Shown: piece after piece, positions 1 to 64,000 of the stretch
How positions within the stretch are numbered: the stretch's first letter is position 1
How the letters are laid out: every line of letters starts with the position of its first letter
Origin: Clavibacter sp. VKM Ac-2873
Lineage (GTDB): Bacteria > Actinomycetota > Actinomycetes > Actinomycetales > Microbacteriaceae
NCBI RefSeq assembly: GCF_015351075.1
Contig: NZ_JADKRS010000001.1
Location: forward strand, 806,001 to 870,000
Length of the DNA stretch: 64,000 nucleotides
Reading direction: 5' to 3'
Made by a program: the position numbers and the translations under genes
Notes under the pieces: model-generated
Told to the model about the DNA's origin: nothing
What the model saw: only the letters and a program-made list of their open reading frames with translations
The model's database searches: none

Positions 1-416
1 CCCGGCCGCACCGTGAGCACGCGGTTGAGCAGCAGCACGCCGCTGCGGGTCCACGCCGTGAGATCGCCGTGCTCGGGCGTCGGGATCCCGAGGTCGTCCC
101 GCAGCTCCCGGTGGATGTTGACGAGGCTCCGCGGCACGGGTCGCACGTCGGGCTCGACCGAGAACGACAGACCCACGGGGTGGCCGGGCGTGGGATAGGG
201 ATCCTGCCCGACGATGAGCACGCGCACGTCGGCGAGGGGCTGCTGGAACGCCCGCAGCACGCGGTCGCCCGCGGGCAGGTAGGGGCGACCCGCGGCGACC
301 TCGGCGCGCAGCCACTCCCCCATCCGGGCGATGTCGTCGGCGACCGGCGCGAGCACCTCGGCCCAGCCGGCGTCCATGAGGCCGCGCTCGACGAGCTCGG
401 GCAGGGTCAGCGCCAC
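1..416 (-). CDS. ung: uracil-DNA glycosylase, N-terminal part (cut by window edge)
   Basis: Family 1 uracil-DNA glycosylase removes uracil from DNA at the start of base excision repair in the cytoplasm. About 138 N-terminal residues are visible and the rest lies left of the window; E. coli Ung is about 229 residues. The catalytic motif GQDPYP, followed by [10 protein letters not shown], carries the Asp that activates water. I chose the GTG at 416 because no start lies upstream in frame before the stop of the previous gene 11 bases away. The upstream PepE-like gene probably shares its transcript. The family call is firm from the motif alone. Confidence 0.93.
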
Positions 417-426
417 GGGCGGTGGA

Positions 427-1149
427 TCAGGACGCGCCGGCAGAGCTGACGGTGACGCCGGTCTCCGAGCCGATGACGGACCAGACGCTGCCGCGCCCCT
501 CCACGACGAGCTGTCCCTCGCCCACGATGAGGACGGTGCGCTCGTCGATGGCGACGCCGCCCTCCACGAGCCCCGCCTCGGTCGCGGCGATGAGCCGGGT
601 GAGGGTGCCCCACTGGGCGGCGTGCACGTCGACCGCGACGTCGATGAGGCCGATGCCCTGCTCCACGGTGACCTCGTCGAGGTCCTCGCTCGCGGACTCC
701 GGCACGACCTCGACGTCGCCGATGCGCCAGCCGCCGACGATGGCGGTCTCGGCGGCGACCGCGGCACCCGCGGAGAAGCCGAGGTACGGCACGCCGGCGG
801 TGACCTGGCGGCGGATCTCGCCGAAGACCGGCTCGAGCGCCTGGCGGTACGCGGGGGTGAGCCCGCCGCCGACGACGATGCCGTCCACGTCCTGCAGCTG
901 CGCGACCTCGAGGGATCCGCCCTCGGGCGCGAGCACGGCGACCGGCTCGCAGGCGCCCGCGGCACGGAGCGCGGCGGCGTACTGGTCGAACCACTCGGCG
1001 CCGAGGCCGTCGTGCACGAGCACCACGGCGATGCGGGCCGGCTCCAGCCGGGCGGCAGCGGTCGCCCTCGTCGTCGCCTCGGACAGGAACCGCGCGAGGA
1101 GGGGGGTGTCGTCATCCGACAGGCCGCCTCCGACCAGGTGCACACTCAC
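427..1149 (-). CDS. PepE / cyanophycinase-like serine peptidase (family S51)
   Basis: This looks like a cytoplasmic class I glutamine-amidotransferase-fold peptidase of the S51 type, which includes peptidase E (Asp-X dipeptides) and cyanophycinase. The nucleophile elbow is GFSAGAA with Ser at about residue 126, and a conserved His lies about 50 residues later in [11 protein letters not shown] start at the GTG at 1149, giving 240 residues and opening on the glycine-rich MSVHLVGGG strand; ten more codons are open upstream (to 1179) but add only a basic stretch. It sits just upstream of ung. The natural substrate cannot be read from the sequence. Confidence 0.82.
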
Positions 1150-1200
1150 CCCTCGACGGTACAGGCCCGAGCCGCGCACCTGAGCCCCGAGGGCTCGGCG

Positions 1201-1241
1201 GGAAGAAGAAAGCCCGGCACCTCCGTGAGGAGGAGCCGGGC
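1201..1241 (-). terminator. terminator after tRNA-Glu
   Basis: On the minus strand a GC-rich hairpin (1212-1241), with CCCGGC/GCCGGG at its base and a CCTCC/GGAGG inner stem, is followed by a pyrimidine run TTTCTTCTTCC. It lies directly downstream of tRNA-Glu and is a typical intrinsic terminator. Confidence 0.75.
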
Positions 1242-1256
1242 GGGATGATGCGGTGG

Positions 1257-1329
1257 TGACCCCAACCGGATTCGAACCGGTGTTACCGCCGTGAGAGGGC
1301 GGTGTCCTAGGCCGCTAAACGATGGGGCC
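1257..1329 (-). tRNA. tRNA-Glu (anticodon CTC)
   Basis: The minus strand folds as a 73-nt cloverleaf. The acceptor stem GGCCCCA pairs with TGGGGTC, the T-arm loop is TTCGAAT, and the CCGCC/GGCGG anticodon stem holds a loop with CTC. The discriminator base is A and no CCA is encoded. It has its own terminator. Confidence 0.95.
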
Positions 1330-1497
1330 GTTTTTGCAACTCGTCGAGTATGCCACAGCGCGCACAGCCCGACCAAATCGAGCCCCGACCGGGCGGATCC
1401 GCCCGACACCGCGGGCCACGCACGCCCCCGTTCCCCGCGCGCGGACGCCCCCGCGCGCCGGTTTGCCCTGCCCGCCCGGACGGTGTTGGCTCCTCTC

Positions 1498-2136
1498 ATG
1501 CGATTGACGAAGCTCGAGCACGCGGCCCTTGTCCTGGAACTGTCGGGGCGCAAGCTCTTCATCGACCCGGGCTCGTTCACCACCCCCATCACGGAGGCGA
1601 TGAACGCCGACGCCATCGTGATCACGCACGAGCACGCCGACCACTGGACCCCGGAGCAGCTCAAGCGGATCCTCGACAAGAACGAGGGCGTGCCCGTCTA
1701 CGCGCCCGAGGGCGTCGCCGCCGCCGCGGCCGACTTCGACGTCACGGTCGTGCACGCGGGGGACACGATCGAGGTCGGCCCCTTCACGCTGCGCTTCTTC
1801 GGCGGCACGCACGCCGTCATCCACGAGTCGATCCCCGTGGTCGACAACCTCGGCGTCCTGGTGAACGACACGCTCTACTACGCGGGCGACTCGTTCGTCG
1901 TCCCGGAGGGCGTCGAGGTCGACCTGCTCGCGGCCCCCGCGGGCGCGCCGTGGATGAAGATCAGCGAGTCCATCGACTACGTGCTCGCCGTGAAGCCCCG
2001 CCGCGCGTTCTCCACGCACGAGATGGTGCTCTCCACGGCGGGGAAGGCCATCTCGAACGGGCGCCTCCAGTGGGCGACCGAGCAGGGCGGCGGCGAGTTC
2101 CACGCCCTCGAGCCCGGCGATAGCATCGACCTCTAG
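1498..2136 (+). CDS. metallo-beta-lactamase-fold hydrolase (UlaG-like)
   Basis: A 212-residue metal-dependent hydrolase of the metallo-beta-lactamase superfamily, probably cytoplasmic. The zinc-binding motif THEHADHW (HxHxDH) sits near residue 42, followed by a metal-ligand region FFGGTHAVIH and a second-shell YYAGDS segment, and a late His in STHE. Length and layout resemble the UlaG/YtnP-like members rather than true beta-lactamases. The ATG at 1498 is chosen because it starts directly on the conserved MRLTKLEHA strand; the frame is open about 200 bases further up but crosses tRNA-Glu. Substrate unknown. Confidence 0.87.
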   Translation: MRLTKLEHAALVLELSGRKLFIDPGSFTTPITEAMNADAIVITHEHADHWTPEQLKRILDKNEGVPVYAPEGVAAAAADFDVTVVHAGDTIEVGPFTLRFFGGTHAVIHESIPVVDNLGVLVNDTLYYAGDSFVVPEGVEVDLLAAPAGAPWMKISESIDYVLAVKPRRAFSTHEMVLSTAGKAISNGRLQWATEQGGGEFHALEPGDSIDL

Positions 2137-2172
2137 GCCCTGTTCGGGCTCTCGGCGAGCGGACGCGGGGTC

Positions 2173-2595
2173 ATGAGGATGGACGGTCTCGCCGCGGCGT
2201 CGCTCATCGTCGAGTTCCTCACCTGGATCGCGCTCGTCCCCGGCGTCCTGCTCTACGTCGCCGGTGTCTCGGTGCGCGTCCTGGGCCGGCGGTGGACGGC
2301 GACCGAGGGCATCGTCGCGGACGCGCCCGCCGACGACGACGGCCCCGCGTCGCGCGTCCTGCGCTGGTTCGACGGCGAGGGCGACGTGCACGAGGCGCCG
2401 GCCGACACCCCGGAGACCCACGACCTCCCGGCCGGATCCGACGCGCCCGTCTGGTTCGCGCCGCGCGCTCCATGGCGCGTCCGCACCCACGCCCCCGAGC
2501 TCGACGGCCGCGCGCTGCGGGTGACCGGGCTCGTGCTCATCGGCATCGGCGTGCTCGCGGCCGTCGCCGGCATCGTGCTGCTCTTCCTCGAGTAG
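2173..2595 (+). CDS. two-helix membrane protein, unknown function
   Basis: I do not recognise this 140-residue protein. A hydrophobic helix near the N-terminus (about residues 9-36) and a second at the very end (about 117-138) flank a polar, acidic middle of roughly 80 residues that ends in WFAPRAPWRVRTH. The middle would form one soluble domain between two membrane helices, similar in layout to DUF3592-type proteins, though I see no signature that proves membership. The start at 2173 has a second ATG two codons later. It lies 36 bases after the hydrolase gene and may share its transcript. Confidence 0.7.
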   Translation: MRMDGLAAASLIVEFLTWIALVPGVLLYVAGVSVRVLGRRWTATEGIVADAPADDDGPASRVLRWFDGEGDVHEAPADTPETHDLPAGSDAPVWFAPRAPWRVRTHAPELDGRALRVTGLVLIGIGVLAAVAGIVLLFLE

Positions 2596-2680
2596 GGGCC
2601 TCCGCACCGGCGGACCGGCCAGCTGGGGATCCGCCGTCCGGGTCGAGCGCGGTCCATGCGGCCGTATAGGCTGTTCCCTC

Positions 2681-2787
2681 GAAGGGGAGTACTCCCATCC
2701 GGCGGTCGTGTCGTCAATACGGTCGGACCACTCCGACCCGTGCGGCCGGTTCCGCGAGAAGCAGCTCGCGGGGTGGAGGAGACCTTC
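2681..2787 (+). ncRNA. yybP-ykoY family (Mn2+) riboswitch aptamer candidate
   Basis: The leader of the TerC gene carries the signature blocks of the yybP-ykoY aptamer (Rfam RF00080) in order. They are GAAGG opening P1 (2681-2685), running into GGGGAGTA (2684-2691), then TCGTCAATACGG (2711-2722), then GAGACCTTC (2779-2787), whose CCTTC pairs perfectly with GAAGG to close P1. This family senses Mn2+ and typically controls TerC, MntP and P-type ATPase metal exporters, which matches the gene downstream. I recognised it by eye; no covariance search was run. Confidence 0.8.
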
Positions 2788-2825
2788 AGTACCCCACCGG
2801 ACCGTCAGCGGTCCGAGTACTGGAG
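2788..2825 (+). promoter_or_regulatory. expression platform hairpin of the TerC riboswitch
   Basis: Directly after the aptamer, AGTAC (2788-2792) pairs with GTACT (2817-2821), and CGGACC pairs with GGTCCG around the loop GTCAGC (2798-2815). The hairpin ends one base before the GGAG ribosome-binding site (2822-2825) of terC, so competition between this helix and the aptamer could gate translation. No U-tract follows, which argues against a terminator platform. The mechanism is inferred. Confidence 0.5.
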
Positions 2826-2833
2826 AACCCACA

Positions 2834-3919
2834 ATGGATGTCCCCTTCTGGCTCTGGGCCGCGACCATCGCGGCCGTCCTCGGCCTGCTCGTCTTCGACT
2901 TCTTCGCGCACGTGCGGAAGGCGCACGAGCCGACGCTGAAGGAGTCCGCGACCTGGTCGGTCGTCTACATCGTCATCGCGCTCGTCTTCGGCGTGGGCGT
3001 CGGCGTCTTCTCGAACTGGACCTTCGGCGGCGAGTACTTCGCCGGCTACGTGACGGAGAAGGCGCTGAGCGTCGACAACCTCTTCGTCTTCCTCATCATC
3101 ATGTCGAGCTTCGCCGTGCCGCGGGCCTTCCAACAGAAGGTGCTGCTCGTCGGCATCGCGATAGCCCTCGTGATGCGCGGCATCTTCATCGCGATGGGCT
3201 CCGCCATCATCGACAACTTCTCCTGGGTCTTCTACCTGTTCGGCGCCCTGCTGCTCGTCATGGCGTACAAGCAGATGAAGGAGACGCACGACGAGGACGG
3301 GTCGGACTCGAAGCTCATCCGCGTGCTCCGCCGCGTCATCCCCACCTCGGACCACTACGACGGCGACAAGCTCACGACCCGCGTCGACGGCAGGAAGCTC
3401 TTCACCCCGATGTTCCTGGTGATGCTCGCCATCGGCCTCACCGACGTGCTCTTCGCGCTCGACTCCATCCCCGCGATCTTCGGCCTGACGCAGGAGGCGT
3501 ACATCGTCTTCACTGCCAACGCCTTCGCGCTGCTCGGCCTCCGCCAGCTGTACTTCCTGATCTCCGGGCTCCTCGAGCGCCTCGTGTACCTCTCGCAGGG
3601 CCTCGCGGTGATCCTCGGCTTCATCGCCGTGAAGCTCGTGCTGCACGCCATGCACGTCAACGAGGTGCCCTTCATCAACGGCGGCGAGCCCATGCTGTGG
3701 GCCCCCGAGATCCCCATCTGGTTCTCGCTGTCGTTCATCCTGCTCACCATCACGGTGGCGACCGTCGCGAGCCTCGCGAAGACGAAGCGCGACGCGTCCG
3801 CCGTCGAGGGCACCGATGCGGCGGCCTCCGGCGCAGGAGAGCAGGCGCCGGCCGACGCGGACGACGACGCGGCCCGCGGCTCCGGCCGCAGCGCGGACGC
3901 GGACGCCCCGCGCCGCTAG
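2834..3919 (+). CDS. TerC family metal exporter (Alx/MeeF-like)
   Basis: A 361-residue integral membrane protein of the TerC family, now linked to Mn2+ export in several bacteria. About eight or nine hydrophobic helices are visible. The conserved acidic motifs EKALSVDNLFVF (about residues 75-86) and LTDVLFALDSIPAI (about 200-213) provide the in-membrane carboxylates typical of the family. The C-terminus is a disordered, Ala/Asp-rich tail. The ATG at 2834 has a GGAG site nine bases upstream; an upstream extension in frame would run into the riboswitch. The leader strongly suggests Mn-responsive expression. Confidence 0.92.
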   Translation: MDVPFWLWAATIAAVLGLLVFDFFAHVRKAHEPTLKESATWSVVYIVIALVFGVGVGVFSNWTFGGEYFAGYVTEKALSVDNLFVFLIIMSSFAVPRAFQQKVLLVGIAIALVMRGIFIAMGSAIIDNFSWVFYLFGALLLVMAYKQMKETHDEDGSDSKLIRVLRRVIPTSDHYDGDKLTTRVDGRKLFTPMFLVMLAIGLTDVLFALDSIPAIFGLTQEAYIVFTANAFALLGLRQLYFLISGLLERLVYLSQGLAVILGFIAVKLVLHAMHVNEVPFINGGEPMLWAPEIPIWFSLSFILLTITVATVASLAKTKRDASAVEGTDAAASGAGEQAPADADDDAARGSGRSADADAPRR

Positions 3920-3934
3920 CGCTCCCCCGCACGA

Positions 3935-3972
3935 CGACGACGCCCGCCCCGGATCCGGGGCGGGCGTCGTCG
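3935..3972. terminator. bidirectional terminator between terC and the SDR gene
   Basis: A perfect 16-bp inverted repeat (CGACGACGCCCGCCCC and its complement) around the loop GGATCC lies between two convergent genes, so it can serve both. Confidence 0.8.
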
Positions 3973-4002
3973 CGTCGGCGCGCATCCGCGCGTGTCCGCC
4001 CG

Positions 4003-4800
4003 TCAGCCGAGGCGCGTGCTGCTGACCCCGCCGTCGACGTCCAGCAGCGCACCGTGGACGAATCCGGCCTCGTCCGAGACGAGGAAGCGCACCGCGAACG
4101 CGATGTCCACGGGACGCACCGGGACGCCGGCGACGGTCGTGGCGGCCATCGCCGCGAGCACGTCCGCATCGGCCGCGTTGCCCGGCGTCGAGGTCGCACC
4201 CGGCGCCACCGTGTTCACGTGCACGCCGCGCGGCCCGTACTCGGCCGCCCACGTCCGCGTCATCTGCTCGACGGCGGCCTTCGACGCCGTGTACGCCGCG
4301 CCGAACGGGATGCCCACGCGCGACATCCACGAGCCGACGTTCACGATCGCACCCTTCCCGCGCTCGGCCATCGCGGGCGCGAGCTCGGCGACGAGCACGT
4401 GCGGCGCGCGGACGTTGACGGCGAGGATCGCGTCGAGGTCGGCGTCGGCGAGGCCCGCGGTCGCGCCGACGGGATAGACACCCGCGTTGTTCACGAGGAT
4501 GTCGACGCGCCCGCCGAGCGCCGCGGTCGCATCGCGGGCGAAGGCGCGGATGCCGTCGTAGCCGCCGGCGAGGTCGGCCGGGACGGCATGGGCGGTGCCG
4601 CCCGCCACGGTGATCGCGGCGACGACGGCACGGGCGCGATCGACGTCGCGGCCGCTGACGACGACCTCGGCGCCGGAGGAGGCGAGCACGCGGGCGACCG
4701 CCTCGCCGATGCCGCTGGTGGATCCGGTGACGACGGCCGTGCGGCCGGCGAGCCGGGTGTCGGGGACGAGGGACTGGAGGACTTCTTCATTGGACTGCAT
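4003..4800 (-). CDS. SDR family NAD(P)-dependent oxidoreductase
   Basis: A 265-residue classical short-chain dehydrogenase. The cofactor motif TGSTSGIG sits near residue 26, NNAG near 106, and the catalytic Ser-Tyr-Lys set is seen as VGSWMS and YTASK. The C-terminus (VDGGVSSTRLG) matches the family pattern. The ATG at 4800 is chosen because it gives the normal length; the frame stays open upstream across the operator region. It is divergent from a TetR gene, and an inverted repeat overlaps its start codon, so repression by that TetR is likely. Substrate unknown. Confidence 0.9.
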   Translation of the reverse strand: MQSNEEVLQSLVPDTRLAGRTAVVTGSTSGIGEAVARVLASSGAEVVVSGRDVDRARAVVAAITVAGGTAHAVPADLAGGYDGIRAFARDATAALGGRVDILVNNAGVYPVGATAGLADADLDAILAVNVRAPHVLVAELAPAMAERGKGAIVNVGSWMSRVGIPFGAAYTASKAAVEQMTRTWAAEYGPRGVHVNTVAPGATSTPGNAADADVLAAMAATTVAGVPVRPVDIAFAVRFLVSDEAGFVHGALLDVDGGVSSTRLG

Positions 4801-4837
4801 GGTCCAATTGATAGCACGTGTTGGACCATCCGGTCCA
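4789..4837. promoter_or_regulatory. two TetR operator palindromes between SDR and TetR genes
   Basis: Four copies of a TTGGAC(C)-type half-site form two inverted repeats. The first is ATTGGAC (4789-4795) facing GTCCAAT (4802-4808), lying over the SDR start codon. The second is TGGACC (4822-4827) facing GGTCCA (4832-4837) with a 4-bp spacer. Their place between a TetR gene and its divergent neighbour, and the shared half-site, make them the probable operators for both promoters. Confidence 0.7.
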
Positions 4838-4855
4838 CAAAGGTAGGATCGGGGC

Positions 4856-5470
4856 ATGGCGGAGCCCAAGATCACCGAGCGCGGACGCCGCACCCGCCAG
4901 CGGATCATCGAGGCGACGGGCGAGCAGATCCTCGCCACCGGCATCGGCGGCACCACCCTCGACGACGTGCGCGCCGCGACGCTGACGAGCAAGAGCCAGC
5001 TGTTCCACTACTTCCCCGGCGGCAAGATCGAGCTCGTGCGCGAGGTCGCGGAGTGGGAGGGCCGGCAGCTGCTCGAGGCGCAGGAGCCGCACATCCACGA
5101 CCTGGGCTCCTGGGAGTCATGGGAGGCGTGGCGCACCGGCCTCGTCGACTACTACATCGGCCGCGGGCGCTGGGTCTGCCCCATCGGGTCGCTCGCCACG
5201 CAGGCCGCCGCCGTCGACGCCGAGCTCGAGCGCACCATCGCCGCGTCGATGCGGGCGTGGCGCGCGTTCCTCGCCCGCGGCGTCGCGCGCATGCGGGAGG
5301 CGGGCCTCGTGGCCGCGACGGCGGATCCCGAGCGCATCGCCACCGTGATCCTCGCGGCCATCCAGGGCGGCCTGGTGCTCAGCCAGCCGGAGCGCTCGGC
5401 CTGGCCGCTGGAGGCGGCGCTCGACACGGCGCTCGCGCCCCTGCACGTGATCCGCTCCCCCGCCGCCTGA
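4856..5470 (+). CDS. TetR/AcrR family regulator
   Basis: A 204-residue repressor. The N-terminal TetR DNA-binding helices run from about residue 10 to 57, with TRQRIIEATGEQILATGIGG opening the domain and SKSQLFHYFPGGK covering the recognition helix and the helix after it. The C-terminal ligand domain has the layout of the TetR_C_16/QacR-like group, with a conserved MRAWRAFLARGVARM helix. It starts at the ATG at 4856, 55 bases from the divergent SDR gene, and the gap holds two matching palindromes. It probably controls itself and the SDR. Ligand unknown. Confidence 0.88.
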   Translation: MAEPKITERGRRTRQRIIEATGEQILATGIGGTTLDDVRAATLTSKSQLFHYFPGGKIELVREVAEWEGRQLLEAQEPHIHDLGSWESWEAWRTGLVDYYIGRGRWVCPIGSLATQAAAVDAELERTIAASMRAWRAFLARGVARMREAGLVAATADPERIATVILAAIQGGLVLSQPERSAWPLEAALDTALAPLHVIRSPAA

Positions 5471-5538
5471 CTCCCGCCACCCGACCCGTCGCACACTTTC
5501 GTGCGGGGCCGCGGAGGCTGCCGGCGTACGGTCGACGC

Positions 5539-6549
5539 ATGGAATTCAGATACCTCGGCAACTCCGGCTTCAAGATCTCCGAGATCACCTACGGCAACTG
5601 GCTCACCCACGGATCGCAGGTGGAGAACGACACCGCGACCGCGTGCGTGAAGGCCGCACTCGAGGCGGGGATCACCACGTTCGACACCGCGGACGTCTAC
5701 GCCAACACCAAGGCGGAGACCGTGCTCGGCGAGGCGCTCAAAGACGAACGACGCGCCTCGATCGAGATCTTCACGAAGGTCTTCGGCCCCACCGGGCCCA
5801 AGGGCCACAACGACGTGGGGCTCTCGCGGAAGCACATCATGGACTCGGTGGACGCGTCGCTCACGCGCCTCCAGACCGACTACATCGACCTCTACCAGGC
5901 GCACCGCTTCGACTACGAGACGCCCCTCGAGGAGACGATGCAGGCGTTCGCCGACGTCGTCCGCCAGGGCAAGGCGCTGTACATCGGCGTCAGCGAGTGG
6001 ACGAGCGAGCAGCTGCGCGCCGGCCACGCCCTCGCCGACCAGCTGGGCTTCCAGCTCATCTCGAACCAGCCGCAGTACTCGGCCCTCTGGCGCGTCATCG
6101 AGGAGGAGGTCGTGCCCACGTCGAAGGAGCTCGGCATCTCGCAGATCGTGTGGTCCCCCATCGCGCAGGGCGTGCTGACGGGCAAGTACAAGCCCGGCCA
6201 GGAGCTGCCGTCCGGATCCCGTGCGACCGACGACAAGGGCGGCGCGAACATGATCAAGCGGTACATGAACGACGACACGCTCTCCCGCGTGCAGGACCTC
6301 CAGCCCGTCGCCGACGAGCTCGACCTGTCGCTGGCCCAGCTCGCCGTCGCGTGGGTGCTGCAGAACGAGAACGTGGCCTCCGCGATCATCGGCGCCTCGC
6401 GTCCCGAGCAGGTGCACGAGAACGTGAAGGCGTCGGGCGTGAAGATCCCCGCGGAGCTCCTGACCCGCATCGACGACGCCCTCGGCGACATCGTCGAGAA
6501 GGACCCGCGCAAGACCGAGGACAGCTCGCCGAAGACCCGCGAGGCCTGA
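5539..6549 (+). CDS. aldo/keto reductase, copy 1 of a tandem pair
   Basis: A 336-residue NADPH-dependent aldo/keto reductase of the Kv-beta/YghZ-like branch. The catalytic set is visible: Asp and Tyr in FDTADVYANT, Lys in IFTKVF, and His in YQAHRFD. NADPH-contacting segments follow as GVSEWTSEQL, ISNQPQYSAL, WSPIAQGVLTGKY and IIGASRPEQVHEN. The ATG at 5539 opens on the family start MEFRYLGNSG. A near-identical gene follows 133 bases later. This copy has Val (FDTADVY) where copy 2 has Gly, and its 90-100 region differs most. Substrate unknown. Confidence 0.93.
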   Translation: MEFRYLGNSGFKISEITYGNWLTHGSQVENDTATACVKAALEAGITTFDTADVYANTKAETVLGEALKDERRASIEIFTKVFGPTGPKGHNDVGLSRKHIMDSVDASLTRLQTDYIDLYQAHRFDYETPLEETMQAFADVVRQGKALYIGVSEWTSEQLRAGHALADQLGFQLISNQPQYSALWRVIEEEVVPTSKELGISQIVWSPIAQGVLTGKYKPGQELPSGSRATDDKGGANMIKRYMNDDTLSRVQDLQPVADELDLSLAQLAVAWVLQNENVASAIIGASRPEQVHENVKASGVKIPAELLTRIDDALGDIVEKDPRKTEDSSPKTREA

Positions 6550-6571
6550 TCCGTCGCCTCGCCCGCACGAC

Positions 6572-6610
6572 CGCGCGGCCCCGCCCGAGACGATCGGGCG
6601 GGGCCGCGCG
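6572..6610 (+). terminator. terminator after aldo/keto reductase copy 1
   Basis: A perfect 17-bp stem (6572-6588 with 6594-6610) around the loop GACGA lies just after the stop codon. It implies that the two reductases are separately transcribed, at least in part. Confidence 0.8.
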
Positions 6611-6682
6611 TGCATCTCCCGGACACCCCGCGGACAGACCCCGCTCGGGCCTCCCCCAGCGCCCTCGGCGTAGGCTCGGAGG

Positions 6683-7693
6683 ATGGAATTCCGCTACCTA
6701 GGCAACTCAGGCTTCAAGATCTCCGAGATCACGTACGGCAACTGGCTGACCCACGGGTCGCAGGTCGAGAACGACACCGCCACGCAGTGCGTGCAGGCGG
6801 CCCTCGAGGCCGGCATCACCACGTTCGACACGGCCGACGGCTACGCGAACACCGTCGCCGAGAAGGTCCTCGGCGACGCGCTCAAGGGCGAGAACAGGGA
6901 CGGCCTGGAGATCTTCACGAAGGTCTACTTCCCGACCGGCGCCAAGGGCCACAACGACACCGGCCTCTCGCGCAAGCACATCATGGCGTCGATCGACGGC
7001 TCGCTCGAGCGCCTCCAGACCGACCACGTGGACCTCTACCAGGCCCACCGCTACGACTACGAGACCCCGCTCGAGGAGACGATGCAGGCGTTCGCCGACG
7101 TCGTCCGCCAGGGCAAGGCGCTCTACATCGGCGTCAGCGAGTGGACCCCCGAGCAGCTCCGCGAGGCGCACGGCCTCTCCCGCGAGCTCGGCTTCCAGCT
7201 CATCTCGAACCAGCCGCAGTACTCGGCCCTCTGGCGCGTCATCGAGGAGGAGGTCGTCCCGACCTCGAAGGACCTCGGCATCTCGCAGATCGTCTGGTCC
7301 CCCATCGCCCAGGGCGTCCTCACCGGCAAGTACAAGCCGGGTCAGGACCTGCCCGCCGGCTCGCGCGCCACGGACGACAAGGGCGGCGCCGACATGATCA
7401 AGCGCTACATGAACGACGACACGCTCTCCCGCGTGCAGGAGCTCCAGCCCGTCGCCGACGAGCTCGACCTCTCGCTGGCCCAGCTCGCCGTCGCGTGGGT
7501 GCTCCAGAACGAGAACGTCGCCTCGGCGATCATCGGCGCCTCGCGCCCCGAGCAGGTGCACGAGAACGTCAAGGCCTCGGGCGTGAAGATCCCCGCGGAG
7601 CTCCTCACCCGCATCGACGACGCCCTCGGCGACGTCGTGGAGAAGGACCCGTCGAAGACGAGCGACAGCTCCCCGAAGGGGCGCCTCGCCTGA
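6683..7693 (+). CDS. aldo/keto reductase, copy 2 of a tandem pair
   Basis: A 336-residue paralogue of the gene just upstream, same length and aligning end to end without gaps. The catalytic residues are kept (FDTADGYANT, IFTKVY, YQAHRYD). Long stretches are identical at nucleotide level at a constant offset of 1144 bases, for example a 53-base block beginning near 5928 and 7072, while other parts differ mainly at third positions and around residues 55-100. This points to an old tandem duplication, perhaps homogenised by recombination. It has its own upstream gap and terminator. Confidence 0.93.
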   Translation: MEFRYLGNSGFKISEITYGNWLTHGSQVENDTATQCVQAALEAGITTFDTADGYANTVAEKVLGDALKGENRDGLEIFTKVYFPTGAKGHNDTGLSRKHIMASIDGSLERLQTDHVDLYQAHRYDYETPLEETMQAFADVVRQGKALYIGVSEWTPEQLREAHGLSRELGFQLISNQPQYSALWRVIEEEVVPTSKDLGISQIVWSPIAQGVLTGKYKPGQDLPAGSRATDDKGGADMIKRYMNDDTLSRVQELQPVADELDLSLAQLAVAWVLQNENVASAIIGASRPEQVHENVKASGVKIPAELLTRIDDALGDVVEKDPSKTSDSSPKGRLA

Positions 7694-7711
7694 TCCGCAC
7701 CACCTGAACGC

Positions 7712-7753
7712 GACGACGGCCCCGCTCGAGCAGTTGCTCGGGCGGGGCTGTCG
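7712..7753 (+). terminator. terminator after aldo/keto reductase copy 2
   Basis: A long GC-rich hairpin (arms about 7712-7729 and 7736-7753, with a few G-U pairs, loop CAGTTG) sits between this gene and the convergent toxin-like gene, so it may serve both strands. Confidence 0.7.
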
Positions 7754-7759
7754 TGGTTC

Positions 7760-7999
7760 TCAGGGCAGCAGGTCCAGCATCTGCTTCCGCGCGGCCATGG
7801 CGTGGATGACGAGCTCATTGCCGCTGTCGAAGACCAGCACCACCGTCTCCAGCAGACGCCCGGAGTGATCGAATCCGAGACGCAACTGCCGCGCAGGGCT
7901 GTCGTCGTCCAGATCCTCGATCCAGATCGCCCACGATGCCGCCTGGATGGCATCCTCGGGTTCGATCCCGTGCTTCCGCGCGGAGGGGTGGACCCTCAC
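7760..7999 (-). CDS. small toxin-like protein of a TA-type pair
   Basis: A 79-residue protein opening with RVHPSARKHGIEPEDA and ending with LVIHAMAARKQMLDLLP. I recognise the pattern from small proteins paired with CopG-type antitoxins in actinobacteria; the fold is probably compact alpha/beta, somewhat like BrnT, but no catalytic residue can be assigned. The GTG start overlaps the stop codon of the upstream ribbon-helix-helix gene by four bases, giving tight co-translation with antitoxin first, the usual order. Toxic activity is not shown. Confidence 0.62.
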   Translation of the reverse strand: MRVHPSARKHGIEPEDAIQAASWAIWIEDLDDDSPARQLRLGFDHSGRLLETVVLVFDSGNELVIHAMAARKQMLDLLP

Positions 8000-8259
8000 G
8001 CCGCCGAGTCGTGGAGGGCCTGTCGGATCACCTCGGATCGCGACGTGCCCTCCCGCGTCGCTCGCGCGTCCACCGCGGCGAGCTCCTCGTCGGTGAGGCG
8101 CACGGCGACGACCTGCGATGGGCGCGCTCCGCGACCGGGACGTCCGCGGCCCCGCTTCGTGAGCGCGTCCACGTCGTACCCGACCTCGGCCTCATCAGCC
8201 CACGCCTGGATCTGCTCCTCCGTCACGGGGACGCCGTCGATGGTCTCGTCGCCTGTCAT
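7996..8259 (-). CDS. ribbon-helix-helix (CopG-like) antitoxin/regulator
   Basis: An 87-residue protein with an RHH DNA-binding fold at its C-terminal half (VVAVRLTDEELAAVDARA, then SRSEVIRQAL). The N-terminal half is acidic and is followed by a Gly/Arg-rich hinge (RGRGRPGRGARP). In classical CopG or ParD antitoxins the RHH is N-terminal, so the order here is reversed, as in some actinobacterial pairs. The ATG at 8259 is the first start after an AT-rich block (TATTACGTTAT) that probably holds the promoter. It is coupled to the toxin-like gene by a GTGA overlap. Confidence 0.72.
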   Translation of the reverse strand: MTGDETIDGVPVTEEQIQAWADEAEVGYDVDALTKRGRGRPGRGARPSQVVAVRLTDEELAAVDARATREGTSRSEVIRQALHDSAA

Positions 8260-8362
8260 GCGGATAACGTAATACGCCGGAGGCCGGGTGTCGAGAGACG
8301 TCCGGCAACGGCGCTCGGCACGCACGGAGCTCCGGCAGGCGTCACCTGACACGACCGGGAGA

Positions 8363-8394
8363 GGGAAAAGGAAAAGGCCCGGATATCCGGGCCT
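8363..8394 (-). terminator. terminator after tRNA-Gln
   Basis: On the minus strand AGGCCCGG pairs with CCGGGCCT around ATAT (8375-8394), followed by TTTTCCTTTTCCC. It is a textbook intrinsic terminator downstream of tRNA-Gln. Confidence 0.8.
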
Positions 8395-8416
8395 GTCATT
8401 TCCTGCGTATTCAGTG

Positions 8417-8488
8417 CTGGGGTACCTGGACTCGAACCAAGAACAAAAGAATCAGAATCTTCCGTGTTGCCAATTACACCATACCCCA
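8417..8488 (-). tRNA. tRNA-Gln (anticodon CTG)
   Basis: A 72-nt cloverleaf on the minus strand. The acceptor stem TGGGGTA pairs with TACCCCA, the T-loop is TTCGAGT, the anticodon loop is TTCTGAT (CTG) on the stem GAAGA/TCTTT, and the discriminator is G. No CCA is encoded. Confidence 0.95.
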
Positions 8489-8576
8489 CGACCCCGATGC
8501 GCGATCGGGCCTCGTCGAGTGTAGCCCATCGGCCGGATCCGCGCCAAACCGGCCGCGGCCCGACGGGCCCCACCCG

Positions 8577-9527
8577 TCAGATCACGGGCAGCAGATCCCG
8601 GTTGATCGCGCTGGCCGCGCGCGCGCCGAAGCCGGCCGCGATGATCAGCTGCTGCGGGCCCGGCTGCGAGCTGTCGCCCGCCGCGTAGACGCCCGCGTGC
8701 GAGGTGCGGCCCTCGGCGTCGACGGCGATGTGGCCGTCGTCGTCCGTGTCGAGGTCGAGCCCGGCGAGGAAGTCGAGCGCGGTCGAGTAGCGCGGGCGCA
8801 CGAAGCCGCCGGAGCGCGGGACGACCGAGCCGTCCTGCATGCGGATGCCCGTGACGGCCGCGCGCTCGCCCTCGATGTCGGCGACGAGCCGGCGGTCGAC
8901 GCGGATCCCGAGGGACGCGAGCCCGCGCTCCCCCGCCTCGTCGATCACCGCGACGCCGTTCGTGAAGACGATGATGTCGCGCGACCACTGCGAGAGCAGC
9001 AGCGCGCGCTCCACGAGGTCGTCCGTCTCGCCGATGAGGAAGAGCGGCTCGTCGGCCTTCTCGTAGCCGTCGCACTCCATGCAGCTGTGCACGGCGGTGC
9101 CGTAGTAGGCGCGGATGCTCGGCAGGTCGGGCAGGGTCTCCACGAGGCCCGTGGCGATGAGGATCCGGCGCGCGTGCACCTCGCGGTCGGGCGCGCGGCG
9201 CACGCCCGTCGCGCGGATGGTGAAGCCGCCCTCGGCGGGCTCCGCGGACTGCACGACGGCGAGCTGGAACTCGCCCTCGTCGTAGCCCTCGACCTCGACC
9301 TGGCCGAGCTTGCGCAGCTCGAGCGGGGAGATCCCGTCGCGGGTGACGAAGCCGTGCGACATGAGCGTCGCGGCGTTGCGCGGCCGGCTGCTGTCGAGCA
9401 CGAGCGTGCGGCGCCGGGCGCGCACGAGGTTCAACGCGGCGGAGAGGCCAGCGGGGCCCGCGCCGATGACGACGACGTCGTACGAGTCACCGGTCGCGGT
9501 GGATCCCGCGGCCCCGGGATCACTCAC
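8577..9527 (-). CDS. TrxB-like NAD(P)/FAD-dependent oxidoreductase
   Basis: A 316-residue pyridine nucleotide-disulphide oxidoreductase of the low-molecular-weight thioredoxin-reductase type. The FAD-binding motif [15 protein letters not shown] begins near residue 18, a CxxC-type pair is seen in [10 protein letters not shown], and the second FAD segment is [10 protein letters not shown] near residue 280. The NAD(P) domain motif is degenerate ([18 protein letters not shown], without GxGxxA), so electron-donor use could differ from true TrxB. Its GTG start overlaps the gltX stop by eight bases, so it is translated after gltX in the same operon. Confidence 0.86.
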
Positions 9528-11040
9528 CGAGCATCCCCGCGAGGCGGTCGAGGCGCGCGACGGTCTCGTCCTTGCCGAGCAGCACCATCGACTCGAACAG
9601 CGGCGGCGAGATGCGACGCCCGGAGACGGCGACGCGAAGCGGCCCGTAGGCGAGACGCGGCTTCATGCCCATGCCGGTGATGAGGGTGTTCTGCAGCACC
9701 TCCTGCACCAGGTCGACGTCCCACTCCGTGTGCGGGACCCCGGCGAGCGCGCCACGGGAGGCGGCGAGCACCGCGGGGGCGTCGTCCTTGAGCGCCTGGA
9801 CCGCCGCGTCGTCGTAGGGCAGCGCGTCGGCCGTGGTGAAGAGGAACGACAGCAGGTCGGGCGCCTCGCCGAGGAGCTGCATGCGCTCCTGCACGAGCGG
9901 CGCGGCCGCGTCGAGCATCCGTCGCTCGTCGTGGGTGAGCTCGGCGCCGACGACGCCCGCCGCCTGCAGGTACGGCACGAGGCGCTCGGCGAAGTCCTCG
10001 AGCGGGAGGAGGCGGATGTGGTCGCCGTTCAGCGACTCCGCCTTCTTGAGGTCGAAGCGCGCCGGGGCGGGCGTGACGTCGGCGACGTCGAACGCGGTGA
10101 TCATCTCCATCCGCGAGAACACGTCGCGGTCGTGCGTGAGCGACCAGCCGAGGAGCGCCAGGTAGTTGATGAGGCCCTCGGGGATGAAGCCGCGGTCGCG
10201 GTGGTGGAACAGGTTCGACTCGGGATCGCGCTTGGAGAGCTTCTTGTTCCCCTCCCCCATCACGTAGGGCAGGTGGCCGAAGCGCGGGATGGCGTCGGCC
10301 ACGCCGATGTCGATGAGCGCGTGGTACAGCGCGATCTGCCGGGGCGTCGACGAGAGGAGGTCCTCGCCGCGGAGCACGTGCGTGATCCCCATGAGCGCGT
10401 CGTCGACGGGGTTCACGAGCGTGTACAGCGGGGCGCCGTTCGGGCGCACGAGCACGAAGTCGGGGAAGGACCCGGCCGGGAAGGTGACCGTGCCGCGCAC
10501 GAGGTCGTCGAAGGAGAGGTCGGTGTCCGGCACGCGGAGGCGGAGGGCGGGTGAGCGGCCCTCGTCACGGAACGCCTGTCGCTCCGCCTCGGTGAGGTCG
10601 CGCTCGAAGTTGTCGTAGCCCATCTTCGGGTCGCGGCCGGCGGCGCGGTTGCGCGCCTCGATCTCCTCGGCCGTCGCGTAGCTCTCGTAGAGGTGGCCGG
10701 ATGCGGTGAGCTTCCGGATCACGTCGAGGTACAGCTCGGTGCGCTGCGACTGGCGGTACGGCGCGTGCGGGCCGCCGACGCCCTCGCCCTCGTCCCAGTC
10801 GATCTCGAGCCAGCGCAGCGCCTCGATGAGCTGCTCGTAGCTCTCCTCGCTGTCGCGCGCGGCGTCGGTGTCCTCGACGCGGAAGATCAGCTTGCCGCCC
10901 GTGTGCCGGGCGTACGCCCAGTTGAACAGCGCCGTGCGGATGAGCCCGACGTGCGGCGTCCCGGTCGGGGACGGGCAGAACCGGACGCGGACGTCGGTGC
11001 CGGAAGCGGTGGTCACGGGGTGGGTCGTTGCGTCAGTCAT
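9520..11040 (-). CDS. gltX: glutamyl-tRNA synthetase
   Basis: A class I aminoacyl-tRNA synthetase charging tRNA-Glu (and tRNA-Gln in organisms that use the amidotransferase route). The HIGH-type motif is [11 protein letters not shown] near residue 24 and the KMSKS-type motif is KLSKR near residue 260. The C-terminal anticodon-binding helical domain follows, giving 506 residues, normal for the family. I start at the ATG at 11040; a GTG three codons upstream (11049) is the alternative and neither has a strong Shine-Dalgarno. It lies between a lipoprotein gene and a TrxB-like gene. Confidence 0.96.
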
Positions 11041-11053
11041 CCTGGTCACGATT

Positions 11054-11821
11054 CTAGGGCTCGGGCTGCGGCTCCCCGTCGGTGCCGGGCGCGCTGTCCG
11101 CGCAGTACGGCTCCAGGAGGTCCCACCGGTCGTACTGGTCGCCGGGCGGTACCCCGCACTCGAGGACGACGGCGCCGGCGTAGCGCGTCGGGTCGAGCCC
11201 CTCGAGGGTGCCGGATCCGCGGAAGGCGCCGTCGCATCCCGTCACCGTGACGTGCGCGGACTGCGCGGAGCCCAGGTACCCGATGACGTAGCGCGCCGCG
11301 CGATCGAGCACCGGGTCGAACGACGTGATCTGCAGCGGCCGGCCGAACCGCGGCCCGACGAGGTCCCGGTCACGGAGGTCCGCCCCGAGGAAGGCCGCCC
11401 AGGTGTCCGGCGGGGCGAGGCCGTCGGCGACCGGCGTCGCGGAACCGTCCCGCTTGTCGAGCTCCAGGCGGAGGGCCGGGCGCAGCGCGATGTCGTTCCG
11501 GGTGACGCGCTGGGTCGTGGATCCGAGGCCGGGCTGCTCCCCCGCGCTCGGGATCCGCACCTGCATCACGCGCACGGCGAGCAGCTCGTCGGCGGGCCCC
11601 GCCTGCGGCTCCGCCCAGTCGATCGAGAGGTCGGCGGGCGTGCAGCCGGCCGGCAGACCGAGCTCCGCCGCGCCCGGGGTCGGTGACGCGGTCGGCGTGG
11701 CCGCGTCCGTCGGCCCCGCCGTCTCCAGCCCGTAGTCGGACACGTCGTACACGCAGCCCGAGAGCAGCGCCACCGCCGCGGCCGCCAGCGCGAGGCGCGC
11801 GGGACGGCCGGGGCGGATCAC
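11054..11821 (-). CDS. putative lipoprotein, unknown function
   Basis: A 255-residue exported protein. The N-terminus is basic (RPGRPAR), followed by the hydrophobic stretch [14 protein letters not shown], whose LSGC is a lipobox, so the mature protein would be anchored by Cys at the outer face of the membrane. A Thr/Pro/Ala-rich linker follows, then a globular domain with several Cys (GCT, TGCDG, LECG, PYCAD) that may form disulphides. It recalls septum-formation-type extracellular domains, but I cannot assign it. The GTG start lies two bases after the FAH-family stop, suggesting coupled translation. Confidence 0.8.
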
Positions 11822-11823
11822 GG

Positions 11824-12597
11824 TCAGGCGCGGGCGCGCGCGGGGTTGGAGAGGGTGCCGATCCCCTCGATCGACACCTCGACGACCTGGCCGTCGGTGA
11901 ACGGGCCGACGCCCGCGGGCGTGCCGGTGAGGATCACGTCGCCGGGCAGCAGGGTCCACACCCGGGAGGCGAACGCGATGAGCTCGGGCACCGAGTGCAC
12001 CATCTCGCTCGTGCGGCCGGACTGGCGCAGCTCGCCGTCCACGCGCGTCTCGATGAGCGCGTCCTCGAACGAGCCCTCGGTCTCGATGACCGGGCCGAGC
12101 GGGCAGAACGTGTCGTAGCCCTTGGCGCGGGCCCACTGGCTCTCGGAGTGCTGGATGTCGCGGGCGGTGACGTCGTTGCCGATCGTGTAGCCGAAGATCG
12201 AGCGCGCCGCGTCCTCCACGGACACGTCGCGCGTGATCCGGCCGATGACGACCGCGAGCTCGCCCTCGTGCTCGACCCGCTCGCTGTCGGCGGGCAGGCG
12301 GATCACGTCGTCGGGGCCGACGACCGAGGTGTTCGGCTTCAGGAAGATGAGCGGCGTGGTGGGCGCCTCGCTGCCGTGCTCGGCGGCGTGGGCGGCGTAG
12401 TTGCGGCCCACCGCCACCACCTTGGAGCGCGGGATCACGGGCGCGAGCAGCCGGGCGTCGGCGAGCGGCACGCGCTCCCCCGTGGTCTGGTAGCCGCTGA
12501 ACATGGGGTCGCCGGAGAGGACGACCAGGTGGCCCTCCTCCTCGTCGAGGATGCCGAAGCGGGGGTCGTCACCGGTGCTGAATCGCGCGATCTTCAC
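11824..12597 (-). CDS. fumarylacetoacetate hydrolase family protein
   Basis: A 257-residue member of the FAH superfamily, cytoplasmic hydrolases, decarboxylases or isomerases acting on 2-keto acids with a divalent metal. Metal ligands are visible as EHEGELAVVIG (two Glu) and the Asp of GNDVTARD; VGRNYAAHAAEHG and LTGTPAGVGPF are other family hallmarks. I prefer the GTG at 12597, which has AGGG eight bases before it; the GTG at 12603 is too close to that site. It heads the operon running into the lipoprotein and gltX. The exact substrate cannot be read. Confidence 0.9.
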   Translation of the reverse strand: MKIARFSTGDDPRFGILDEEEGHLVVLSGDPMFSGYQTTGERVPLADARLLAPVIPRSKVVAVGRNYAAHAAEHGSEAPTTPLIFLKPNTSVVGPDDVIRLPADSERVEHEGELAVVIGRITRDVSVEDAARSIFGYTIGNDVTARDIQHSESQWARAKGYDTFCPLGPVIETEGSFEDALIETRVDGELRQSGRTSEMVHSVPELIAFASRVWTLLPGDVILTGTPAGVGPFTDGQVVEVSIEGIGTLSNPARARA

Positions 12598-12607
12598 GCT
12601 CACGACC

Positions 12608-13069
12608 CTAGTCGTGCCGGGCGGCGGGATCCGAGGTGGCGATGCGCAGCAGGGCGCCGTTGACCGCGTCCCCGGTCGCCTGGTCGACGCCGAAGCCGGA
12701 AAGGTCGTTGGTGGCGAGGACCGGACCCCACACCTCGCGCAGGAGCGCGAGGCCCGCATCGGTGAGCGTCACCGGGTTGCGTCGCCCGCGCCCGCGCTCG
12801 GCCGACCGCGCGACGAGGCCGCGGGCCTCGAGGCCGGCGAGGAGCGGATCCGCGCTCTGCGGGCGCACGTGCACCTCGCGCGCGATGGCCGCCTGCGTCA
12901 TCGCGGGGCGGACGGCGAGGTGCACGAGCACCCCGAACTGCACCGGCGTGAGGTCCCAGGCGGCGAGCACCTCCGTGAGGATCCGCTCGAGCCGCCGGGC
13001 CGCGCGCACCGCGCTCCAGGTGATGACGCTCCCGAGGTCGTCCTCGGTGAACTCGTGCGGGTGGGCCAT
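12608..13069 (-). CDS. MarR family regulator
   Basis: A 153-residue winged-helix regulator. The recognition region is MTQAAIAREVHVRPQSADPLLAGLEARGLV and the wing is RSAERGRGRRNPVTLTDAG (about residues 89-107). It is divergent from an NmrA-like reductase gene and the 63-base gap contains a perfect 6-bp inverted repeat, the expected arrangement for a MarR protein controlling a neighbouring redox enzyme. Ligand unknown. Confidence 0.88.
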   Translation of the reverse strand: MAHPHEFTEDDLGSVITWSAVRAARRLERILTEVLAAWDLTPVQFGVLVHLAVRPAMTQAAIAREVHVRPQSADPLLAGLEARGLVARSAERGRGRRNPVTLTDAGLALLREVWGPVLATNDLSGFGVDQATGDAVNGALLRIATSDPAARHD

Positions 13070-13098
13070 GCCGCCACTCTAGGTGCTACGTTGCCACT

Positions 13099-13114
13099 TA
13101 TCAGCTTTCTGATA
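13099..13114. promoter_or_regulatory. operator palindrome between MarR and NmrA-like genes
   Basis: TATCAG and CTGATA face each other across CTTT. The site is midway between the two divergent genes and about 19 bases upstream of the ATG at 13133. It is the probable site of the MarR protein. Confidence 0.65.
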
Positions 13115-13132
13115 TCAATGGGAGGAGACAGC

Positions 13133-14011
13133 ATGGGCGGATCGAGCATCCTCGTGACCGGGGCGACGGGAGAGGTGGCGGGGCGCGTGGTGACGCTGCT
13201 CGCCGAGCGGGGCGACCCGGTGCGCGCGCTCTGCCGCCGGCCGGAGCAGGTGGAGGCGTTCCGGGCGCGTGGCATCGACGCGGTCCTCGGCGACCTGGGC
13301 GACACGGGGAGCCTCCGGCGGGCGATGGAGGGCTGCGATCGCGTGTTCCTCCTCACGCCCGTCACGCCGCGGCAGGCGGCGCTGGGCCGGAACGCCGTCG
13401 AGGCCGCGACGGCCGTGGGGATCCGCCGGGTCGTCCACCTCTCGGGCGGCGACGCGGCCCTCGACTCGCCGCTCCCCTGGGCGAAGGCGTGCGCGGAGAC
13501 CGACGCGCTCCTCCGCGCATCCGATCTCGACTGGACGCTCGTCCGTCCGTCCGCCTTCATGCAGAACGTCCTGGAGTCCGCGCCGGCCATCCGCCGCGGC
13601 GTCTACCCGCAGACGACGGGGGCGAGCGCGATCGGCTGGATCGACCCTGCTGACATCGCGCGCGTGGTCGCGCAGGTGCTCACGGAGGACGGCCACGTCG
13701 GCCGCGACCACGTGCTGACGGGACCCGAGGCGCTCACGTCCCGGCAGATCGCGGAGCGACTGTCGACCGCGCTCGGGCGCCGCATCCGCTACGTGCACCT
13801 GCCCGGACCGGTGTTCGGCCTGGCTCTGCGCGCAGCGGGAGCGGACGCGTGGCTCGCGCGCGGGCTCGTGACGCAGTACGCCCGGGTCGTGCGGGACGGG
13901 CTCGACGAGGTGCGGGCGATGACCGACACCGTGCAGGAGATCACGGGCACGCCGCCACGGTCGTTCCTCGAGTTCGCCCGGGCGCACGCCGAGGAGCTCC
14001 GGCGCGGCTGA
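13133..14011 (+). CDS. NmrA-like NAD(P)-binding atypical SDR
   Basis: A 292-residue protein. The Rossmann motif ILVTGATGEVAGRVV opens it, with RALCRRPEQ as the NADP-contacting strand end. LDWTLVRPSAFMQN and IDPADIARVVAQVL are typical of the NmrA/QOR2-type group, which reduces quinones or senses NAD(P). The ATG at 13133 has GGAGGA seven bases upstream; another ATG five codons before it would leave no such site. It is probably repressed by the divergent MarR. Confidence 0.88.
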   Translation: MGGSSILVTGATGEVAGRVVTLLAERGDPVRALCRRPEQVEAFRARGIDAVLGDLGDTGSLRRAMEGCDRVFLLTPVTPRQAALGRNAVEAATAVGIRRVVHLSGGDAALDSPLPWAKACAETDALLRASDLDWTLVRPSAFMQNVLESAPAIRRGVYPQTTGASAIGWIDPADIARVVAQVLTEDGHVGRDHVLTGPEALTSRQIAERLSTALGRRIRYVHLPGPVFGLALRAAGADAWLARGLVTQYARVVRDGLDEVRAMTDTVQEITGTPPRSFLEFARAHAEELRRG

Positions 14012-14031
14012 CCCCGCCCCGGAGACGCCGA

Positions 14032-14058
14032 CGGCCGGCCCCCGTGCAGGACCGGCCG
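14032..14058. terminator. possible terminator between NmrA-like gene and ilvE
   Basis: CGGCCGG (14032-14038) pairs with CCGGCCG (14052-14058) between two convergent genes. The stem is short and no T-run follows, so the call is tentative. Confidence 0.4.
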
Positions 14059-14076
14059 AGGAGGTCGAGGCGCCCG

Positions 14077-15195
14077 CTACGCGTCGAGGCGCGTGAGCCA
14101 GCCGTGGCGGTCCGGGATGCGGCCGTACTGGATGTCGGTGAGCTCCTGGCGCAGCGACATGGTCAGCTCGCCCGCGGGCGCGTCGATGTCGCCGACGTCG
14201 AGGCCGTCGCCGAGCAGCCGGCCGATGGGCGTGATGACCGCCGCGGTGCCGCACGCGAACACCTCGGTGATCTCGCCCGACGCGACGCCGTCGACCCACT
14301 CGGACAGCTCCACCCGGCGCTTCTCGACCGTGAGGCCGCGATCGCGCGCGAGCTCCAGGATCGAGTCGCGCGTGATGCCCTCGAGGATGCTCTCCGAGTC
14401 GGGCGTGACCAGGCGGCCGTCCGCGTAGACGAGCACGATGTTCATCCCGCCGAGCTCCTCGAGGTAGCGGCCCTCCTCGGAGTCGAGGAAGAGCACCTGC
14501 GCGCAGCCGTGCGATGCGGCCTCGGCCTGCGGGAGGAGCGACGCGGCGTAGTTGCCGCCGCACTTCGCGGCGCCCGTGCCGCCCTTGCCCGCGCGGGAGT
14601 ACTGCGTGGACAGCCAGATCGACACCGGGGCGACGCCGCCCGTGAAGTACGCGCCCGCGGGGCTCGCGATCACGTAGTAGCCCACGCGCTGGGCCGCGCG
14701 CACGCCGAGGAAGCTCTCGTTGGCGATCATGAACGGCCGGAGGTAGAGGCTCTGCTCGGCCGCGCGCGGCACCCACTCGATGTCGGTCCGCACGAGCTGA
14801 CGCACGGACTCGACGAAGTCCTCCGTCGCCAGCTCCGGCAGCGCCAGGCGGCGGGCCGAGCGCTGGAGGCGCGCGGCGTTGCGGTCGGGGCGGAAGGTCC
14901 AGACGGATCCGTCGGCGTGGCGGTACGCCTTCATGCCCTCGAAGATCTCCTGGCCGTAGTGCAGGACGCTCGCGGCGGGATCCAGCTGGAGCGGGCCGTA
15001 GGGGACGACGCGCGCGTCGTGCCAGCCGGCGTCGAGGGTCCAGTCGATCTGGACCATGTGGTCCGTGAAGTGCTTGCCGAAGCCCGGGTCGGCGAGGATC
15101 GCCTCCCGCTCGGCGTCCGCGCGGGCGGTCTCCGAGGGGGTCTGCTCGAAGGAGAGGGGGAAGGCGGTGGCTGCCGTGCTGCTGGTGGTGCTCAT
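14077..15195 (-). CDS. ilvE: branched-chain amino acid aminotransferase
   Basis: A 372-residue fold-type IV PLP enzyme that makes the last transamination step to valine, leucine and isoleucine. The PLP lysine lies in GGTGAAKCGGNYAAS (about residue 207). Class hallmarks VLHYGQEIFEGMKAYR, YLRPFMIA, ELGGMNIVLVY and EVFACGTAAVITPIG are present. The ATG at 15195 gives the usual actinobacterial length. It lies eight bases after the leuB stop, so leuB-ilvE form an operon for branched-chain amino acids. Confidence 0.96.
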   Translation of the reverse strand: MSTTSSTAATAFPLSFEQTPSETARADAEREAILADPGFGKHFTDHMVQIDWTLDAGWHDARVVPYGPLQLDPAASVLHYGQEIFEGMKAYRHADGSVWTFRPDRNAARLQRSARRLALPELATEDFVESVRQLVRTDIEWVPRAAEQSLYLRPFMIANESFLGVRAAQRVGYYVIASPAGAYFTGGVAPVSIWLSTQYSRAGKGGTGAAKCGGNYAASLLPQAEAASHGCAQVLFLDSEEGRYLEELGGMNIVLVYADGRLVTPDSESILEGITRDSILELARDRGLTVEKRRVELSEWVDGVASGEITEVFACGTAAVITPIGRLLGDGLDVGDIDAPAGELTMSLRQELTDIQYGRIPDRHGWLTRLDA

Positions 15196-15203
15196 GGGGT
15201 CCT

Positions 15204-16271
15204 TCAGCGGTTCGTGGAGAGGGCGCGGATGACGGCGTCGCCGACCTCCGCGGTGGATCGGGATGCGGTGCCGCCGTCGGCGCGCGCGGCGAGGTCGGCC
15301 GTGACAGCGGCCGTGACGCGTGCGGCGGCCTCGGGGAGGCCGAGGTGGTCGAGCAGGAGCGCGACCGAGAGGATCGCCGCGGTCGGGTCGGCCTTCTGCT
15401 GGCCGGCGATGTCGGGCGCGGATCCGTGCACCGGCTCGAACATGCTCGGGAACGCGCCCGTGGGGTTCACGTTGCCGGACGCGGCGAGGCCGATGCCGCC
15501 CGAGATGGCCGCGGCGAGGTCGGTGATGATGTCGCCGAAGAGGTTGTCGGAGACCAAGACGTCGAAGCGGGACGGGTCGGTGACCAGGAAGATCATCGTC
15601 GCGTCGACGTGCAGGTAGTCGACCGTCACCCCCGGGTGCTCGGCGGCGACGCGGTCGACGGTGCGCTGCCACAGGGATCCGGCGAAGGTCAGCACGTTGG
15701 TCTTGTGCACGAGCGTGACGCGCTTGCGGTCGCGCCTCTCGGCCAGCTCGAACGCGAACCGCACCGTGCGCTCCACGCCGTGCGCCGTGTTCACCGACAC
15801 CTCGGTCGCGATCTCGTGCTCGGTGCCGCGGCGCAGCACGCCGCCGTTGCCCGCGTACGGGCCCTCGGTGCCCTCGCGGACGACGACGAAGTCGACCTCG
15901 CCGGGCGCGGCGAGCGGCGAGGCGACACCGGGCAGCAGGGCGGTGGGCCGCAGGTTGATGTAGTGGTCGAACGCGAAGCGCAGCTTCAGCAGCAGCCCGC
16001 GCTCGATGATGCCGCCGGCGAGGCGCGCGTCGCGTGGGTCGCCGCCGACCGCGCCGAGGAGGATCGCGTCGTGCTGCGCGAGGGCGGCGAGGTCGGAGTC
16101 GGTGAGGATCTCCCCCGTCTCGAGGAAGTGGCCCGCGCCGAACGGGTACTGCGTGGTGTCGAGCGACACGTCCGCGGGGACCGCCTCCCGGAGCACGCGC
16201 AGGGCCTCGTGGACGACCTCCGGGCCGATGCCGTCCCCGGGGACGACGGCGAGCGAGATGGTGCGGGGCAT
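15204..16271 (-). CDS. leuB: 3-isopropylmalate dehydrogenase
   Basis: A 355-residue NAD-dependent decarboxylating dehydrogenase, third step of leucine synthesis, cytoplasmic. Seen are [11 protein letters not shown] at the N-terminus, the substrate-binding [11 protein letters not shown], the catalytic HKTNVL lysine, the metal-binding [13 protein letters not shown], and the NAD-binding [13 protein letters not shown]. The VREGTEG loop is the short actinobacterial type, which makes isocitrate dehydrogenase unlikely. It is directly upstream of ilvE. Confidence 0.96.
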
Positions 16272-16385
16272 GGATCCTCCCGGGCTCGGTGGGTGTCGGG
16301 CCAGGTTACCCGTCCGCCGCGGGCACCCGCGCGCTACGGTGGACCCACCCGGCGCCCTCCGACGGGCAGGACCCGAAGGACCACC

Positions 16386-16640
16386 ATGAGCATCGGACTC
16401 GGCATCTTCCTCGTCATCGTCGGCGCGATCCTCGCCTTCGCCGTCGACATCACCGTCCCGGGCGTCGACCTGCAGCTCGTCGGCTACATCCTCATGGGCG
16501 GCGGCGCGCTGGTGATCATCATCGGCGTCGCGCTCCTCGCCCGCCGCCGCACGGCCGTCAGCGAGACGCGCACGCGCATCGACCCCGCCACCGGCCAGCG
16601 CATCACGCGCAGCGAGCGCTCCGACGACAACGTCGTCTGA
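16386..16640 (+). CDS. small two-helix membrane protein (DUF6458-like)
   Basis: An 84-residue protein with two transmembrane helices (about residues 3-22 and 30-52) and a basic, Thr/Arg-rich cytoplasmic tail. The start [20 protein letters not shown] resembles the DUF6458 family common in actinobacteria; function unknown. The ATG at 16386 is the only sensible start. It stands alone between leuB and the MFS gene. Confidence 0.8.
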
Positions 16641-16666
16641 TCCGCCGGGCGGGCCGACCCGCCCGC

Positions 16667-18208
16667 TCAGTCGTGCGAGCTGGCGCGGCGCAGGCTCGTG
16701 AGCGAGATGACGATGGCGCCGACCATGAGCAGCGCGCCGATGATCGACGTCGTCACGACGCCGCCGTCGAACGCGCGGTGCGCCGAGTCGAGCAGCGCGG
16801 CGCCCACGTCGGCCGGCACGCGCTCCGCGACGGAGGCCGCTCCCCCGAGCGTCTCCCGGGCCGCGGACGCGTCCCCCTCCGAGAGGCCGGCGGGCACCAC
16901 GAGCCCCGTGCGGTAGCTGGCCGTCAGGATGCTCCCGAGCACGGCCGTGCCGAGCACCGCGCCCACCTCGTACGCCGTCTCGGACACCGCGGACGCCGCG
17001 CCCGCCTTCGCCGGCGGGACGGCCGCGATGATCAGGTCGTTGGAGATGGTCTGCGATGCGCCGATGCCCGCGCCGAGCAGGCAGAACGCGAAGACCAGGA
17101 GCCCGACCGAGGCGCCCTTCCCGGTGACCGCGAGGATCACGTAGGCGACCGCCGAGAACGCCAGCGCGATCGCGACCACGCGAGACGGCCGGGCGCGCGC
17201 CACGATCGGCACGATCACGAGCCCCGAGACGATGACCACGACGGATCCGGGGATCAGCGCGAAGCCGGCCGCCAGCGGATCCAGCCCCGCGACGAGCTGC
17301 AGGTGCTGCGTGACGAAGAAGAGGAAGCCGACGAGCGAGACGACGCTCAGCAGGTTGACGAGCACCGCGCCCGTGAAGACCGGCTCGCGGAAGAGCGCGA
17401 CGTCGAGCATCGGGTTCCGGGCGCGCGACATGCGGCGCACGAACAGGATCCCCGCGACCACGCCCACGACCGGCGCCGCGACGGCGAGCGGCGTCACGCC
17501 CTCGGTCGCGAACGTCTTGATCGCGTAGACGAGGGGCGCGACGGTCGCGAGCGACAGCAGGATGGCGACCCCGTCGATCGGGCCCGGCGCCGGGTCCTTC
17601 GACTCGGGCACGAGCAGGGGCGTGAGGATCACGAGCGGCAGCATCACCGGCACGGCGACCAGGAACACGGAGCCCCACCAGAAGTGCTCGAGCAGCACGC
17701 CGCCCACGAGCGGGCCGAGCGCGGACCCGCCGGAGAAGCCGGACGCCCAGATCGCGATCGCGAGGCGGCGCTGCTTCCGGTCGGTGAAGATCGACCGGAG
17801 GAGCGACAGCGTGGAGGGCATGAGCATCGCCCCGAAGAAGCCGAGGGCGGCGCGTGCGGCGATGAGCTGCGAGGCGTCGGTCGCGAAGGCGGCGAGGGCG
17901 GAGACGACGCCGAACCCGGCCGCGCCGATCATGAGGAGGCGCCGGCGTCCGTAGCGGTCGCCCATGTTGCCCATCGCGACGAGCAGCCCGGCGAGCACGA
18001 GCGGGTACGCGTCGATGACCCAGAGCTGGGCGGCGCCCGAGGGCTCGAGGTCGCGCGCGATGGACGGCATCGCGAAGCTCAGCACCGTGTTGTCGATGGA
18101 CACGAGGAGCACCGGGAGCATCAGCACCACGAGCGCGGCCCACTGGCGTCGCCCGGCGCGGCCGGTCGCGGCGGTCTCGGGGACGGATGCGGTGCGGGGC
18201 GTGGACAT
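16667..18208 (-). CDS. MFS drug exporter, DHA2 (EmrB/QacA) type
   Basis: A 513-residue protein with about 14 hydrophobic helices. It has the DHA2 motif C region ([19 protein letters not shown]), motif A ([13 protein letters not shown]) and [18 protein letters not shown] in helix 1. Such proteins export cationic drugs or dyes against H+. The ATG at 18208 follows a palindrome 66 bases upstream and a divergent TetR gene, so it is probably induced by its own substrate. Substrate unknown. Confidence 0.92.
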
Positions 18209-18273
18209 GACGGGCTTCCTGACGTCGGGAGGCGCGGGGCGCGCGGACGGGGCCGCGACGGCGACCGAGATCA

Positions 18274-18295
18274 CTGTACCGTCCGGTCGGTACAG
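18274..18295. promoter_or_regulatory. TetR operator between MFS exporter and TetR genes
   Basis: CTGTACCG and CGGTACAG form a perfect 8-bp inverted repeat around the spacer TCCGGT. The GTACCG...CGGTAC core is a common TetR-family operator form. It lies between the two divergent genes and 28 bases before the TetR ATG. Confidence 0.75.
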
Positions 18296-18322
18296 CGGGC
18301 AAGCCGGCGCTACGCTGGATCC

Positions 18323-18940
18323 ATGCCCGCGACACCGCCCGACGACCCCGCTCCCGCGCCCGACGCCGCTCCCGACCCGACCGCGTCCCCCGCCGGCACC
18401 GCGCGCGACCGCATCCTCGACGCCTTCGAGGAGCTGCTCGTGCAGCAGGGCGAACGCGGCACGACCCTCGAGGCCGTCGCCGCGGCGGCCGGCGTCTCCA
18501 AGGGCGGGCTGCTCTACCACTTCGGCGGCAAGGAGGCGCTCGTCGAGGGCCTGCTCGCCCGCATGGCGGCGCTCGCGCGCGAGGACGTCGAGCGCCTCCG
18601 GAAGGCCGAGCGCGGGCCCGTCGACCGGTGGATCCGCGGATCCCTGTCCACCGCCACGCCCTTCGACCGCGCCTACGTCGCGACCTCCCGCCTCGCGCAG
18701 GGCAACCACCCGCGCGCCCGCGACACCCTCACGCACCTCCAGGACGAGTGGGCCGCCGTCATCCTCGAGGCCGTGGGCGATCCGGCCGTCGCGCGGGCCG
18801 TGCTCCTCATCGGCGACGGGCTGTACTACAACAGCGCGCTGCAGCCGTGGCTGGGCGGATCCGCCCCCGCGGACGAGGCGCTCGACGAGCTCATCCGCGT
18901 GGTCGACGACCTGGTGCGCATCCGCTCCGCGCGCGGCTGA
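18323..18940 (+). CDS. TetR family regulator of the MFS exporter
   Basis: A 205-residue regulator. A Pro/Ala-rich leader of about 25 residues precedes the TetR helices ([20 protein letters not shown], then [20 protein letters not shown]). The C-terminal domain has the form of the TetR_C_6/13 groups ([28 protein letters not shown]). It is divergent from the exporter with a palindromic operator between, the standard local repressor layout. Confidence 0.88.
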
Positions 18941-18954
18941 CGCGCACGGACGCG

Positions 18955-18990
18955 CCGCGAGGGCGGCCGCCGCAGCAGCCGCCCTCGCGG
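18955..18990. terminator. bidirectional terminator between TetR gene and serA
   Basis: A perfect 13-bp stem, CCGCGAGGGCGGC with its complement, around a 10-base loop, between two convergent genes. Confidence 0.75.
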
Positions 18991-19009
18991 TGGATCCCTC
19001 GGACCGGCG

Positions 19010-20599
19010 TCAGTCGGCGATGTCGATCTCCCGCAGCGACGTGGCCTGGATCGCGCGGCGCACGTTCTCCAGGACGCCGTCCGGCACGGGCGAGTCGACG
19101 CTCAGGACGCTGAGCGCGCGCCCGCCGGCCTCCTGGCGGGCGATCTGCATGCCGGCGATGTTGACCTGCGCGTCGCCGAACTCCTTGCCGTAGACCGCGA
19201 CGATGCCGGGACGGTCCTCGTACTTCATGACGATGAGGTGGCGGCTGAACGGCACCTCGACGTCGTAGCCGTCGATCTCGACGAGCTTCTCGATCTGCTT
19301 GGTGCCCGTGAGCGTGCCCGAGACCGACACCTGCGTGCCGTCGGACAGGGCGCCGCGGATGCTGAGCACGTTGCGGTACTCCTCCGAGACGGCGTCCGTG
19401 ATGAGGCGCACCTCGAGCCCGCGCTGCTCGGCGAGCAGCGGCGCGTTGACGTAGGAGACGTTCTCGCTCACCACGTTCGTGAACACGCCCTTGAGCGCCG
19501 CGAGCTTGAGCACGCTGACGTCGAAGCCGGCGATCTCGCCGCGGACGACCACGTCGATGCTCGTGAGCGCCTCGTGGGCGAGACCCGAGAACACCTGGCC
19601 GAGCTTCTCCATCAGCGGGATGCCGGGGCGCACGTACGGGTCGATGACGCCGCCGGCGACGTTCACGGCGTCCGGGACGAGCTCGCCGCCGAGCGCGAGG
19701 CGCACGCTCTTCGCGACCGAGACACCGGCCTTCTCCTGGGCCTCGTCGGTGGAGGCGCCGAGGTGCGGCGTGACGATGATGTTGTCGAGCTCGAGCAGCG
19801 GGGATCCCGTGGGCGGCTCGCTCACGAACACGTCGAGGCCGGCGCCCGCGATGCGCTTCGACTTGAGCGCCGTGTAGAGCGCGTCCTCGTCGATGATGCC
19901 GCCGCGGCTGGCGTTCACGATGCGCAGGGACGGCTTGGCGAGCGCGAACTGCTCGGTGGAGATGAGGCCCGTGGTGTCGGGCGTCTTGGGGATGTGGATG
20001 GTGATGAAGTCGGAGGCCGCCATCAGCTCGTCGAGCGGGAGGAGCCGCACGCCGAGCTGCTGGGCGCGGGCGGGCGTGACGTAGGGGTCGTAGGCCACGA
20101 GCGTGGCGCCGAAGCCGGCGAGGCGCTGCGCCACGAGCGTGCCGATGCGGCCGAGGCCCACGATGCCGATGGTCTTCTCGTAGAGCTCCACGCCCGTGAA
20201 GGACGAGCGCTTCCAGAGGCCCTGCTTGAGCGACGCGCTGGCGTCCGGGATGAAGCGCGCGAGCGAGAGGATGTGGCCGATCGCGAGCTCGGCGGCCGAG
20301 ATGACGTTGGAGGTCGGCGCGTTCACGACCATGACGCCCGCGGTGGTCGCGGCCTTGATGTCGACGTTGTCGAGGCCCACGCCCGCGCGGGCGACGACCT
20401 GGAGGCGGGGGGCGGCGGCGATGGCCTCCGCGTCGATCCGGGTCGCGGACCGGACGAGCACGGCGTCCGCGTCCGCGAGGGCCGCGAGCAGCGCAGGGCG
20501 GTCGGTGCCGTCGACGGATCGGACGTCGAAGTCGGGCCCCAGGGCGTCGACGGTGGCGGGCGAGAGTTCTTCGGCGATGACGACGACGGGCTTGGTCAC
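19010..20599 (-). CDS. serA: D-3-phosphoglycerate dehydrogenase
   Basis: A 529-residue long-form (type I) enzyme, first step of serine synthesis from 3-phosphoglycerate, NAD-linked. Domains in order are the substrate/NAD domain with VVARAGVGLDNVDI, the NAD motif GIVGLGRIGTLVAQRL (about residues 147-162), NASRGGIIDE, the catalytic His in VTPHLGAST, then the intervening ASB domain and a C-terminal ACT domain (MKYEDRPGIVAVYGKEFG), which binds serine for feedback control in the Mycobacterium homologue. The GTG at 20599 opens on the first beta strand. Confidence 0.96.
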   Translation of the reverse strand: MTKPVVVIAEELSPATVDALGPDFDVRSVDGTDRPALLAALADADAVLVRSATRIDAEAIAAAPRLQVVARAGVGLDNVDIKAATTAGVMVVNAPTSNVISAAELAIGHILSLARFIPDASASLKQGLWKRSSFTGVELYEKTIGIVGLGRIGTLVAQRLAGFGATLVAYDPYVTPARAQQLGVRLLPLDELMAASDFITIHIPKTPDTTGLISTEQFALAKPSLRIVNASRGGIIDEDALYTALKSKRIAGAGLDVFVSEPPTGSPLLELDNIIVTPHLGASTDEAQEKAGVSVAKSVRLALGGELVPDAVNVAGGVIDPYVRPGIPLMEKLGQVFSGLAHEALTSIDVVVRGEIAGFDVSVLKLAALKGVFTNVVSENVSYVNAPLLAEQRGLEVRLITDAVSEEYRNVLSIRGALSDGTQVSVSGTLTGTKQIEKLVEIDGYDVEVPFSRHLIVMKYEDRPGIVAVYGKEFGDAQVNIAGMQIARQEAGGRALSVLSVDSPVPDGVLENVRRAIQATSLREIDIAD

Positions 20600-20661
20600 G
20601 TGCGGTCCTTCGGGCGGGGGCGGCTGGGACCCTCACATGCTAGTGGCCCCAGAATGGGGCG

Positions 20662-21063
20662 ATGGACGATGTGACATGGGCTGCGATCCAGCTCGCCGTG
20701 CGGATCCTGCTGGCCCTCGTCTTCGTCGGGATGGGCGTGAACCACTTCGCGCCGAAGGCCGCCCGGGTCATGGCGGAGATCATCCCGCCGTCGTTCCGGC
20801 GGCGCGGCGTCCCCTCCCCGCTGGTCCTCGTGCGGTTCACGGGGCTCTGCGAGATCGCGGGTGGGATCGGCCTCGTGGTGGAGCCGCTGCGGCTGGCCGC
20901 GGGCATCGCGCTGGCCGTCTTCCTGGTCGCGGTCTTCCCGGCCAACGCCTACGCGGCCCGGCATCCGGAGCGCTTCGGCCGCATCGCGAGCCCGCTGGTG
21001 CCGCGCCTGGTGGCGCAGGTGGTCCTGATCGCGCTCGTGCTGTTCGCCGGGTGGCCGCTCTAG
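20662..21063 (+). CDS. DoxX-like small membrane protein
   Basis: A 133-residue protein with four hydrophobic helices. The first helix contains ALVFVGMGVNHFAPKAARV and the second half FTGLCEIAGGIGLVVEP, the pattern of the DoxX/MauE-like family, whose members are linked to thiol or quinone redox in some bacteria. It is divergent from serA with a 62-base gap. Function not known. Confidence 0.8.
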   Translation: MDDVTWAAIQLAVRILLALVFVGMGVNHFAPKAARVMAEIIPPSFRRRGVPSPLVLVRFTGLCEIAGGIGLVVEPLRLAAGIALAVFLVAVFPANAYAARHPERFGRIASPLVPRLVAQVVLIALVLFAGWPL

Positions 21064-21113
21064 CCCTCCGACACCAGACAAGCGGCAGCAGGGCCAGACG
21101 AGCGGCAGCGGGG

Positions 21114-21479
21114 CTAGACGAGCGGCAGCAGGGCCGCGAGGCCGACCGTGAGCGCACTCGCCGCGGCGAGGCCCGCGAGCATGACGAGGACGCGCGCGGC
21201 GACCGGCCGCCCGCGCGTGGCGAGGGCCGCGACGACGAACGCGACGACGGGCACGAGGATCGCGCCGACGAGCGTCGCGAGGGTGCCGGGCCGGAGCGAG
21301 CCGCCGAACGCCGTGGCGATGTCGCGGAAGGCGGTGTACTGGTCCACGGCCTGCCAGACCAGGATGCCGTGGGCGAGCCCGCCGAGGATCCCGACGACCC
21401 AGCCGGCGCGCGTCGGCCGGCCGCGACCCGTCCGGGCGGGCGCCGCGACGGCGCTGACCGCGGGCTGCTCGGCGCTCAC
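21114..21479 (-). CDS. three-helix membrane protein, unknown function
   Basis: A 121-residue protein with a polar N-terminus (about 25 residues) and three hydrophobic helices starting at GWVVGILGGLAHGILVW. I do not recognise the family. The GTG start overlaps the stop of the upstream membrane protein by four bases, so both are made together. Just downstream (21076-21130) the phrase agacgagcggcagc recurs, partly inside the C-terminal codons, a short imperfect repeat. Confidence 0.68.
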   Translation of the reverse strand: MSAEQPAVSAVAAPARTGRGRPTRAGWVVGILGGLAHGILVWQAVDQYTAFRDIATAFGGSLRPGTLATLVGAILVPVVAFVVAALATRGRPVAARVLVMLAGLAAASALTVGLAALLPLV

Positions 21480-22009
21480 CTGGCCACCACCCAGGGCCAC
21501 GGGAAGAGGACGACGGCGCCGGCGGCGAGGACCAGCATGCGCCGGCCGACGCGCATCCCGCGGAGGGCGGCGACGACGGCGGCCAGCCACAGTGGCGGCG
21601 CCAGGACCGTGAGCGCCTCGGTCGCCTGCGCGACGACGACCTGGAACGCGGATCCGACGCTCGACGGGTTGTCGCGCACGACGAAGAACCAGGCGATGGC
21701 CTCGAGGACCGCGACGGCGCCGAAGAAGGCCAGGCCCACCACCTCGGGCGAGGCGTCGGGGACGGTGCCGTCGTCGTCGATCGCGCGGCCGGGCGATTCC
21801 TCGGATCCGGCGGTCGCGGTGGATCCGGACGCGGCGGCCCGGCGCGCGGCCGTGGCCCCGAGGGCCGACCCGCGGCCGCCCGCGGTCGAGGGGGCGGCGT
21901 CCGGGCGGCGCCGCGGCACCGCGCGCTGCGGCTCGGGCGAGCGGGCGAGCGTGGGATCCGCCTCCTCGCCGGCCCAGCTCAGGGCGTCGTCGTCGGGGGT
22001 GCGGGGCAT
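21476..22009 (-). CDS. membrane protein with long disordered N-terminus
   Basis: A 177-residue protein. Residues 1-85 are polar and low-complexity (Arg, Ala, Pro, Asp), then come three hydrophobic helices (beginning VVGLAFFGAVAVLEAIAWFFVV) of similar style to the next gene. The pair probably forms one membrane assembly or an old duplication. No family recognised. The ATG at 22009 is the first in frame after ilvC-proximal noncoding sequence. Confidence 0.68.
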   Translation of the reverse strand: MPRTPDDDALSWAGEEADPTLARSPEPQRAVPRRRPDAAPSTAGGRGSALGATAARRAAASGSTATAGSEESPGRAIDDDGTVPDASPEVVGLAFFGAVAVLEAIAWFFVVRDNPSSVGSAFQVVVAQATEALTVLAPPLWLAAVVAALRGMRVGRRMLVLAAGAVVLFPWPWVVAR

Positions 22010-22090
22010 CCCCCGATCGTACGTGCTCCGATCCGGGCACCCGCCGCACGCTCCCCGGCCCGGCCCGAGCCCGGTCCCGCCCCGGACGCA

Positions 22091-22125
22091 CGGACGCCCG
22101 GCCGCGCGAGGCGACCGGGCGTCCG
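22091..22125 (-). terminator. terminator after ilvC
   Basis: GGACGCCCGG (22092-22101) and CCGGGCGTCC (22115-22124) form a perfect 10-bp stem just beyond the ilvC stop on the minus strand. Confidence 0.7.
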
Positions 22126-22146
22126 GCGGTGCGGGCGGGGCGTCGG

Positions 22147-23172
<1,026 letters not shown>

Positions 23173-23335
23173 GTGATGGATCTCCTTGTTCTGTCGTCCC
23201 CGCGAGGAGCGAGGGGCGGTCGTGCCTGGCTGCCCCGCGCTCGGGCGGGGCGTGGTCGTGCGGCGGAACGTGCAGGGGCGGCGGGCCGATGCGCGAGGAG
23301 CCTAACGGCTGTCCCCACGGCCCGACGCGGCGTCG
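23173..23335 (-). other. noncoding gap between ilvN and ilvC
   Basis: The 163 bases hold no gene. On the minus strand there are GC-rich hairpin-forming stretches (CCCCGCCCGAGCGCGGGG) and, at the end, the ilvC ribosome-binding site. It could hold a separate ilvC promoter or an attenuator, but I see no leader peptide with runs of branched-chain codons. Confidence 0.4.
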
Positions 23336-23845
23336 CTAGGGGGTGCGGAAGACGCGGTCGGTGATCGACTTGGATCCGCGTCCCATGGCGAGGAGCCCGG
23401 ACTGGGCGAGCTCCTTGATGCCGAAGGGCTCCAGCACCCGGAGGAGGGCCTGGACCTTGCCCGAGTCGCCCGTGACCTCGATGATCAGCGCGTCGGTGGC
23501 CACGTCCACCACGCGGGCGCGGAAGAGGTTCACGGCCTCGAGCACCTGCGAGCGGGTGGTGTTGTCGACGCGGACCTTGACGAGCAGGTGCTCGCGCTCG
23601 ACGGCCTGGCCCGGGTCGAGCTCCACGATCTTGATGACGTTGATGAGCTTGTTGAGCTGCTTCGTCACCTGCTCGAGCGGCAGCGCCTCCACGTCCACGA
23701 CGACCGTGATGCGCGACAGCCCGTCGATCTCGCTCGCGCCGACCGCGAGCGACTCGATGTTGAAGCCCCGACGGGCGAAGAGTCCCGCGACGCGGGTGAG
23801 GAGGCCCGGCTTGTCCTCCACCAGGAGGCTCAGGATGTGGCTCAC
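23336..23845 (-). CDS. ilvN: acetolactate synthase small (regulatory) subunit
   Basis: A 169-residue subunit. An N-terminal ACT domain ([31 protein letters not shown]) binds valine for feedback control, and the C-terminal ALS_ss_C domain follows ([24 protein letters not shown]). It stimulates IlvB. The GTG start overlaps the ilvB stop by four bases (GTGA), which ties the two subunits in translation. Confidence 0.95.
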
Positions 23846-25677
23846 TTCTCGGTCCTCCCGGTCTCGGCGAGGTCGTCGTCCCAGTCGGGCGCGTGGTCGC
23901 GGGCGTACTGCACGGCGCTGTTGCTGAGGCCCTGCGGCACCATCGGCCAGACCATGGCGTCGCGGCTGACCACGAAGTCGATGACGACGGGGCGGTCGTT
24001 GGTGGCGAGCGCGAGCCGGATCGCGTCGTCCACCTCCTCCGGCTTCGTCACGCGGATCCCGAGGGCGCCGTACGCGTCCGCCATCTTCACGAAGTCGGGC
24101 ACCATGCGGGTGCCGCCGCCCGTGTTGAGGTCGGTGTTCGAGTAGCGGCCCTCGTAGAACAGGGTCTGCCACTGGCGCACCATGCCGAGGGAGGAGTTGT
24201 TGATGATCGCGACCTTGATGGGGATGTCGTTGATCGTGCAGGTGGCGAGCTCCTGGTTGGTCATCTGGAAGCAGCCGTCGCCGTCGATGGCCCACACGTG
24301 CCGGTCGGGCTGGGCCACCTTGGCGCCCATGGCGGCGGGCACCGAGTAGCCCATGGTGCCGGCGCCGCCGGAGTTGAGCCACGAGTTGGGGCGCTCGTAC
24401 TTGATGAACTGCGCGGCCCACATCTGGTGCTGGCCGACGCCCGAGGCGAACACGCCCTCGGGTCCCGTGATCTCGCCGATGCGCTGGATGACGTACTGCG
24501 GCGCGAGCTGGCCGTCCGCGGGCTCCGCGTAGCCGAGCGGGAACTCCTCGCGGAGCCCGTCGAGGTAGGTCCACCAGTCGGCGATGTCCTGCTCCACGGC
24601 GGACGCGGCCTTCGCCTCGCGGAACGCGACCACCAGGTCGGCGATGACGTCCTTCGCGTCGCCCACGATGGGGACGTCCGCGATGCGGATCTTGGAGATC
24701 TCGGCGGGGTCGACGTCGACGTGCACCACCTTGGCGTGCGGCGCGAACAGCGACGCCTTGCCGGTGACCCGGTCGTCGAAGCGCGCGCCGAGCGACACGA
24801 GCAGGTCGGACTCCTGCAGCGCGAGCACCGCGGGGACCGTGCCGTGCATCCCGGGCATGCCGAGCTGCTGCGGGTGGGAGTCGGGGAACGCGCCGCGCGC
24901 CATGAGCGTCGTGACGACGGGGGCGCCGACCGCCTCGGCGAGCGCCAGCAGCTCCTCGTGGGCCTTCGCGCGGATCACGCCGCCGCCCACGTACAGGACG
25001 GGCTTCTTCGCCTCGACCAGCAGCTGCGCGGCGGCCTGGATCTGCTTGCCGTGCGCCTTGACGACCGGCCGGTAGCCGGGCAGGTCGATCTTCGGCGGCC
25101 AGTGGAACGGCGCCTCGAGCTGCTGCGCGTCCTTCGTGATGTCCACGAGGACGGGACCCGGGCGGCCGGTGGAGGCGATGTGGTACGCCGACGCGATGGT
25201 GGACGGGATGTCCTCGGGCCGCGTGACCAGGAAGCTGTGCTTCGTGATGGGCATCGTGATGCCCACGATGTCGGCCTCCTGGAAGGCGTCGGTGCCCATC
25301 AGCGTGGAGAAGACCTGGCCGGTGATGGCGAGGAGCGGCACCGAGTCCATGTAGGCGTCCGCGATGGCCGTGACGAGGTTCGTGGCTCCGGGACCCGAGG
25401 TCGCGATGCAGACGCCGGTGCGTCCGCTCGAGGACGCGTAGCCCTCGGCGGCGTGGCCGGCGCCCTGCTCGTGGCGGACGAGGATGTGGCGCAGCTTCGT
25501 CGAGTCCATGAGCGGGTCGTACGTGGGGAGGATGGCGCCGCCGGGCAGGCCGAAGATGTCGTCGACCCCGAGGAGCTCGAGGGTGCGGACGACGGCCTCG
25601 GCGCCCGTGAGGATCTCGTCGCCCTGGTGGGCGTTCGGCGCCTGCGGCGTGGGGGGCGGGGTGGGCAGAGCTGGCAT
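23842..25677 (-). CDS. ilvB: acetolactate synthase large subunit
   Basis: A 611-residue thiamine diphosphate enzyme making acetolactate or acetohydroxybutyrate. The catalytic Glu lies in [16 protein letters not shown], the FAD region in ARFDDRVTG, and the ThDP motif in [15 protein letters not shown]...[12 protein letters not shown] chose the ATG at 25677. An ATG at 25725 overlaps the ilvD stop (ATGA), but the 16 codons between use rare A/T-ending codons unlike the rest of the gene, so they are probably untranslated. Confidence 0.95.
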
Positions 25678-25721
25678 GGGTGCGCGATTCCTGGGAGAGG
25701 GTGCTGGAGGTGAGGAGGGGG

Positions 25722-27416
25722 TCATCCCGTGATCGCGCCCTCGGCGGCAGAGTGCACGAGCTTGGCGTACTTGGCGAGGACCCCGCGCGTGTAGCGCGGC
25801 GGGAGAGGTGCCCACCCCTCACGTCGGGCGGCGAGCTCGGCCTCGTCGACCAGTAGGTCGAGCGTGCGAGCGGCGATGTCGACACGGATCCGGTCTCCAT
25901 CGCGCACGAAGGCGACGGGACCTGCGTCCACCGCTTCGGGAGCCATGTGGCCGATGCACAGTCCGGTTGTGCCGCCTGAGAATCGACCGTCCGTCAAGAG
26001 TAGTACATCCTTGCCCAGGCCGGCGCCCTTGATGGCGCCCGTGATGGCGAGCATCTCGCGCATCCCGGGGCCGCCCTTGGGGCCCTCGTAGCGGATGACG
26101 ATGACGTCGCCCTTCGAGATGCGGCCCTCGGTGAGCGCGTCCATCGCGGCCCGCTCGCGCTCGAACACGCGGGCGGGACCCTCGAACACGTCGAGGTCGA
26201 AGCCGGCCGTCTTGACGACCGCGCCCTCGGGGGCGAGGGAGCCGTGCAGCACGCTGATGCCGCCCGTGGCGTGGATCGGGTCGTCGAGCGTGCGGATGAC
26301 CGTGCCGTCGAGCGCGGCGAGGTCCATCGACTCGAGGTTCTCGCGCATGGTGCGGCCGGTGACCGTCATGACGTCGCCGTGCAGGAGGCCCGCGTCGAGC
26401 AGGGCCTTCATGACCACGGGGACGCCGCCGACGCGGTCGACGTCGTTCATGACGAACCGGCCGAACGGCTTCAGGTCGCCGAGGTGCGGGACGCGGTCGG
26501 CGATGCGGTTGAAGTCGGACAGCTGGAGGTCGACCTCGGCCTCGCGCGCGATGGCGAGCAGGTGCAGGACCGCGTTGGTGGATCCGCCGAACGCCATGAC
26601 CACGGAGATGGCGTTCTCGAACGCCTCCTTCGTCATGATGTCGCGCGCGGTGATGCCCTTCGCGATGAGGTTGACGACGGCCTCGCCCGACCGGTGCGCG
26701 AAGTAGTCGCGGCGGCGGTCGGCGCTCGGCGGGGCGGCGGATCCGGGGAGGCTCATGCCGAGGGCCTCCGCGACGCTCGCCATGGTGTTGGCGGTGTACA
26801 TGCCGCCGCAGGCGCCCTCGCCCGGGCAGATGGCCTTCTCGATGCGGGTCAGGTCCTCCTGGCTCATCGTGCCGGCCTTGCACGCGCCGACCGCCTCGAA
26901 GGCGTCGATGATGGTGACCTCCTTCTCGGTGCCGTCCGAGAGCTTCACCCAGCCGGGGGCGATGGATCCCGCGTAGAGGAACACCGAGGAGAGGTCGAGG
27001 CGGGCCGCGGCCATGAGCATGCCGGGGAGCGACTTGTCGCAGCCGGCGAGGAGCACGGATCCGTCGAGGCGCTCGGCCATCATGACGGTCTCGACGCTGT
27101 CGGCGATGACCTCGCGCGAGACGAGGGAGAAGTGCATGCCCTCGTGGCCCATGGCGATGCCGTCGCTGACGGAGATGGTGCCGAACTGGAGCGGATAGCC
27201 GCCGCCGGCGTGCACGCCCTCCTTCGCGCCCTGCGCGAGGCGGTCGAGGCTGAGGTTGCAGGGGGTCACCTCGTTCCACGAGCTGGCGACGCCGATCTGG
27301 GGCTTGTCCCAGTCCTCGTCGCCCATCCCGACGGCGCGGAGCATGCCCCGCGAGGAGGTGGCCTCGATCCCGTCGGTGACGTCGCGGCTCCGGGGCTTCA
27401 TGTCGATCTCAGGCAT
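25722..27416 (-). CDS. ilvD: dihydroxy-acid dehydratase
   Basis: A 564-residue Fe-S dehydratase, penultimate step of valine and isoleucine synthesis. Cluster cysteines are seen in [17 protein letters not shown] and [14 protein letters not shown]; the late active-site segment is [14 protein letters not shown]. It heads the ilvD-ilvB-ilvN transcript. Codons from about 25800 to 26010 (the last quarter) use many A- and T-ending forms (GTA, CTA, TTG, CGA, TCA, ACA), unlike the rest of the gene, although the protein stays canonical. This hints at recombination with a homologue. Confidence 0.95.
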
Positions 27417-27482
27417 GGCATGAGTTTATGTCCTGCCGTCGAGCAGTCCCGGCTCCCCTGGGGGCGGACGGCCGAGGACGGG

Positions 27483-28055
27483 TCAGCCGAAGCCCGGGGG
27501 CAGCCGGCCTGCGTCCGCGTCGCCGGCGCGACGGGGATCGGGCGGCGTCGCCGCGGCCGCCGTCGGCGCGTCGTCCCGGGGCCCCGCGCCGCCGGCGACG
27601 TGGCCGGCCTCCTCGGCGGCGATGTTCTCGGCGGATCCGACGGGGAGCGTCGACGCGTCCACCTCGTCGGCCGCGCGCAGCTCGTCGTGCGCCCGGTCGA
27701 TGGCCTCCTCGAGCTCGTCGACGAGGAGGTCCTCGCGCAGGAAGTGGCGGAGGCGGTAGCCCGCGCGGCCGACCATGTGCGCGGAGATGGGCGCCGTCAG
27801 CATCTGGAAGAGGAGCACGGGGACGAGCATCGCGACCGTGCTGAGGCTCTGCGACTGCAGGGCCAGCGCGAGGAGCACCAGGATCACGCCGAGGATCTGC
27901 GGCTTCGTGGCCGCGTGCATGCGGGCGAGCGGATCCGGGAAGCGGAGGAGGCCGACGCCCGCCGCGACCGAGAGCACGCCGCCCAGGATGAGGAGCACGA
28001 GGCTCACGACGTCGAGGGCGTCGGCCAGCGGGCCGGACGCGAGGACGTCGTTCAC
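27483..28055 (-). CDS. mnhG: Mrp Na+/H+ antiporter subunit G
   Basis: A 190-residue subunit with three hydrophobic helices in its first 90 residues, including the family core LGGVLSVAAGVGLLRFPDPLARMHAATKP. Typical MrpG proteins are about 100-125 residues; here about 90 extra C-terminal residues are acidic and low-complexity, a probable cytoplasmic tail. The GTG start overlaps the mnhF stop by four bases. It is the last gene of the operon. Confidence 0.92.
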   Translation of the reverse strand: MNDVLASGPLADALDVVSLVLLILGGVLSVAAGVGLLRFPDPLARMHAATKPQILGVILVLLALALQSQSLSTVAMLVPVLLFQMLTAPISAHMVGRAGYRLRHFLREDLLVDELEEAIDRAHDELRAADEVDASTLPVGSAENIAAEEAGHVAGGAGPRDDAPTAAAATPPDPRRAGDADAGRLPPGFG

Positions 28056-28327
28056 GACGGGTCCTGCTTCGAGACGTAGCGGGCGACGGCGACCGTGGCG
28101 AGGAACGCGGTCATGGCGAGCACCAGCATCACCGGCACCGTGCGGGTGTGGTGGTTGTAGATCATCTCGGCGCCGAGCACGCAGATGAGCGTGGTGAGCA
28201 GCACGTCGGACGCGATGATCCGGTCGAGGATGCTCGGACCGCGCACGATGCGCACGAGCGCCATCGCCGCCGTCGAGAAGAAGAGTGCGCCGACGACGAC
28301 CCAGCCGACCTGCATCACGATGCTCAT
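28052..28327 (-). CDS. mnhF: Mrp Na+/H+ antiporter subunit F
   Basis: A 91-residue subunit with three transmembrane helices and the core VRIVRGPSILDRIIASDVL followed by LGAEMIYNHHT, characteristic of MrpF. The ATG at 28327 overlaps the mnhE stop (ATGA). It is needed for assembly of the Mrp complex in the family. Confidence 0.93.
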   Translation of the reverse strand: MSIVMQVGWVVVGALFFSTAAMALVRIVRGPSILDRIIASDVLLTTLICVLGAEMIYNHHTRTVPVMLVLAMTAFLATVAVARYVSKQDPS

Positions 28328-28998
28328 GCGAGCTCCTCCCCCGTGGTCGAGATGAGCCCCGCCTCGAGGTCGCGATCGCGCACCTGCTCGTGGGCGCGCT
28401 GCCTGCGGGTCTGCAGCAGCGGCTCGCGGCCCGTCTCGCGCCGCTCGCGGTTCACGCGCCACACGTCGTCGGCCGTGCCCAGCGTGAAGACGATGCGGCT
28501 CTCGACCTGCAGGGTCGTCTCGCGGACGCGCTCGACCTCCTCAGGGGTGGAGGTGCCGAGCGCGTGCAGGTAGAGGATCGAGCGCTCCCGGTCGGCCTCG
28601 ACGACGATGGACCCCGGGACGAGCGAGACGAGCTCGGCCGTGAGCGTCATGACGAAGTCGCTGCGCGTGTGCAGGTGCACCGCGATGACCGAGTTGACCG
28701 GCACGCGGCGCCAGTCGAAGGCCATGGCCGCGACCTGGAAGGACGCGAGCACGAGGTCGAGCGCGAAGCGCCCGAGCAGGATGATCGCCCAGCGGATGTC
28801 GAACCGCCCGGACAGCTCCACCGGCGGCAGGTAGAACACCCGCGTCACGAGGAGCGCGAGCACGACGCCGGTGACCACCGAGATGACGGTGACGTGGCCC
28901 CAGAGGAGGAGCCAGAGGATCACGAGCCAGACGAGCAGCGGCAGCTGCACGAGGAGCGAGAGCCGCTCGGCGCGGGCCCGGGCGCGACGCGGGGTCAT
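28324..28998 (-). CDS. mnhE: Mrp Na+/H+ antiporter subunit E
   Basis: A 224-residue subunit. Two hydrophobic helices near residues 15-55 are followed by another hydrophobic stretch and the MrpE domain (LTAELVSLVPGSIVVEADRE, ILYLHALG). The C-terminal 50 residues are strongly charged, longer than in Bacillus MrpE. The ATG overlaps the mnhD stop (ATGA). Confidence 0.92.
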   Translation of the reverse strand: MTPRRARARAERLSLLVQLPLLVWLVILWLLLWGHVTVISVVTGVVLALLVTRVFYLPPVELSGRFDIRWAIILLGRFALDLVLASFQVAAMAFDWRRVPVNSVIAVHLHTRSDFVMTLTAELVSLVPGSIVVEADRERSILYLHALGTSTPEEVERVRETTLQVESRIVFTLGTADDVWRVNRERRETGREPLLQTRRQRAHEQVRDRDLEAGLISTTGEELA

Positions 28999-30587
28999 CG
29001 GACGCCTCCCGGGAAGACGGTCTCGACGTAGCCGAGCTCGCCCGAGCCGATGCCGGACCCCGGACCCGTGAGGCTCTCGCCCGCGCGCTCGGCGAGGGCG
29101 TAGACGGGACCCGCGAACACGGTGAGCGCGACGCTCACGACGACCATGCCGGCCGTCGCGCCCGTCATGAGCAGGGGGGTCTTCCGCACGGTGGTCGTCG
29201 CCTCGCCGCCCGGCCGCTCGGAGAGCTGGTCGAGCAGCGGCGACTCGTAGTCCTGGACCTCATCGGCGCCGCGCCAGAACGCCATGTTCCAGACCCGGGC
29301 GAGGGCGTAGAGGGTGAGGAGGCTCGTCGCCGCGCCCGCCGCGATGACCGCGTACGTGAGCCAGCCGCCGACGTCGGCGCCCGCGTCGAACAGCGCGACC
29401 TTGCCGATGAAGCCGGAGAACGGCGGGATGCCGCCGAGGTTGAGCGCGGGGATGAAGAACAGGATCGCCATGACCGGCGCCGCCTTGAGCAGGCCGCCGA
29501 GCTTGTTGATGGACGTGCTGCCGCCCGTCCGCTCGATGAGCCCGGAGGCGAGGAACAGCGTCGTCTGCACGACGATGTGGTGGATCACGTAGTAGATGGT
29601 CGCGGTCATGCCGGCCACGGTGTTGAGCGCGATGCCGAAGACCATGTAGCCGATGTGGCTCACCAGCGTGAACGACAGCAGCCGCTTGATGTCCGCCTGC
29701 GCGACCGCGCCCAGGATGCCGATCACCATCGTGAGCGCCGCGACGACCATGAGCGCCGTGGAGAGCTGGTCGGTGGGGAACATGACCGTCTCGGTGCGGA
29801 GGATCGCGTAGACGCCGACCTTGGTGAGGAGCCCGGCGAACACCGCGGTGACGGGTGCGGGCGCGGTCGGGTAGGAGTCCGGCAGCCAGAACGACAGCGG
29901 GAACACGGCCGCCTTGATGCCGAACGCGACGAGCAGCATGATGTGCAGGATCAGCTGCACGTCCGGCGGGATCTCGTCGAGCCGCACCGAGATCTGCGCG
30001 ATGTTCACCGTGCCGAGGGCGCCGTAGATCATCGCGATGGACGCGAGGAACAGCATCGACGAGACGAGGCTCACGACGATGTAGGTGACGCCCGCCCGGA
30101 TCCGGGCCTCCGTGCCGCCGAGCGTCAGCAGCACGTAGCTCGCGACGAGCAGGATCTCGAACCCGACGTAGAGGTTGAAGAGGTCGCCCGCCACGAAGGC
30201 GTTGAAGACGCCCGCCGCGAGGATCAGGTACGTCGGGTTGTAGATGGAGACCGGCGTCTCGCCGTCGCCGTCCTCGAGGCCCTGGCCGATCGAGAACATG
30301 AGGACCGCGAGCAGCACGATCGACGAGATCAGCAGCATGAGCGCCGAGAGGCGGTCGACCACGAGCACGATGCCGAAGGGCGCGGCCCACCCGCCGACCT
30401 CGACGGACTGGCCGCCCTGCTGGTCCACCAGCACGAGCAGCACGGCGCTGATCGCCACGACGGCCACGAGCGCGAGCACCGAGACGGCGACCTGCAGGCG
30501 GCGCTGGCGCGCGGCGACGAGGGCCGCCGCGGCGCCGAGCAGGGGCACGAGCACGACGAGCGGGATGAGGGTCTGGAAGATCGTCAC
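28995..30587 (-). CDS. mnhD: Mrp Na+/H+ antiporter subunit D
   Basis: A 530-residue NuoL/M/N-like subunit with about 14 transmembrane helices. The proton-channel family core is seen (YVGFEILLVASYVLLTLGG; FGIKAAVFPLSFWLPDSYPTAPAPVTAVFAGLLTKVGVYAI), including the conserved membrane Glu and Lys residues. The GTG start overlaps the mnhC stop. It probably forms one of the two H+/Na+ pathways of the complex. Confidence 0.95.
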   Translation of the reverse strand: MTIFQTLIPLVVLVPLLGAAAALVAARQRRLQVAVSVLALVAVVAISAVLLVLVDQQGGQSVEVGGWAAPFGIVLVVDRLSALMLLISSIVLLAVLMFSIGQGLEDGDGETPVSIYNPTYLILAAGVFNAFVAGDLFNLYVGFEILLVASYVLLTLGGTEARIRAGVTYIVVSLVSSMLFLASIAMIYGALGTVNIAQISVRLDEIPPDVQLILHIMLLVAFGIKAAVFPLSFWLPDSYPTAPAPVTAVFAGLLTKVGVYAILRTETVMFPTDQLSTALMVVAALTMVIGILGAVAQADIKRLLSFTLVSHIGYMVFGIALNTVAGMTATIYYVIHHIVVQTTLFLASGLIERTGGSTSINKLGGLLKAAPVMAILFFIPALNLGGIPPFSGFIGKVALFDAGADVGGWLTYAVIAAGAATSLLTLYALARVWNMAFWRGADEVQDYESPLLDQLSERPGGEATTTVRKTPLLMTGATAGMVVVSVALTVFAGPVYALAERAGESLTGPGSGIGSGELGYVETVFPGGVR

Positions 30588-31144
30588 GAGCCCTCCCCCT
30601 TCTCCTTCTCGGCGCGCTTCGTGCGGAAGTCGCGGTCGTCGTCGTCATCGGCGGAGTCGTCGATGGCCTCCTCCAGGTCGGACCGGTTGTCGCGGAGCTT
30701 GCGCGCGGACGCGATGGCGGCCTCGGCGTTGGTGCCGAACTCGGTGTCGTCGTCGTCGGGCACCGTGGGCTCCTCGCCGAGGCCCGTGCGGGGGCCGCGC
30801 ATCGCGAGGTCGTCCTCGTCGTCCGTGACCACGTCCGCGTTCGCGAGCCGCCAGGAGCGGTAGATGAGCGCCATGAGGAACGCCGAGACGCCGAAGGTGA
30901 TGACGATGGCCGTGAGGATGAGGGCCTGCGGCAGCGGGTCGGCGTACTCCGCCGGATCCACGTCCGCGTCGTAGATGGGCGCGAGGCCCACGCGGCCGGA
31001 CATGATGAGGATCAGGATGTTCGTCGCGTTGCCCACCAGCAGGAAGCCCAGGAGCACCCGCGTCATGCTCCGCTCGAGCATGAGGTAGATGCCCGTCGCG
31101 TACAGCGCGGCCATGATCACGATGAGGGTGACGGAGACGCTCAC
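30584..31144 (-). CDS. mnhC: Mrp Na+/H+ antiporter subunit C
   Basis: A 186-residue NuoK-like subunit. Three helices (residues about 4-23, 29-50, 72-96) contain GIYLMLERSMTRVLLGFLLVGNATNILIL and PQALILTAIVITFGVSAFLMAL. About 80 charged C-terminal residues extend beyond the usual 110-115, as in subunits E and G here. The GTG start overlaps the mnhA stop by four bases. Confidence 0.94.
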   Translation of the reverse strand: MSVSVTLIVIMAALYATGIYLMLERSMTRVLLGFLLVGNATNILILIMSGRVGLAPIYDADVDPAEYADPLPQALILTAIVITFGVSAFLMALIYRSWRLANADVVTDDEDDLAMRGPRTGLGEEPTVPDDDDTEFGTNAEAAIASARKLRDNRSDLEEAIDDSADDDDDRDFRTKRAEKEKGEGS

Positions 31145-34100
31145 ACGCTCACCCCCTGCTCGGTCTCCATGCCGTCAGCTCCCTGCTCGACCGTGCGGTC
31201 GCTCTCCTCCTGGCGGTCGACCTCCGCGCCGAGGCTGCGGAGCACGTCGAGCGTGAGGCCGACGACGACGAGGTAGACGCCGACGTCGAAGAAGGTGCTC
31301 GTGACGAACTCGACGTGGCCGACGAGCGGCACCTCGGTGTCGATCCACGTGGATGTGAGGGCGTCGGCACCGAAGACGAGCGGGACGATCGCGGTGCCGA
31401 CCGCGAAGACGAGGCCCGTGCCCAGGACGCGCCCCGCGTCCACCGGGGCCGCGGCCCCGAGCTCGTAGCGGCCGCCCGCGAGGTAGCGCGCGACGAGCGC
31501 CATGCCCGCCATCAGGCCTCCCGCGAATCCGCCGCCCGGCAGGTTGTGGCCCGAGAAGAGCAGGTACACGGACACCACGATGAGGCTGTGGAAGAGGAGC
31601 CGGACGACGACCTCCAGGAGGATCGACCGGTTCTGGGGCGCGAGCGTGCGGCCGGCGAGGAGCCACGGGCTGCGCTCGGTGCGTCCCTGGTCCTTGATCG
31701 CCTGCCGGGCCTGGATCCGCGGACCGTCGGCGCCGCGCTCCACCTCGAGCGGCGCCTGCGGCGACGGGTCGTGCCGGCCGGAGAGGCGCGCGAGCAGGCT
31801 GCGGCGCGACGGCGCGGTCAGGCGCGGCAGCGAGTCGGTGCGGCGGTTGAGGAAGATGAGGCTCGCCACGCCCGTGGCCGCGACGATGAGCACCGAGATC
31901 TCGCCCATCGTGTCCCAGCCGCGGAGGTCCACGAGCGTGACGTTGACGACGTTGCTGCCGTGGCCCTGCTCGTAGGCGAGGCGCGGGAACTCGAGCGAGA
32001 TGGGCGACGCGACCCGGGCGCCGAGCGCCACGACCGCGACGGTGGACATGAGGACGGCGACCGCGATGCCGATGGTCGCCCGCCAGATCGGGTGCACCGA
32101 GCGGTTGCGCTCCCCCAGCCGCACCGGCAGGCGGCGGAGCACGAGGACGAACGCGACCAGCGTGATCGTCTCGATGAGCACCTGCGTGAGCGCGAGGTCG
32201 GGCGCGCCGTGCAGGGCGAAGAGCGCGGCCATGCCGTAGCCCGTGACGCCGACGAGCACCACGGCCTGGAAGCGCTTGCCGGCGCGCGCGGCCGCGATGG
32301 CGGCGACGATCATCACGACGCCGATCACGGGCTGGGCCGGGTGGTCGAACGGGACCGCGGTGGTCGGCCACGAGCGGTTGAGCGCGAGCGCGGATCCGAC
32401 GGAGCCGATGAGCACGAGCAGGATCACGCCGAGGTAGAACGGCAGCGAGCCGCGCTGCGTGGTGGCGGTGGTGCGCGCGGCGACCCGGTCGATGAGGCGC
32501 ATCGACGCCCAGTAGATGCGGGCCGCGTCGATCCACGACGGCACCCGCGACTGGAGCGCGAAGACGCCGTCCCGCAGGCGGAACATCGTGAGGCCGACCA
32601 CGAGCGTGCCGATGGAGATGAGGAGGGCGGGCTCCACGCCGTGCCAGAGCGCGAGGTGGTACGTGTGGTCGGGCTCCCCCGCGGCGCCCGCGCTCGCGGC
32701 CGGGAGCGTGTCGGCGTAGCCCGCGATCCACCCGTCGACGGACGACGCGAGGAACCCGAGCACGAGGCCCGCGACCGCGAGCACGGCGGGGGGCACGAGG
32801 AAGTCGAGGTGCTCGTGCACGGGCTGGACCTCGTCCACCCCGCGCTTGCGGGCGAACGCGCCCCACATGAAGCGCGCGCTGTACGCCACGGTGAGGCAGG
32901 AGCCGACGGAGACGCCGACGAGCGCGACCCAGCCGAGCCCGCCCCCGAGCTCCGCGTCGGTGAGGAGCGCCGTGAGCACGGCCTCCTTCGCGACGAAGCC
33001 GAGGAAGGGAGGCAGGCCCGCCATCGAGGCGAGGGCGAGCGCCGCGACCACCGCGAGCACGGGCGCCTTGCGGCCGAGCCCGCTGATCTTCCGCAGGTCG
33101 CGCGTCCCGGCCCGGTGGTCGACGACGCCGACGACGAGGAACAGGGTCGCCTTGAACAGCGCGTGCGCGAGGAGCAGGGCGACCCCCGCGAGCGCGCCGT
33201 CGCGGGTGCCGTAGCCGACGATGACGGTGAGGAAGCCGAGCTGGCTGACCGTGCCGTAGGCGAGGACGAGCTTCAGGTCCATCTGCTTGAGCGCGCGCCA
33301 GCCGCCGACGAGCATCGTCGCGACCCCGAGCGCGACGAGCAACGCGCGCCAGCCGGGCACGTCGGCGTACCCGGGCGCGAGTCGGGCGATGAGGTAGATG
33401 CCGGCCTTCACCATCGCCGCGGCGTGCAGGTAGGCGCTCACCGGGGTCGGCGCCGCCATCGCGGCGGGGAGCCAGAAGTGGAAGGGCACGAGGGCGGACT
33501 TCGAGAGCGCGCCGAGGAGGATCAGCACGACCGCGACGGGGATCAGCGGCCCGCCGGGGGGATCCGCGACCAGCGCCGCGAGGCTCGTGGTGCCGCCGGC
33601 GACCGAGAGGATCACGAGGCCGACGAGCATGGCGAGCCCGCCCGCCGTGGTGACGAGGAGCGCCTGCAGCGCCGCGCCGCGGCTCGCCTTCTTGCCCGTG
33701 TAGTGCCCGATGAGCAGGTACGAGAGGACGCTCGTCGCCTCCCAGAAGGTGAAGAGCACGAACACGTCGTCGGCGAGGACGAGGCCGAACATGACGCCCG
33801 CGAAGGCGACGAGCAGCCCCGCGAACCGGCCGAGCCCCTCCTCGCTGGAGCGGAAGTAGCGGGCGCAGTAGAGGAGCACGAGCGCGCCGACGCCCGTGAC
33901 CACGAGGGAGAGGAGCCACGAGAGCGCATCCATCCGCATGTCGAGCGTGATGCCGAGCGACGGGATCCACTCCAGGCGCTCGACCACCTCGCCGTCGGGC
34001 AGCACGGCCGGGGCCTGCGCGACCGTGTAGGCGAAGGCGGCGGCCGGCACGAGGGCGGCGACCACGAACGCGCGCACGCCGAGAACACGGGCGAGCAGCG

Positions 34101-34146
34101 GGATGCAGACGGAGGCGACCAGGAACACCGCGAGGAGGACGATCAC
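31141..34146 (-). CDS. mnhA: Mrp Na+/H+ antiporter, fused subunits A and B
   Basis: A 1001-residue membrane protein. Residues 1 to about 600 are the NuoL-like MrpA core (FTFWEATSVLSYLLIGHYTG; PFHFWLPAAMAAPTPVSAYLHAAAMVKAGIYL). After this come the MrpA C-terminal helices with the ALHGAPDLALTQVLIETITL motif, and from about residue 840 an MrpB domain (RSILLEVVVRLLFHSLIVVSVYLLFSGHNLPGGGFAGGL). No separate mnhB gene exists in the operon, so the fusion supplies it. The GTG at 34146 has GAGGAG seven bases upstream and starts the operon. Confidence 0.95.
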   Translation of the reverse strand: MIVLLAVFLVASVCIPLLARVLGVRAFVVAALVPAAAFAYTVAQAPAVLPDGEVVERLEWIPSLGITLDMRMDALSWLLSLVVTGVGALVLLYCARYFRSSEEGLGRFAGLLVAFAGVMFGLVLADDVFVLFTFWEATSVLSYLLIGHYTGKKASRGAALQALLVTTAGGLAMLVGLVILSVAGGTTSLAALVADPPGGPLIPVAVVLILLGALSKSALVPFHFWLPAAMAAPTPVSAYLHAAAMVKAGIYLIARLAPGYADVPGWRALLVALGVATMLVGGWRALKQMDLKLVLAYGTVSQLGFLTVIVGYGTRDGALAGVALLLAHALFKATLFLVVGVVDHRAGTRDLRKISGLGRKAPVLAVVAALALASMAGLPPFLGFVAKEAVLTALLTDAELGGGLGWVALVGVSVGSCLTVAYSARFMWGAFARKRGVDEVQPVHEHLDFLVPPAVLAVAGLVLGFLASSVDGWIAGYADTLPAASAGAAGEPDHTYHLALWHGVEPALLISIGTLVVGLTMFRLRDGVFALQSRVPSWIDAARIYWASMRLIDRVAARTTATTQRGSLPFYLGVILLVLIGSVGSALALNRSWPTTAVPFDHPAQPVIGVVMIVAAIAAARAGKRFQAVVLVGVTGYGMAALFALHGAPDLALTQVLIETITLVAFVLVLRRLPVRLGERNRSVHPIWRATIGIAVAVLMSTVAVVALGARVASPISLEFPRLAYEQGHGSNVVNVTLVDLRGWDTMGEISVLIVAATGVASLIFLNRRTDSLPRLTAPSRRSLLARLSGRHDPSPQAPLEVERGADGPRIQARQAIKDQGRTERSPWLLAGRTLAPQNRSILLEVVVRLLFHSLIVVSVYLLFSGHNLPGGGFAGGLMAGMALVARYLAGGRYELGAAAPVDAGRVLGTGLVFAVGTAIVPLVFGADALTSTWIDTEVPLVGHVEFVTSTFFDVGVYLVVVGLTLDVLRSLGAEVDRQEESDRTVEQGADGMETEQGVSV

Positions 34147-34229
34147 GTGCGGTCTCCTCTCGCGAGTCGGCTATTTCCCCAGTCTACCTGAGCCCTACCT
34201 GAGAGGCCGGGGTGGCCGGGGTGGCCGCC

Positions 34230-35057
34230 TCAGTCGGGATGGACGGCCGGCTCGGCGCGGAGGTCGGCGAGGACCTGGAGCACGCGCGCGACGTCGTGCG
34301 GGCCGTCGACCCGGAAGTCCGCCGCCGTGGCGCCCGTGCCGCTCTTGAGGCCCAGGTCGCCGGCCTGGAGCGCGGCGAACGCGTCCTCGTCGGTGACGTC
34401 GTCGCCCGCGTAGAAGACGGCGGTCGCCTCGGCGTACCGGCGCAGGTGCTCGACGGCCTCGCCCTTGGTCGCGTGCCGGACGCTGAACTCCAGCACGTCC
34501 TTGCCGGAGCGGACCTTGAGGCCCTCGACCTCCGCGTGCGCCTCCTGCGTGGCGACGAGGTGCGCGATGCGGCTGTGCTTCTCGGTCGCGAGGCGCGTGT
34601 GGAGGGCGAAGCCGGCGGGCTTCTCCTCGATCCACACCTCGTCGAGCGAGTCGGCGACCTGGCCGAGCACGTCCGAGAGCACACCGCGCTGGGCGAGCTC
34701 GCCCTCGTCGAGGGTGAGCTCGATGTCGTCGGTGTCGAGGCGGATCTCCACCCCGTGCGACCCGACGAGCAGCACGTCGTCCGGCAGGTCCGCCACGGCC
34801 TCGAGGCTCCGGAGCGCCCGGCCGGACACGAGCGCGACGCGCGTCTCCGGCAGGGCCAGCAGCGCGAGCACCGCGGAGCGGGCCTCGGGGACCGCGCGCG
34901 CCTTCTCGGGATCGTCGACCTCCGGCGCGAGCGTGCCGTCGAAGTCGAGCGCGACGAGCAGGCGCGGCGTGCGCGCGAGCTCGGTGAGCGCCTCGAACAG
35001 GCGGCCCGGGAATCCGCGGCCGCCCTTGGCCTGGATGTCGGTGGTCAGCTCGGCCAC
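34230..35057 (-). CDS. otsB: trehalose-6-phosphate phosphatase
   Basis: A 275-residue HAD-superfamily phosphatase that releases trehalose from trehalose 6-phosphate. The nucleophile motif LDFDGTLAP (Asp38, Asp40) and the late GDDVTDEDAF motif are present, with VALVSGR as HAD motif II. The GTG at 35057 lies five bases after the otsA stop, so OtsA and OtsB are made in order from one message. Confidence 0.95.
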   Translation of the reverse strand: MAELTTDIQAKGGRGFPGRLFEALTELARTPRLLVALDFDGTLAPEVDDPEKARAVPEARSAVLALLALPETRVALVSGRALRSLEAVADLPDDVLLVGSHGVEIRLDTDDIELTLDEGELAQRGVLSDVLGQVADSLDEVWIEEKPAGFALHTRLATEKHSRIAHLVATQEAHAEVEGLKVRSGKDVLEFSVRHATKGEAVEHLRRYAEATAVFYAGDDVTDEDAFAALQAGDLGLKSGTGATAADFRVDGPHDVARVLQVLADLRAEPAVHPD

Positions 35058-35062
35058 GTGCG

Positions 35063-36658
35063 CTACCAGCCCTCGTCGAGAGCCGGCGCGACGACCTCTT
35101 CGTCGGGTCCCTCGTGGATCGAGGCGGCGTGCGTGCGCCCGAGGTCGGCCAGGAACGCGCTCGACCAGGCGGCCACGTCGTTCTCGAACACGCGCTTGCG
35201 GAGCGACCGCATGCGCTTGCGCTGCTCGGCCTTCGGCATCTCGATGGCGCGGAGGATCGCCTCCTTGAGGCCCTCGATGTCGTGCGGGTTCACGAGGAGC
35301 GCGGCCTTCAGCTCGTCCGCGGCGCCCGCGAACTCGCTCAGCACCAGCACGCCCTCGTTCGAGTGCTTGGTGGCCACGTACTCCTTGGCGACGAGGTTCA
35401 TCCCGTCGCGGAGGGCCGTGACGAGCATGACGTCGGCCGCGAGGCACAGCGCCACCATCTCCTCCTTCGGGTACCCGTGGTGCAGGTAGCTGATGGCGGT
35501 GTGGCTGATGGAGCCGTAGTCGCCGTTGATGCGGCCGACCGTCAGCTCGATCTCGTCGCGCAGCTGCCGGTACGTCTCGACCCGCTCGCGGCTCGGGCTC
35601 GCGACCTGCACGAGCGTGGCGTCCTCGACCGAGACGCGGCCGTCGGCCAGCAGCTCGCCGAACGCCTTGAGGCGGTGGCCGATGCCCTTCGTGTAGTCGA
35701 GCCGGTCGACGCCCAGCAGGATCGTCTTCGGGTCGCCGAGGTCGGCGCGGATCTGGCGTGCGCGCTCCTGGATGGCCGGGTCCTTGGCCATCTCCTCGTA
35801 GCTGCGGGCGTCGATCGAGATCGGGTAGTGCTTCGCGACGACCTGCCGGGTGCGGAGCTCGCGCACGGGCTTCGACGGCTTCGTGCCGGGGATGGTGAGC
35901 GGGACGCCGCCGCGCACGGGCACGTCGACGGTGGATCCGCGGGTCGTGTACCCGAAGAGCCGCCGGACCGCGCGCGTGAAGTTGCCCGCGTCGGCGACGC
36001 GCTGGAAGCCGATGACGTCGGCGCCGAGGAGCCCCTCGATGATCTGCGTGCGCCACGGCAGCTGCGAGTAGATGCCGTAGGGCGGGAACGGGATGTGGTT
36101 GAAGAAGCCGATCGTGAGGTCCGGCCGCTGCTCGCGGAGCATCTTCGGCACGAGCTGCAGCTGGTAGTCCTGCACCCACACGGTGGCGCCGGGCGCCGCG
36201 GCCTTCGCGGCGGCGTCGGCGAAGCGCTGGTTGACGGTGACGTAGGTGTCCCACCACTCGCGGTGGTAGCTCGGCTGCGCGATGACGTCGTGGTACAGCG
36301 GCCACAGCGTGTCGTTGGAGAAGCCCTCGTAGTACTCGGCGAGGTCCTGCTCGGTGAGCGTGACGGGGATGATCGAGATGCCGTCGTCGACGAAGGGCTC
36401 GACGTCGTGGTCGGCGATGCCCGGCCAGCCCACCCACGCGCCCTCGTTGGCGCGCATCACGGGCTCGAGCGCCGTGACCAGGCCGCCCGGCGAGTGCCGC
36501 CAGGAGGTGGTGCCGTCGGGGGCGACGACGCGGTCGACCGGGAGGCGGTTCGACACGACGACGAGGTCGTAGGCGCCGGGCTCGACGTCGGCGCCGTCGT
36601 GCGCGGCGGCCGTCGTCGGCTCGGTCGCGGAGGGCGTGGATGAGGGTGGCGGAGTCAC
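35063..36658 (-). CDS. otsA: trehalose-6-phosphate synthase (GT20)
   Basis: A 531-residue glycosyltransferase joining UDP- or ADP-glucose with glucose 6-phosphate. About 40 low-complexity N-terminal residues precede VVVSNRLPVDR. The family blocks HSPGGLVTALEPV, WVQDYQLQLVPKMLR, GFFNHIPFPPYGIYSQLPWR, GVDRLDYTKGIGHRL (substrate Arg/Lys) and ALRDGMNLVAKEYVA are all visible. I start at the GTG at 36658, after GACGGGAACC; the frame is open further up but overlaps noncoding sequence and the next gene. It forms an operon with otsB. Confidence 0.95.
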   Translation of the reverse strand: MTPPPSSTPSATEPTTAAAHDGADVEPGAYDLVVVSNRLPVDRVVAPDGTTSWRHSPGGLVTALEPVMRANEGAWVGWPGIADHDVEPFVDDGISIIPVTLTEQDLAEYYEGFSNDTLWPLYHDVIAQPSYHREWWDTYVTVNQRFADAAAKAAAPGATVWVQDYQLQLVPKMLREQRPDLTIGFFNHIPFPPYGIYSQLPWRTQIIEGLLGADVIGFQRVADAGNFTRAVRRLFGYTTRGSTVDVPVRGGVPLTIPGTKPSKPVRELRTRQVVAKHYPISIDARSYEEMAKDPAIQERARQIRADLGDPKTILLGVDRLDYTKGIGHRLKAFGELLADGRVSVEDATLVQVASPSRERVETYRQLRDEIELTVGRINGDYGSISHTAISYLHHGYPKEEMVALCLAADVMLVTALRDGMNLVAKEYVATKHSNEGVLVLSEFAGAADELKAALLVNPHDIEGLKEAILRAIEMPKAEQRKRMRSLRKRVFENDVAAWSSAFLADLGRTHAASIHEGPDEEVVAPALDEGW

Positions 36659-36758
36659 GGTTCCCGTCTCGGTTGCGCAGAGCTCTGTGGTACCTGCTCG
36701 GTGGGTCGAGGCTACCAGTCCGACCGCGGCGCGACCGGGGGTCGCGCGTCCGCCCGCG

Positions 36759-37571
36759 TCACATGCGGAGCACCGCGCGGGCCGCGTCGTGCAGCGCGTC
36801 GGCGTACGCCGGGCCGTGCGACGCGGCGTGCACGGCGAGCGGATGCAGCTGGTGCAGCGGCACGCGTCCCCGCCAGCCCGCGGCGAGGGATCCGGTGTCC
36901 GCGTAGGCGCCGAGCAGGTCGTCGAGGCCCGGGCAGCCGAAGAGCGCGAGCATGGCGAGGTCGGTCTCGCGGTGTCCGCCGTGCGCGGCGGGGTCGATGA
37001 GGACCGCGCCGGCGTCCGTCCACTGCACGTTGCCCGCCCAGAGGTCGCCGTGGATCCGCGCGGGCGGCGCACCGTCGTCGAACCGCCCGTGGGCGACGAG
37101 GTCGCACGCGCGCTCCACGTCGGACGCCTGCGCGGCGGTCGCGTTCCCGGCGTCGACCGCGCGGCGGAGGTACGGCAGCACGCGCTCGCGGGCGTACCAG
37201 GCGCCCCAGCCGTCCCCCGCGCCGTCGGCGGCGCGCACCGACAGCGGCTGACGGCCGATGAACGCCGGGCCGTCGAGACCCCGCGGCGGCGCCCCGAAGG
37301 CCGGCGCGCCGGCGGCGTGCGTGACGGCGAGCGCCGTGCCGAGCGCACGGGCGGCCGACCGGGTGGGACGCGCGGTGGCGAGGCGCTCCAGGTCGATGCG
37401 GACGGGCGCCACGTCGAGGACGCGGACCACGCGCGCTCCCCCGTCGGGCTCCGCCTCCGCCAGCCAGGCGAGCCCGGCCGCCTCGGCCTCGAAGAACCCG
37501 CGCGGCGCGTCGGCCCGCTCCTTCCGGAACGCGCCGGCGCTCCCGATCCCGCCTGATGCCGCAGCCGCCAT
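36759..37571 (-). CDS. fructosamine kinase family protein
   Basis: A 270-residue kinase-like protein of the fructosamine-3-kinase/APH fold. The catalytic loop ARIHGDLWAGNVQW (about residue 170) and the metal motif LIDPAAHGGHRETDLAML (Asp as in DPA) are clear. Such proteins phosphorylate ketosamines on glycated proteins or small amines and start deglycation. The ATG at 37571 is the first good start after a GC-rich gap; the N-terminal P-loop part is short. It is divergent from the isomerase-like gene. Confidence 0.88.
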   Translation of the reverse strand: MAAAASGGIGSAGAFRKERADAPRGFFEAEAAGLAWLAEAEPDGGARVVRVLDVAPVRIDLERLATARPTRSAARALGTALAVTHAAGAPAFGAPPRGLDGPAFIGRQPLSVRAADGAGDGWGAWYARERVLPYLRRAVDAGNATAAQASDVERACDLVAHGRFDDGAPPARIHGDLWAGNVQWTDAGAVLIDPAAHGGHRETDLAMLALFGCPGLDDLLGAYADTGSLAAGWRGRVPLHQLHPLAVHAASHGPAYADALHDAARAVLRM

Positions 37572-37719
37572 GCCCGCTCCCCGCCTCGCGGGCGCCACGT
37601 GCGGGCACCCTCCCGTCCCGACCAGCATGCCGATCCCCGGTGTCCGCGTCGCGTACCCGACACGCGCCGGACCGCGCGCGTACCCCGCGGGCACAGGGCC
37701 GGCAGGTAGGGTCGCCGAC

Positions 37720-38595
37720 GTGATCCGAGTAGGCATGAGCACGACCTGCGTGTACCCCCAGCCCGTCGAGAACGCCTTCATCATGGCGAAGCGCGCCGGC
37801 TTCGACGGCGTCGAGATCATGGTGACGAACGACGAGGTCACCCAGGACGCCGTCGCCCTCCGCGCCCTGTCGGAGAAGCACGGCCTGCCCATCCTCTCCA
37901 TCCACGCGCCCGTGCTGCTGCTCACGCACTTCGTGTGGGGCCGGGATCCGAAGGTGAAGCTGGAGCGGTCCGCCGAGCTCGCGCGGGCCGTCGGCGCCCC
38001 CGCCGTCGTGGTGCACCCGCCGTTCCGGTGGCAGGCCGGCTACGCCGAGTCGTTCCTCGACATCGTGCGCTCCATCCAGACGGAGACGGGCGTCGAGATC
38101 GCGGTCGAGAACATGTTCCCGTGGCAGGTCGCGGGCCGCAGCATGAAGGCGTACGCGCCCGGCTGGGATCCGCGCGACATGGACTGCGACGCCACCACCC
38201 TCGACTTCTCGCACGCCTCGCTCTCCGGCCAGGACGCGCTCGAGATGGCCAAGGCCCTCGGCCCGCGCCTGCGCCACGTCCACCTGTGCGACGGCTCCGG
38301 CTCGCAGGACGACGGCCGCATCCTCGACGAGCACCTGCTGCCCGGCCGCGGCACGCAGCCCGTCGCCGAGACGCTCCGCTGGCTCGCCGAGCAGGGCTGG
38401 CAGGGCGGCGTCGTGGCGGAGGTCAACACCCGGAAGGCCAAGACCGAGGAGCAGCGGCTCGCCCTGCTCGTCGAGACGCGCGAGTTCGCGCAGCGGCAGC
38501 TCCGGCTCGACATGGCTCCCGAGAAGACGCCCGTCGCGCCGCCCGTGGTCTCCGGGTACCAGCGGCTCCGCACCGCGCTCCGTCGGGACAGGTGA
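37720..38595 (+). CDS. sugar phosphate isomerase/epimerase-like TIM-barrel protein
   Basis: A 291-residue protein of the xylose-isomerase-like TIM barrel superfamily (AP endonuclease 2 fold). The strand-end residues expected to bind metal are visible: GVEIMV, SIHAPV, VVHPPF, IAVENMF, TLDFSHA, HVHLCDGSG and GGVVAEVN, with the His/Glu/Asp ligands typical of the group. The GTG at 37720 follows a GGTAGGG site. An IolE/IolI-like role is possible but no inositol genes are nearby, so the substrate is open. Confidence 0.85.
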   Translation: MIRVGMSTTCVYPQPVENAFIMAKRAGFDGVEIMVTNDEVTQDAVALRALSEKHGLPILSIHAPVLLLTHFVWGRDPKVKLERSAELARAVGAPAVVVHPPFRWQAGYAESFLDIVRSIQTETGVEIAVENMFPWQVAGRSMKAYAPGWDPRDMDCDATTLDFSHASLSGQDALEMAKALGPRLRHVHLCDGSGSQDDGRILDEHLLPGRGTQPVAETLRWLAEQGWQGGVVAEVNTRKAKTEEQRLALLVETREFAQRQLRLDMAPEKTPVAPPVVSGYQRLRTALRRDR

Positions 38596-38763
38596 GTCGC
38601 GGGGCGTCCGACCGGGCGCCCGCCCCTTCCTCCCGACACGCCCGCGCGTGCCCGTCGGGACTGCCGCGCACCCGCGCGGGGTTGGATGGACGAGGGGAAC
38701 GTCCCCGCACATGATCGACGTCGCGCGCGGCACCGCCCGCCCGCCGTCGGGACCGGAGACACC

Positions 38764-39066
38764 ATGAGCACCACCGTGCACCTCGAGATCCAGGTCGACG
38801 AGAGCCGCCTGGCCGACGTCGCCGACGTCCTCGCCGAGACCCTGCAGGCCACCCGCGCGTTCGCCGGCAACGAGGGCCTCGAGGTCCTGGTCGACGACGC
38901 CGACCCGGCCCGCATGATCGTCGTGGAGCAGTGGGCGTCGACCGCCGACCACGACGCGTACGTCGCCTGGCGCGCCACCCCGGAAGGTGTCGCCCGCCTC
39001 GGCGAGGTGCTGGCCGCGCCGCCCGTGACCCGCGTGTTCAGCGGGCGCATCGCGCTCGCGCTGTAG
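38764..39066 (+). CDS. antibiotic biosynthesis monooxygenase-domain (ABM) protein
   Basis: A 100-residue ferredoxin-like protein. The pattern VHLEIQVDESRLADVADVLAETLQATRAFAGNEGLEVLVD, then MIVVEQWASTADHDAYVAWRATPEGVARLGEVL, matches the ABM dimer family, whose members are cofactor-free oxygenases or haem-degrading enzymes. The ATG at 38764 is preceded by GGAGA ten bases away. Function not assigned. Confidence 0.85.
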   Translation: MSTTVHLEIQVDESRLADVADVLAETLQATRAFAGNEGLEVLVDDADPARMIVVEQWASTADHDAYVAWRATPEGVARLGEVLAAPPVTRVFSGRIALAL

Positions 39067-39081
39067 CGGCGCGGGCACGAC

Positions 39082-39125
39082 GCGCGACGAGGGCCGCCCG
39101 GGCATCCGGGCGGCCCTCGTCGCGC
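39082..39125. terminator. bidirectional terminator after the ABM gene
   Basis: A perfect 20-bp stem with the loop GCAT, between two convergent genes. One of the strongest hairpins in the window. Confidence 0.8.
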
Positions 39126-39144
39126 GCGGGGACTGATTCCGCCG

Positions 39145-40455
39145 TCACCGCCCGCTGAGGTCGTAGGGGCGCTGGTGCGGGTCCACGGTGGCGAGGTAGC
39201 CGCCGTCCGCGAGGGCGGACGGGACGGCGATCGTGCCGCGGACGGTCGCCCTCGTGCCCGCGACGTCGATCTCGAGGACGGATCCGGTGCCGGCCCGGGA
39301 CAGGAACAGCTCGGAGCCGTCGTCGGACGCGGCGAGGAAGCGCGCCGAGGATCCGGCGCCCGGCGCCTGCCCGAGGGCCGGCAGCCGCACGGTCGTCACC
39401 GCGCCGTCGTACAGGCCCGCGCGTCCGCGGGCGACGAGGGACAGCGTGTCCACGCCGCCCGCGGTCACGACGGCGGCCGCGTACCCGGGCGTGACGACCG
39501 CGCGGGTGGACGTGCCCGACCCGAGGGCCACGCTCGCGACGCCCGCGCCGCGCATCGAGGACGACGTCAGCAGGGTGGGCGCACCCGGCCCGGTCCCGGT
39601 CTGCGTGCCCACGGCGGTCTCGCCGTCCGGCGCCATCCGGGGACGGTAGCTCTGCACGGCGGGCTCGGGGTAGGGCCGGGCGAGGGACGCGCCGAAGCCG
39701 CCGCGCGTCAGCGGCACCGTCTCGATCCCGTCGTGCAGGGTCGAGCCGATCACTGTCCCGCGCGCGTCGGCGACCGGACCGTGCGGGTACGCGCCGAGCG
39801 GGGTGGTCGCCACGGGCGTCGGGGACGCGTCGCCGCCGAGGATCGCCGCCACGTCGTACGCGTCGAGGCGGCCGCCCGCGGTCACGACGAGCCGCAGCGG
39901 CGAGCCGACCAGGAACGTCTCCATCTCCTCGGTCCCGCGCTCCCCCGTGGTGGCGAGGGTGACCTCGCTCGTGCGGATGGTCGCGGTGCGGGCCAGCTGC
40001 CTGCGCGTGTCGAGCACCGTGACCTGCTGCGTGGTGGATCCGTCGAGGTCCGAGCCGACCGCGACGAACCGGTGGCCGGGGTCGTCCGCGATCCAGCCGG
40101 CCCGGGTCCATGCGCCCGCGGCATCGGGGATCGGCGTGGCGGACGCGACGCGCGGGACGCCCGACGAGGTGATGTCGACCACGTCGAGCCGCGGCCCGGA
40201 CTCGTCGACGAAGGCCACGCGGCCGTGGCCCATCTGGATCACGCCCGCGTGCGTGCCGAGCACGGCGTCCGGCAGCGCGCCCGTGATGCGGCCGGTGGAC
40301 GCGTCGACGACGGACACCGCGTGGGCGGCCGCATCGGCGACCAGCAGCCATCGGGCCCGGGGCGCCGCCTCGGCGGCAGGTGAGGGCGCCGCGATCGAGC
40401 CGGCGAGGAGGCCGAGGGCGGCGGCGCCGGCCGCGAGGAGGGAGGGGATGCGCAT
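39145..40455 (-). CDS. secreted beta-propeller-like protein under a Zur/Fur-type box
   Basis: A 436-residue exported protein. A signal peptide (MRIPSLLAAGAAALGLLAGS, with likely cleavage after AEA near residue 29) precedes repeated four-strand-like units such as RWLLVADAAAHAVSVVDASTG, RVAFVDESGPRLDVVDI, VAVGSDLDGSTTQQVTVLD and SELFLSRAGTGSVLEIDV, which suggest a beta-propeller. The layout recalls zinc metallochaperone AztD, but the His-rich stretch of AztD is lacking and no aztABC genes are nearby. A perfect palindrome of Zur/Fur type lies in its promoter, pointing to metal starvation control. Function inferred only. Confidence 0.72.
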   Translation of the reverse strand: MRIPSLLAAGAAALGLLAGSIAAPSPAAEAAPRARWLLVADAAAHAVSVVDASTGRITGALPDAVLGTHAGVIQMGHGRVAFVDESGPRLDVVDITSSGVPRVASATPIPDAAGAWTRAGWIADDPGHRFVAVGSDLDGSTTQQVTVLDTRRQLARTATIRTSEVTLATTGERGTEEMETFLVGSPLRLVVTAGGRLDAYDVAAILGGDASPTPVATTPLGAYPHGPVADARGTVIGSTLHDGIETVPLTRGGFGASLARPYPEPAVQSYRPRMAPDGETAVGTQTGTGPGAPTLLTSSSMRGAGVASVALGSGTSTRAVVTPGYAAAVVTAGGVDTLSLVARGRAGLYDGAVTTVRLPALGQAPGAGSSARFLAASDDGSELFLSRAGTGSVLEIDVAGTRATVRGTIAVPSALADGGYLATVDPHQRPYDLSGR

Positions 40456-40468
40456 GGTGCCCGCTTTC

Positions 40469-40483
40469 TGAGAATGGTTCTCA
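40469..40483 (-). promoter_or_regulatory. Zur/Fur-type box upstream of the propeller-like gene
   Basis: TGAGAATGGTTCTCA is an inverted repeat of the 7-1-7 Fur-family form and agrees at 12 of 15 positions with TGAAAATGATTTTCA, which I recall as the Streptomyces Zur-box consensus. It lies 14 bases before the ATG and next to a possible -10 (TATTCT, 40486-40491), a position fit for repression. Whether Zur, FurA or another member binds is open. Confidence 0.65.
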
Positions 40484-40575
40484 ACAGAATACGGGCACCG
40501 GATCGAGCGCCGGACGCGCTGTGCACGGTCCCGCCCCGGCGACCGGCCGACGCGCGCGGCCGCCGAGGCAGGACG

Positions 40576-42471
40576 TCAGACGGCGACGGCGACCGAGGAC
40601 GGCGTCGTCCCGGGCACGAGTCCGAGGCTCCTCGCACGGCGGGAGCGCCGGGTCACGAGGTACGACACCGCGAGGCTCAGCAGCAGGAACAGCGCGAGCA
40701 CGCCGGCCGCGCCCCACGCGACGCCCGGGGCACCGCCCGCGATGATCGCCTGCATGCCCGAGGCCGCGTACGTGAGCGGCAGGAACGGGCTGATCGCCTG
40801 GAACGGCCCGGCCATGAGCTGCAGCGGGATCACCCCGCCCATCGCTGCCGCCTGGATGGCCAGGAGGATGAGCGACACCACGAGCCCGGCGCGGCCGAAC
40901 GCCTGCCGGAGCAGGTGGTGGATCGCCGTGAAGGCCGCCGCCGTGACGACGGCGAACCCGAGCGTGGCCGGCAGCAGCGCGAGGGACAGGCCGAGGGCCG
41001 CGTGCACGAGCGCGACGAGCAGCACGACCTGGGCGAGCGCGATGAGGCCGGCGCGCGCGAGCACGCGGCCCATCACGCGGCCGGTCGCGGCCGAGGAGGC
41101 GAGGAGCCGGCGAGCGGCGGGGCGCAGCACGAGGAACGTCGCGAACGCGCCGAGCCACAGGCCGATGGGCACGAAGATCGCGGCGATGGCGTCACCCGGG
41201 CTGCCGATCTCGTTCTCGCGCTCGACCGTGAGGCCGACCGGATCCGCGACGACGCCCGACGCCTGGGACGCCTGGTCGGCGTCGAGCGAGGGGATCTGCT
41301 CGGCGCCCTGCGTGAGGCCGGTGCCGAGGTCGGTCGCGCCGGACGACAGCGACGTGGCGCCGGTCGCGAGGTCGCCCGCGCCCGTCGCCGCGGACGTCGT
41401 GCCGGTGCGCAGCTGACCGAGGCCGTCGCTCAGCTGGCGGGCGCCGGAGACGAGCGCCGGCCCGTTGGCCGCGAGCTGCGACGCACCGGACGCGCTCTGC
41501 CCGATGCCCTGCTGCACGCCCTGGATCCCGGCGGCCGTCTGCGACGCGAGCGCCTGCCCCTGCGCGGCGTACTGGTCGAGCCCCTGCTCGAGCGGCTCGA
41601 GCTGGGCCGCGATGGGCGCGCTCTGCGGGTTCGCGGCGAGCTGCTGCCGGAGCCCCGCCACCTGCGCCGCGATGGTCCCGGCACCGCCCGCGTACTGCCC
41701 GACGCCGTCGGAGACCCGCGACAGCCCCGCGGCCCCGGTCTGCAGGCGGTCGAGTCCGGAGGAGAGCTGCGAGACGCCGCCCGTGTACGTGCCGAGGCCG
41801 TCCGCGAGCTTCGACGCGCCCTGCTGGGACTGCCCGACGCCGTCGCCGAGCCGCGTGATCCCGTCGCCGAGCGTCGTCGCCCCCGAGGAGAGCTGCGTGG
41901 CCCCGTCGGCCAGCTTGTCGGCCCCCGCGCCCGCGTCCGTGAGCGACCCCTTGAGGCCGCCGAAGGTCGTGTAGATGCCGGAGACGAACTGCGAGGTGAT
42001 GGCGTTGCCGAACACGCTCGTCATGCCGACGCCGACGGCCTGGGTGGCCGCCCCCGTCAGGTAGCCGTGGGCGTCGTCCGTCTTCACGCTGATCTGCGCG
42101 CGCTGCGGGGCGTCCGTCGACAGCGACACGATCGAGGAGGAGAAGTCCTTCGGCACCGTGAGCACCGCGTAGACCTCGCCGTCGTCGAGCATCCTCTGGG
42201 CCTCGTCGGCGTTCGTGATGGTCCAGTCGAAGGCCTGGTTGTCGTCCGAGGTCAGCTGGGTGACGAGCAGGCGGCCGGCGAGCACGGGCGACTCGGTGCC
42301 GTCCTGGGCCTTCTGCTGCACGATCTCGTCCTGGTTGACGATGGCCGCCGGCACGCGCTCGACGCCCTTCGCGACGTCCGAGAGCGAGCCGATGAAGAGG
42401 CCGGCGACCGCGAGGGGCACGATCGCGACGAGGGCGACGGCGAGGCGTCGGCGTACGGAGCGGGTGGTCAT
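40576..42471 (-). CDS. YhgE/Pip-type membrane protein
   Basis: A 631-residue protein. One N-terminal transmembrane helix (about residues 11-30) is followed by a long extracytoplasmic region opening with VPAAIVNQDE, then a run of heptad-like repeats (KLADGATQLSSGATTLGDGI and similar, about residues 180-410) that should form a coiled stalk, then five or six C-terminal helices. This is the layout of YhgE/Pip proteins, which include phage receptors and are often paired with type VII secretion or MMPL exporters. Its ATG overlaps the MMPL stop by four bases. Confidence 0.88.
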   Translation of the reverse strand: MTTRSVRRRLAVALVAIVPLAVAGLFIGSLSDVAKGVERVPAAIVNQDEIVQQKAQDGTESPVLAGRLLVTQLTSDDNQAFDWTITNADEAQRMLDDGEVYAVLTVPKDFSSSIVSLSTDAPQRAQISVKTDDAHGYLTGAATQAVGVGMTSVFGNAITSQFVSGIYTTFGGLKGSLTDAGAGADKLADGATQLSSGATTLGDGITRLGDGVGQSQQGASKLADGLGTYTGGVSQLSSGLDRLQTGAAGLSRVSDGVGQYAGGAGTIAAQVAGLRQQLAANPQSAPIAAQLEPLEQGLDQYAAQGQALASQTAAGIQGVQQGIGQSASGASQLAANGPALVSGARQLSDGLGQLRTGTTSAATGAGDLATGATSLSSGATDLGTGLTQGAEQIPSLDADQASQASGVVADPVGLTVERENEIGSPGDAIAAIFVPIGLWLGAFATFLVLRPAARRLLASSAATGRVMGRVLARAGLIALAQVVLLVALVHAALGLSLALLPATLGFAVVTAAAFTAIHHLLRQAFGRAGLVVSLILLAIQAAAMGGVIPLQLMAGPFQAISPFLPLTYAASGMQAIIAGGAPGVAWGAAGVLALFLLLSLAVSYLVTRRSRRARSLGLVPGTTPSSVAVAV

Positions 42472-45404
42472 CGGCGGGTCTCCTTGCCGGTCGTGACGGG
42501 CTGGTCGATGTCGGGGCGCTCGACGACGGCGGGTGCGTCGTCGGCGGCGAGGCGGAGGCGCACGGTCGGCCTCCCCGGGAGGCCGTGGTCGTCCGGGAAC
42601 CACGGCGCGCCCACGAGGACGGTCGTGCTCTCGTGGACGAGCACGAGCAGGGCCGCGAGGAACGCGCGCTCGGCGGCGGCGTCCGGGAACGGATCCACCA
42701 CGTCGAGCACGAGCACGGGCGCGCGTCCCGCGGCGGCGACGGCCGTCAGCGCGATCGCGCGCTCGAGCGGCAGGAGCGACCCCACCGGATCGTCGGCGCC
42801 GATGGGCCGGGCGCCCGCCGCCTCCGCGGCCCGGTCGATGCGGTCGAGCCACTCCTCCTGCCGGGCGCGGGCACCGCGGCGGCGGCCCATCGGCTCGGAC
42901 AGGTCGATGCGCTCGGCGAGGAGGTCCCCCACGGTCAGCCCGGAGTCCACCCGGTCGACGCGGCCGAGGTCGGCCATCGCGACGCTCGTGAGCACGCGGC
43001 CGGACTCGGAGGCGAGCGGGTGGCCGGCGACGTGCGCGCGGCCGGACAGCGGCGCGAGCCGGGCCCCGAGCGTGGCGCCGAGGAGGCGCCGGTCGGCGAC
43101 GTCGCCCTCGACGAGCACGAGGGATCCGGCCGGGGCGCTGAGGTCGACGGGCGCGAGACGGCGGCCCGGCACGCCCGCCACGAGCCGCTCCGCCGCGACG
43201 GCGGCGCCCGACGCGCGGGCCCAGTCGACGTCGTCCTGGTGCTCGCGGAGGCCCTCGCCCTCGATGTCGACGTCCGGGAGGATGCGGTCGAGCCAGCGCG
43301 GGATCCACCAGGCGCGCTTCCCGAGGAGCGCCATGGCGGCGGGCACCAGGGTCATGCGCACGAGGAAGGCGTCGAAGAAGATGCCGACCGCGAGCCCGAG
43401 GGCGATGGTCTTGATGACGCCGGCGCCCTCCGGCACGAACGCCGCGAAGACGAAGAACATGATGAGCGCGGCGGCCGTCACGACGCGCGCGGCGCCCGAG
43501 AAGCCCGTGACGATGGCGCGCCTCGCGTCGCCGTGGTGCACGAAGTCCTCGCGCATCCCGGAGACGAGGAACACCTCGTAGTCCATGGCGAGCCCGAAGA
43601 GGATCGCCATGAGCAGGATCGGCATGAAGCTGAGGATGGGGCCCGGCGTCACGCCGAGCGCGTCCGCGAAGAGGCCCTGCTGGAAGATCAGCACCACGGT
43701 GCCGAACGAGACGACGACGCTCAGCAGGAAGCCGACCGCGGCCTTCACGGGCACGAAGATCGACCGGAACACGATCATCAGCAGGATGATCGACAGCCCC
43801 ACCACCACGATCCCGAACGGCACGAGCGCCTGGTCGAGCCGCTGCGAGATGTCGTTCTGCACGGCCGTGGTGCCCGTGACGGACACGCGCGTGTCGTAGC
43901 GGTCCCGGAGGCCGGGCGCGAGGTCGCGGATGGACTGCATGAGCGCCGTCGTCTCCGCCGACTCGGGCGGGCTGTCCGGCACGACCTGGATGATCGCGGT
44001 GTCGACGGACGGGTTCGGCGTGCCGGTGCCCACGAACGCCACGTCGTCGAGGCCGCGGATCTCGTCGCCGATCTTCCCGAGCACCCCGATCGGGTCGGTG
44101 GTCTGCGTGATGTCGACGAGCACGACGAGCGGTCCGTTGTGACCCGGCCCGAAGGCGTCGGAGACGGTGTCGTACGCGACGCGGCTGGTGGATCCGGCGG
44201 GCGAGGTCGCCCCGCTCGGCAGCCCCAGCTGCAGCTGCGACGCGGGCACGGCGAGGAGGCCGGCGATGCCGATGACGATCACGACGGGGATGATCGGCAC
44301 CTTCGTGACGATCGCCACCCAGCGCGCGCCGAGGGTGCGCTGCGTCCCCTCCGCCTGGGCCTTCGCGCGGCGGGCGGCGCGTGAGCCCTCCTTCGGCCGG
44401 AGCCGCTCGCCCGCGAGGCCGAGCATGGCCGGCAGCAGCGTCGTCGCGACGCCCATGGCCAGCAGCACCGCGAACGCCGCGCCGAGCCCCATCACGGTGA
44501 GGAACGGGATCTGCACCACGAGCAGGCCCAGCAGCGCGATGATCACCGTCACGCCCGCGAAGATCACGGCGCTGCCGGCCGTCGCCACGGCGGTCGCCGC
44601 CGACCGCTCGACGGGCATCCCGTTGGCGAGCTGCGTGCGGTGCCGCATGAGGATGAAGAGGGCGTAGTCGATTCCGACGGCCAGGCCGATCATCACGGCC
44701 AGCAGCGGCGAGGCGCTCGACACCGTGACGAACTTCGAGGCGGCGAGCAGCGCGCCCGCGGACGCCGCGACGCCGACCAGCGCGCCGACGAGCGGCAGCC
44801 CCGCCGCGAGCATCGACCCGAAGGTGAGCACGAGCACAAGTCCCGCGAACAGCACGCCGAACGCCTCCGTCACGGTGACGCCGTAGTGGATGTCCTGGAA
44901 GAGCTGGCCGCCGAACGACACCGTGAGGCCCGCGTCGGTCGCCGCCTGCGCGGACGCCTTCAGGGCGTCGAGCGTCGCGGTGGTCACCTGGTCGCTCTGC
45001 CCGGCGAACTGCACCGTCGTGATCGCCACGGTGCCGTCGTCGGAGACCGCGTCGGTCGCGTACTCGGAGAACGGGGAGAGCGCGGTGGTGATGCCGGGGA
45101 CCTCGCCCGCGGCCGTCGCGACCGCCTCGATGGCCGCCTTCGGGGCGTCGTCGGTGACCTTCTCGCCCGCGGGCGCCTCCGTCACGATCTGGGCGCTCGC
45201 GCCCGCGGCCTGCGGGAACACGGCGGCCAGCCGGTCGATGGCCTCCTGCGACTCGGTGCCGGGGATCGAGAACGACTCCTGGGTCTTCCCGCCGAGCGCG
45301 AGGCCGCCGCCCAGGAGGATGCCGAGGACGAGGATCCACGCGGCGATGACGCGCCACGGGTGGAGGAACGAGATCCGGCCGAGCCGGTACAGAAGCGTGG
45401 CCAT
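42468..45404 (-). CDS. MMPL (RND) exporter with degenerate ABC-ATPase-like C-terminal domain
   Basis: A 978-residue protein. Residues 1 to about 700 form an MMPL transporter with 11-12 helices (GRISFLHPWRVIAAWIL; AVMIGLAVGIDYALFILMRHR; AMDYEVFLVSGMREDFVH). About 260 C-terminal residues follow that are not part of the family. They read like an ABC ATPase: a VEGDVADRRLLGATLGARL stretch in place of Walker A but lacking GxxGxGKST, an LLPLERAIALTAVAAAG stretch in place of the signature, a Walker B-like APVLVLDVVDPF near residue 900, and TTVLVGAPW in place of the H-loop. ATP hydrolysis seems lost. The ATG at 45404 has AGGAGA upstream. Confidence 0.88.
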   Translation of the reverse strand: MATLLYRLGRISFLHPWRVIAAWILVLGILLGGGLALGGKTQESFSIPGTESQEAIDRLAAVFPQAAGASAQIVTEAPAGEKVTDDAPKAAIEAVATAAGEVPGITTALSPFSEYATDAVSDDGTVAITTVQFAGQSDQVTTATLDALKASAQAATDAGLTVSFGGQLFQDIHYGVTVTEAFGVLFAGLVLVLTFGSMLAAGLPLVGALVGVAASAGALLAASKFVTVSSASPLLAVMIGLAVGIDYALFILMRHRTQLANGMPVERSAATAVATAGSAVIFAGVTVIIALLGLLVVQIPFLTVMGLGAAFAVLLAMGVATTLLPAMLGLAGERLRPKEGSRAARRAKAQAEGTQRTLGARWVAIVTKVPIIPVVIVIGIAGLLAVPASQLQLGLPSGATSPAGSTSRVAYDTVSDAFGPGHNGPLVVLVDITQTTDPIGVLGKIGDEIRGLDDVAFVGTGTPNPSVDTAIIQVVPDSPPESAETTALMQSIRDLAPGLRDRYDTRVSVTGTTAVQNDISQRLDQALVPFGIVVVGLSIILLMIVFRSIFVPVKAAVGFLLSVVVSFGTVVLIFQQGLFADALGVTPGPILSFMPILLMAILFGLAMDYEVFLVSGMREDFVHHGDARRAIVTGFSGAARVVTAAALIMFFVFAAFVPEGAGVIKTIALGLAVGIFFDAFLVRMTLVPAAMALLGKRAWWIPRWLDRILPDVDIEGEGLREHQDDVDWARASGAAVAAERLVAGVPGRRLAPVDLSAPAGSLVLVEGDVADRRLLGATLGARLAPLSGRAHVAGHPLASESGRVLTSVAMADLGRVDRVDSGLTVGDLLAERIDLSEPMGRRRGARARQEEWLDRIDRAAEAAGARPIGADDPVGSLLPLERAIALTAVAAAGRAPVLVLDVVDPFPDAAAERAFLAALLVLVHESTTVLVGAPWFPDDHGLPGRPTVRLRLAADDAPAVVERPDIDQPVTTGKETRR

Positions 45405-45464
45405 GGGCGGGTGGCTCTCCTTGCGTGGGACGTGCGCGTGGGGACGTGCGGGGGCGGAGCGGGA

Positions 45465-46043
45465 TCAGGCGGAGCGGGTGCCGAGGGGGGCGAGGAGCTC
45501 CCCCACGACCACGACGAGAGCGGCCCTGATCTCGTCGTCGGGCAGCGGTTCGTTGGTGGACCAGTCGTCGCTCGCGGCGAGGATGTACGCCGCGCCGCCG
45601 AGCGCCACGCCGAAGCGCAGCTGGTCGAGCGTGCTGTCGAGCGCGCCGGCGGTCTCGCCGAGCGCGCGCACGAGGTCGTTGGCGCGCTCGATCACGGCGA
45701 GGTGCCCGAGCGAGCGGCCCTGCGTGATGAAGAGGGCCACCTCGTGCCGGTGCAGCAGGAGGAAGTCGATGAAGCGCTCGACGAACTGGCGCCGGGCGTC
45801 GTCGTCGCCGCGGATGGAGTCGGCGCGCTCGATGACCTCGGCGAGCGCGTCGATCGTCGGCTCGAGCAGGGCGTCCAGCAGCGCCTCCTTGGAGGCGAAG
45901 TGGTACAGCACGCTCGACTTGGAGTAGCCCGCCTCGTCCGCGATCTGCTGGAGCGACGTGGCCTGGAATCCGTCGCGGGCAAAGCGCGCCGCCGCGATGG
46001 TGCGCAGCTCGTCGCCGGCGGAGGCGCGGGGGGTTCGGGTCAC
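45465..46043 (-). CDS. TetR family regulator of the MMPL operon
   Basis: A 192-residue regulator. The HTH helices are RTIAAARFARDGFQATSLQQIADEAG and YSKSSVLYHFASKEALLDAL (about residues 15-60). It reads into the MMPL and YhgE/Pip genes with a 60-base gap. Its GTG start at 46043 is followed upstream by two copies of CGATCGGTCAG, so it probably represses its own operon. Ligand unknown. Confidence 0.87.
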   Translation of the reverse strand: MTRTPRASAGDELRTIAAARFARDGFQATSLQQIADEAGYSKSSVLYHFASKEALLDALLEPTIDALAEVIERADSIRGDDDARRQFVERFIDFLLLHRHEVALFITQGRSLGHLAVIERANDLVRALGETAGALDSTLDQLRFGVALGGAAYILAASDDWSTNEPLPDDEIRAALVVVVGELLAPLGTRSA

Positions 46044-46059
46044 GCGGAGAGCCTATGTC

Positions 46060-46092
46060 GACCGATCGGTCAGTCCCTGCACGATCGGTCAG
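46060..46092 (-). promoter_or_regulatory. operator repeats upstream of the TetR-MMPL operon
   Basis: CGATCGGTCAG occurs twice (46063-46073 and 46082-46092), 19 bases apart. The first copy lies in the palindrome GACCGATCGGTC. ACCGATCGGT-type palindromes are common TetR operators. Confidence 0.65.
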
Positions 46093-46125
46093 ACTGCCAG
46101 TCGTCTGCCAGGCGCGGGCGGCCGA

Positions 46126-47280
46126 TCAGCGCGTGAGGACGAAGGCGAGCATCGCGAGGCCGGCCGTGAGGGGCGCGACCACGAGCCCCAGCAGCATGTA
46201 GCGCGACCACTTGATGTGGACCCCCATGCTCACGAGCCGCTCGTGCCAGAGCAGCGTCGCGAGCGAGGCCCACGGCGTGATGAGCGGGCCGGCGTTCACG
46301 CCCACGAGGATCGCGACGAGGCGCTCCGGGGATCCCGCGACGGGCTCGAGCGCGAGGTACGCCGGGAGGTTGTCGACGGCGTTGGCGCTGAGCGTCGCCA
46401 CGCCCGCGAGCCGGAAGAGCGCTCCGGCGTCCTGCCCCTGCCCCGAGACCGCGGCCATGACGGCGGTGAGCCCGAGCGACTGCGCGGCCTCCATCACGAT
46501 GAACAGGCCCGACGCGAACACCACGAGCTGCCACGGCAGGAGGCCGAGCCGGAGCACCCGCGGACGGCGGACGGCCGTGAGGATCGCGAGGACCAGGGCC
46601 GCGGCGAGAGCGGGGATCCAGACCTCCACGCCCGAGACGAGCGCCGGCACGAGGAGCCCCACCACGACGGCGCTGCCCACGAGGAGCACGCGGTCCGTCG
46701 GCGCGGTCGGCGGTCCGACCTCGTACCGCGTGAAGAGGTCCTTGCGGTGGATCACGAGGATCGCGAGCACGGGCACCGCGATGGCGACGAGCGCGGGCGC
46801 GACCGTGAGCGCCGCGAAGCCGGCCGGGCCGAGCCCGCCGAGCTCGTGCTCCGCGAGCAGGTTCGTGAGGTTGGAGACGGGCAGCAGGAGCGAGGCCGTG
46901 TTCGCGAGCCACACCGTCGTCAGCGCGAACGGGAGGGGCGGGAGCCCGCAGTGCCGGGCGAGCACGACGACCACGGGCGTGAGCAGCACGGCGGTCGTGT
47001 CGAGCGACAGGAAGATCGTGCAGAGGCAGGCGAGCACGACGGTCGCGAGCCACAGCGCCCACGTGCGGCCGCGGCCGAGGCCCGCCGCCCGCTCGGCGAT
47101 CCAGGTGAACAGGCCCGCCTCGCTGGCGAGCTCGGTGACCACGGTGATCGCGACCACGAAGAGGAGGATCGGCCAGACCCGCTCGTACAGGACGCCGAGG
47201 TCGTCGAGCGGGAGGGCTCCGGTGGCCACGGCGACGGCGCCGACGACGAGGAGCACCACCCCGATGAGGGCTGTGCGCAC
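46126..47280 (-). CDS. ArsB/SLC13-like anion permease
   Basis: A 384-residue membrane protein with about 11 helices, half-repeat ion-transporter fold. Segments FLSLDTTAVLLTPVVVVLA, VWLANTASLLLPVSNLTNLLA and LSANAVDNLPAYLALEP carry the conserved Asn/Thr/Pro of the ArsB/NhaD/CitT group. It may export arsenite or carry an organic anion; no ars regulator or reductase is nearby, so the substrate is not set. The GTG at 47280 has AGGAGG six bases upstream. Confidence 0.87.
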   Translation of the reverse strand: MRTALIGVVLLVVGAVAVATGALPLDDLGVLYERVWPILLFVVAITVVTELASEAGLFTWIAERAAGLGRGRTWALWLATVVLACLCTIFLSLDTTAVLLTPVVVVLARHCGLPPLPFALTTVWLANTASLLLPVSNLTNLLAEHELGGLGPAGFAALTVAPALVAIAVPVLAILVIHRKDLFTRYEVGPPTAPTDRVLLVGSAVVVGLLVPALVSGVEVWIPALAAALVLAILTAVRRPRVLRLGLLPWQLVVFASGLFIVMEAAQSLGLTAVMAAVSGQGQDAGALFRLAGVATLSANAVDNLPAYLALEPVAGSPERLVAILVGVNAGPLITPWASLATLLWHERLVSMGVHIKWSRYMLLGLVVAPLTAGLAMLAFVLTR

Positions 47281-47447
47281 GGGCGCCTCCTGTCTGATCC
47301 GCGATCACTGTACTCACCGCCCACCGGGAGTCCGCACCGGCTGCGGAAAGGGGACGCCGCCCGGCCGGCGCGCGACGGCCGGCCGGCGGCCAGCCGGCGG
47401 ACGCGACGGCCGGATCCCGGTACCGTGGAAGCACACTGGGAGGTGTC

Positions 47448-47636
47448 ATGCGCAAGTACATCCTGAACGGCAGCGTCCTCAGCGCCCTCGTCGGCGGCTG
47501 GAGCACCATGCAGACGACCCGTCGGGGTCCGCGCGACTGGAAGCTCGGGCTCATGTGGCTCAGCTGGGGCATCACGGTGGCGATCGCCATCGGCACGGTC
47601 ATCGAGGACTCGCGCGACGGGCAGATCGGCAACTAG
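47448..47636 (+). CDS. small conserved-looking membrane protein
   Basis: A 62-residue protein with a basic MRKYILNGSVLSALVGGWST start, the polar patch TRRGPRDWKL, and one clear helix (GLMWLSWGITVAIAIGTVI). The GGGAGGT site three bases before the ATG and the orderly codon use support a real gene. I recall similar small proteins from other Microbacteriaceae, but no function is known. Confidence 0.78.
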   Translation: MRKYILNGSVLSALVGGWSTMQTTRRGPRDWKLGLMWLSWGITVAIAIGTVIEDSRDGQIGN

Positions 47637-47648
47637 CCGCCCACCCCA

Positions 47649-47679
47649 CGACGCGCACGCTGCCCGGGCGTGCGCGTCG
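47649..47679. terminator. bidirectional terminator between small membrane protein and mscS-like gene
   Basis: A perfect 12-bp stem, CGACGCGCACGC with its complement, around the loop TGCCCGG, between convergent genes. Confidence 0.8.
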
Positions 47680-47693
47680 GTCGCGCCGGGGCG

Positions 47694-48926
47694 TCAGTCG
47701 CGCGTGCGCCAGCGGTCGCCGTCGACCTCGAGGTCGATGCGCTCCTCCGCGGGCACCGTGGAGATCGGCCCGGTGAACAGGCCCGCCCGCGTGTCCGCCT
47801 GCGCGGTGCCGGAGAACAGCCCCGTCGGCTCGGGCTCGGCGGCTCGCCGTGCCCCGCGGGGCGCGTCGTCGCCGTGCTCGGCCGGATCCACCATCTGGAC
47901 GCGCGTCCGCGGCAGCGACTGCGGGCTGTGCTCGTGCAGGAACGCGACGAGGCGCTCGCGCACCAGGCAGCGCAGGTCGAACAGCGTGGGCGCGTCGACC
48001 GCCGAGACGAGCACCCGGATCCGCACGTAGCCGCCGACCGCGTCCGTCACCTGCAGCACGGAGACGCGCCCGTCCCAGAGGTCGGTCGTGGCCAGCACCC
48101 GGTCGAGCTCCTCGCGCATGCTCGCGGGCGTCGCGCGCCAGTCGAGGTCGAGCTCCACCGCGCCGAGGAGCTCCGACTTGGTGCGGGTCCAGTTCTGGAA
48201 CGGCGTGGTGGTGAAGTAGGTGGACGGCAGCACCATTCGGCGGTCGTCCCAGATGTGCACGACCACGTAGGTCAGCGTGATCTCCTCGACGCGCCCCCAC
48301 TCCGTCTCCACGATCACCACGTCGTCGACCCGGATGGCGTCGCTGAAGGCGAGCTGCATCCCGGCGAACACGTTGGCGAGCGTCGACTGCGCCGCGAGGC
48401 CCGCGACGATCGAGACGAGGCCGGCGGACGCGAGGACGCTCGCGCCCGCGGCCCGCGCGCCCGGGAACGTCAGCAGGATCGCGCCGATGGCGACCACCAC
48501 GATCGCCACCACGGTGAGCCGCCGGATGATGAGCACCTGCGTGCGCACGCGGCGGGCGACCCGGTTGTCCGCCACGTCCACCCGGTAGCGCGCGAGCCCG
48601 AGGTCCTCGAAGAAGATCGCGAGGGAGCACACGAGCCAGGCGGCCGCGACGATCGTCAGCACGTGCAGCAGGTGGTCGAGGCCGTCGCGGACGTCGCCCG
48701 GCGCGACCGAGGAGCGGAGCGCGATCCACACCGCCACCACCACGAGCAGCACGCGGAACGGCCGACGGGCGCGGCGGACGAGGCGGGCCGCCCACTCGCG
48801 GCGGCGCGCGATGAGGCGGACGACGAGGGCGACGACCGCGGTGACGAGCAGGGCGGCGGCCACCGCGGCGAGCAGCGTGACGGTCACGGCGACGGCGGGC
48901 ACGGCGAGCAGGGCGGGCAGGTCCAC
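47694..48926 (-). CDS. MscS-type mechanosensitive channel
   Basis: A 410-residue membrane protein. Four or five hydrophobic helices (first at ALLAVPAVAVTVTLLAAVAAALL) lead to the pore helix AGLVSIVAGLAAQSTLANVFAGMQLAFSD and the beta domain IRVDDVVIVETEWGRVEEITLTYVVVHIWDDRRMVLPSTYF, both diagnostic of MscS. The C-terminal 60 residues are low-complexity. The GTG at 48926 is preceded by a good GGAGG site; longer in-frame starts would cross noncoding repeats. It releases solutes on hypo-osmotic shock. Confidence 0.92.
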   Translation of the reverse strand: MDLPALLAVPAVAVTVTLLAAVAAALLVTAVVALVVRLIARRREWAARLVRRARRPFRVLLVVVAVWIALRSSVAPGDVRDGLDHLLHVLTIVAAAWLVCSLAIFFEDLGLARYRVDVADNRVARRVRTQVLIIRRLTVVAIVVVAIGAILLTFPGARAAGASVLASAGLVSIVAGLAAQSTLANVFAGMQLAFSDAIRVDDVVIVETEWGRVEEITLTYVVVHIWDDRRMVLPSTYFTTTPFQNWTRTKSELLGAVELDLDWRATPASMREELDRVLATTDLWDGRVSVLQVTDAVGGYVRIRVLVSAVDAPTLFDLRCLVRERLVAFLHEHSPQSLPRTRVQMVDPAEHGDDAPRGARRAAEPEPTGLFSGTAQADTRAGLFTGPISTVPAEERIDLEVDGDRWRTRD

Positions 48927-48943
48927 GGATCCTCCAGGTGGTC

Positions 48944-49042
48944 GGGCGGACCGCGCTGTCCCGGGCGTCCAGTCTCGCAGGCGCTCCCCGGGGCGGTCCG
49001 CCCGTCGACGTCGGGCGGGGGCGCGTCCCGGCGCCCCCGCCC
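48944..49042. repeat. two inverted repeats in a divergent intergenic region
   Basis: GGGCGGACCGC (48944-48954) faces GCGGTCCGCCC (48993-49003). Just after, GGGCGGGGGCGC (49013-49024) faces GCGCCCCCGCCC (49031-49042). The 208-base region lies between two divergent genes, where terminators are not expected. It holds no other feature I can name. Confidence 0.6.
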
Positions 49043-49134
49043 CGGGATCACCGGCGTGTCGCGGGTCAGCCCGGGCGTGTCGCACACGATGATGGTCCCG
49101 ATCGTCGCTGGTGCGATCGGGGAGGCCGTGGATC

Positions 49135-49800
49135 ATGTTCCGGTGGCGCAGAGGCAAGTCCGTCCCGACCGAGGCCGCGCCCGCGGCGTCCGATCCGAGG
49201 CCCGAGGCGCGCGTACCCGTCGGCGCGCCGACCGCTCCCCCGGCGCCCGTCGTCTCGACCGCCACCGGCGAGCTGGCGGCGATCGCCGCACGGCTGCACG
49301 GCGGTCCCGTGCGGCCGACCCACGTCCCCGCGCACAAGGCCGTGCCGGAGGACCCGTCGGCGGGCGCCGCGGACGCCGACGCCCGTGATGCCGCCGACCG
49401 CGAGCCGGACCTCCGCCCGCTCGCCCTCATCGTGCAGGCCGCGCTCGCCCACCACTTCGGCCCCGCCGGCGCGTGGGCGCTCGTCCGCCGCACGCCCGAC
49501 ACCACGGCCGGCTTCTTCGACGAGCTGATGACGGCGCACATCGCCCGTGACGTGGCGCTCGCGCTCGGCGCCTCCCCCGCGGCCGCCGAGCTGCCGCTCG
49601 AGGACGCCCGGGCCGCCGGATCGGACGTGCGCGACGCCTCGGGGCGCGACGCCACGGGGCGCGACGCCACGGCGCATCAGGACGCGGTCGCCCGCGAGCT
49701 CGCGGTCTTCGACGAGGATCCGCTCGACGGCTCGCTCGCCGAGCTCGCCGGGGACCCGCGCCGCGTCCCCGCCGCGCTCCGCGCCGCCCTGCGCGCGTAG
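49135..49800 (+). CDS. hypothetical protein
   Basis: A 221-residue protein of unknown family. A basic start (FRWRRGK) is followed by a Pro/Ala-rich linker of about 40 residues, then a region of predicted helices with PLALIVQAALAHHFGPAGAWALVRR and TTAGFFDELMTAHIARDVALALG. A perfect 15-base tandem duplication (49641-49655 and 49656-49670) gives GRDATGRDAT. The ATG at 49135 has GGAGG nine bases upstream. No membrane helix or signal peptide. It converges on zwf. Confidence 0.68.
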   Translation: MFRWRRGKSVPTEAAPAASDPRPEARVPVGAPTAPPAPVVSTATGELAAIAARLHGGPVRPTHVPAHKAVPEDPSAGAADADARDAADREPDLRPLALIVQAALAHHFGPAGAWALVRRTPDTTAGFFDELMTAHIARDVALALGASPAAAELPLEDARAAGSDVRDASGRDATGRDATAHQDAVARELAVFDEDPLDGSLAELAGDPRRVPAALRAALRA

Positions 49801-49820
49801 CCGGCCGCCGCGCAGGCGGC

Positions 49821-51203
49821 TCAGCCCTTCGGCGCCACCTGCGGACCGTCCCACGGACCCGCGGATCCGGCGGGGTACTCCTCGAGCGGCACGTCGCCCG
49901 CGCGCCACGCGGCGATCACCGGCTCGACGATGCGCCAGCACTCCTCGGCCGTGTCGCCGCGCACCGACAGGCTCTCGTCGTCCGCGAGGATCCCGTCGAT
50001 CACCTGGCCGTAGGGCGGCAGGTCGCCGGCGTCGAAGGCCGTGACGAGGTCGGCGCGGTCGAGGACCTCGGGGTCGGCCGGGCCGTTCACGTTGAGCTCG
50101 AGGTGCAGCTCGTCGGGGGCGATGAGGATGCGGATCCGGTCCGGCTCCTCCGCGCCTGTGAGCCCGGTGGGCATGTGCGGCGCGGGCTGGAAGGTCACGA
50201 CGATCTCGCGACGGTGGTCCGCCATCGCCTTGCCGGAGCGCAGCCGGAACGGCACGCCCGCCCAGCGCCAGTTCGCGATCTCGACCGTCATCTCCGCGAG
50301 CGTCTCGGTGCCGCGGGCCGGGTCGACGCCCGCCTCGTCGGCGTAGGCCGGCAGCTGGCGCCCCTCGACGTCGCCCGCCGAGTAGCGGGCGCGGCGCGAT
50401 GAGGCCACCGGGTCGCCGCCCCATGGCCTCGTCGCGCGGAGCACGAGCGCCTTCTGGTCGCGGATGTCGCGGGCGCCGGTGGTGGCGGGCGGCTCCATCG
50501 CGAACACGGCCATGACCTGCAGCAGGTGGCTCTGGATCATGTCGGTGAGCGCCCCGGCGGTGTCGTAGTAGCGCGCGCGGCCCTCGAGCGCGAGCTGCTC
50601 GTCGTAGACGATCTCGACGCTCGCGACATGCCGCGCGTTCCAGACGGGCTCGAGGATCCGGTTGGCGAAGCGGAGCCCCAGGAGGTTCCGCACGGTCGAC
50701 CGGCCGAGGAAGTGGTCCACGCGGTGGGTGCGCTCCTCGGGCACCAGCGTCGCGAGGAGGCGGTTGAGCGCCTCGGCGCTCGCGAGGTCGGTGCCGAACG
50801 GCTTCTCGAGCGAGAGCGACGTGCCCTCGGGCAGCGTCATCCCGGTCATCGCCTGGCACGCCCTCTCGGTGACGGCCGGCGGCAGCGCGAAGTACACGGC
50901 GGGTGCCGCGTCGCACGCCGCGAACAGGCGCTCGAGGTCCGCCTGCGCGGTGACATCGGCCGGCAGGTAGGTCGTGCCGGCGAGCACGCGGTCGACCGCG
51001 GGCCCCTCGGCGCCGAGCGAGGCGAACGACGTGCGGACCACCTCGCGCCAGCGGTCGTCGTCCCACTCCTCCGTGCCCGCGCCGACGAGCTGCAGGTCGA
51101 GGTCGGGGCGGTGGGCGAGGAGCTCGCCGAGGCCGGGGAGGAGGAGGCGCGCGGAGAGGTCGCCGCTGGCGCCGAGGATGAGGAGCGTGGAGGTCGCGGG
51201 CAT
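49821..51203 (-). CDS. zwf: glucose-6-phosphate dehydrogenase
   Basis: A 460-residue enzyme, first step of the oxidative pentose phosphate pathway, making NADPH. The Rossmann start LLILGASGDLSARLLLPGLG, the LSLEKPFGTD lysine and the active-site RVDHFLGR (catalytic His) are present. The GASGDL form in place of GGTGDLA, and the shorter length, place it in a less usual actinobacterial branch, so it may be a second Zwf. It is divergent from the GH15 gene. Confidence 0.92.
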   Translation of the reverse strand: MPATSTLLILGASGDLSARLLLPGLGELLAHRPDLDLQLVGAGTEEWDDDRWREVVRTSFASLGAEGPAVDRVLAGTTYLPADVTAQADLERLFAACDAAPAVYFALPPAVTERACQAMTGMTLPEGTSLSLEKPFGTDLASAEALNRLLATLVPEERTHRVDHFLGRSTVRNLLGLRFANRILEPVWNARHVASVEIVYDEQLALEGRARYYDTAGALTDMIQSHLLQVMAVFAMEPPATTGARDIRDQKALVLRATRPWGGDPVASSRRARYSAGDVEGRQLPAYADEAGVDPARGTETLAEMTVEIANWRWAGVPFRLRSGKAMADHRREIVVTFQPAPHMPTGLTGAEEPDRIRILIAPDELHLELNVNGPADPEVLDRADLVTAFDAGDLPPYGQVIDGILADDESLSVRGDTAEECWRIVEPVIAAWRAGDVPLEEYPAGSAGPWDGPQVAPKG

Positions 51204-51259
51204 GCGGTCAGGCTACGCGGCGCGGGCGGGAACGCAGGCGACGCGTGGGAGCATGGCGC

Positions 51260-53128
51260 ATGGCCATGCGCATCGAGGACTACGCACTCATCGGGGACTG
51301 CCACACGGGAGCGCTGGTCGGCCGCGACGGCTCCATCGACTGGCTGTGCCTGCCGCGGTTCGACTCCGCGTCGATGTTCGGGGCGCTCCTCGGCACCGAC
51401 GAGCACGGATCCTGGCGCCTCGCCCCCGCGCACCCGGACGCGACCGTCTCCATGCGCACCTACCTCGGCAACACGTTCGTGCTCTGGACCAGGTGGGAGA
51501 CGCCCGACGGCGCCGTCGAGGTCACCGACTTCATGTCCATGGGCAACCGCCGGGCCGACGTCGTGCGCCGCGTCCGCGGCATCAGCGGCACCGTGCGGAT
51601 GCAGGGCGACCTCCGCCTCCGCTTCGGCTACGCGACCGCGCTGCCGTGGATCCGCAAGCTCGACGGCGACGACCCGCGCCTCGTCGCCGTGGCCGGCCCC
51701 GACGCCGTCGTCGTCCGCGGCCCCGAGCTCACCGCCACGAACCGCCACCACGGCGTGGCCTTCGACGTCGAGGCCGGCGAGACCGTGGACCTCACGCTCA
51801 CCTGGTTCCCCTCGCACCGCAGCGCGCCGCCCGCGTTCGACGTGGACGCCGCGCTCGAGCACACGACCGAGTGGTGGGAGAGCTGGGCGAGCTCCATCGA
51901 GCACTCCGGCCCGCACCAGGCCGCGGTCCGCCGGTCGCTCCTCGTGCTGCGCGCGCTCACCCACGAGGACACCGGCGGCATCGTCGCGGCTGCGACCACG
52001 AGCCTCCCGGAGCAATTCGGCGGCCCGCGGAACTGGGACTACCGCTACGTCTGGCTGCGCGACGCGTCGCTGACCCTCGAGGTGCTGCTCGCGCACGGCT
52101 TCGACGACGAGGCCGACGAGTGGCGCACCTGGCTCCTGCGGGCCATCGCCGGGGATCCGGGCGACGTGCAGATCATGTACGGCCTGAGCGGCGAGCGGTA
52201 CCTCCCCGAGCGCGACCTCGAGAGCCTGCCCGGCTACCAGGGGTCGGGCCCGGTGCGCGTCGGCAACGGCGCGTTCGAGCAGTACCAGGCCGACGTCATC
52301 GGCGAGGTGATGCTCGCCCTCCAGGCCGCGCGCGACGCCGGCGTCGGCGAGACCGAGTTCTCGTGGCCGCTGCAGCGCGCCCTCATCGGCTTCGTCGAGG
52401 AGAACTGGGAGCGGCAGGACAGCGGCATCTGGGAGATCCGCGGCGCCGAGCAGCACTTCACGCACTCGCGGGCCATGATCTGGGCGGCCCTCGACTGCGC
52501 GGTGCAGGGCGTCGAGCGGCACGGCCTCGACGGACCGGTGGAGCAGTGGATCGAGCTGCGCGACCGGGTGCGCGACGAGATCCTCGACCGGGGCGTGGAT
52601 CCCGCGACGGGCGCCTTCCGCCAGCACTACGGCACCACCGAGGTGGACGCCTCGCTGCTGATCCTCGCCCAGGCCGGCTTCTGCGCCTACGACGACCCGC
52701 GCATGCTGGCGACCGTCGAGGCGATGGAGAGGACGCTCATGCACGAGGGCTTCCTGCTCCGCTACGACACGAGCGCCGGGGTCGACGGCCTGCCCGCCGG
52801 CGAGTACCCGTTCCTCGCCTGCTCGTTCTGGCTCGTCGAGCAGTACGCCCGGTCCGGCCGCGAGGCCGACGGCCGCGCGCTGATGGACCGGCTCGTCGCC
52901 CTCTGCAACGACGTCGGGCTCCTCTCGGAGGAGTACGACCCCGTCGGGCAGCGCCAGGCGGGCAACGTGCCGCAGGCGCTGTCGCACCTCGCCCTCGTGC
53001 GGGCGGCGGACGCGCTGGAGGCCGCGGCGGCCGCGCATCCGGCCGACCTCGACCGCGCGCACCGGGACGGGAACCCCGCGAAGGCCCACGCCGAGGCGGC
53101 GCGCGGCGGGTCGTCGACGGCCGCCTGA
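51260..53128 (+). CDS. glycoside hydrolase family 15 protein
   Basis: A 622-residue protein, glucoamylase/trehalase type. The N-terminal domain opens with RIEDYALIGDCHTGALVGRDGSIDWLCLPRFDS, a signature of the bacterial GH15 group, followed by the six-hairpin barrel with NWDYRYVWLRDASLTLEVL and ESGIWEIRG-like QDSGIWEIRGAEQHFTHSRAMIW, which carries a probable catalytic Glu. No signal peptide, so it acts on cytoplasmic glucans or trehalose; mycobacterial relatives are trehalases. The start at 51260 follows a GGGAG site; 51266 and 51245 are alternatives. Confidence 0.9.
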   Translation: MAMRIEDYALIGDCHTGALVGRDGSIDWLCLPRFDSASMFGALLGTDEHGSWRLAPAHPDATVSMRTYLGNTFVLWTRWETPDGAVEVTDFMSMGNRRADVVRRVRGISGTVRMQGDLRLRFGYATALPWIRKLDGDDPRLVAVAGPDAVVVRGPELTATNRHHGVAFDVEAGETVDLTLTWFPSHRSAPPAFDVDAALEHTTEWWESWASSIEHSGPHQAAVRRSLLVLRALTHEDTGGIVAAATTSLPEQFGGPRNWDYRYVWLRDASLTLEVLLAHGFDDEADEWRTWLLRAIAGDPGDVQIMYGLSGERYLPERDLESLPGYQGSGPVRVGNGAFEQYQADVIGEVMLALQAARDAGVGETEFSWPLQRALIGFVEENWERQDSGIWEIRGAEQHFTHSRAMIWAALDCAVQGVERHGLDGPVEQWIELRDRVRDEILDRGVDPATGAFRQHYGTTEVDASLLILAQAGFCAYDDPRMLATVEAMERTLMHEGFLLRYDTSAGVDGLPAGEYPFLACSFWLVEQYARSGREADGRALMDRLVALCNDVGLLSEEYDPVGQRQAGNVPQALSHLALVRAADALEAAAAAHPADLDRAHRDGNPAKAHAEAARGGSSTAA

Positions 53129-53150
53129 TCCGGCGCGCGCCGGCCCGCCG

Positions 53151-53969
53151 TCAGAGCGCGTCGAGGAACCGCGCCACCGCCGGCAGCGCGTCGGGGTGCC
53201 GCGGGGTGTCGGCGTGCGACGCGCCCGCGAGCTCCACGAGCGGCGCGTCCGGGCGCAGCGCCTTCACGTGGTGCGCGGCGCGGAGGCGCTCGGGATCCCG
53301 CGTGCCGGCGACGAGCAGCAGCGGCACCGTGGATCCGGCGACCACCCCGTCGGGCACGCCCGCGTCCCGCTCCGACTCGCGCATGTAGGCGGCGAGCGCG
53401 CGGGCGTCGTCCGCGAGGAAGGCGCCGCGCGTGGCGGCGTCCACGGGATGCCCGGTGTGCCGCTCCCAGGCCTCGAGGAAGCCGGGCATGCCGCCCTCCT
53501 CGAGCGCCGCGATGCAGCCGGGGAAGAACACGCGGTCGAAGACGCCGACGCCGCTCCGCGGGGATCCCCCGAGGCTCGACGTGGACGCGAGGCGGTCCGG
53601 GTGCGCGGCCGCGAGCGAGAAGCCGACCCGCGCGCCGAGGCTGTAGCCCACGTGGTGCACCACAGGAGCGCCGACCGCGTCCAGCACGGCGACGACGTCG
53701 GCGACCATCAGGTCCATCGCGTACGCGGCGGGCTCGTGCGGGACGCCGCTGCGCCCGTGGCCGCGGAGGTCCAGCGTGATCACCGGTCGCGTCGGCGAGA
53801 GCGCGCGCACCCAGCCGAACCCGCGCCAGATCGCCTGCGACAGGGCCGTGCCGTGCACCAGGACGACGGGCACGCGGTTCCGGTCGTGGGGATCCCCGTC
53901 GGCCGGTCGGACGCCGAAGGCCCGGTAGGCGATGCGCGTGCCGTCGAGGGGGTTGGTCGCGGTGTCCAC
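53151..53969 (-). CDS. alpha/beta hydrolase
   Basis: A 272-residue serine hydrolase of unknown substrate. The oxyanion HG motif (VVLVHGTALS), the nucleophile elbow GYSLGARVG (Ser near residue 115), the Asp region VAGTRDPERL and the late His in ASHADTP make a full triad. The GTG at 53969 is preferred, as the GTG at 53999 is placed against its only possible ribosome-binding site. It converges on the GH15 gene with 22 bases between. Confidence 0.87.
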   Translation of the reverse strand: MDTATNPLDGTRIAYRAFGVRPADGDPHDRNRVPVVLVHGTALSQAIWRGFGWVRALSPTRPVITLDLRGHGRSGVPHEPAAYAMDLMVADVVAVLDAVGAPVVHHVGYSLGARVGFSLAAAHPDRLASTSSLGGSPRSGVGVFDRVFFPGCIAALEEGGMPGFLEAWERHTGHPVDAATRGAFLADDARALAAYMRESERDAGVPDGVVAGSTVPLLLVAGTRDPERLRAAHHVKALRPDAPLVELAGASHADTPRHPDALPAVARFLDAL

Positions 53970-54025
53970 GGGGATCCAGGCTACGCGGAGCCCGGGCACG
54001 CCCTACCGGGCGCCCGACGGACCGC

Positions 54026-54060
54026 GGGCGTCGGGCGTCGGGCGTCGGGCGTCGGGCGTC
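54026..54060. repeat. heptanucleotide tandem repeat, five copies
   Basis: GGGCGTC is repeated five times without error, in the gap between the alpha/beta hydrolase start and the small acidic gene. Such short perfect arrays often vary in copy number between strains. Confidence 0.9.
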
Positions 54061-54070
54061 GGGGCGCGGG

Positions 54071-54256
54071 CTAGGCGGAGGCGCCGTCGCCGTCCTCGTC
54101 CGCGGGGTGCGGCGTGTCCTCCTCGGGCTCGAAGTGGTCGTTCCCGCCGTCGTGGCCGGCCGCGACGCCCGCGGCACCGGCGGGGATCGTGCCGTCGCCG
54201 CCGAGCCCCGCGTCGTCGTCGTCGTGCGCGTCGGCCGTGCCGTCGTGGTGGGTCAT
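54071..54256 (-). CDS. small acidic, His/Asp-rich protein
   Basis: A 61-residue protein, very acidic, with His and Asp clusters (MTHHDGTADAHDDDDAG; HDGGNDHFEPEEDTPHPADEDGD) and almost no hydrophobic core, so probably disordered. The GGAGG site about 10 bases before the ATG at 54256 supports translation. No family recognised; metal or DNA-mimic roles are speculation. Confidence 0.55.
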   Translation of the reverse strand: MTHHDGTADAHDDDDAGLGGDGTIPAGAAGVAAGHDGGNDHFEPEEDTPHPADEDGDGASA

Positions 54257-54411
54257 GTCCGTGCCTCCTCCGGTCGCGCGGCCCGTGCCCGCGTCGTCGC
54301 GGGAGCATCGCGGCCGGCGATGTCCTCCCATCCTGCCCGGACGCGTGACCGGCGCCCGCGTGCCTGTCCGCTCGCGGCGCTCAGAGGATCCCGTCACACT
54401 CCGACGATTCG

Positions 54412-54435
54412 TTAGCCTGTCTAATGAGCTAGCCT
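54412..54435. promoter_or_regulatory. operator candidate upstream of the MarR-MFS operon
   Basis: TTAG (54412-54415) faces CTAA (54421-54424), and TAGCCT occurs twice (54413-54418 and 54430-54435). The AT-rich block ends seven bases before the MarR ATG, so it may be an autoregulatory site and promoter. Confidence 0.5.
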
Positions 54436-54441
54436 AAGCAC

Positions 54442-54864
54442 ATGCCCGATGCCCCCGACCTGAGCCAGAGCCTGCGCGCCGGCGTCATGCGCCTCGCGCG
54501 CCGCCTGCGCGCCGAGAAGGCCGACCACGAGCTGAGCGACAGCCAGTTCGTCGTGCTCGCCCTGCTCCTCCGCGACGGGCCGACGAGCCCCGGCCGCCTC
54601 GCCGAGGTGGAGCGCGTCACCGCCCCGAGCATGAACCGCACGGTGAACTGCCTGGTCGAGGCCGGCTACGCCGAGCGCTCCCCCGCCCCCGACGACGGCC
54701 GCCGCGTCACGGTCTCCATCACGGATGCCGGCCAGGGGGTCGTGCAGGAGACCCGCCGTCAGCGCAACGCCTGGCTCTCCCTCCGCCTCGGCGAGCTCAC
54801 GGCCGCCGAGCGCGCCACCCTCGGCGAGGCCGCCGCCCTCCTCGGCCGCATGGCCGCCGCGTGA
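54442..54864 (+). CDS. MarR family regulator coupled to an MFS exporter
   Basis: A 140-residue winged-helix protein. LSDSQFVVLALLLRDGPTSPGRLAEVERVTAPSMNRTVNCLVEAGY is the HTH and recognition helix, and RSPAPDDGRRVTVSITDAG is the wing. The stop overlaps the GTG start of the MFS gene (GTGA), so both are made together; MarR-MFS pairs of this kind usually have the regulator repress the exporter until a substrate binds. Confidence 0.9.
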   Translation: MPDAPDLSQSLRAGVMRLARRLRAEKADHELSDSQFVVLALLLRDGPTSPGRLAEVERVTAPSMNRTVNCLVEAGYAERSPAPDDGRRVTVSITDAGQGVVQETRRQRNAWLSLRLGELTAAERATLGEAAALLGRMAAA

Positions 54865-56189
54865 GCGCCGTCTTCCGGAGCCTGCGCGCCCCGAACTACC
54901 GCATCTGGTTCGCCGGCGCGCTCGTCTCCAACGTCGGCACGTGGATGCAGCGCACCGCCCAGGACTGGATCGTCCTCACCGAGCTCACCCGCTACGACGC
55001 GACCGCGGTCGGCATCGTCATGGCGCTGCAGTTCGGCCCGATGCTCCTGCTCTCCCCCTACGCCGGCCTCATCGCCGACCGGTACGACAAGCGCCGCGTG
55101 CTGATGATCACCCAGGGCACGATGGCCGTCCTCGGCCTCGGGCTCGGCCTCGTCGTGCTCTCCGGGCGCGCCGAGCTCTGGCAGGTCTACCTCTTCGCCC
55201 TCCTGCTGGGCATCGCCTCGGCGCTCGACGCGCCCGCCCGCCAGTCCTTCGTCTCCGAGCTCGTCTCCGACGACGACCTCTCTAACGCCGTCGCCCTGAA
55301 CTCGGCCTCCTTCAGCGCGGCGCGCATGATCGGGCCGGCCGTCGCCGGCGTGCTCATCGCGGGGGTCGGCACCGGATGGGTCTTCCTCATCAACGCCGTG
55401 AGCTTCATCGCCGTGCTCTTCGCGCTCACACGCCTCCGCGTCGGCGAGCTCCGCCGCCCGGAGCGCGTCGCGCGATCCCGCGGCCAGCTGCGCGAGGGCT
55501 TCCGCTACATCGGCGGGCGACCCGACATCATGGTGATCCTCGTGATCGTGTTCCTCGTCGGCGCGTTCGGCTACAACTTCCCGATCTTCACCTCCACCAT
55601 GGCGAGCGTCGAGTTCGGCAAGGGCGCCACCGAGTTCGGCCTGCTCTCCTCGAGCCTCGCCGTGGGATCCGTCGCGGGCGCCCTGCTGTCGGCCCGCCGC
55701 GAGCGGCCCCGCATCCGCCTGGTCTTCGTCGGCGCCGCGCTCTTCGGCATCGCGACGGGACTCGCCGCGATCGCCCCCACCTACCTGCTCTTCGCCGGTG
55801 CCCTCGTGATCGTGGGCGTCGTCTCGCAGACCCTGATGACGAGCGCCAACAGCACCGTCCAGCTCACCGTCGAGCCGCGCATGCGCGGCCGCGTGATGGC
55901 CGTCTACATGGCGATCTTCGTCGGCGGCACGCCGCTCGGCGCGCCCATCGTGGGCTGGGTCGCGAACACCTGGGGCCCGCGCGCCGCCGTCATGGTGGGC
56001 GCGGCCAGCGGCATCGTCGCCGCCCTCATCGCGATCGCGTGGCTGGTCCTGCACCGGCACCTGCGCGTCTCGTACCGGATCCACCGCACGCCGCACCTCG
56101 TGGTCACGCACGACGGCGACGGCCGCGACCGCCGCGAGGACGCGCGCGAGGACATCGAGGCGGACGAGGCGGTCGCGCGCCGCACCTGA
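54861..56189 (+). CDS. MFS exporter, EntS-like (MFS_3)
   Basis: A 442-residue protein with about 12 helices. FRSLRAPNYRIWFAGALVSNVGTWMQRTAQDWIVL and GLIADRYDKRRVLMI (motif A) mark the MFS_3/EntS-type group of siderophore, drug or small-molecule exporters. About 40 charged C-terminal residues follow the last helix. Start by GTGA overlap with the MarR stop. Substrate unknown. Confidence 0.92.
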   Translation: MSAVFRSLRAPNYRIWFAGALVSNVGTWMQRTAQDWIVLTELTRYDATAVGIVMALQFGPMLLLSPYAGLIADRYDKRRVLMITQGTMAVLGLGLGLVVLSGRAELWQVYLFALLLGIASALDAPARQSFVSELVSDDDLSNAVALNSASFSAARMIGPAVAGVLIAGVGTGWVFLINAVSFIAVLFALTRLRVGELRRPERVARSRGQLREGFRYIGGRPDIMVILVIVFLVGAFGYNFPIFTSTMASVEFGKGATEFGLLSSSLAVGSVAGALLSARRERPRIRLVFVGAALFGIATGLAAIAPTYLLFAGALVIVGVVSQTLMTSANSTVQLTVEPRMRGRVMAVYMAIFVGGTPLGAPIVGWVANTWGPRAAVMVGAASGIVAALIAIAWLVLHRHLRVSYRIHRTPHLVVTHDGDGRDRREDAREDIEADEAVARRT

Positions 56190-56215
56190 CGCGCGGAGCG
56201 GCGCGCGGCCCGGCG

Positions 56216-56782
56216 TCAGGGAGCAGGCGTCGGCGTCGCGGTCTGCGGCACGTAGCCGACGTCGTCGAGGCAGTAGTCGAGGAACGCGCTCGTCGCGCGC
56301 AGGTACTGCCCGGTGTCGAGCGAGGCCCCGTCCGTGTCGGCGCCCGAGCGCAGCGCCTCCAGCTCATCCACGATGGTCGAGAACGAGGCGACCAGCGGCT
56401 TCATGTTCTCGGGCGCCATGCCGGCGAGCGCGGCGTCGCCCTGCTTGACGCGGTCGAGGAGGGTGGGATCCACCTGCTTCCCGTCGCCGAGCGCCTGCAC
56501 GAGCTTGGTGGAGTCGGGCAGCACCTGCGCGAGCGTCGAGCACGTGGCGAGCTCGTCCTCGGTCGGCGGACCGGGGGCGCGCGTCACGGTCGGCTCGGGG
56601 CTCGCGGTGCCGCCGGGGGCGGCGCCCGCATCCGGGGCCCCGCTCGATGCGGGCGCCGTGGTCGCGGGGGCGGGCGCGTCCGCCCCCGTCGTGCAGCCGG
56701 CGAGCACGAGAGCTCCCGCCGCGGCCACGACGACCGGCGCCCACGATCGATTCCGGCGAGCCGGACGGTGCGTGCGGGCCAT
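56216..56782 (-). CDS. putative lipoprotein
   Basis: A 188-residue exported protein. A basic N-terminus ([10 protein letters not shown]), hydrophobic stretch and lipobox LAGC at about residue 30 lead into a Pro/Ala/Thr-rich linker of about 45 residues and a helical domain beginning [22 protein letters not shown]. Two Cys (near residues 81 and 167) could pair. No known family. The ATG at 56782 is chosen as the only start before the signal. Confidence 0.78.
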
Positions 56783-56879
56783 TCCGGGCCTCCTCGGCGC
56801 GTATCACAGGTGGTCTGCCCCGCGGAAGTCGATCGACGCGGGTGTCCGGGCGAATGCCCCGTACCACTACCGTATTCGG

Positions 56880-58412
56880 ATGACACGAAGCGAGAGCGAC
56901 CGCAGCACCGTCACGCCCGATCCGGACTTCGTGGCGCAGGACTTCAGCCACGAGCAGGAGGGCTACCAGCACGGGTTGAAACCCCGTCAGCTCCAGATGA
57001 TCGCCATCGGCGGCGCGATCGGCACCGGCCTCTTCCTCGGGGCGGGCGGCCGGCTGGCCTCCGCGGGCCCCGCCCTCGCCATCGTCTTCTTGATCTGCGG
57101 CGTCTTCGCCTTCTTCATCCTCCGCGCGCTCGGCGAGCTGGTGCTGCACCGCCCGAGCTCCGGGTCGTTCATCTCCTACGCCCGCGAGTTCTACGGCGAG
57201 AAGTTCGCGTACGCCGCCGGCTGGATGTACTTCCTCAACTGGGCCACCACCGCCATCGTCGACGTCACGGCCGTCGCCCTCTACATGCACTACTGGTCCG
57301 CGTTCACGGCGGCGCCGCAGTGGCTGCTCGCCCTCATCGCCCTCGCGATCGTCCTCGCGCTCAACCTCGTCGCGGTCAAGGTCTTCGGCGAGATGGAGTT
57401 CTGGTTCGCGCTGGTCAAGGTGGCCGCGCTCGTGATCTTCCTCATCGTCGGCATCGTGTGGCTCGCCTGGAGCTTCCCCGTCACGGTCGGCGGCGCCGAG
57501 GTGCAGACCGGCTGGACCGTGCTGCAGCAGAACGGCGGCATCTTCCCGCAGGGACTCGTCCCCGTCGTGCTGGTCGTGCAGGGCGTCGTGTTCGCCTACG
57601 CGGCGATCGAGCTCGTGGGCACCGCGAGCGGCGAGACGCAGGACGTGGAGAAGGTCATCCCCCGCGCGATCAACTCGGTCGTGTTCCGCATCGCGATCTT
57701 CTACGTCGGATCCATCGTGCTGCTCTCGCTCCTGCTCCCCTACACGGCGTACAGCGCCGACCAGAGCCCGTTCGTCACGTTCTTCTCCAGCCTCGGCTCG
57801 CCCGAGGTCGGCGCCATCGCGGGATCCGTCATGAACTTCGTCGTCCTCACGGCCGCCATGTCGAGCCTCAACGCGGGTCTCTACAGCACGGGCCGCGTGC
57901 TGCACTCCATGGGCATGAACGGCTCGGCGCCGAAGTTCACGACGGTCATGTCGAAGGGCGGCGTGCCGTTCGGCGGGATCCTGCTCACGGGCTCGATCAC
58001 GCTGCTCGGCGTGGCCCTCAACGCGGTCGTGCCCGACCAGGCCTTCGAGATCGTCCTGAACGTCGCGGCGCTCGGCATCGTGGCCGGATGGGCGACCATC
58101 ATCCTGTGCCAGATGCGCCTGCGCACCTGGGCGAAGCAGGGCAAGGCGAAGGAGCCCACGTTCCGTCTGCCCGGCGCACCCGTCACGTCGTGGCTGACGC
58201 TCGCGTTCCTCGTCAGCGTGCTCGTGCTGATGGCGATCGACTGGCCGATCGGCACCCTCACGGTCGCATCGCTCGTGATCATCATCCCGCTGCTGGTCGT
58301 GGGCTGGTACCTGCAGCGCGACCGGATCCTCGAGATCGCCCGCGTGCGCGAAGGCGTCACCGGACCCTTCCCCGTGACCGGGCGCGACGCGGCCGACCAG
58401 CGGAAGCGCTGA
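56880..58412 (+). CDS. amino acid permease (APC superfamily, GABA/aromatic type)
   Basis: A 510-residue membrane protein with 12 helices. The AAT-family signature is complete: [25 protein letters not shown] in helix 1, [21 protein letters not shown], and [30 protein letters not shown] in helix 6. Members take up neutral, aromatic or GABA-like amino acids with H+. The ATG at 56880 is followed by about 35 polar residues before helix 1. Exact substrate not readable. Confidence 0.93.
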
Positions 58413-58422
58413 CCGGCGCCGA

Positions 58423-58803
58423 TCAGCCCGACCCGACGCCGCCGTCCCCGACCCCGGGGGCGGCGGCGTCCTCGTCCGCTCGCACGGCGGGCTGCGTCGG
58501 ATCCGGCCGCAGCCGCCTCCCGAAGGCCAGGAGCTCGGCGTCGTGCTGCATGACCCACGCGACCGCGGAGTCGAGGCTGTCCCTCCGCTGGACCCACACC
58601 CGCAGCCCGTCGGATCCGAGGCCGCACGCGTAGACCTCGTAGGAGAACGGGGCCGCGAGGTCGGCCCGATGCCGCAGCACCCATCCGAGCGCCGGCCCGT
58701 CGCCCACGCGGACGATCCACGCGCCGCGCACGGGGTGGGCGTGCGGATGCCCCGGCACCGGGCTGATCGCCCCGGTCGCGTCGCCGCTCTGCTTGCTCCA
58801 CAT
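58423..58803 (-). CDS. hypothetical protein
   Basis: A 126-residue soluble protein of unknown family. It has an ordered middle (GAWIVRVGDGPALGWVLRHRADLAAPFSYEVYACG, then LRVWVQRRDSLDSAVAWVMQHDAEL) that looks alpha/beta, and a Gly/Ala-rich end. GAGGGGA lies seven bases before the ATG at 58803, a good ribosome-binding site. It converges on the permease gene with a 10-base gap. Confidence 0.72.
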   Translation of the reverse strand: MWSKQSGDATGAISPVPGHPHAHPVRGAWIVRVGDGPALGWVLRHRADLAAPFSYEVYACGLGSDGLRVWVQRRDSLDSAVAWVMQHDAELLAFGRRLRPDPTQPAVRADEDAAAPGVGDGGVGSG

Positions 58804-58909
58804 GCGGATCCCCTCGGGTTCGCCCGACGCGTGCCCCGTGCCCGCGCCGACGCCCGGCCGCGTCGACCCGAGCGTACGCGCGCCCACCGACGCCGCCCGG
58901 GGATGCGCC

Positions 58910-59734
58910 TCAGGAGCACGCCGTGAGGACGCGGTCGACGGCACCCCGATCCGCGTCGTCGATCGAGAGGCCGTACCTGCTCGCGACGAAGGCGAAGCGG
59001 GTCACGTAGAGGCACCGGTACGCCGGATCCGGCGGGAGCCACGTGCCCGGCCCCTGATCCGACTTGTCCTGGTTGCTCGGGCCGTCGACCGCCTGCAGCT
59101 CGTCGAGGTCGGTGGCCAGGCGCTCGCGTCGCTCGTCGGACCACGACCACGCCCCGTGCTGCCACGCCCAGGACAGCGGCACGAGGTGGTCGATCTGCAC
59201 GGCCGCGCTCGTGCGCGGACCGCGCGCGAAGTCGATCCCGTGCCCCGTGTACACGTCGTCGAGGTGGCCCGCGACCACCGTGCAGCCCGGGTCGGACGGC
59301 GCGAAGGCGACGCGGGCGAGGTCGCGGACGAGCACGTCGTCGCGCTGGTCGCAGCCGTTCCCGTCCGCGTCAGCCCACGCCGGGCCGAAGGCGTCGCGGT
59401 CGTAGCGCGGGTGCCGCTCGCGTCCGTCGCCGGGGATGGCATCGGTCATCCGACGCGCGGCTGCCACGTCGATCCGGCCATCCCGCACGAGTCCCGCCTC
59501 CGCGAGCGTGCGCACGACCGCGCCATCGACGACCGTGGCGCTGAGCTGGCCGCCGCCCGCGTCCGGCCCGAGGACAGCCTCGCGCACCCCCGTGACCACC
59601 GCGACGAGGACGATTGCTGCGGCCACCGCCGCCATGAGGACGCGCGCCGCCCCTCGCCTGTCCGACAGGACCCGCGCGAACAGGCGGCGCGTCACGCGCC
59701 GTCGCCCTCCGCGCCGCAGCGTCCGTCCGCCCAT
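58910..59734 (-). CDS. secreted HNH nuclease (DUF1524-like)
   Basis: A 274-residue protein. A basic N-terminus and one hydrophobic helix (VLMAAVAAAIVLVAVVTGV, about residues 32-50) act as a signal or anchor. The rest ends in a GmrSD/DUF1524-type HNH core: VQIDHLVPLSWAWQHGAWSW with the catalytic His, then LDELQAVDGPSNQDKSDQGPGTWLPP with Asn and Asp/Lys, then the RCLYVTRFAFVASRYGL helix. Such secreted nucleases are common in actinobacteria and may degrade environmental DNA. Its active site looks intact. Confidence 0.86.
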   Translation of the reverse strand: MGGRTLRRGGRRRVTRRLFARVLSDRRGAARVLMAAVAAAIVLVAVVTGVREAVLGPDAGGGQLSATVVDGAVVRTLAEAGLVRDGRIDVAAARRMTDAIPGDGRERHPRYDRDAFGPAWADADGNGCDQRDDVLVRDLARVAFAPSDPGCTVVAGHLDDVYTGHGIDFARGPRTSAAVQIDHLVPLSWAWQHGAWSWSDERRERLATDLDELQAVDGPSNQDKSDQGPGTWLPPDPAYRCLYVTRFAFVASRYGLSIDDADRGAVDRVLTACS

Positions 59735-59886
59735 GCCGCCCCCGTCCCGAGGGCATGGCTACACCGGCGATCCGCCTCGGTCATCGGAGAGGACGCGGCA
59801 GGCGGCGGACGGCGGCGGCGCCCCCATGGGGAGGGGGTGACGGACGCGATGACGCGCCGGACCGGGGAGGGACCGACGGCGCCGGA

Positions 59887-60117
59887 TCAGATCAGCGCGC
59901 GCACGGCTCCGGCGAGCGGGAGCACCGCGCCCAGGGACGACGGACCCGGGGTGTTCTGCCCGGCGGTCGCGAGGCGCACGAGCGCGAAGGCGACCACGGC
60001 GACGATGACGACCGCGGCGATCACGTAGATCCAGATGCGCAGCCCGCGGCCTGCCGGCTGGAGGGGATTCTGCTCGAGGGGGCCGTCGTGGTCGGGTCGT
60101 TCGGGGTGATCGCGCAT
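59887..60117 (-). CDS. small single-helix membrane protein
   Basis: A 76-residue protein with a polar start (RDHPERPDHDGPLEQNP) and one helix (IWIYVIAAVVIVAVVAFALV, about residues 29-48). No family recognised. It lies downstream of carD on the same strand, but a strong terminator separates them, so it is likely a separate transcript. Confidence 0.65.
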   Translation of the reverse strand: MRDHPERPDHDGPLEQNPLQPAGRGLRIWIYVIAAVVIVAVVAFALVRLATAGQNTPGPSSLGAVLPLAGAVRALI

Positions 60118-60166
60118 GATCGCACCCTACGCCGGGGCGGACGTCGTCCGACGGCCGCCCGGAAGC

Positions 60167-60207
60167 GCCGACGGGCGGTCCCCCGGGTCGGGGGACCGCC
60201 CGTCGGC
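60167..60207 (-). terminator. terminator after carD
   Basis: A perfect 17-bp stem (60167-60183 with 60191-60207) directly downstream of the carD stop on the minus strand. Confidence 0.8.
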
Positions 60208-60238
60208 GGCGATGCGCCCTCGCGGGCGCGTCGGAGGG

Positions 60239-60733
60239 TCAGGCGGAGATGCTCTGCGCGAGGACGCCGTCGAGGACGACGGAAGCCTCCTCGTCGGTGG
60301 ACTTCTGCGCCAGCGCGAGCTCCGAGACGAGGATCTGGCGGGCCTTGGCCAGCATCCGCTTCTCGCCCGCCGAGACGCCCGAGTCCTGATCGCGGCGCCA
60401 CAGGTCGCGGACGACCTCGCTGACGCGGCGCACGTCGCCGGAGCCCATCTTCTCGGTGTTGGCCTTGAAGCGGCGCGACCAGTTGCCGGCCTCCTCCTCG
60501 ACGTCGCCGCGGAGGACGTCGAACACGGCCTCCACGCCGGAGCTGTCGATGACGTCGCGCAGCCCGACGAGCTCGGCGTTGTCGACGGGCACGTCGATCA
60601 CCAGCTCGCTCTGGTGGATCTGGAGGGTGATGTACTTCTTGTCGACCCCCTTGATGGTGCGGGTCTTGACCGCGGTGATCGTGGCGGCGCCGTGGTGGGG
60701 GTACACGACGGTCTCCCCTACTTCGAAAATCAT
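60239..60733 (-). CDS. carD: CarD family transcription regulator
   Basis: A 164-residue RNA polymerase-binding protein. The N-terminal Tudor-like RID ([29 protein letters not shown]) contacts the beta subunit, and the C-terminal helical domain ([17 protein letters not shown], with the conserved Trp, and [20 protein letters not shown]) binds the upstream edge of the promoter bubble. Mycobacterial CarD is essential and tunes rRNA and housekeeping promoters. The ATG at 60733 begins on the conserved MIFEVGE. Confidence 0.95.
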
Positions 60734-61013
60734 GCAGTGCTGTCCTTCGATACCTCGAGATGTGTGCCGGAGATGTCGCGCACGCGCATGCACAGCCGCG
60801 TGGGCGCCGACGTCCCGCTCCGCGTCCGACGCCGTGGGCGTGGCCGAGGTGCGTGGCCGGTGCACCGAGATCACCGGCCGCCGCGGCGCTCGGCTAGGGG
60901 CGTCCGCGGTGATGGTCCGACCGGTATTCTCTCACGGTTCTCCCCCGCCGCAGGACGCGGGCGAGCGGGGCAGCCGGAGAGCCGCGGGACGAGCCACTCC
61001 CATGCGGAGCGTG

Positions 61014-61089
<76 letters not shown>

Positions 61090-61243
61090 AGGTGAGGACC
61101 CTGTCGTGCGGGGTACCGGACCGAGAGATGACACTAGCACCACGGTGCGGGCGGACGCGAATCGGCGCCGTGGAGCGCCCGGTCGAGCATCACGCCGGCG
61201 GCCCTAGCATGGTCCTCGACACCCGCGAACGAGAGGCTCCCCC

Positions 61244-61723
61244 ATGACCGAGACCACCCGCCTCGAGAAGGGGCAGATCGCCCCCGACTTCACCCTGCCC
61301 GACCAGGACGGCTCGCCCGTGAGCCTGTCGTCGCTCCGCGGCCAGGACGTCATCGTGTACTTCTACCCCGCCGCCGGCACCCCCGGCTGCACCACCCAGG
61401 CATGCGACTTCCGCGACAGCATGGACTCCCTCCAGGCGGCCGGCTACCGCGTGCTGGGCATCTCGAAGGACCCCCAGGAGGACCTCGCCCGCTTCCGCGA
61501 GGAGCAGGGCCTCGGCTTCACGCTCCTGTCGGACCCCGATCTCGAGGTGCACCGCGCCTACGCGGCGTACGGCGAGAAGTCCCTGTACGGCAAGAAGGTC
61601 ACCGGCGTGATCCGCTCCACCGTCGTCGTGGACGGCGAGGGGCGGGTCGCCCTCCCCCTCTACAACGTCAAGGCGACCGGACACGTGGCATCGCTGCGGA
61701 AGAAGCTCGGCGTCGACGCCTGA
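61244..61723 (+). CDS. bcp: thioredoxin-dependent thiol peroxidase (Bcp/PrxQ type)
   Basis: A 159-residue peroxiredoxin that reduces H2O2 and organic peroxides. The peroxidatic Cys49 lies in PAAGTPGCTTQ and a resolving Cys54 follows five residues later (ACDFRD), the atypical two-Cys PrxQ pattern. GVIRSTVVVDGEGRV is the C-terminal strand. The ATG at 61244 follows GAGAGG. It stands alone. Confidence 0.95.
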   Translation: MTETTRLEKGQIAPDFTLPDQDGSPVSLSSLRGQDVIVYFYPAAGTPGCTTQACDFRDSMDSLQAAGYRVLGISKDPQEDLARFREEQGLGFTLLSDPDLEVHRAYAAYGEKSLYGKKVTGVIRSTVVVDGEGRVALPLYNVKATGHVASLRKKLGVDA

Positions 61724-61751
61724 CCCCCGGGGCTGGCGCGGCGGCGTCGGA

Positions 61752-62183
61752 TCAGTCGCGCCGGCGCGTGGCGACGAGCACCGACCGCGTGAACAGCAGG
61801 ACGACGACGAGGACGGACGGCACGATGAGACCCCACCCGAGGTCCTGACGGGCGTCCGCGCCCTGCAGGCTGCCGACCCCGACGGCGATCTGCAGCACCT
61901 GCCACGTCACGGCCGCAGGACGGATCCAGCTCCGGCCCCGCAGGATCCCCCGCACGACGCCGCCCAGGAACACCGCGGCGAGCGCTGACAGGGCGATCAG
62001 CGCGACGGCGCTGGCGAGCGACGCAGGCGTCGAGGTGAGCAGGTCGACGACGAGGAGGGCCGTGACGCCCGCCATGCCCAGCGCCTCGAGCGCGATGAGC
62101 ACCACGAGGACGATCACGGCAGGAGATCGGCGAGGCGCATCCGCGTGCTCGCGCGGATCGAGGACATCACCGGTTCCGGTCAC
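61752..62183 (-). CDS. four-helix membrane protein, unknown function
   Basis: A 143-residue protein with about 20 polar N-terminal residues and four hydrophobic helices beginning SPAVIVLVVLIALEALGMAGVTALL. I do not recognise a family. The GTG at 62183 has GGGA seven bases upstream. It converges on the bcp gene. Confidence 0.75.
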   Translation of the reverse strand: MTGTGDVLDPREHADAPRRSPAVIVLVVLIALEALGMAGVTALLVVDLLTSTPASLASAVALIALSALAAVFLGGVVRGILRGRSWIRPAAVTWQVLQIAVGVGSLQGADARQDLGWGLIVPSVLVVVLLFTRSVLVATRRRD

Positions 62184-62428
62184 AGCACGTTCCCATACAA
62201 AGCTATTGATAGATCGTTGGCTCTATGCGACGATATTCGAGGTCGAGTTGGTTCACAGGGTGGTGAGCAGATCCGGAACCGAGCTTACAAGGGACGAATT
62301 CCTGAAGCTGAGCATCTCACGAGGAGGGGCCACGCGCCCCGTCCCGATGCGGTTCCCGGACGCCTCGCCCCACCCCCATCCCGCGGCAGATCTGCCGTGC
62401 AACGAGTACCGACCCGAGGAGCACCCCT
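62184..62428 (+). promoter_or_regulatory. long whiB leader/promoter region
   Basis: A 245-base gap between divergent genes. The first 130 bases are clearly less GC-rich than the surroundings (blocks such as CATACAAAGCTATTGATAG and GACGATATTCGAGG), as expected for promoters. The remaining 100 bases are GC-rich leader ending in a GAGGAG site eight bases before the whiB ATG. No riboswitch signature or leader peptide is obvious. Confidence 0.5.
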
Positions 62429-62677
62429 ATGGACTGGCGTGACAAGGCAGCCTGCCTGACTGTGGACCCCGAGCTGTTCTTCCCCGTGGGGAACACCGGC
62501 CCCGCTGTGGACCAGATCGACAAGGCCAAGGCCGTCTGCGGCCGCTGCTCCGTCACCGAGATGTGCCTGCAGTACGCCCTCGAGACCGGCCAGGACTCGG
62601 GCGTCTGGGGCGGGCTCAGCGAGGACGAGCGCCGCGCCCTCAAGCGCCGCGCCGCCCGCGCCCGCCGCGCCAGCTGA
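62429..62677 (+). CDS. whiB1: WhiB family Fe-S regulator (WhiB1 type)
   Basis: An 82-residue [4Fe-4S] protein. The four cluster cysteines are Cys9, Cys37, Cys40 and Cys46, the same positions as in Mycobacterium WhiB1. GVWGGLSEDERRALKRRAARARR is the turn and basic C-terminal DNA-binding motif. WhiB1 binds the primary sigma factor, senses nitric oxide and is essential in mycobacteria. It converges on a pdtaS-like gene, the same neighbourhood as Rv3219-Rv3220c. Confidence 0.93.
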   Translation: MDWRDKAACLTVDPELFFPVGNTGPAVDQIDKAKAVCGRCSVTEMCLQYALETGQDSGVWGGLSEDERRALKRRAARARRAS

Positions 62678-62697
62678 CGCACGCACCCCGCACCGCC

Positions 62698-62742
62698 GAC
62701 GAGAGAGCCGGGCCGCCCACGGGCAGCCCGGCTCTCTCGTCG
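62698..62742. terminator. bidirectional terminator between whiB1 and pdtaS
   Basis: GACGAGAGAGCCGGGC pairs with its perfect complement around a loop of about 10 bases (with inner GC contacts), between two convergent genes. Confidence 0.8.
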
Positions 62743-62773
62743 TCCGGGCACCCGGATCGACCGGGACCCCGGC

Positions 62774-64000
62774 TCAGGTCGTGGCGGGCGCCAGCCAACG
62801 CAGCGGCACCTCGATGGTCACCTCGGTGCCGCTGCCCATGAGCGTGTGCCAGTCGATCGTGCCGCCCAGCTCCCCCTGGATGAGCGTCCGCACGATCTGC
62901 GTGCCCAGCCCCGTCCCGACCTTGCCCTCGGGCAGCCCCACGCCGTCATCGCGGACGCTGACCGTGAGCGTCTCCTCGGTCCGCGCGGCCTCGATGGCCA
63001 CCTCGCCCGAGCGCCCGGCCAGGCCGTGCTCGACCGCGTTCGTCACCAGCTCGGTGAGCGCGAGGGCGAGCGGCGTCGCGTAGGCGCTCGGGAGCACGCC
63101 GAAGCTGCCCACTATCTTCGGATGCACGCGCGTGTTGTGCGCGGAGGCCACCTCGGCGATGAGCAGCAGGACGCGGTCGAACACGGCGTCGAAGTCGACG
63201 TTCTGGTTGAGCCCCTCGCTGAGCGTGTCGTGCACCACGGCGATGGCGCCCACCCGGCGCTGCGCGTGGCCCAGCGCCTCGCGCGCCTCCTCCGTGTGCG
63301 ACCGGCGTGCCTGGATACGCAGGAGGCTCGCGACCGTCTGCAGGTTGTTCTTCACCCGGTGGTGGATCTCGCGGATCGTCGCGTCCTTGGTGATCAGCTC
63401 GCGCTCCTGATGGCGCAGCTCCGTCACGTCGCGGCAGAGGACGACGGCGCCGACCCGCTCGCCGTGGCTGCGGATCGGGATCGCGCGGAGCGACACGGTG
63501 ACACCCCGCGACTCGATGTCCGTCCGCCACGGCGCCCGGCCGGCGACGATGAGCGGGAGCGACTCGTCGACGGTCAGCCGCTTGCCGGTGAGCAGGCTGG
63601 ACGTGGCATCCGCGAGGGACTCGCCCTCGAGCTCCTCGGAGAAGCCCATGCGGTTGAACGCGCTCAGGGCGTTGGGGCTCGCGAAGGTCGTGATGCCGTC
63701 CACGTCGAGGCGCAGGAGGCCGTCGGACGCACGAGGCGCCCCGCGTCGAGGGCCGGTCGGTGACCCGAGGTCGGGGAAGTCGCCGTCGGCGATCATCGCG
63801 AAGAGGTCGTTGGCGCACTCGTTGAACGTCAGCTCCTGGCGGCTCGGGGTCCGGGTCTCGCTGAGGTTGGTGTGGCGCGTGATCACGGCGATGGGGGTGT
63901 CCGTGACCTCGGGGCTGCCCTGGGCCAGACGACGCAGCACCGGGACGGCCCGCACGCGGGTGGGCGTCTCCTCGTACCAGTCGGGCGCGGACGAGTCGAT
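62774..64000 (-). CDS. pdtaS: PdtaS-like sensor histidine kinase (cut by window edge)
   Basis: About 408 residues are visible and the N-terminus lies beyond the right edge; the frame is still open at 64000. A PAS-like domain (LLRLDVDGITTFASPNALSAFNRMG) precedes the HisKA_2 domain with the phospho-acceptor REIHHRVKNNLQTVASLLRIQAR, then the HATPase with TELVTNAVEHGL (N-box) and RDDGVGLPEG (G1). The order and many residues match Mycobacterium PdtaS, a soluble kinase that acts on the RNA-binding antiterminator PdtaR. A pdtaR gene is not in the window. Confidence 0.92.
   Translation of the reverse strand: MDSSAPDWYEETPTRVRAVPVLRRLAQGSPEVTDTPIAVITRHTNLSETRTPSRQELTFNECANDLFAMIADGDFPDLGSPTGPRRGAPRASDGLLRLDVDGITTFASPNALSAFNRMGFSEELEGESLADATSSLLTGKRLTVDESLPLIVAGRAPWRTDIESRGVTVSLRAIPIRSHGERVGAVVLCRDVTELRHQERELITKDATIREIHHRVKNNLQTVASLLRIQARRSHTEEAREALGHAQRRVGAIAVVHDTLSEGLNQNVDFDAVFDRVLLLIAEVASAHNTRVHPKIVGSFGVLPSAYATPLALALTELVTNAVEHGLAGRSGEVAIEAARTEETLTVSVRDDGVGLPEGKVGTGLGTQIVRTLIQGELGGTIDWHTLMGSGTEVTIEVPLRWLAPATT

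What the first reader, a model, noticed from the sequence alone, without database searches (positions are those of the whole stretch)
42468..43230. MMPL exporter with an inactive ABC-ATPase-like domain fused to its C-terminus
The last 260 residues after the RND transporter core follow the order of an ABC ATPase (Walker A place, signature place, Walker B-like LVLDVVDPF, H-loop place), yet the Walker A lysine, the LSGGQ and the H-loop His are gone. An RND pump powered by protons has no need of an ATPase, so this may be a regulatory or scaffolding pseudo-ATPase, possibly docking to the coupled YhgE/Pip protein. I do not know of a described RND-ABC pseudoenzyme fusion.
Basis: partly seen in the sequence, partly recalled or inferred. 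Interest (0 to 1): 0.65.

Follow-up and report, generated by a model that had tools for sequence, protein, structure and literature searches.

The report
Proton pump fused to dead ATPase
A membrane pump of the RND (MMPL) type in a Clavibacter genome carries at its tail a clearly folded but catalytically dead ABC-transporter ATPase domain, and it sits directly before a gene for an ABC-exporter-like membrane protein that has no ATPase of its own, which suggests a hybrid of two transporter superfamilies that are normally separate.

Summary
Residues 715-978 of the 978-aa MMPL protein form a confident ABC nucleotide-binding-domain fold (AlphaFold2 pLDDT 90.7; VIA Z 19.1 to FtsE, 205 residues) without the ATPase motifs: no P-loop, LSGGQ, catalytic Glu or H-loop His. 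The Walker A Lys is Arg in 70 of 72 long-form fused homologues without a P-loop. The fusion is old and constrained: matches in 18 of 18 genus genomes and, at E 1.7e-29 or better, in 118 of 299 family genomes; dN/dS 0.134. It belongs to a family of signature-less ABC-like proteins encoded directly upstream of YhgE/Pip: 57 of 59 top-scoring YhgE loci, chosen without regard to neighbours. Fused relatives in three other families keep a P-loop (6 of 106), so the dead state is derived. YhgE's membrane part has the ABCG-type exporter fold (Z 19.4) and no NBD. Best explanation: the dead domain takes the ATPase seat under YhgE and couples it to the proton-driven MMPL. Docking is inferred, not shown. 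Ten paper searches found no description.

The parts
43263..45404 (-). MMPL/RND core of the fusion protein, residues 1-714, up to the D-V-D-I-E-G-E motif (711-717) that ordinary MMPLs also carry in similar form
   Evidence: Pfam PF03176, two stretches, E 1.3e-85; both Asp-Tyr pairs, residues 246-247 and 608-609, present in 66 of 66 fused homologues examined; 14 MMPLs without the domain end 19-56 aa after the core
43209..43262 (-). conserved linker helix, residues 715-732 (E-G-E-x-L-x-x-H ... W-A)
   Evidence: helix 2-18 of the model; E1, G2, L5, H8 and W14 among the best conserved positions of A1
42540..43208 (-). dead ABC NBD-like domain, residues 733-955
   Evidence: AF2 model and fold searches; profile homology
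43086..43106 (-). place of Walker A: GDVADRR, P-loop one residue short, Lys replaced by Arg772
   Evidence: alignment to P-loop-bearing fused relatives; Arg in 37 of 38
42756..42776 (-). place of the LSGGQ signature: LLPLERA (often L-P-Q-L-E-R-A in relatives)
42687..42716 (-). Walker B strand VLVLDVVDPF; Asp kept, catalytic Glu absent
   Evidence: Asp in 95 of 106 fused, Glu at the next position in 0 of 106
42597..42614 (-). H-loop place VGAPWF, no His
   Evidence: hhalign register
42471..42539 (-). C-terminal tail, residues 956-978, low confidence and unconstrained
   Evidence: pLDDT mostly below 50; dN/dS of means 1.12
42468..42471 (-). ATGA overlap: stop of the fusion gene and start of yhgE
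   Evidence: sequence
40576..42471 (-). YhgE/Pip protein, 631 aa: exporter-like membrane domain plus a long helical region with heptad repeats
   Evidence: NCBIfam TIGR03061 and TIGR03062 over cut-off, TIGR03057 repeats; Pfam ABC2_membrane_3 E 5.7e-17; VIA Z 19.4 to ABCG5/ABCG8
45465..46043 (-). TetR-type regulator, first gene of the likely operon
   Evidence: Pfam PF00440 E 2.3e-13; same strand, 60 bases upstream of the MMPL gene

Best explanation
The C-terminus is a genuine ABC nucleotide-binding domain that has lost its catalytic motifs and serves as a docking and coupling module. It comes from a family of signature-less ABC-like proteins that are the regular neighbours, and probably the partners, of YhgE/Pip. 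YhgE has the membrane fold of an ABCG-type (type V) exporter but no ATPase. In this operon the partner was fused to an MMPL pump. The dead NBD sits where an NBD would sit, against the cytoplasmic TM2-TM3 loop of YhgE, and ties YhgE and its long helical arm to the proton-driven MMPL. Energy for export then comes from the proton gradient through the MMPL, with YhgE as extruder, gate or wall-spanning adaptor; the likely cargo is a lipid or other amphiphile. Shown: fold, homology, motif loss, conservation, gene order, exporter fold of the YhgE model. Inferred: loss of ATPase activity (from motifs, about 0.97), physical docking (about 0.65), mechanical coupling to proton flow (about 0.4), cargo (weak).
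For: Fold: pLDDT 90.7 and VIA Z 19.1. Kinship with YhgE neighbours: hhalign prob 99.7, E 3.5e-26, against 5.4e-12 for canonical ABCs; in FastTree the 90 fused domains used form one clade (support 0.952) inside the YhgE-linked proteins. Gene order: YhgE follows 104 of 106 non-redundant fused genes by script, and a longer stretch shows it for one more; a survey begun from YhgE finds the ABC-like gene directly upstream in 57 of 59 top-scoring loci; MMPLs without the domain have YhgE in 0 of 14; so do 0 of 5 canonical ABCs fetched as weak matches. YhgE fold: Z 19.4 to ABCG5/8 over 222 residues, the 50 rows shown being ABCG, ABCA, ABCH or Pdr/Cdr exporters; a short helix at 454-458 in the TM2-TM3 loop, with nearly invariant L457 and S459, and R465 just after. 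Selection: dN/dS 0.134. Distances of domain and YhgE correlate beyond the MMPL core: partial rho 0.356, 0 of 2000 label permutations as high (permutation ignores relatedness). Asp-Tyr pairs in 66 of 66. A YhgE gene and an MMPL gene with neighbouring numbers rise 3.82- and 3.33-fold with cholesterol in Saccharopolyspora hirsuta (PMC9782250, passages and table).
Against: No complex was modelled or measured. Core and YhgE correlate more, given the domain, than domain and YhgE given the core (0.491 against 0.356), so YhgE may be tied as much to the MMPL core. In 2 of 18 genomes of the genus the domain is split over two frames and in a third (G014) the core is broken; these may be assembly errors or a sign that the gene is dispensable. 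In 29 of 106 fused rows the helical subdomain, which normally helps to form the seat of the coupling helix, is deleted. ABCG exporters are dimers, MmpL pumps monomers or trimers (recalled), so stoichiometry is unclear. The YhgE model has pTM 0.57 and Foldseek's match to ABC exporters is weak (E 2.9e-4). The S. hirsuta MMPL was not checked for the fused domain. An NBD encoded elsewhere could serve YhgE.
Confidence: 0.6

Rival explanations
1. The domain is a ligand sensor: it no longer hydrolyses ATP but still binds a nucleotide or another ligand through Arg772 and Asp901 and so gates the pump.
For: Arg at the Lys position in 70 of 72 long P-loop-less fused domains and Walker B Asp in 95 of 106 fused; fused relatives with an intact P-loop in three other families.
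Against: The P-loop is one residue short and its last Gly is lost; the short forms lack the signature region and 11 of 28 P-loop-less short forms lack the Arg too.
Confidence: 0.15
2. It is a decaying relic: a fused ABC ATPase that became useless after fusion to the pump, and is tolerated.
For: On the tree the P-loop was lost at least twice and the helical subdomain deleted at least twice, if regain is excluded; 2 of 18 genomes have a frame break in the domain; mean dN 0.041 against 0.021 in the core.
Against: dN/dS 0.134 while the tail next to it is at 1.12; an alignable domain in loci from 40 genera, three of them short forms; position-specific conservation of Arg58, Q77, P84-S85-E86 and E117-R118 of the domain.
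Confidence: 0.12
3. It is an autoregulatory or oligomerisation domain acting on the MMPL core itself, with the YhgE link only historical.
For: The domain is tied by a conserved linker helix; core and domain distances correlate (rho 0.830).
Against: In the loci examined the domain occurs without MMPL but almost always beside YhgE.
Confidence: 0.13

Closest known systems
MMPL/RND exporters (MmpL3, MmpL5, ActII-3 type)
   Same: Two Pfam MMPL stretches and two Asp-Tyr pairs
   Different: Known MmpL cytoplasmic tails are not ABC folds (recalled); the 14 MMPLs without the domain seen here end 19-56 aa after the core
ABC nucleotide-binding domains (FtsE, EcfA/CbiO, ABCA/ABCG NBDs)
   Same: Fold and homologous sequence profile
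   Different: No P-loop, LSGGQ, catalytic Glu or H-loop His; fused to an RND pump
YhgE-linked ABC-like proteins (standalone; no name found)
   Same: Closest relatives; directly upstream of YhgE; no LSGG at the signature place in 49 of 49
   Different: Separate gene. In the set retrieved by similarity all 49 keep a loop ending G[KR][ST], but in the YhgE-first set more than half of the upstream ORFs lack it too, so a lost P-loop is not peculiar to the fusion
YhgE/Pip and EsaA proteins
   Same: The partner gene carries both YhgE/Pip models and the heptad repeats
   Different: In the papers found, not linked to an ABC-like partner or a fused MMPL (search)
Heterodimeric ABC exporters with one degenerate ATP site (TAP, TmrAB)
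   Same: An NBD fold with lost catalysis is kept for function (recalled)
   Different: There one site stays active (recalled); here none of the three genes of the likely operon has a catalytic NBD

Membership tests
MMPL/RND transporter | two MMPL domains in one chain | tested here: met
   Pfam PF03176, 2 stretches, E 1.3e-85
MMPL/RND transporter | Asp-Tyr proton relay pairs in TM4 and TM10 | tested here: met
   66 of 66 fused homologues at both places; role recalled from MmpL3
ABC ATPase (NBD) | NBD fold | tested here: met
ABC ATPase (NBD) | Walker A GxxGxGK[ST] | tested here: not met
   GDVADRR; 6 of 106 fused relatives end GK[ST], all six from families other than the window's
ABC ATPase (NBD) | LSGGQ signature | tested here: not met
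   LLPLERA; LSGG-like in 0 of 106 fused and 0 of 49 standalone
ABC ATPase (NBD) | Walker B Asp followed by catalytic Glu | tested here: not met
   Asp901 kept, next residue Val; Glu in 0 of 106 fused
ABC ATPase (NBD) | H-loop His | tested here: not met
   VGAPWF at the place aligned with the H-loop
ABC ATPase (NBD) | ATP binding and hydrolysis | not testable with these tools
   needs protein
YhgE-linked ABC-like family | encoded directly upstream of YhgE on the same strand | tested here: met
   4-base overlap; 57 of 59 in the YhgE-first survey
YhgE-linked ABC-like family | phylogenetic placement inside the clade, apart from canonical ABCs | tested here: met
   FastTree clade of 116 with support 0.984, fused clade of 90 with 0.952; only 5 canonical outgroups
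type V (ABCG/ABCA-like) exporter, for YhgE | membrane-domain fold | tested here: met
   VIA Z 19.4, 222 residues, 3.6 A; Foldseek E only 2.9e-4 for the best ABC exporter
type V (ABCG/ABCA-like) exporter, for YhgE | partner NBD that hydrolyses ATP | tested here: inconclusive
   the only NBD-like domain in the likely operon lacks the motifs; an NBD encoded elsewhere in the genome was not excluded

The most novel reading that the evidence does not exclude
This is a hybrid transporter: an ABC-exporter-type membrane protein (YhgE/Pip) whose ATPase has been replaced by a proton-driven RND pump, joined through a dead NBD that works as a mechanical clutch. More widely, YhgE/Pip in Actinomycetes is the membrane half of an unrecognised ABC-like exporter family whose ATPase partners have lost the ABC signature and, to different degrees (P-loop Lys, P-loop Arg, no P-loop, no helical subdomain), catalysis.
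Probability: 0.35. Interest if true: 0.88.

Novelty: new variant of a known kind. Interest (0 to 1): 0.72.

Why it matters
RND pumps run on protons and ABC exporters on ATP, and the two are treated as separate superfamilies. A conserved fusion of an RND pump to a dead ABC domain, beside an ABC-type permease without an ATPase, suggests that one superfamily can lend its motor to the other. It also gives the poorly understood YhgE/Pip proteins a concrete hypothesis: they are exporter membrane domains with dedicated, mostly degenerate NBD partners. The graded series from intact P-loop to full loss is a natural experiment in how ATPase chemistry can be dropped while the docking fold is kept.

Tried and rejected
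Chance resemblance to an ABC ATPase: rejected by profile, model and fold search. Single-sequence Pfam, NCBIfam and PDB searches gave no NBD hit for the domain, and Pfam ABC_tran hits 5 of 40 fused members at E 0.014 at best, so routine annotation misses it. A second copy in the own genome: the weak second hit (E 0.114) lies over other ORFs, amidotransferase-like by eye, with no ABC gene. Active fused ATPase in the window's family: none among the sequences aligned. IQ-TREE first failed, then was stopped by the time limit without support values; supports quoted are FastTree's. A first dN/dS script used an anchor that found one relative only and was replaced; L104 was asked for but not picked up, so six sequences were used. 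The P-loop classes of the YhgE-first set rest on a text pattern that missed at least one GSGRT loop (L247) and may contain chance hits. The top Foldseek row for YhgE, an MmpL5 complex, has TM 0.19 and rmsd 18.9 A and was given no weight. EsaA did not appear in the fold listings for YhgE; this shows nothing. Ten paper searches found no description of an MMPL-ABC fusion or of a YhgE-ABC pair; I saw the listings, and passages of PMC9782250 and PMC12584985 only.

Full report
What is there. The minus-strand ORF 42468..45404 encodes a 978-aa protein. Pfam sees an MMPL pump in two stretches and nothing in the last 264 residues. A profile of 40 homologous C-termini (A1) nevertheless finds ABC ATPases in the PDB, best E 1.7e-8; the 60 rows shown of 294 are all ABC proteins. 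It aligns to six canonical ABC ATPases with hhalign E 5.4e-12. The AlphaFold2 model of the 264 residues has mean pLDDT 90.7 and pTM 0.86. The 50 Foldseek rows shown are all ABC proteins, best E 2.1e-11, and VIA gives Z 19.1, 2.8 A, 205 residues with FtsE 6z4w. The folded part is residues 733-955; a conserved linker helix precedes it and a free tail follows.

What has been lost. At the Walker A place stands GDVADRR; at the signature place LLPLERA; in Walker B the Asp is kept and the catalytic Glu is absent; the H-loop His is absent. I made a set of 164 non-redundant domains from the fetched loci (109 fused, 50 standalone, 5 canonical) and dropped four rows before counting: one cut by a locus end (L105), one in a wrong frame (L123), one frame-broken (L159), one doubtful standalone ORF (L097). 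Of 106 fused domains 6 end GK[ST]. Of 72 long forms without a P-loop 70 have Arg at the Lys position, and of 28 short forms without it 17 do. Walker B Asp is present in 95 of 106, the catalytic Glu in 0 of 106, an LSGG signature in 0 of 106. So the lysine was replaced by a conserved arginine rather than scattered at random.

How widespread. The domain matches in 18 of 18 genomes of the genus, one of them only up to a contig end (G004). In the family it matches in 135 of 299 genomes at E 1e-3 with the single sequence, many of the weaker rows lying in open frames of 230-540 aa as of standalone proteins. With the profile 118 of 299 match at E 1.7e-29 or better (my count from the listing; not each was checked for the MMPL part, but most lie in frames of about 940-1360 aa). 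Named relatives identify the genus as Clavibacter, 98% to Clavibacter sp. VKM Ac-2872; its family is Microbacteriaceae. In other families of the order a short form occurs, in which the helical subdomain with the signature is deleted (L135-L147); 29 of 106 fused rows are short. In the class sample the MMPLs without the domain end 19-56 residues after the core, while three families carry fusions with an intact P-loop: L193 (GPPGTGKT), L194, L201, L202, L203 and the short L195.

The tree. In FastTree the 90 fused rows used form one clade (0.952) inside the YhgE-linked proteins (0.984); the five long P-loop-bearing fusions are sister to the other 85 (0.93), and the sixth lies among short forms (of 164 rows 8 were dropped as partial or doubtful and 12 Clavibacter rows thinned, leaving 144). 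If regain is excluded, the P-loop was lost at least twice and the helical subdomain at least twice after one fusion; some inner nodes have low support (0.58-0.79). IQ-TREE gave the same fused clade without support values.

The YhgE link. The stop of the fusion gene overlaps the start of yhgE (ATGA). Among the fused rows 104 of 106 have YhgE next, by script; of the other two, one contig ends there (L145) and for L191 the longer stretch L197 shows a YhgE match reaching about 2 kb past the MMPL. All 49 standalone relatives counted have YhgE next, but they were fetched by similarity to the domain. I therefore also started from YhgE: TIGR03061 in 148 class genomes (40 with a match) and 60 family genomes (46 with a match) gave 59 loci, the highest-scoring ones; only two of them are MMPL fusions. 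In 55 of 59 an ABC-like ORF of this family stands directly upstream on the same strand; full-sensitivity search adds L279 and L295, making 57. L296 has none and L298 has a TetR-like ORF. One of the 57 (L297) scores better with the canonical profile. None of the upstream ORFs matches the pattern [LYF]SGG[QM]; by a text pattern the P-loop has Lys in 5, Arg in 20 (21 with L247 read by eye), and the rest show neither. So P-loop loss is common in standalone partners too. The own genome's second YhgE also follows such a degenerate ORF (L253, E 3e-10). As a control, 14 MMPL genes without the domain (13 class loci and the own paralogue) have no YhgE within about 1.4 kb, or within the 10 kb read for the paralogue (four Clavibacter fragments in that list are not counted).

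What YhgE is. Both YhgE/Pip NCBIfam models match over cut-off, and Pfam ABC2_membrane_3 at 5.7e-17. Its model (pLDDT 81.4, pTM 0.57) aligns by VIA with ABCG5/ABCG8 at Z 19.4, 3.6 A, 222 residues; the 50 rows shown are ABCG, ABCA, ABCH or Pdr/Cdr exporters. Foldseek alone is weak (best ABC exporter E 2.9e-4). Between TM2 and TM3 the model has a short helix (454-458); L457 and S459, and R465 just after, are nearly invariant. In ABCG exporters the coupling helix lies there (recalled).

Selection. In six Clavibacter sequences (15 pairs) dN/dS is 0.099 for the core, 0.134 for the domain and 1.12 for the tail. This speaks against a relic. On the other side, in 2 of 18 genomes of the genus the domain lies in two reading frames (G002, G007), and in a third the core is broken (G014). 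Distances of domain and YhgE correlate beyond the core (partial rho 0.356, 0 of 2000 label permutations as high, 66 loci), but core and YhgE given the domain correlate more (0.491), and the permutation does not allow for relatedness.

Mechanism. I hold that the dead NBD takes the seat of an ATPase under YhgE and couples it to the proton-driven MMPL. Fold, kinship, gene order and the exporter fold of the YhgE model are shown. Docking and proton coupling are inferred; the Asp-Tyr pairs of the proton relay are present in 66 of 66 fused homologues examined. The cargo is a guess: in Saccharopolyspora hirsuta a YhgE gene and an MMPL gene with neighbouring numbers rise 3.82- and 3.33-fold with cholesterol, and the authors list the former under export of lipid components (PMC9782250, passages and table); I did not check that MMPL for the fused domain.

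Novelty. Ten paper searches found no account of an MMPL-ABC fusion or a YhgE-ABC partnership. The library lacks most subscription journals and preprints, so this is no proof of absence. I file it as a new variant of a known kind (an MMPL pump) with an architecture that I could not find described, and keep the hybrid-transporter reading as the novel case.

Noticed in passing
own genome, L237/L253 (second YhgE/Pip): The other YhgE gene of the genome is also preceded by a TetR-like ORF (by eye) and an ABC-like ORF without P-loop, E 3e-10.
   Followed up: partly
L017/L021 (G002), L018/L020 (G007), L012 (G014), L159: In two of 18 genomes of the genus the ABC-like domain is split over two reading frames, as in the named C. 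michiganensis record L159, which may be the same genome as one of them; in a third, G014, the MMPL core is broken.
   Followed up: partly
43005-43034 (domain residues 77-86): Conserved Q77 (32 of 38; His in the window) and P84, S85, E86 (35, 32, 27 of 38; Ala at 84 in the window) after the second beta strand of the dead domain, with no role known to me.
   Followed up: no
L135-L147, L160-L162, L169, L173, L174, L176: Short fused forms lack the helical subdomain with the signature place yet keep the beta core; nearly all keep the YhgE neighbour.
   Followed up: partly
L213, L223-L227, L229-L233, L235, L236: Standalone YhgE-linked ABC-like proteins of large-genome actinobacteria carry GPSGSGRT, an Arg in place of the Walker A Lys.
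   Followed up: partly
42471-42539: The last 23 residues evolve without visible constraint (dN/dS of means 1.12) next to a constrained domain.
   Followed up: no
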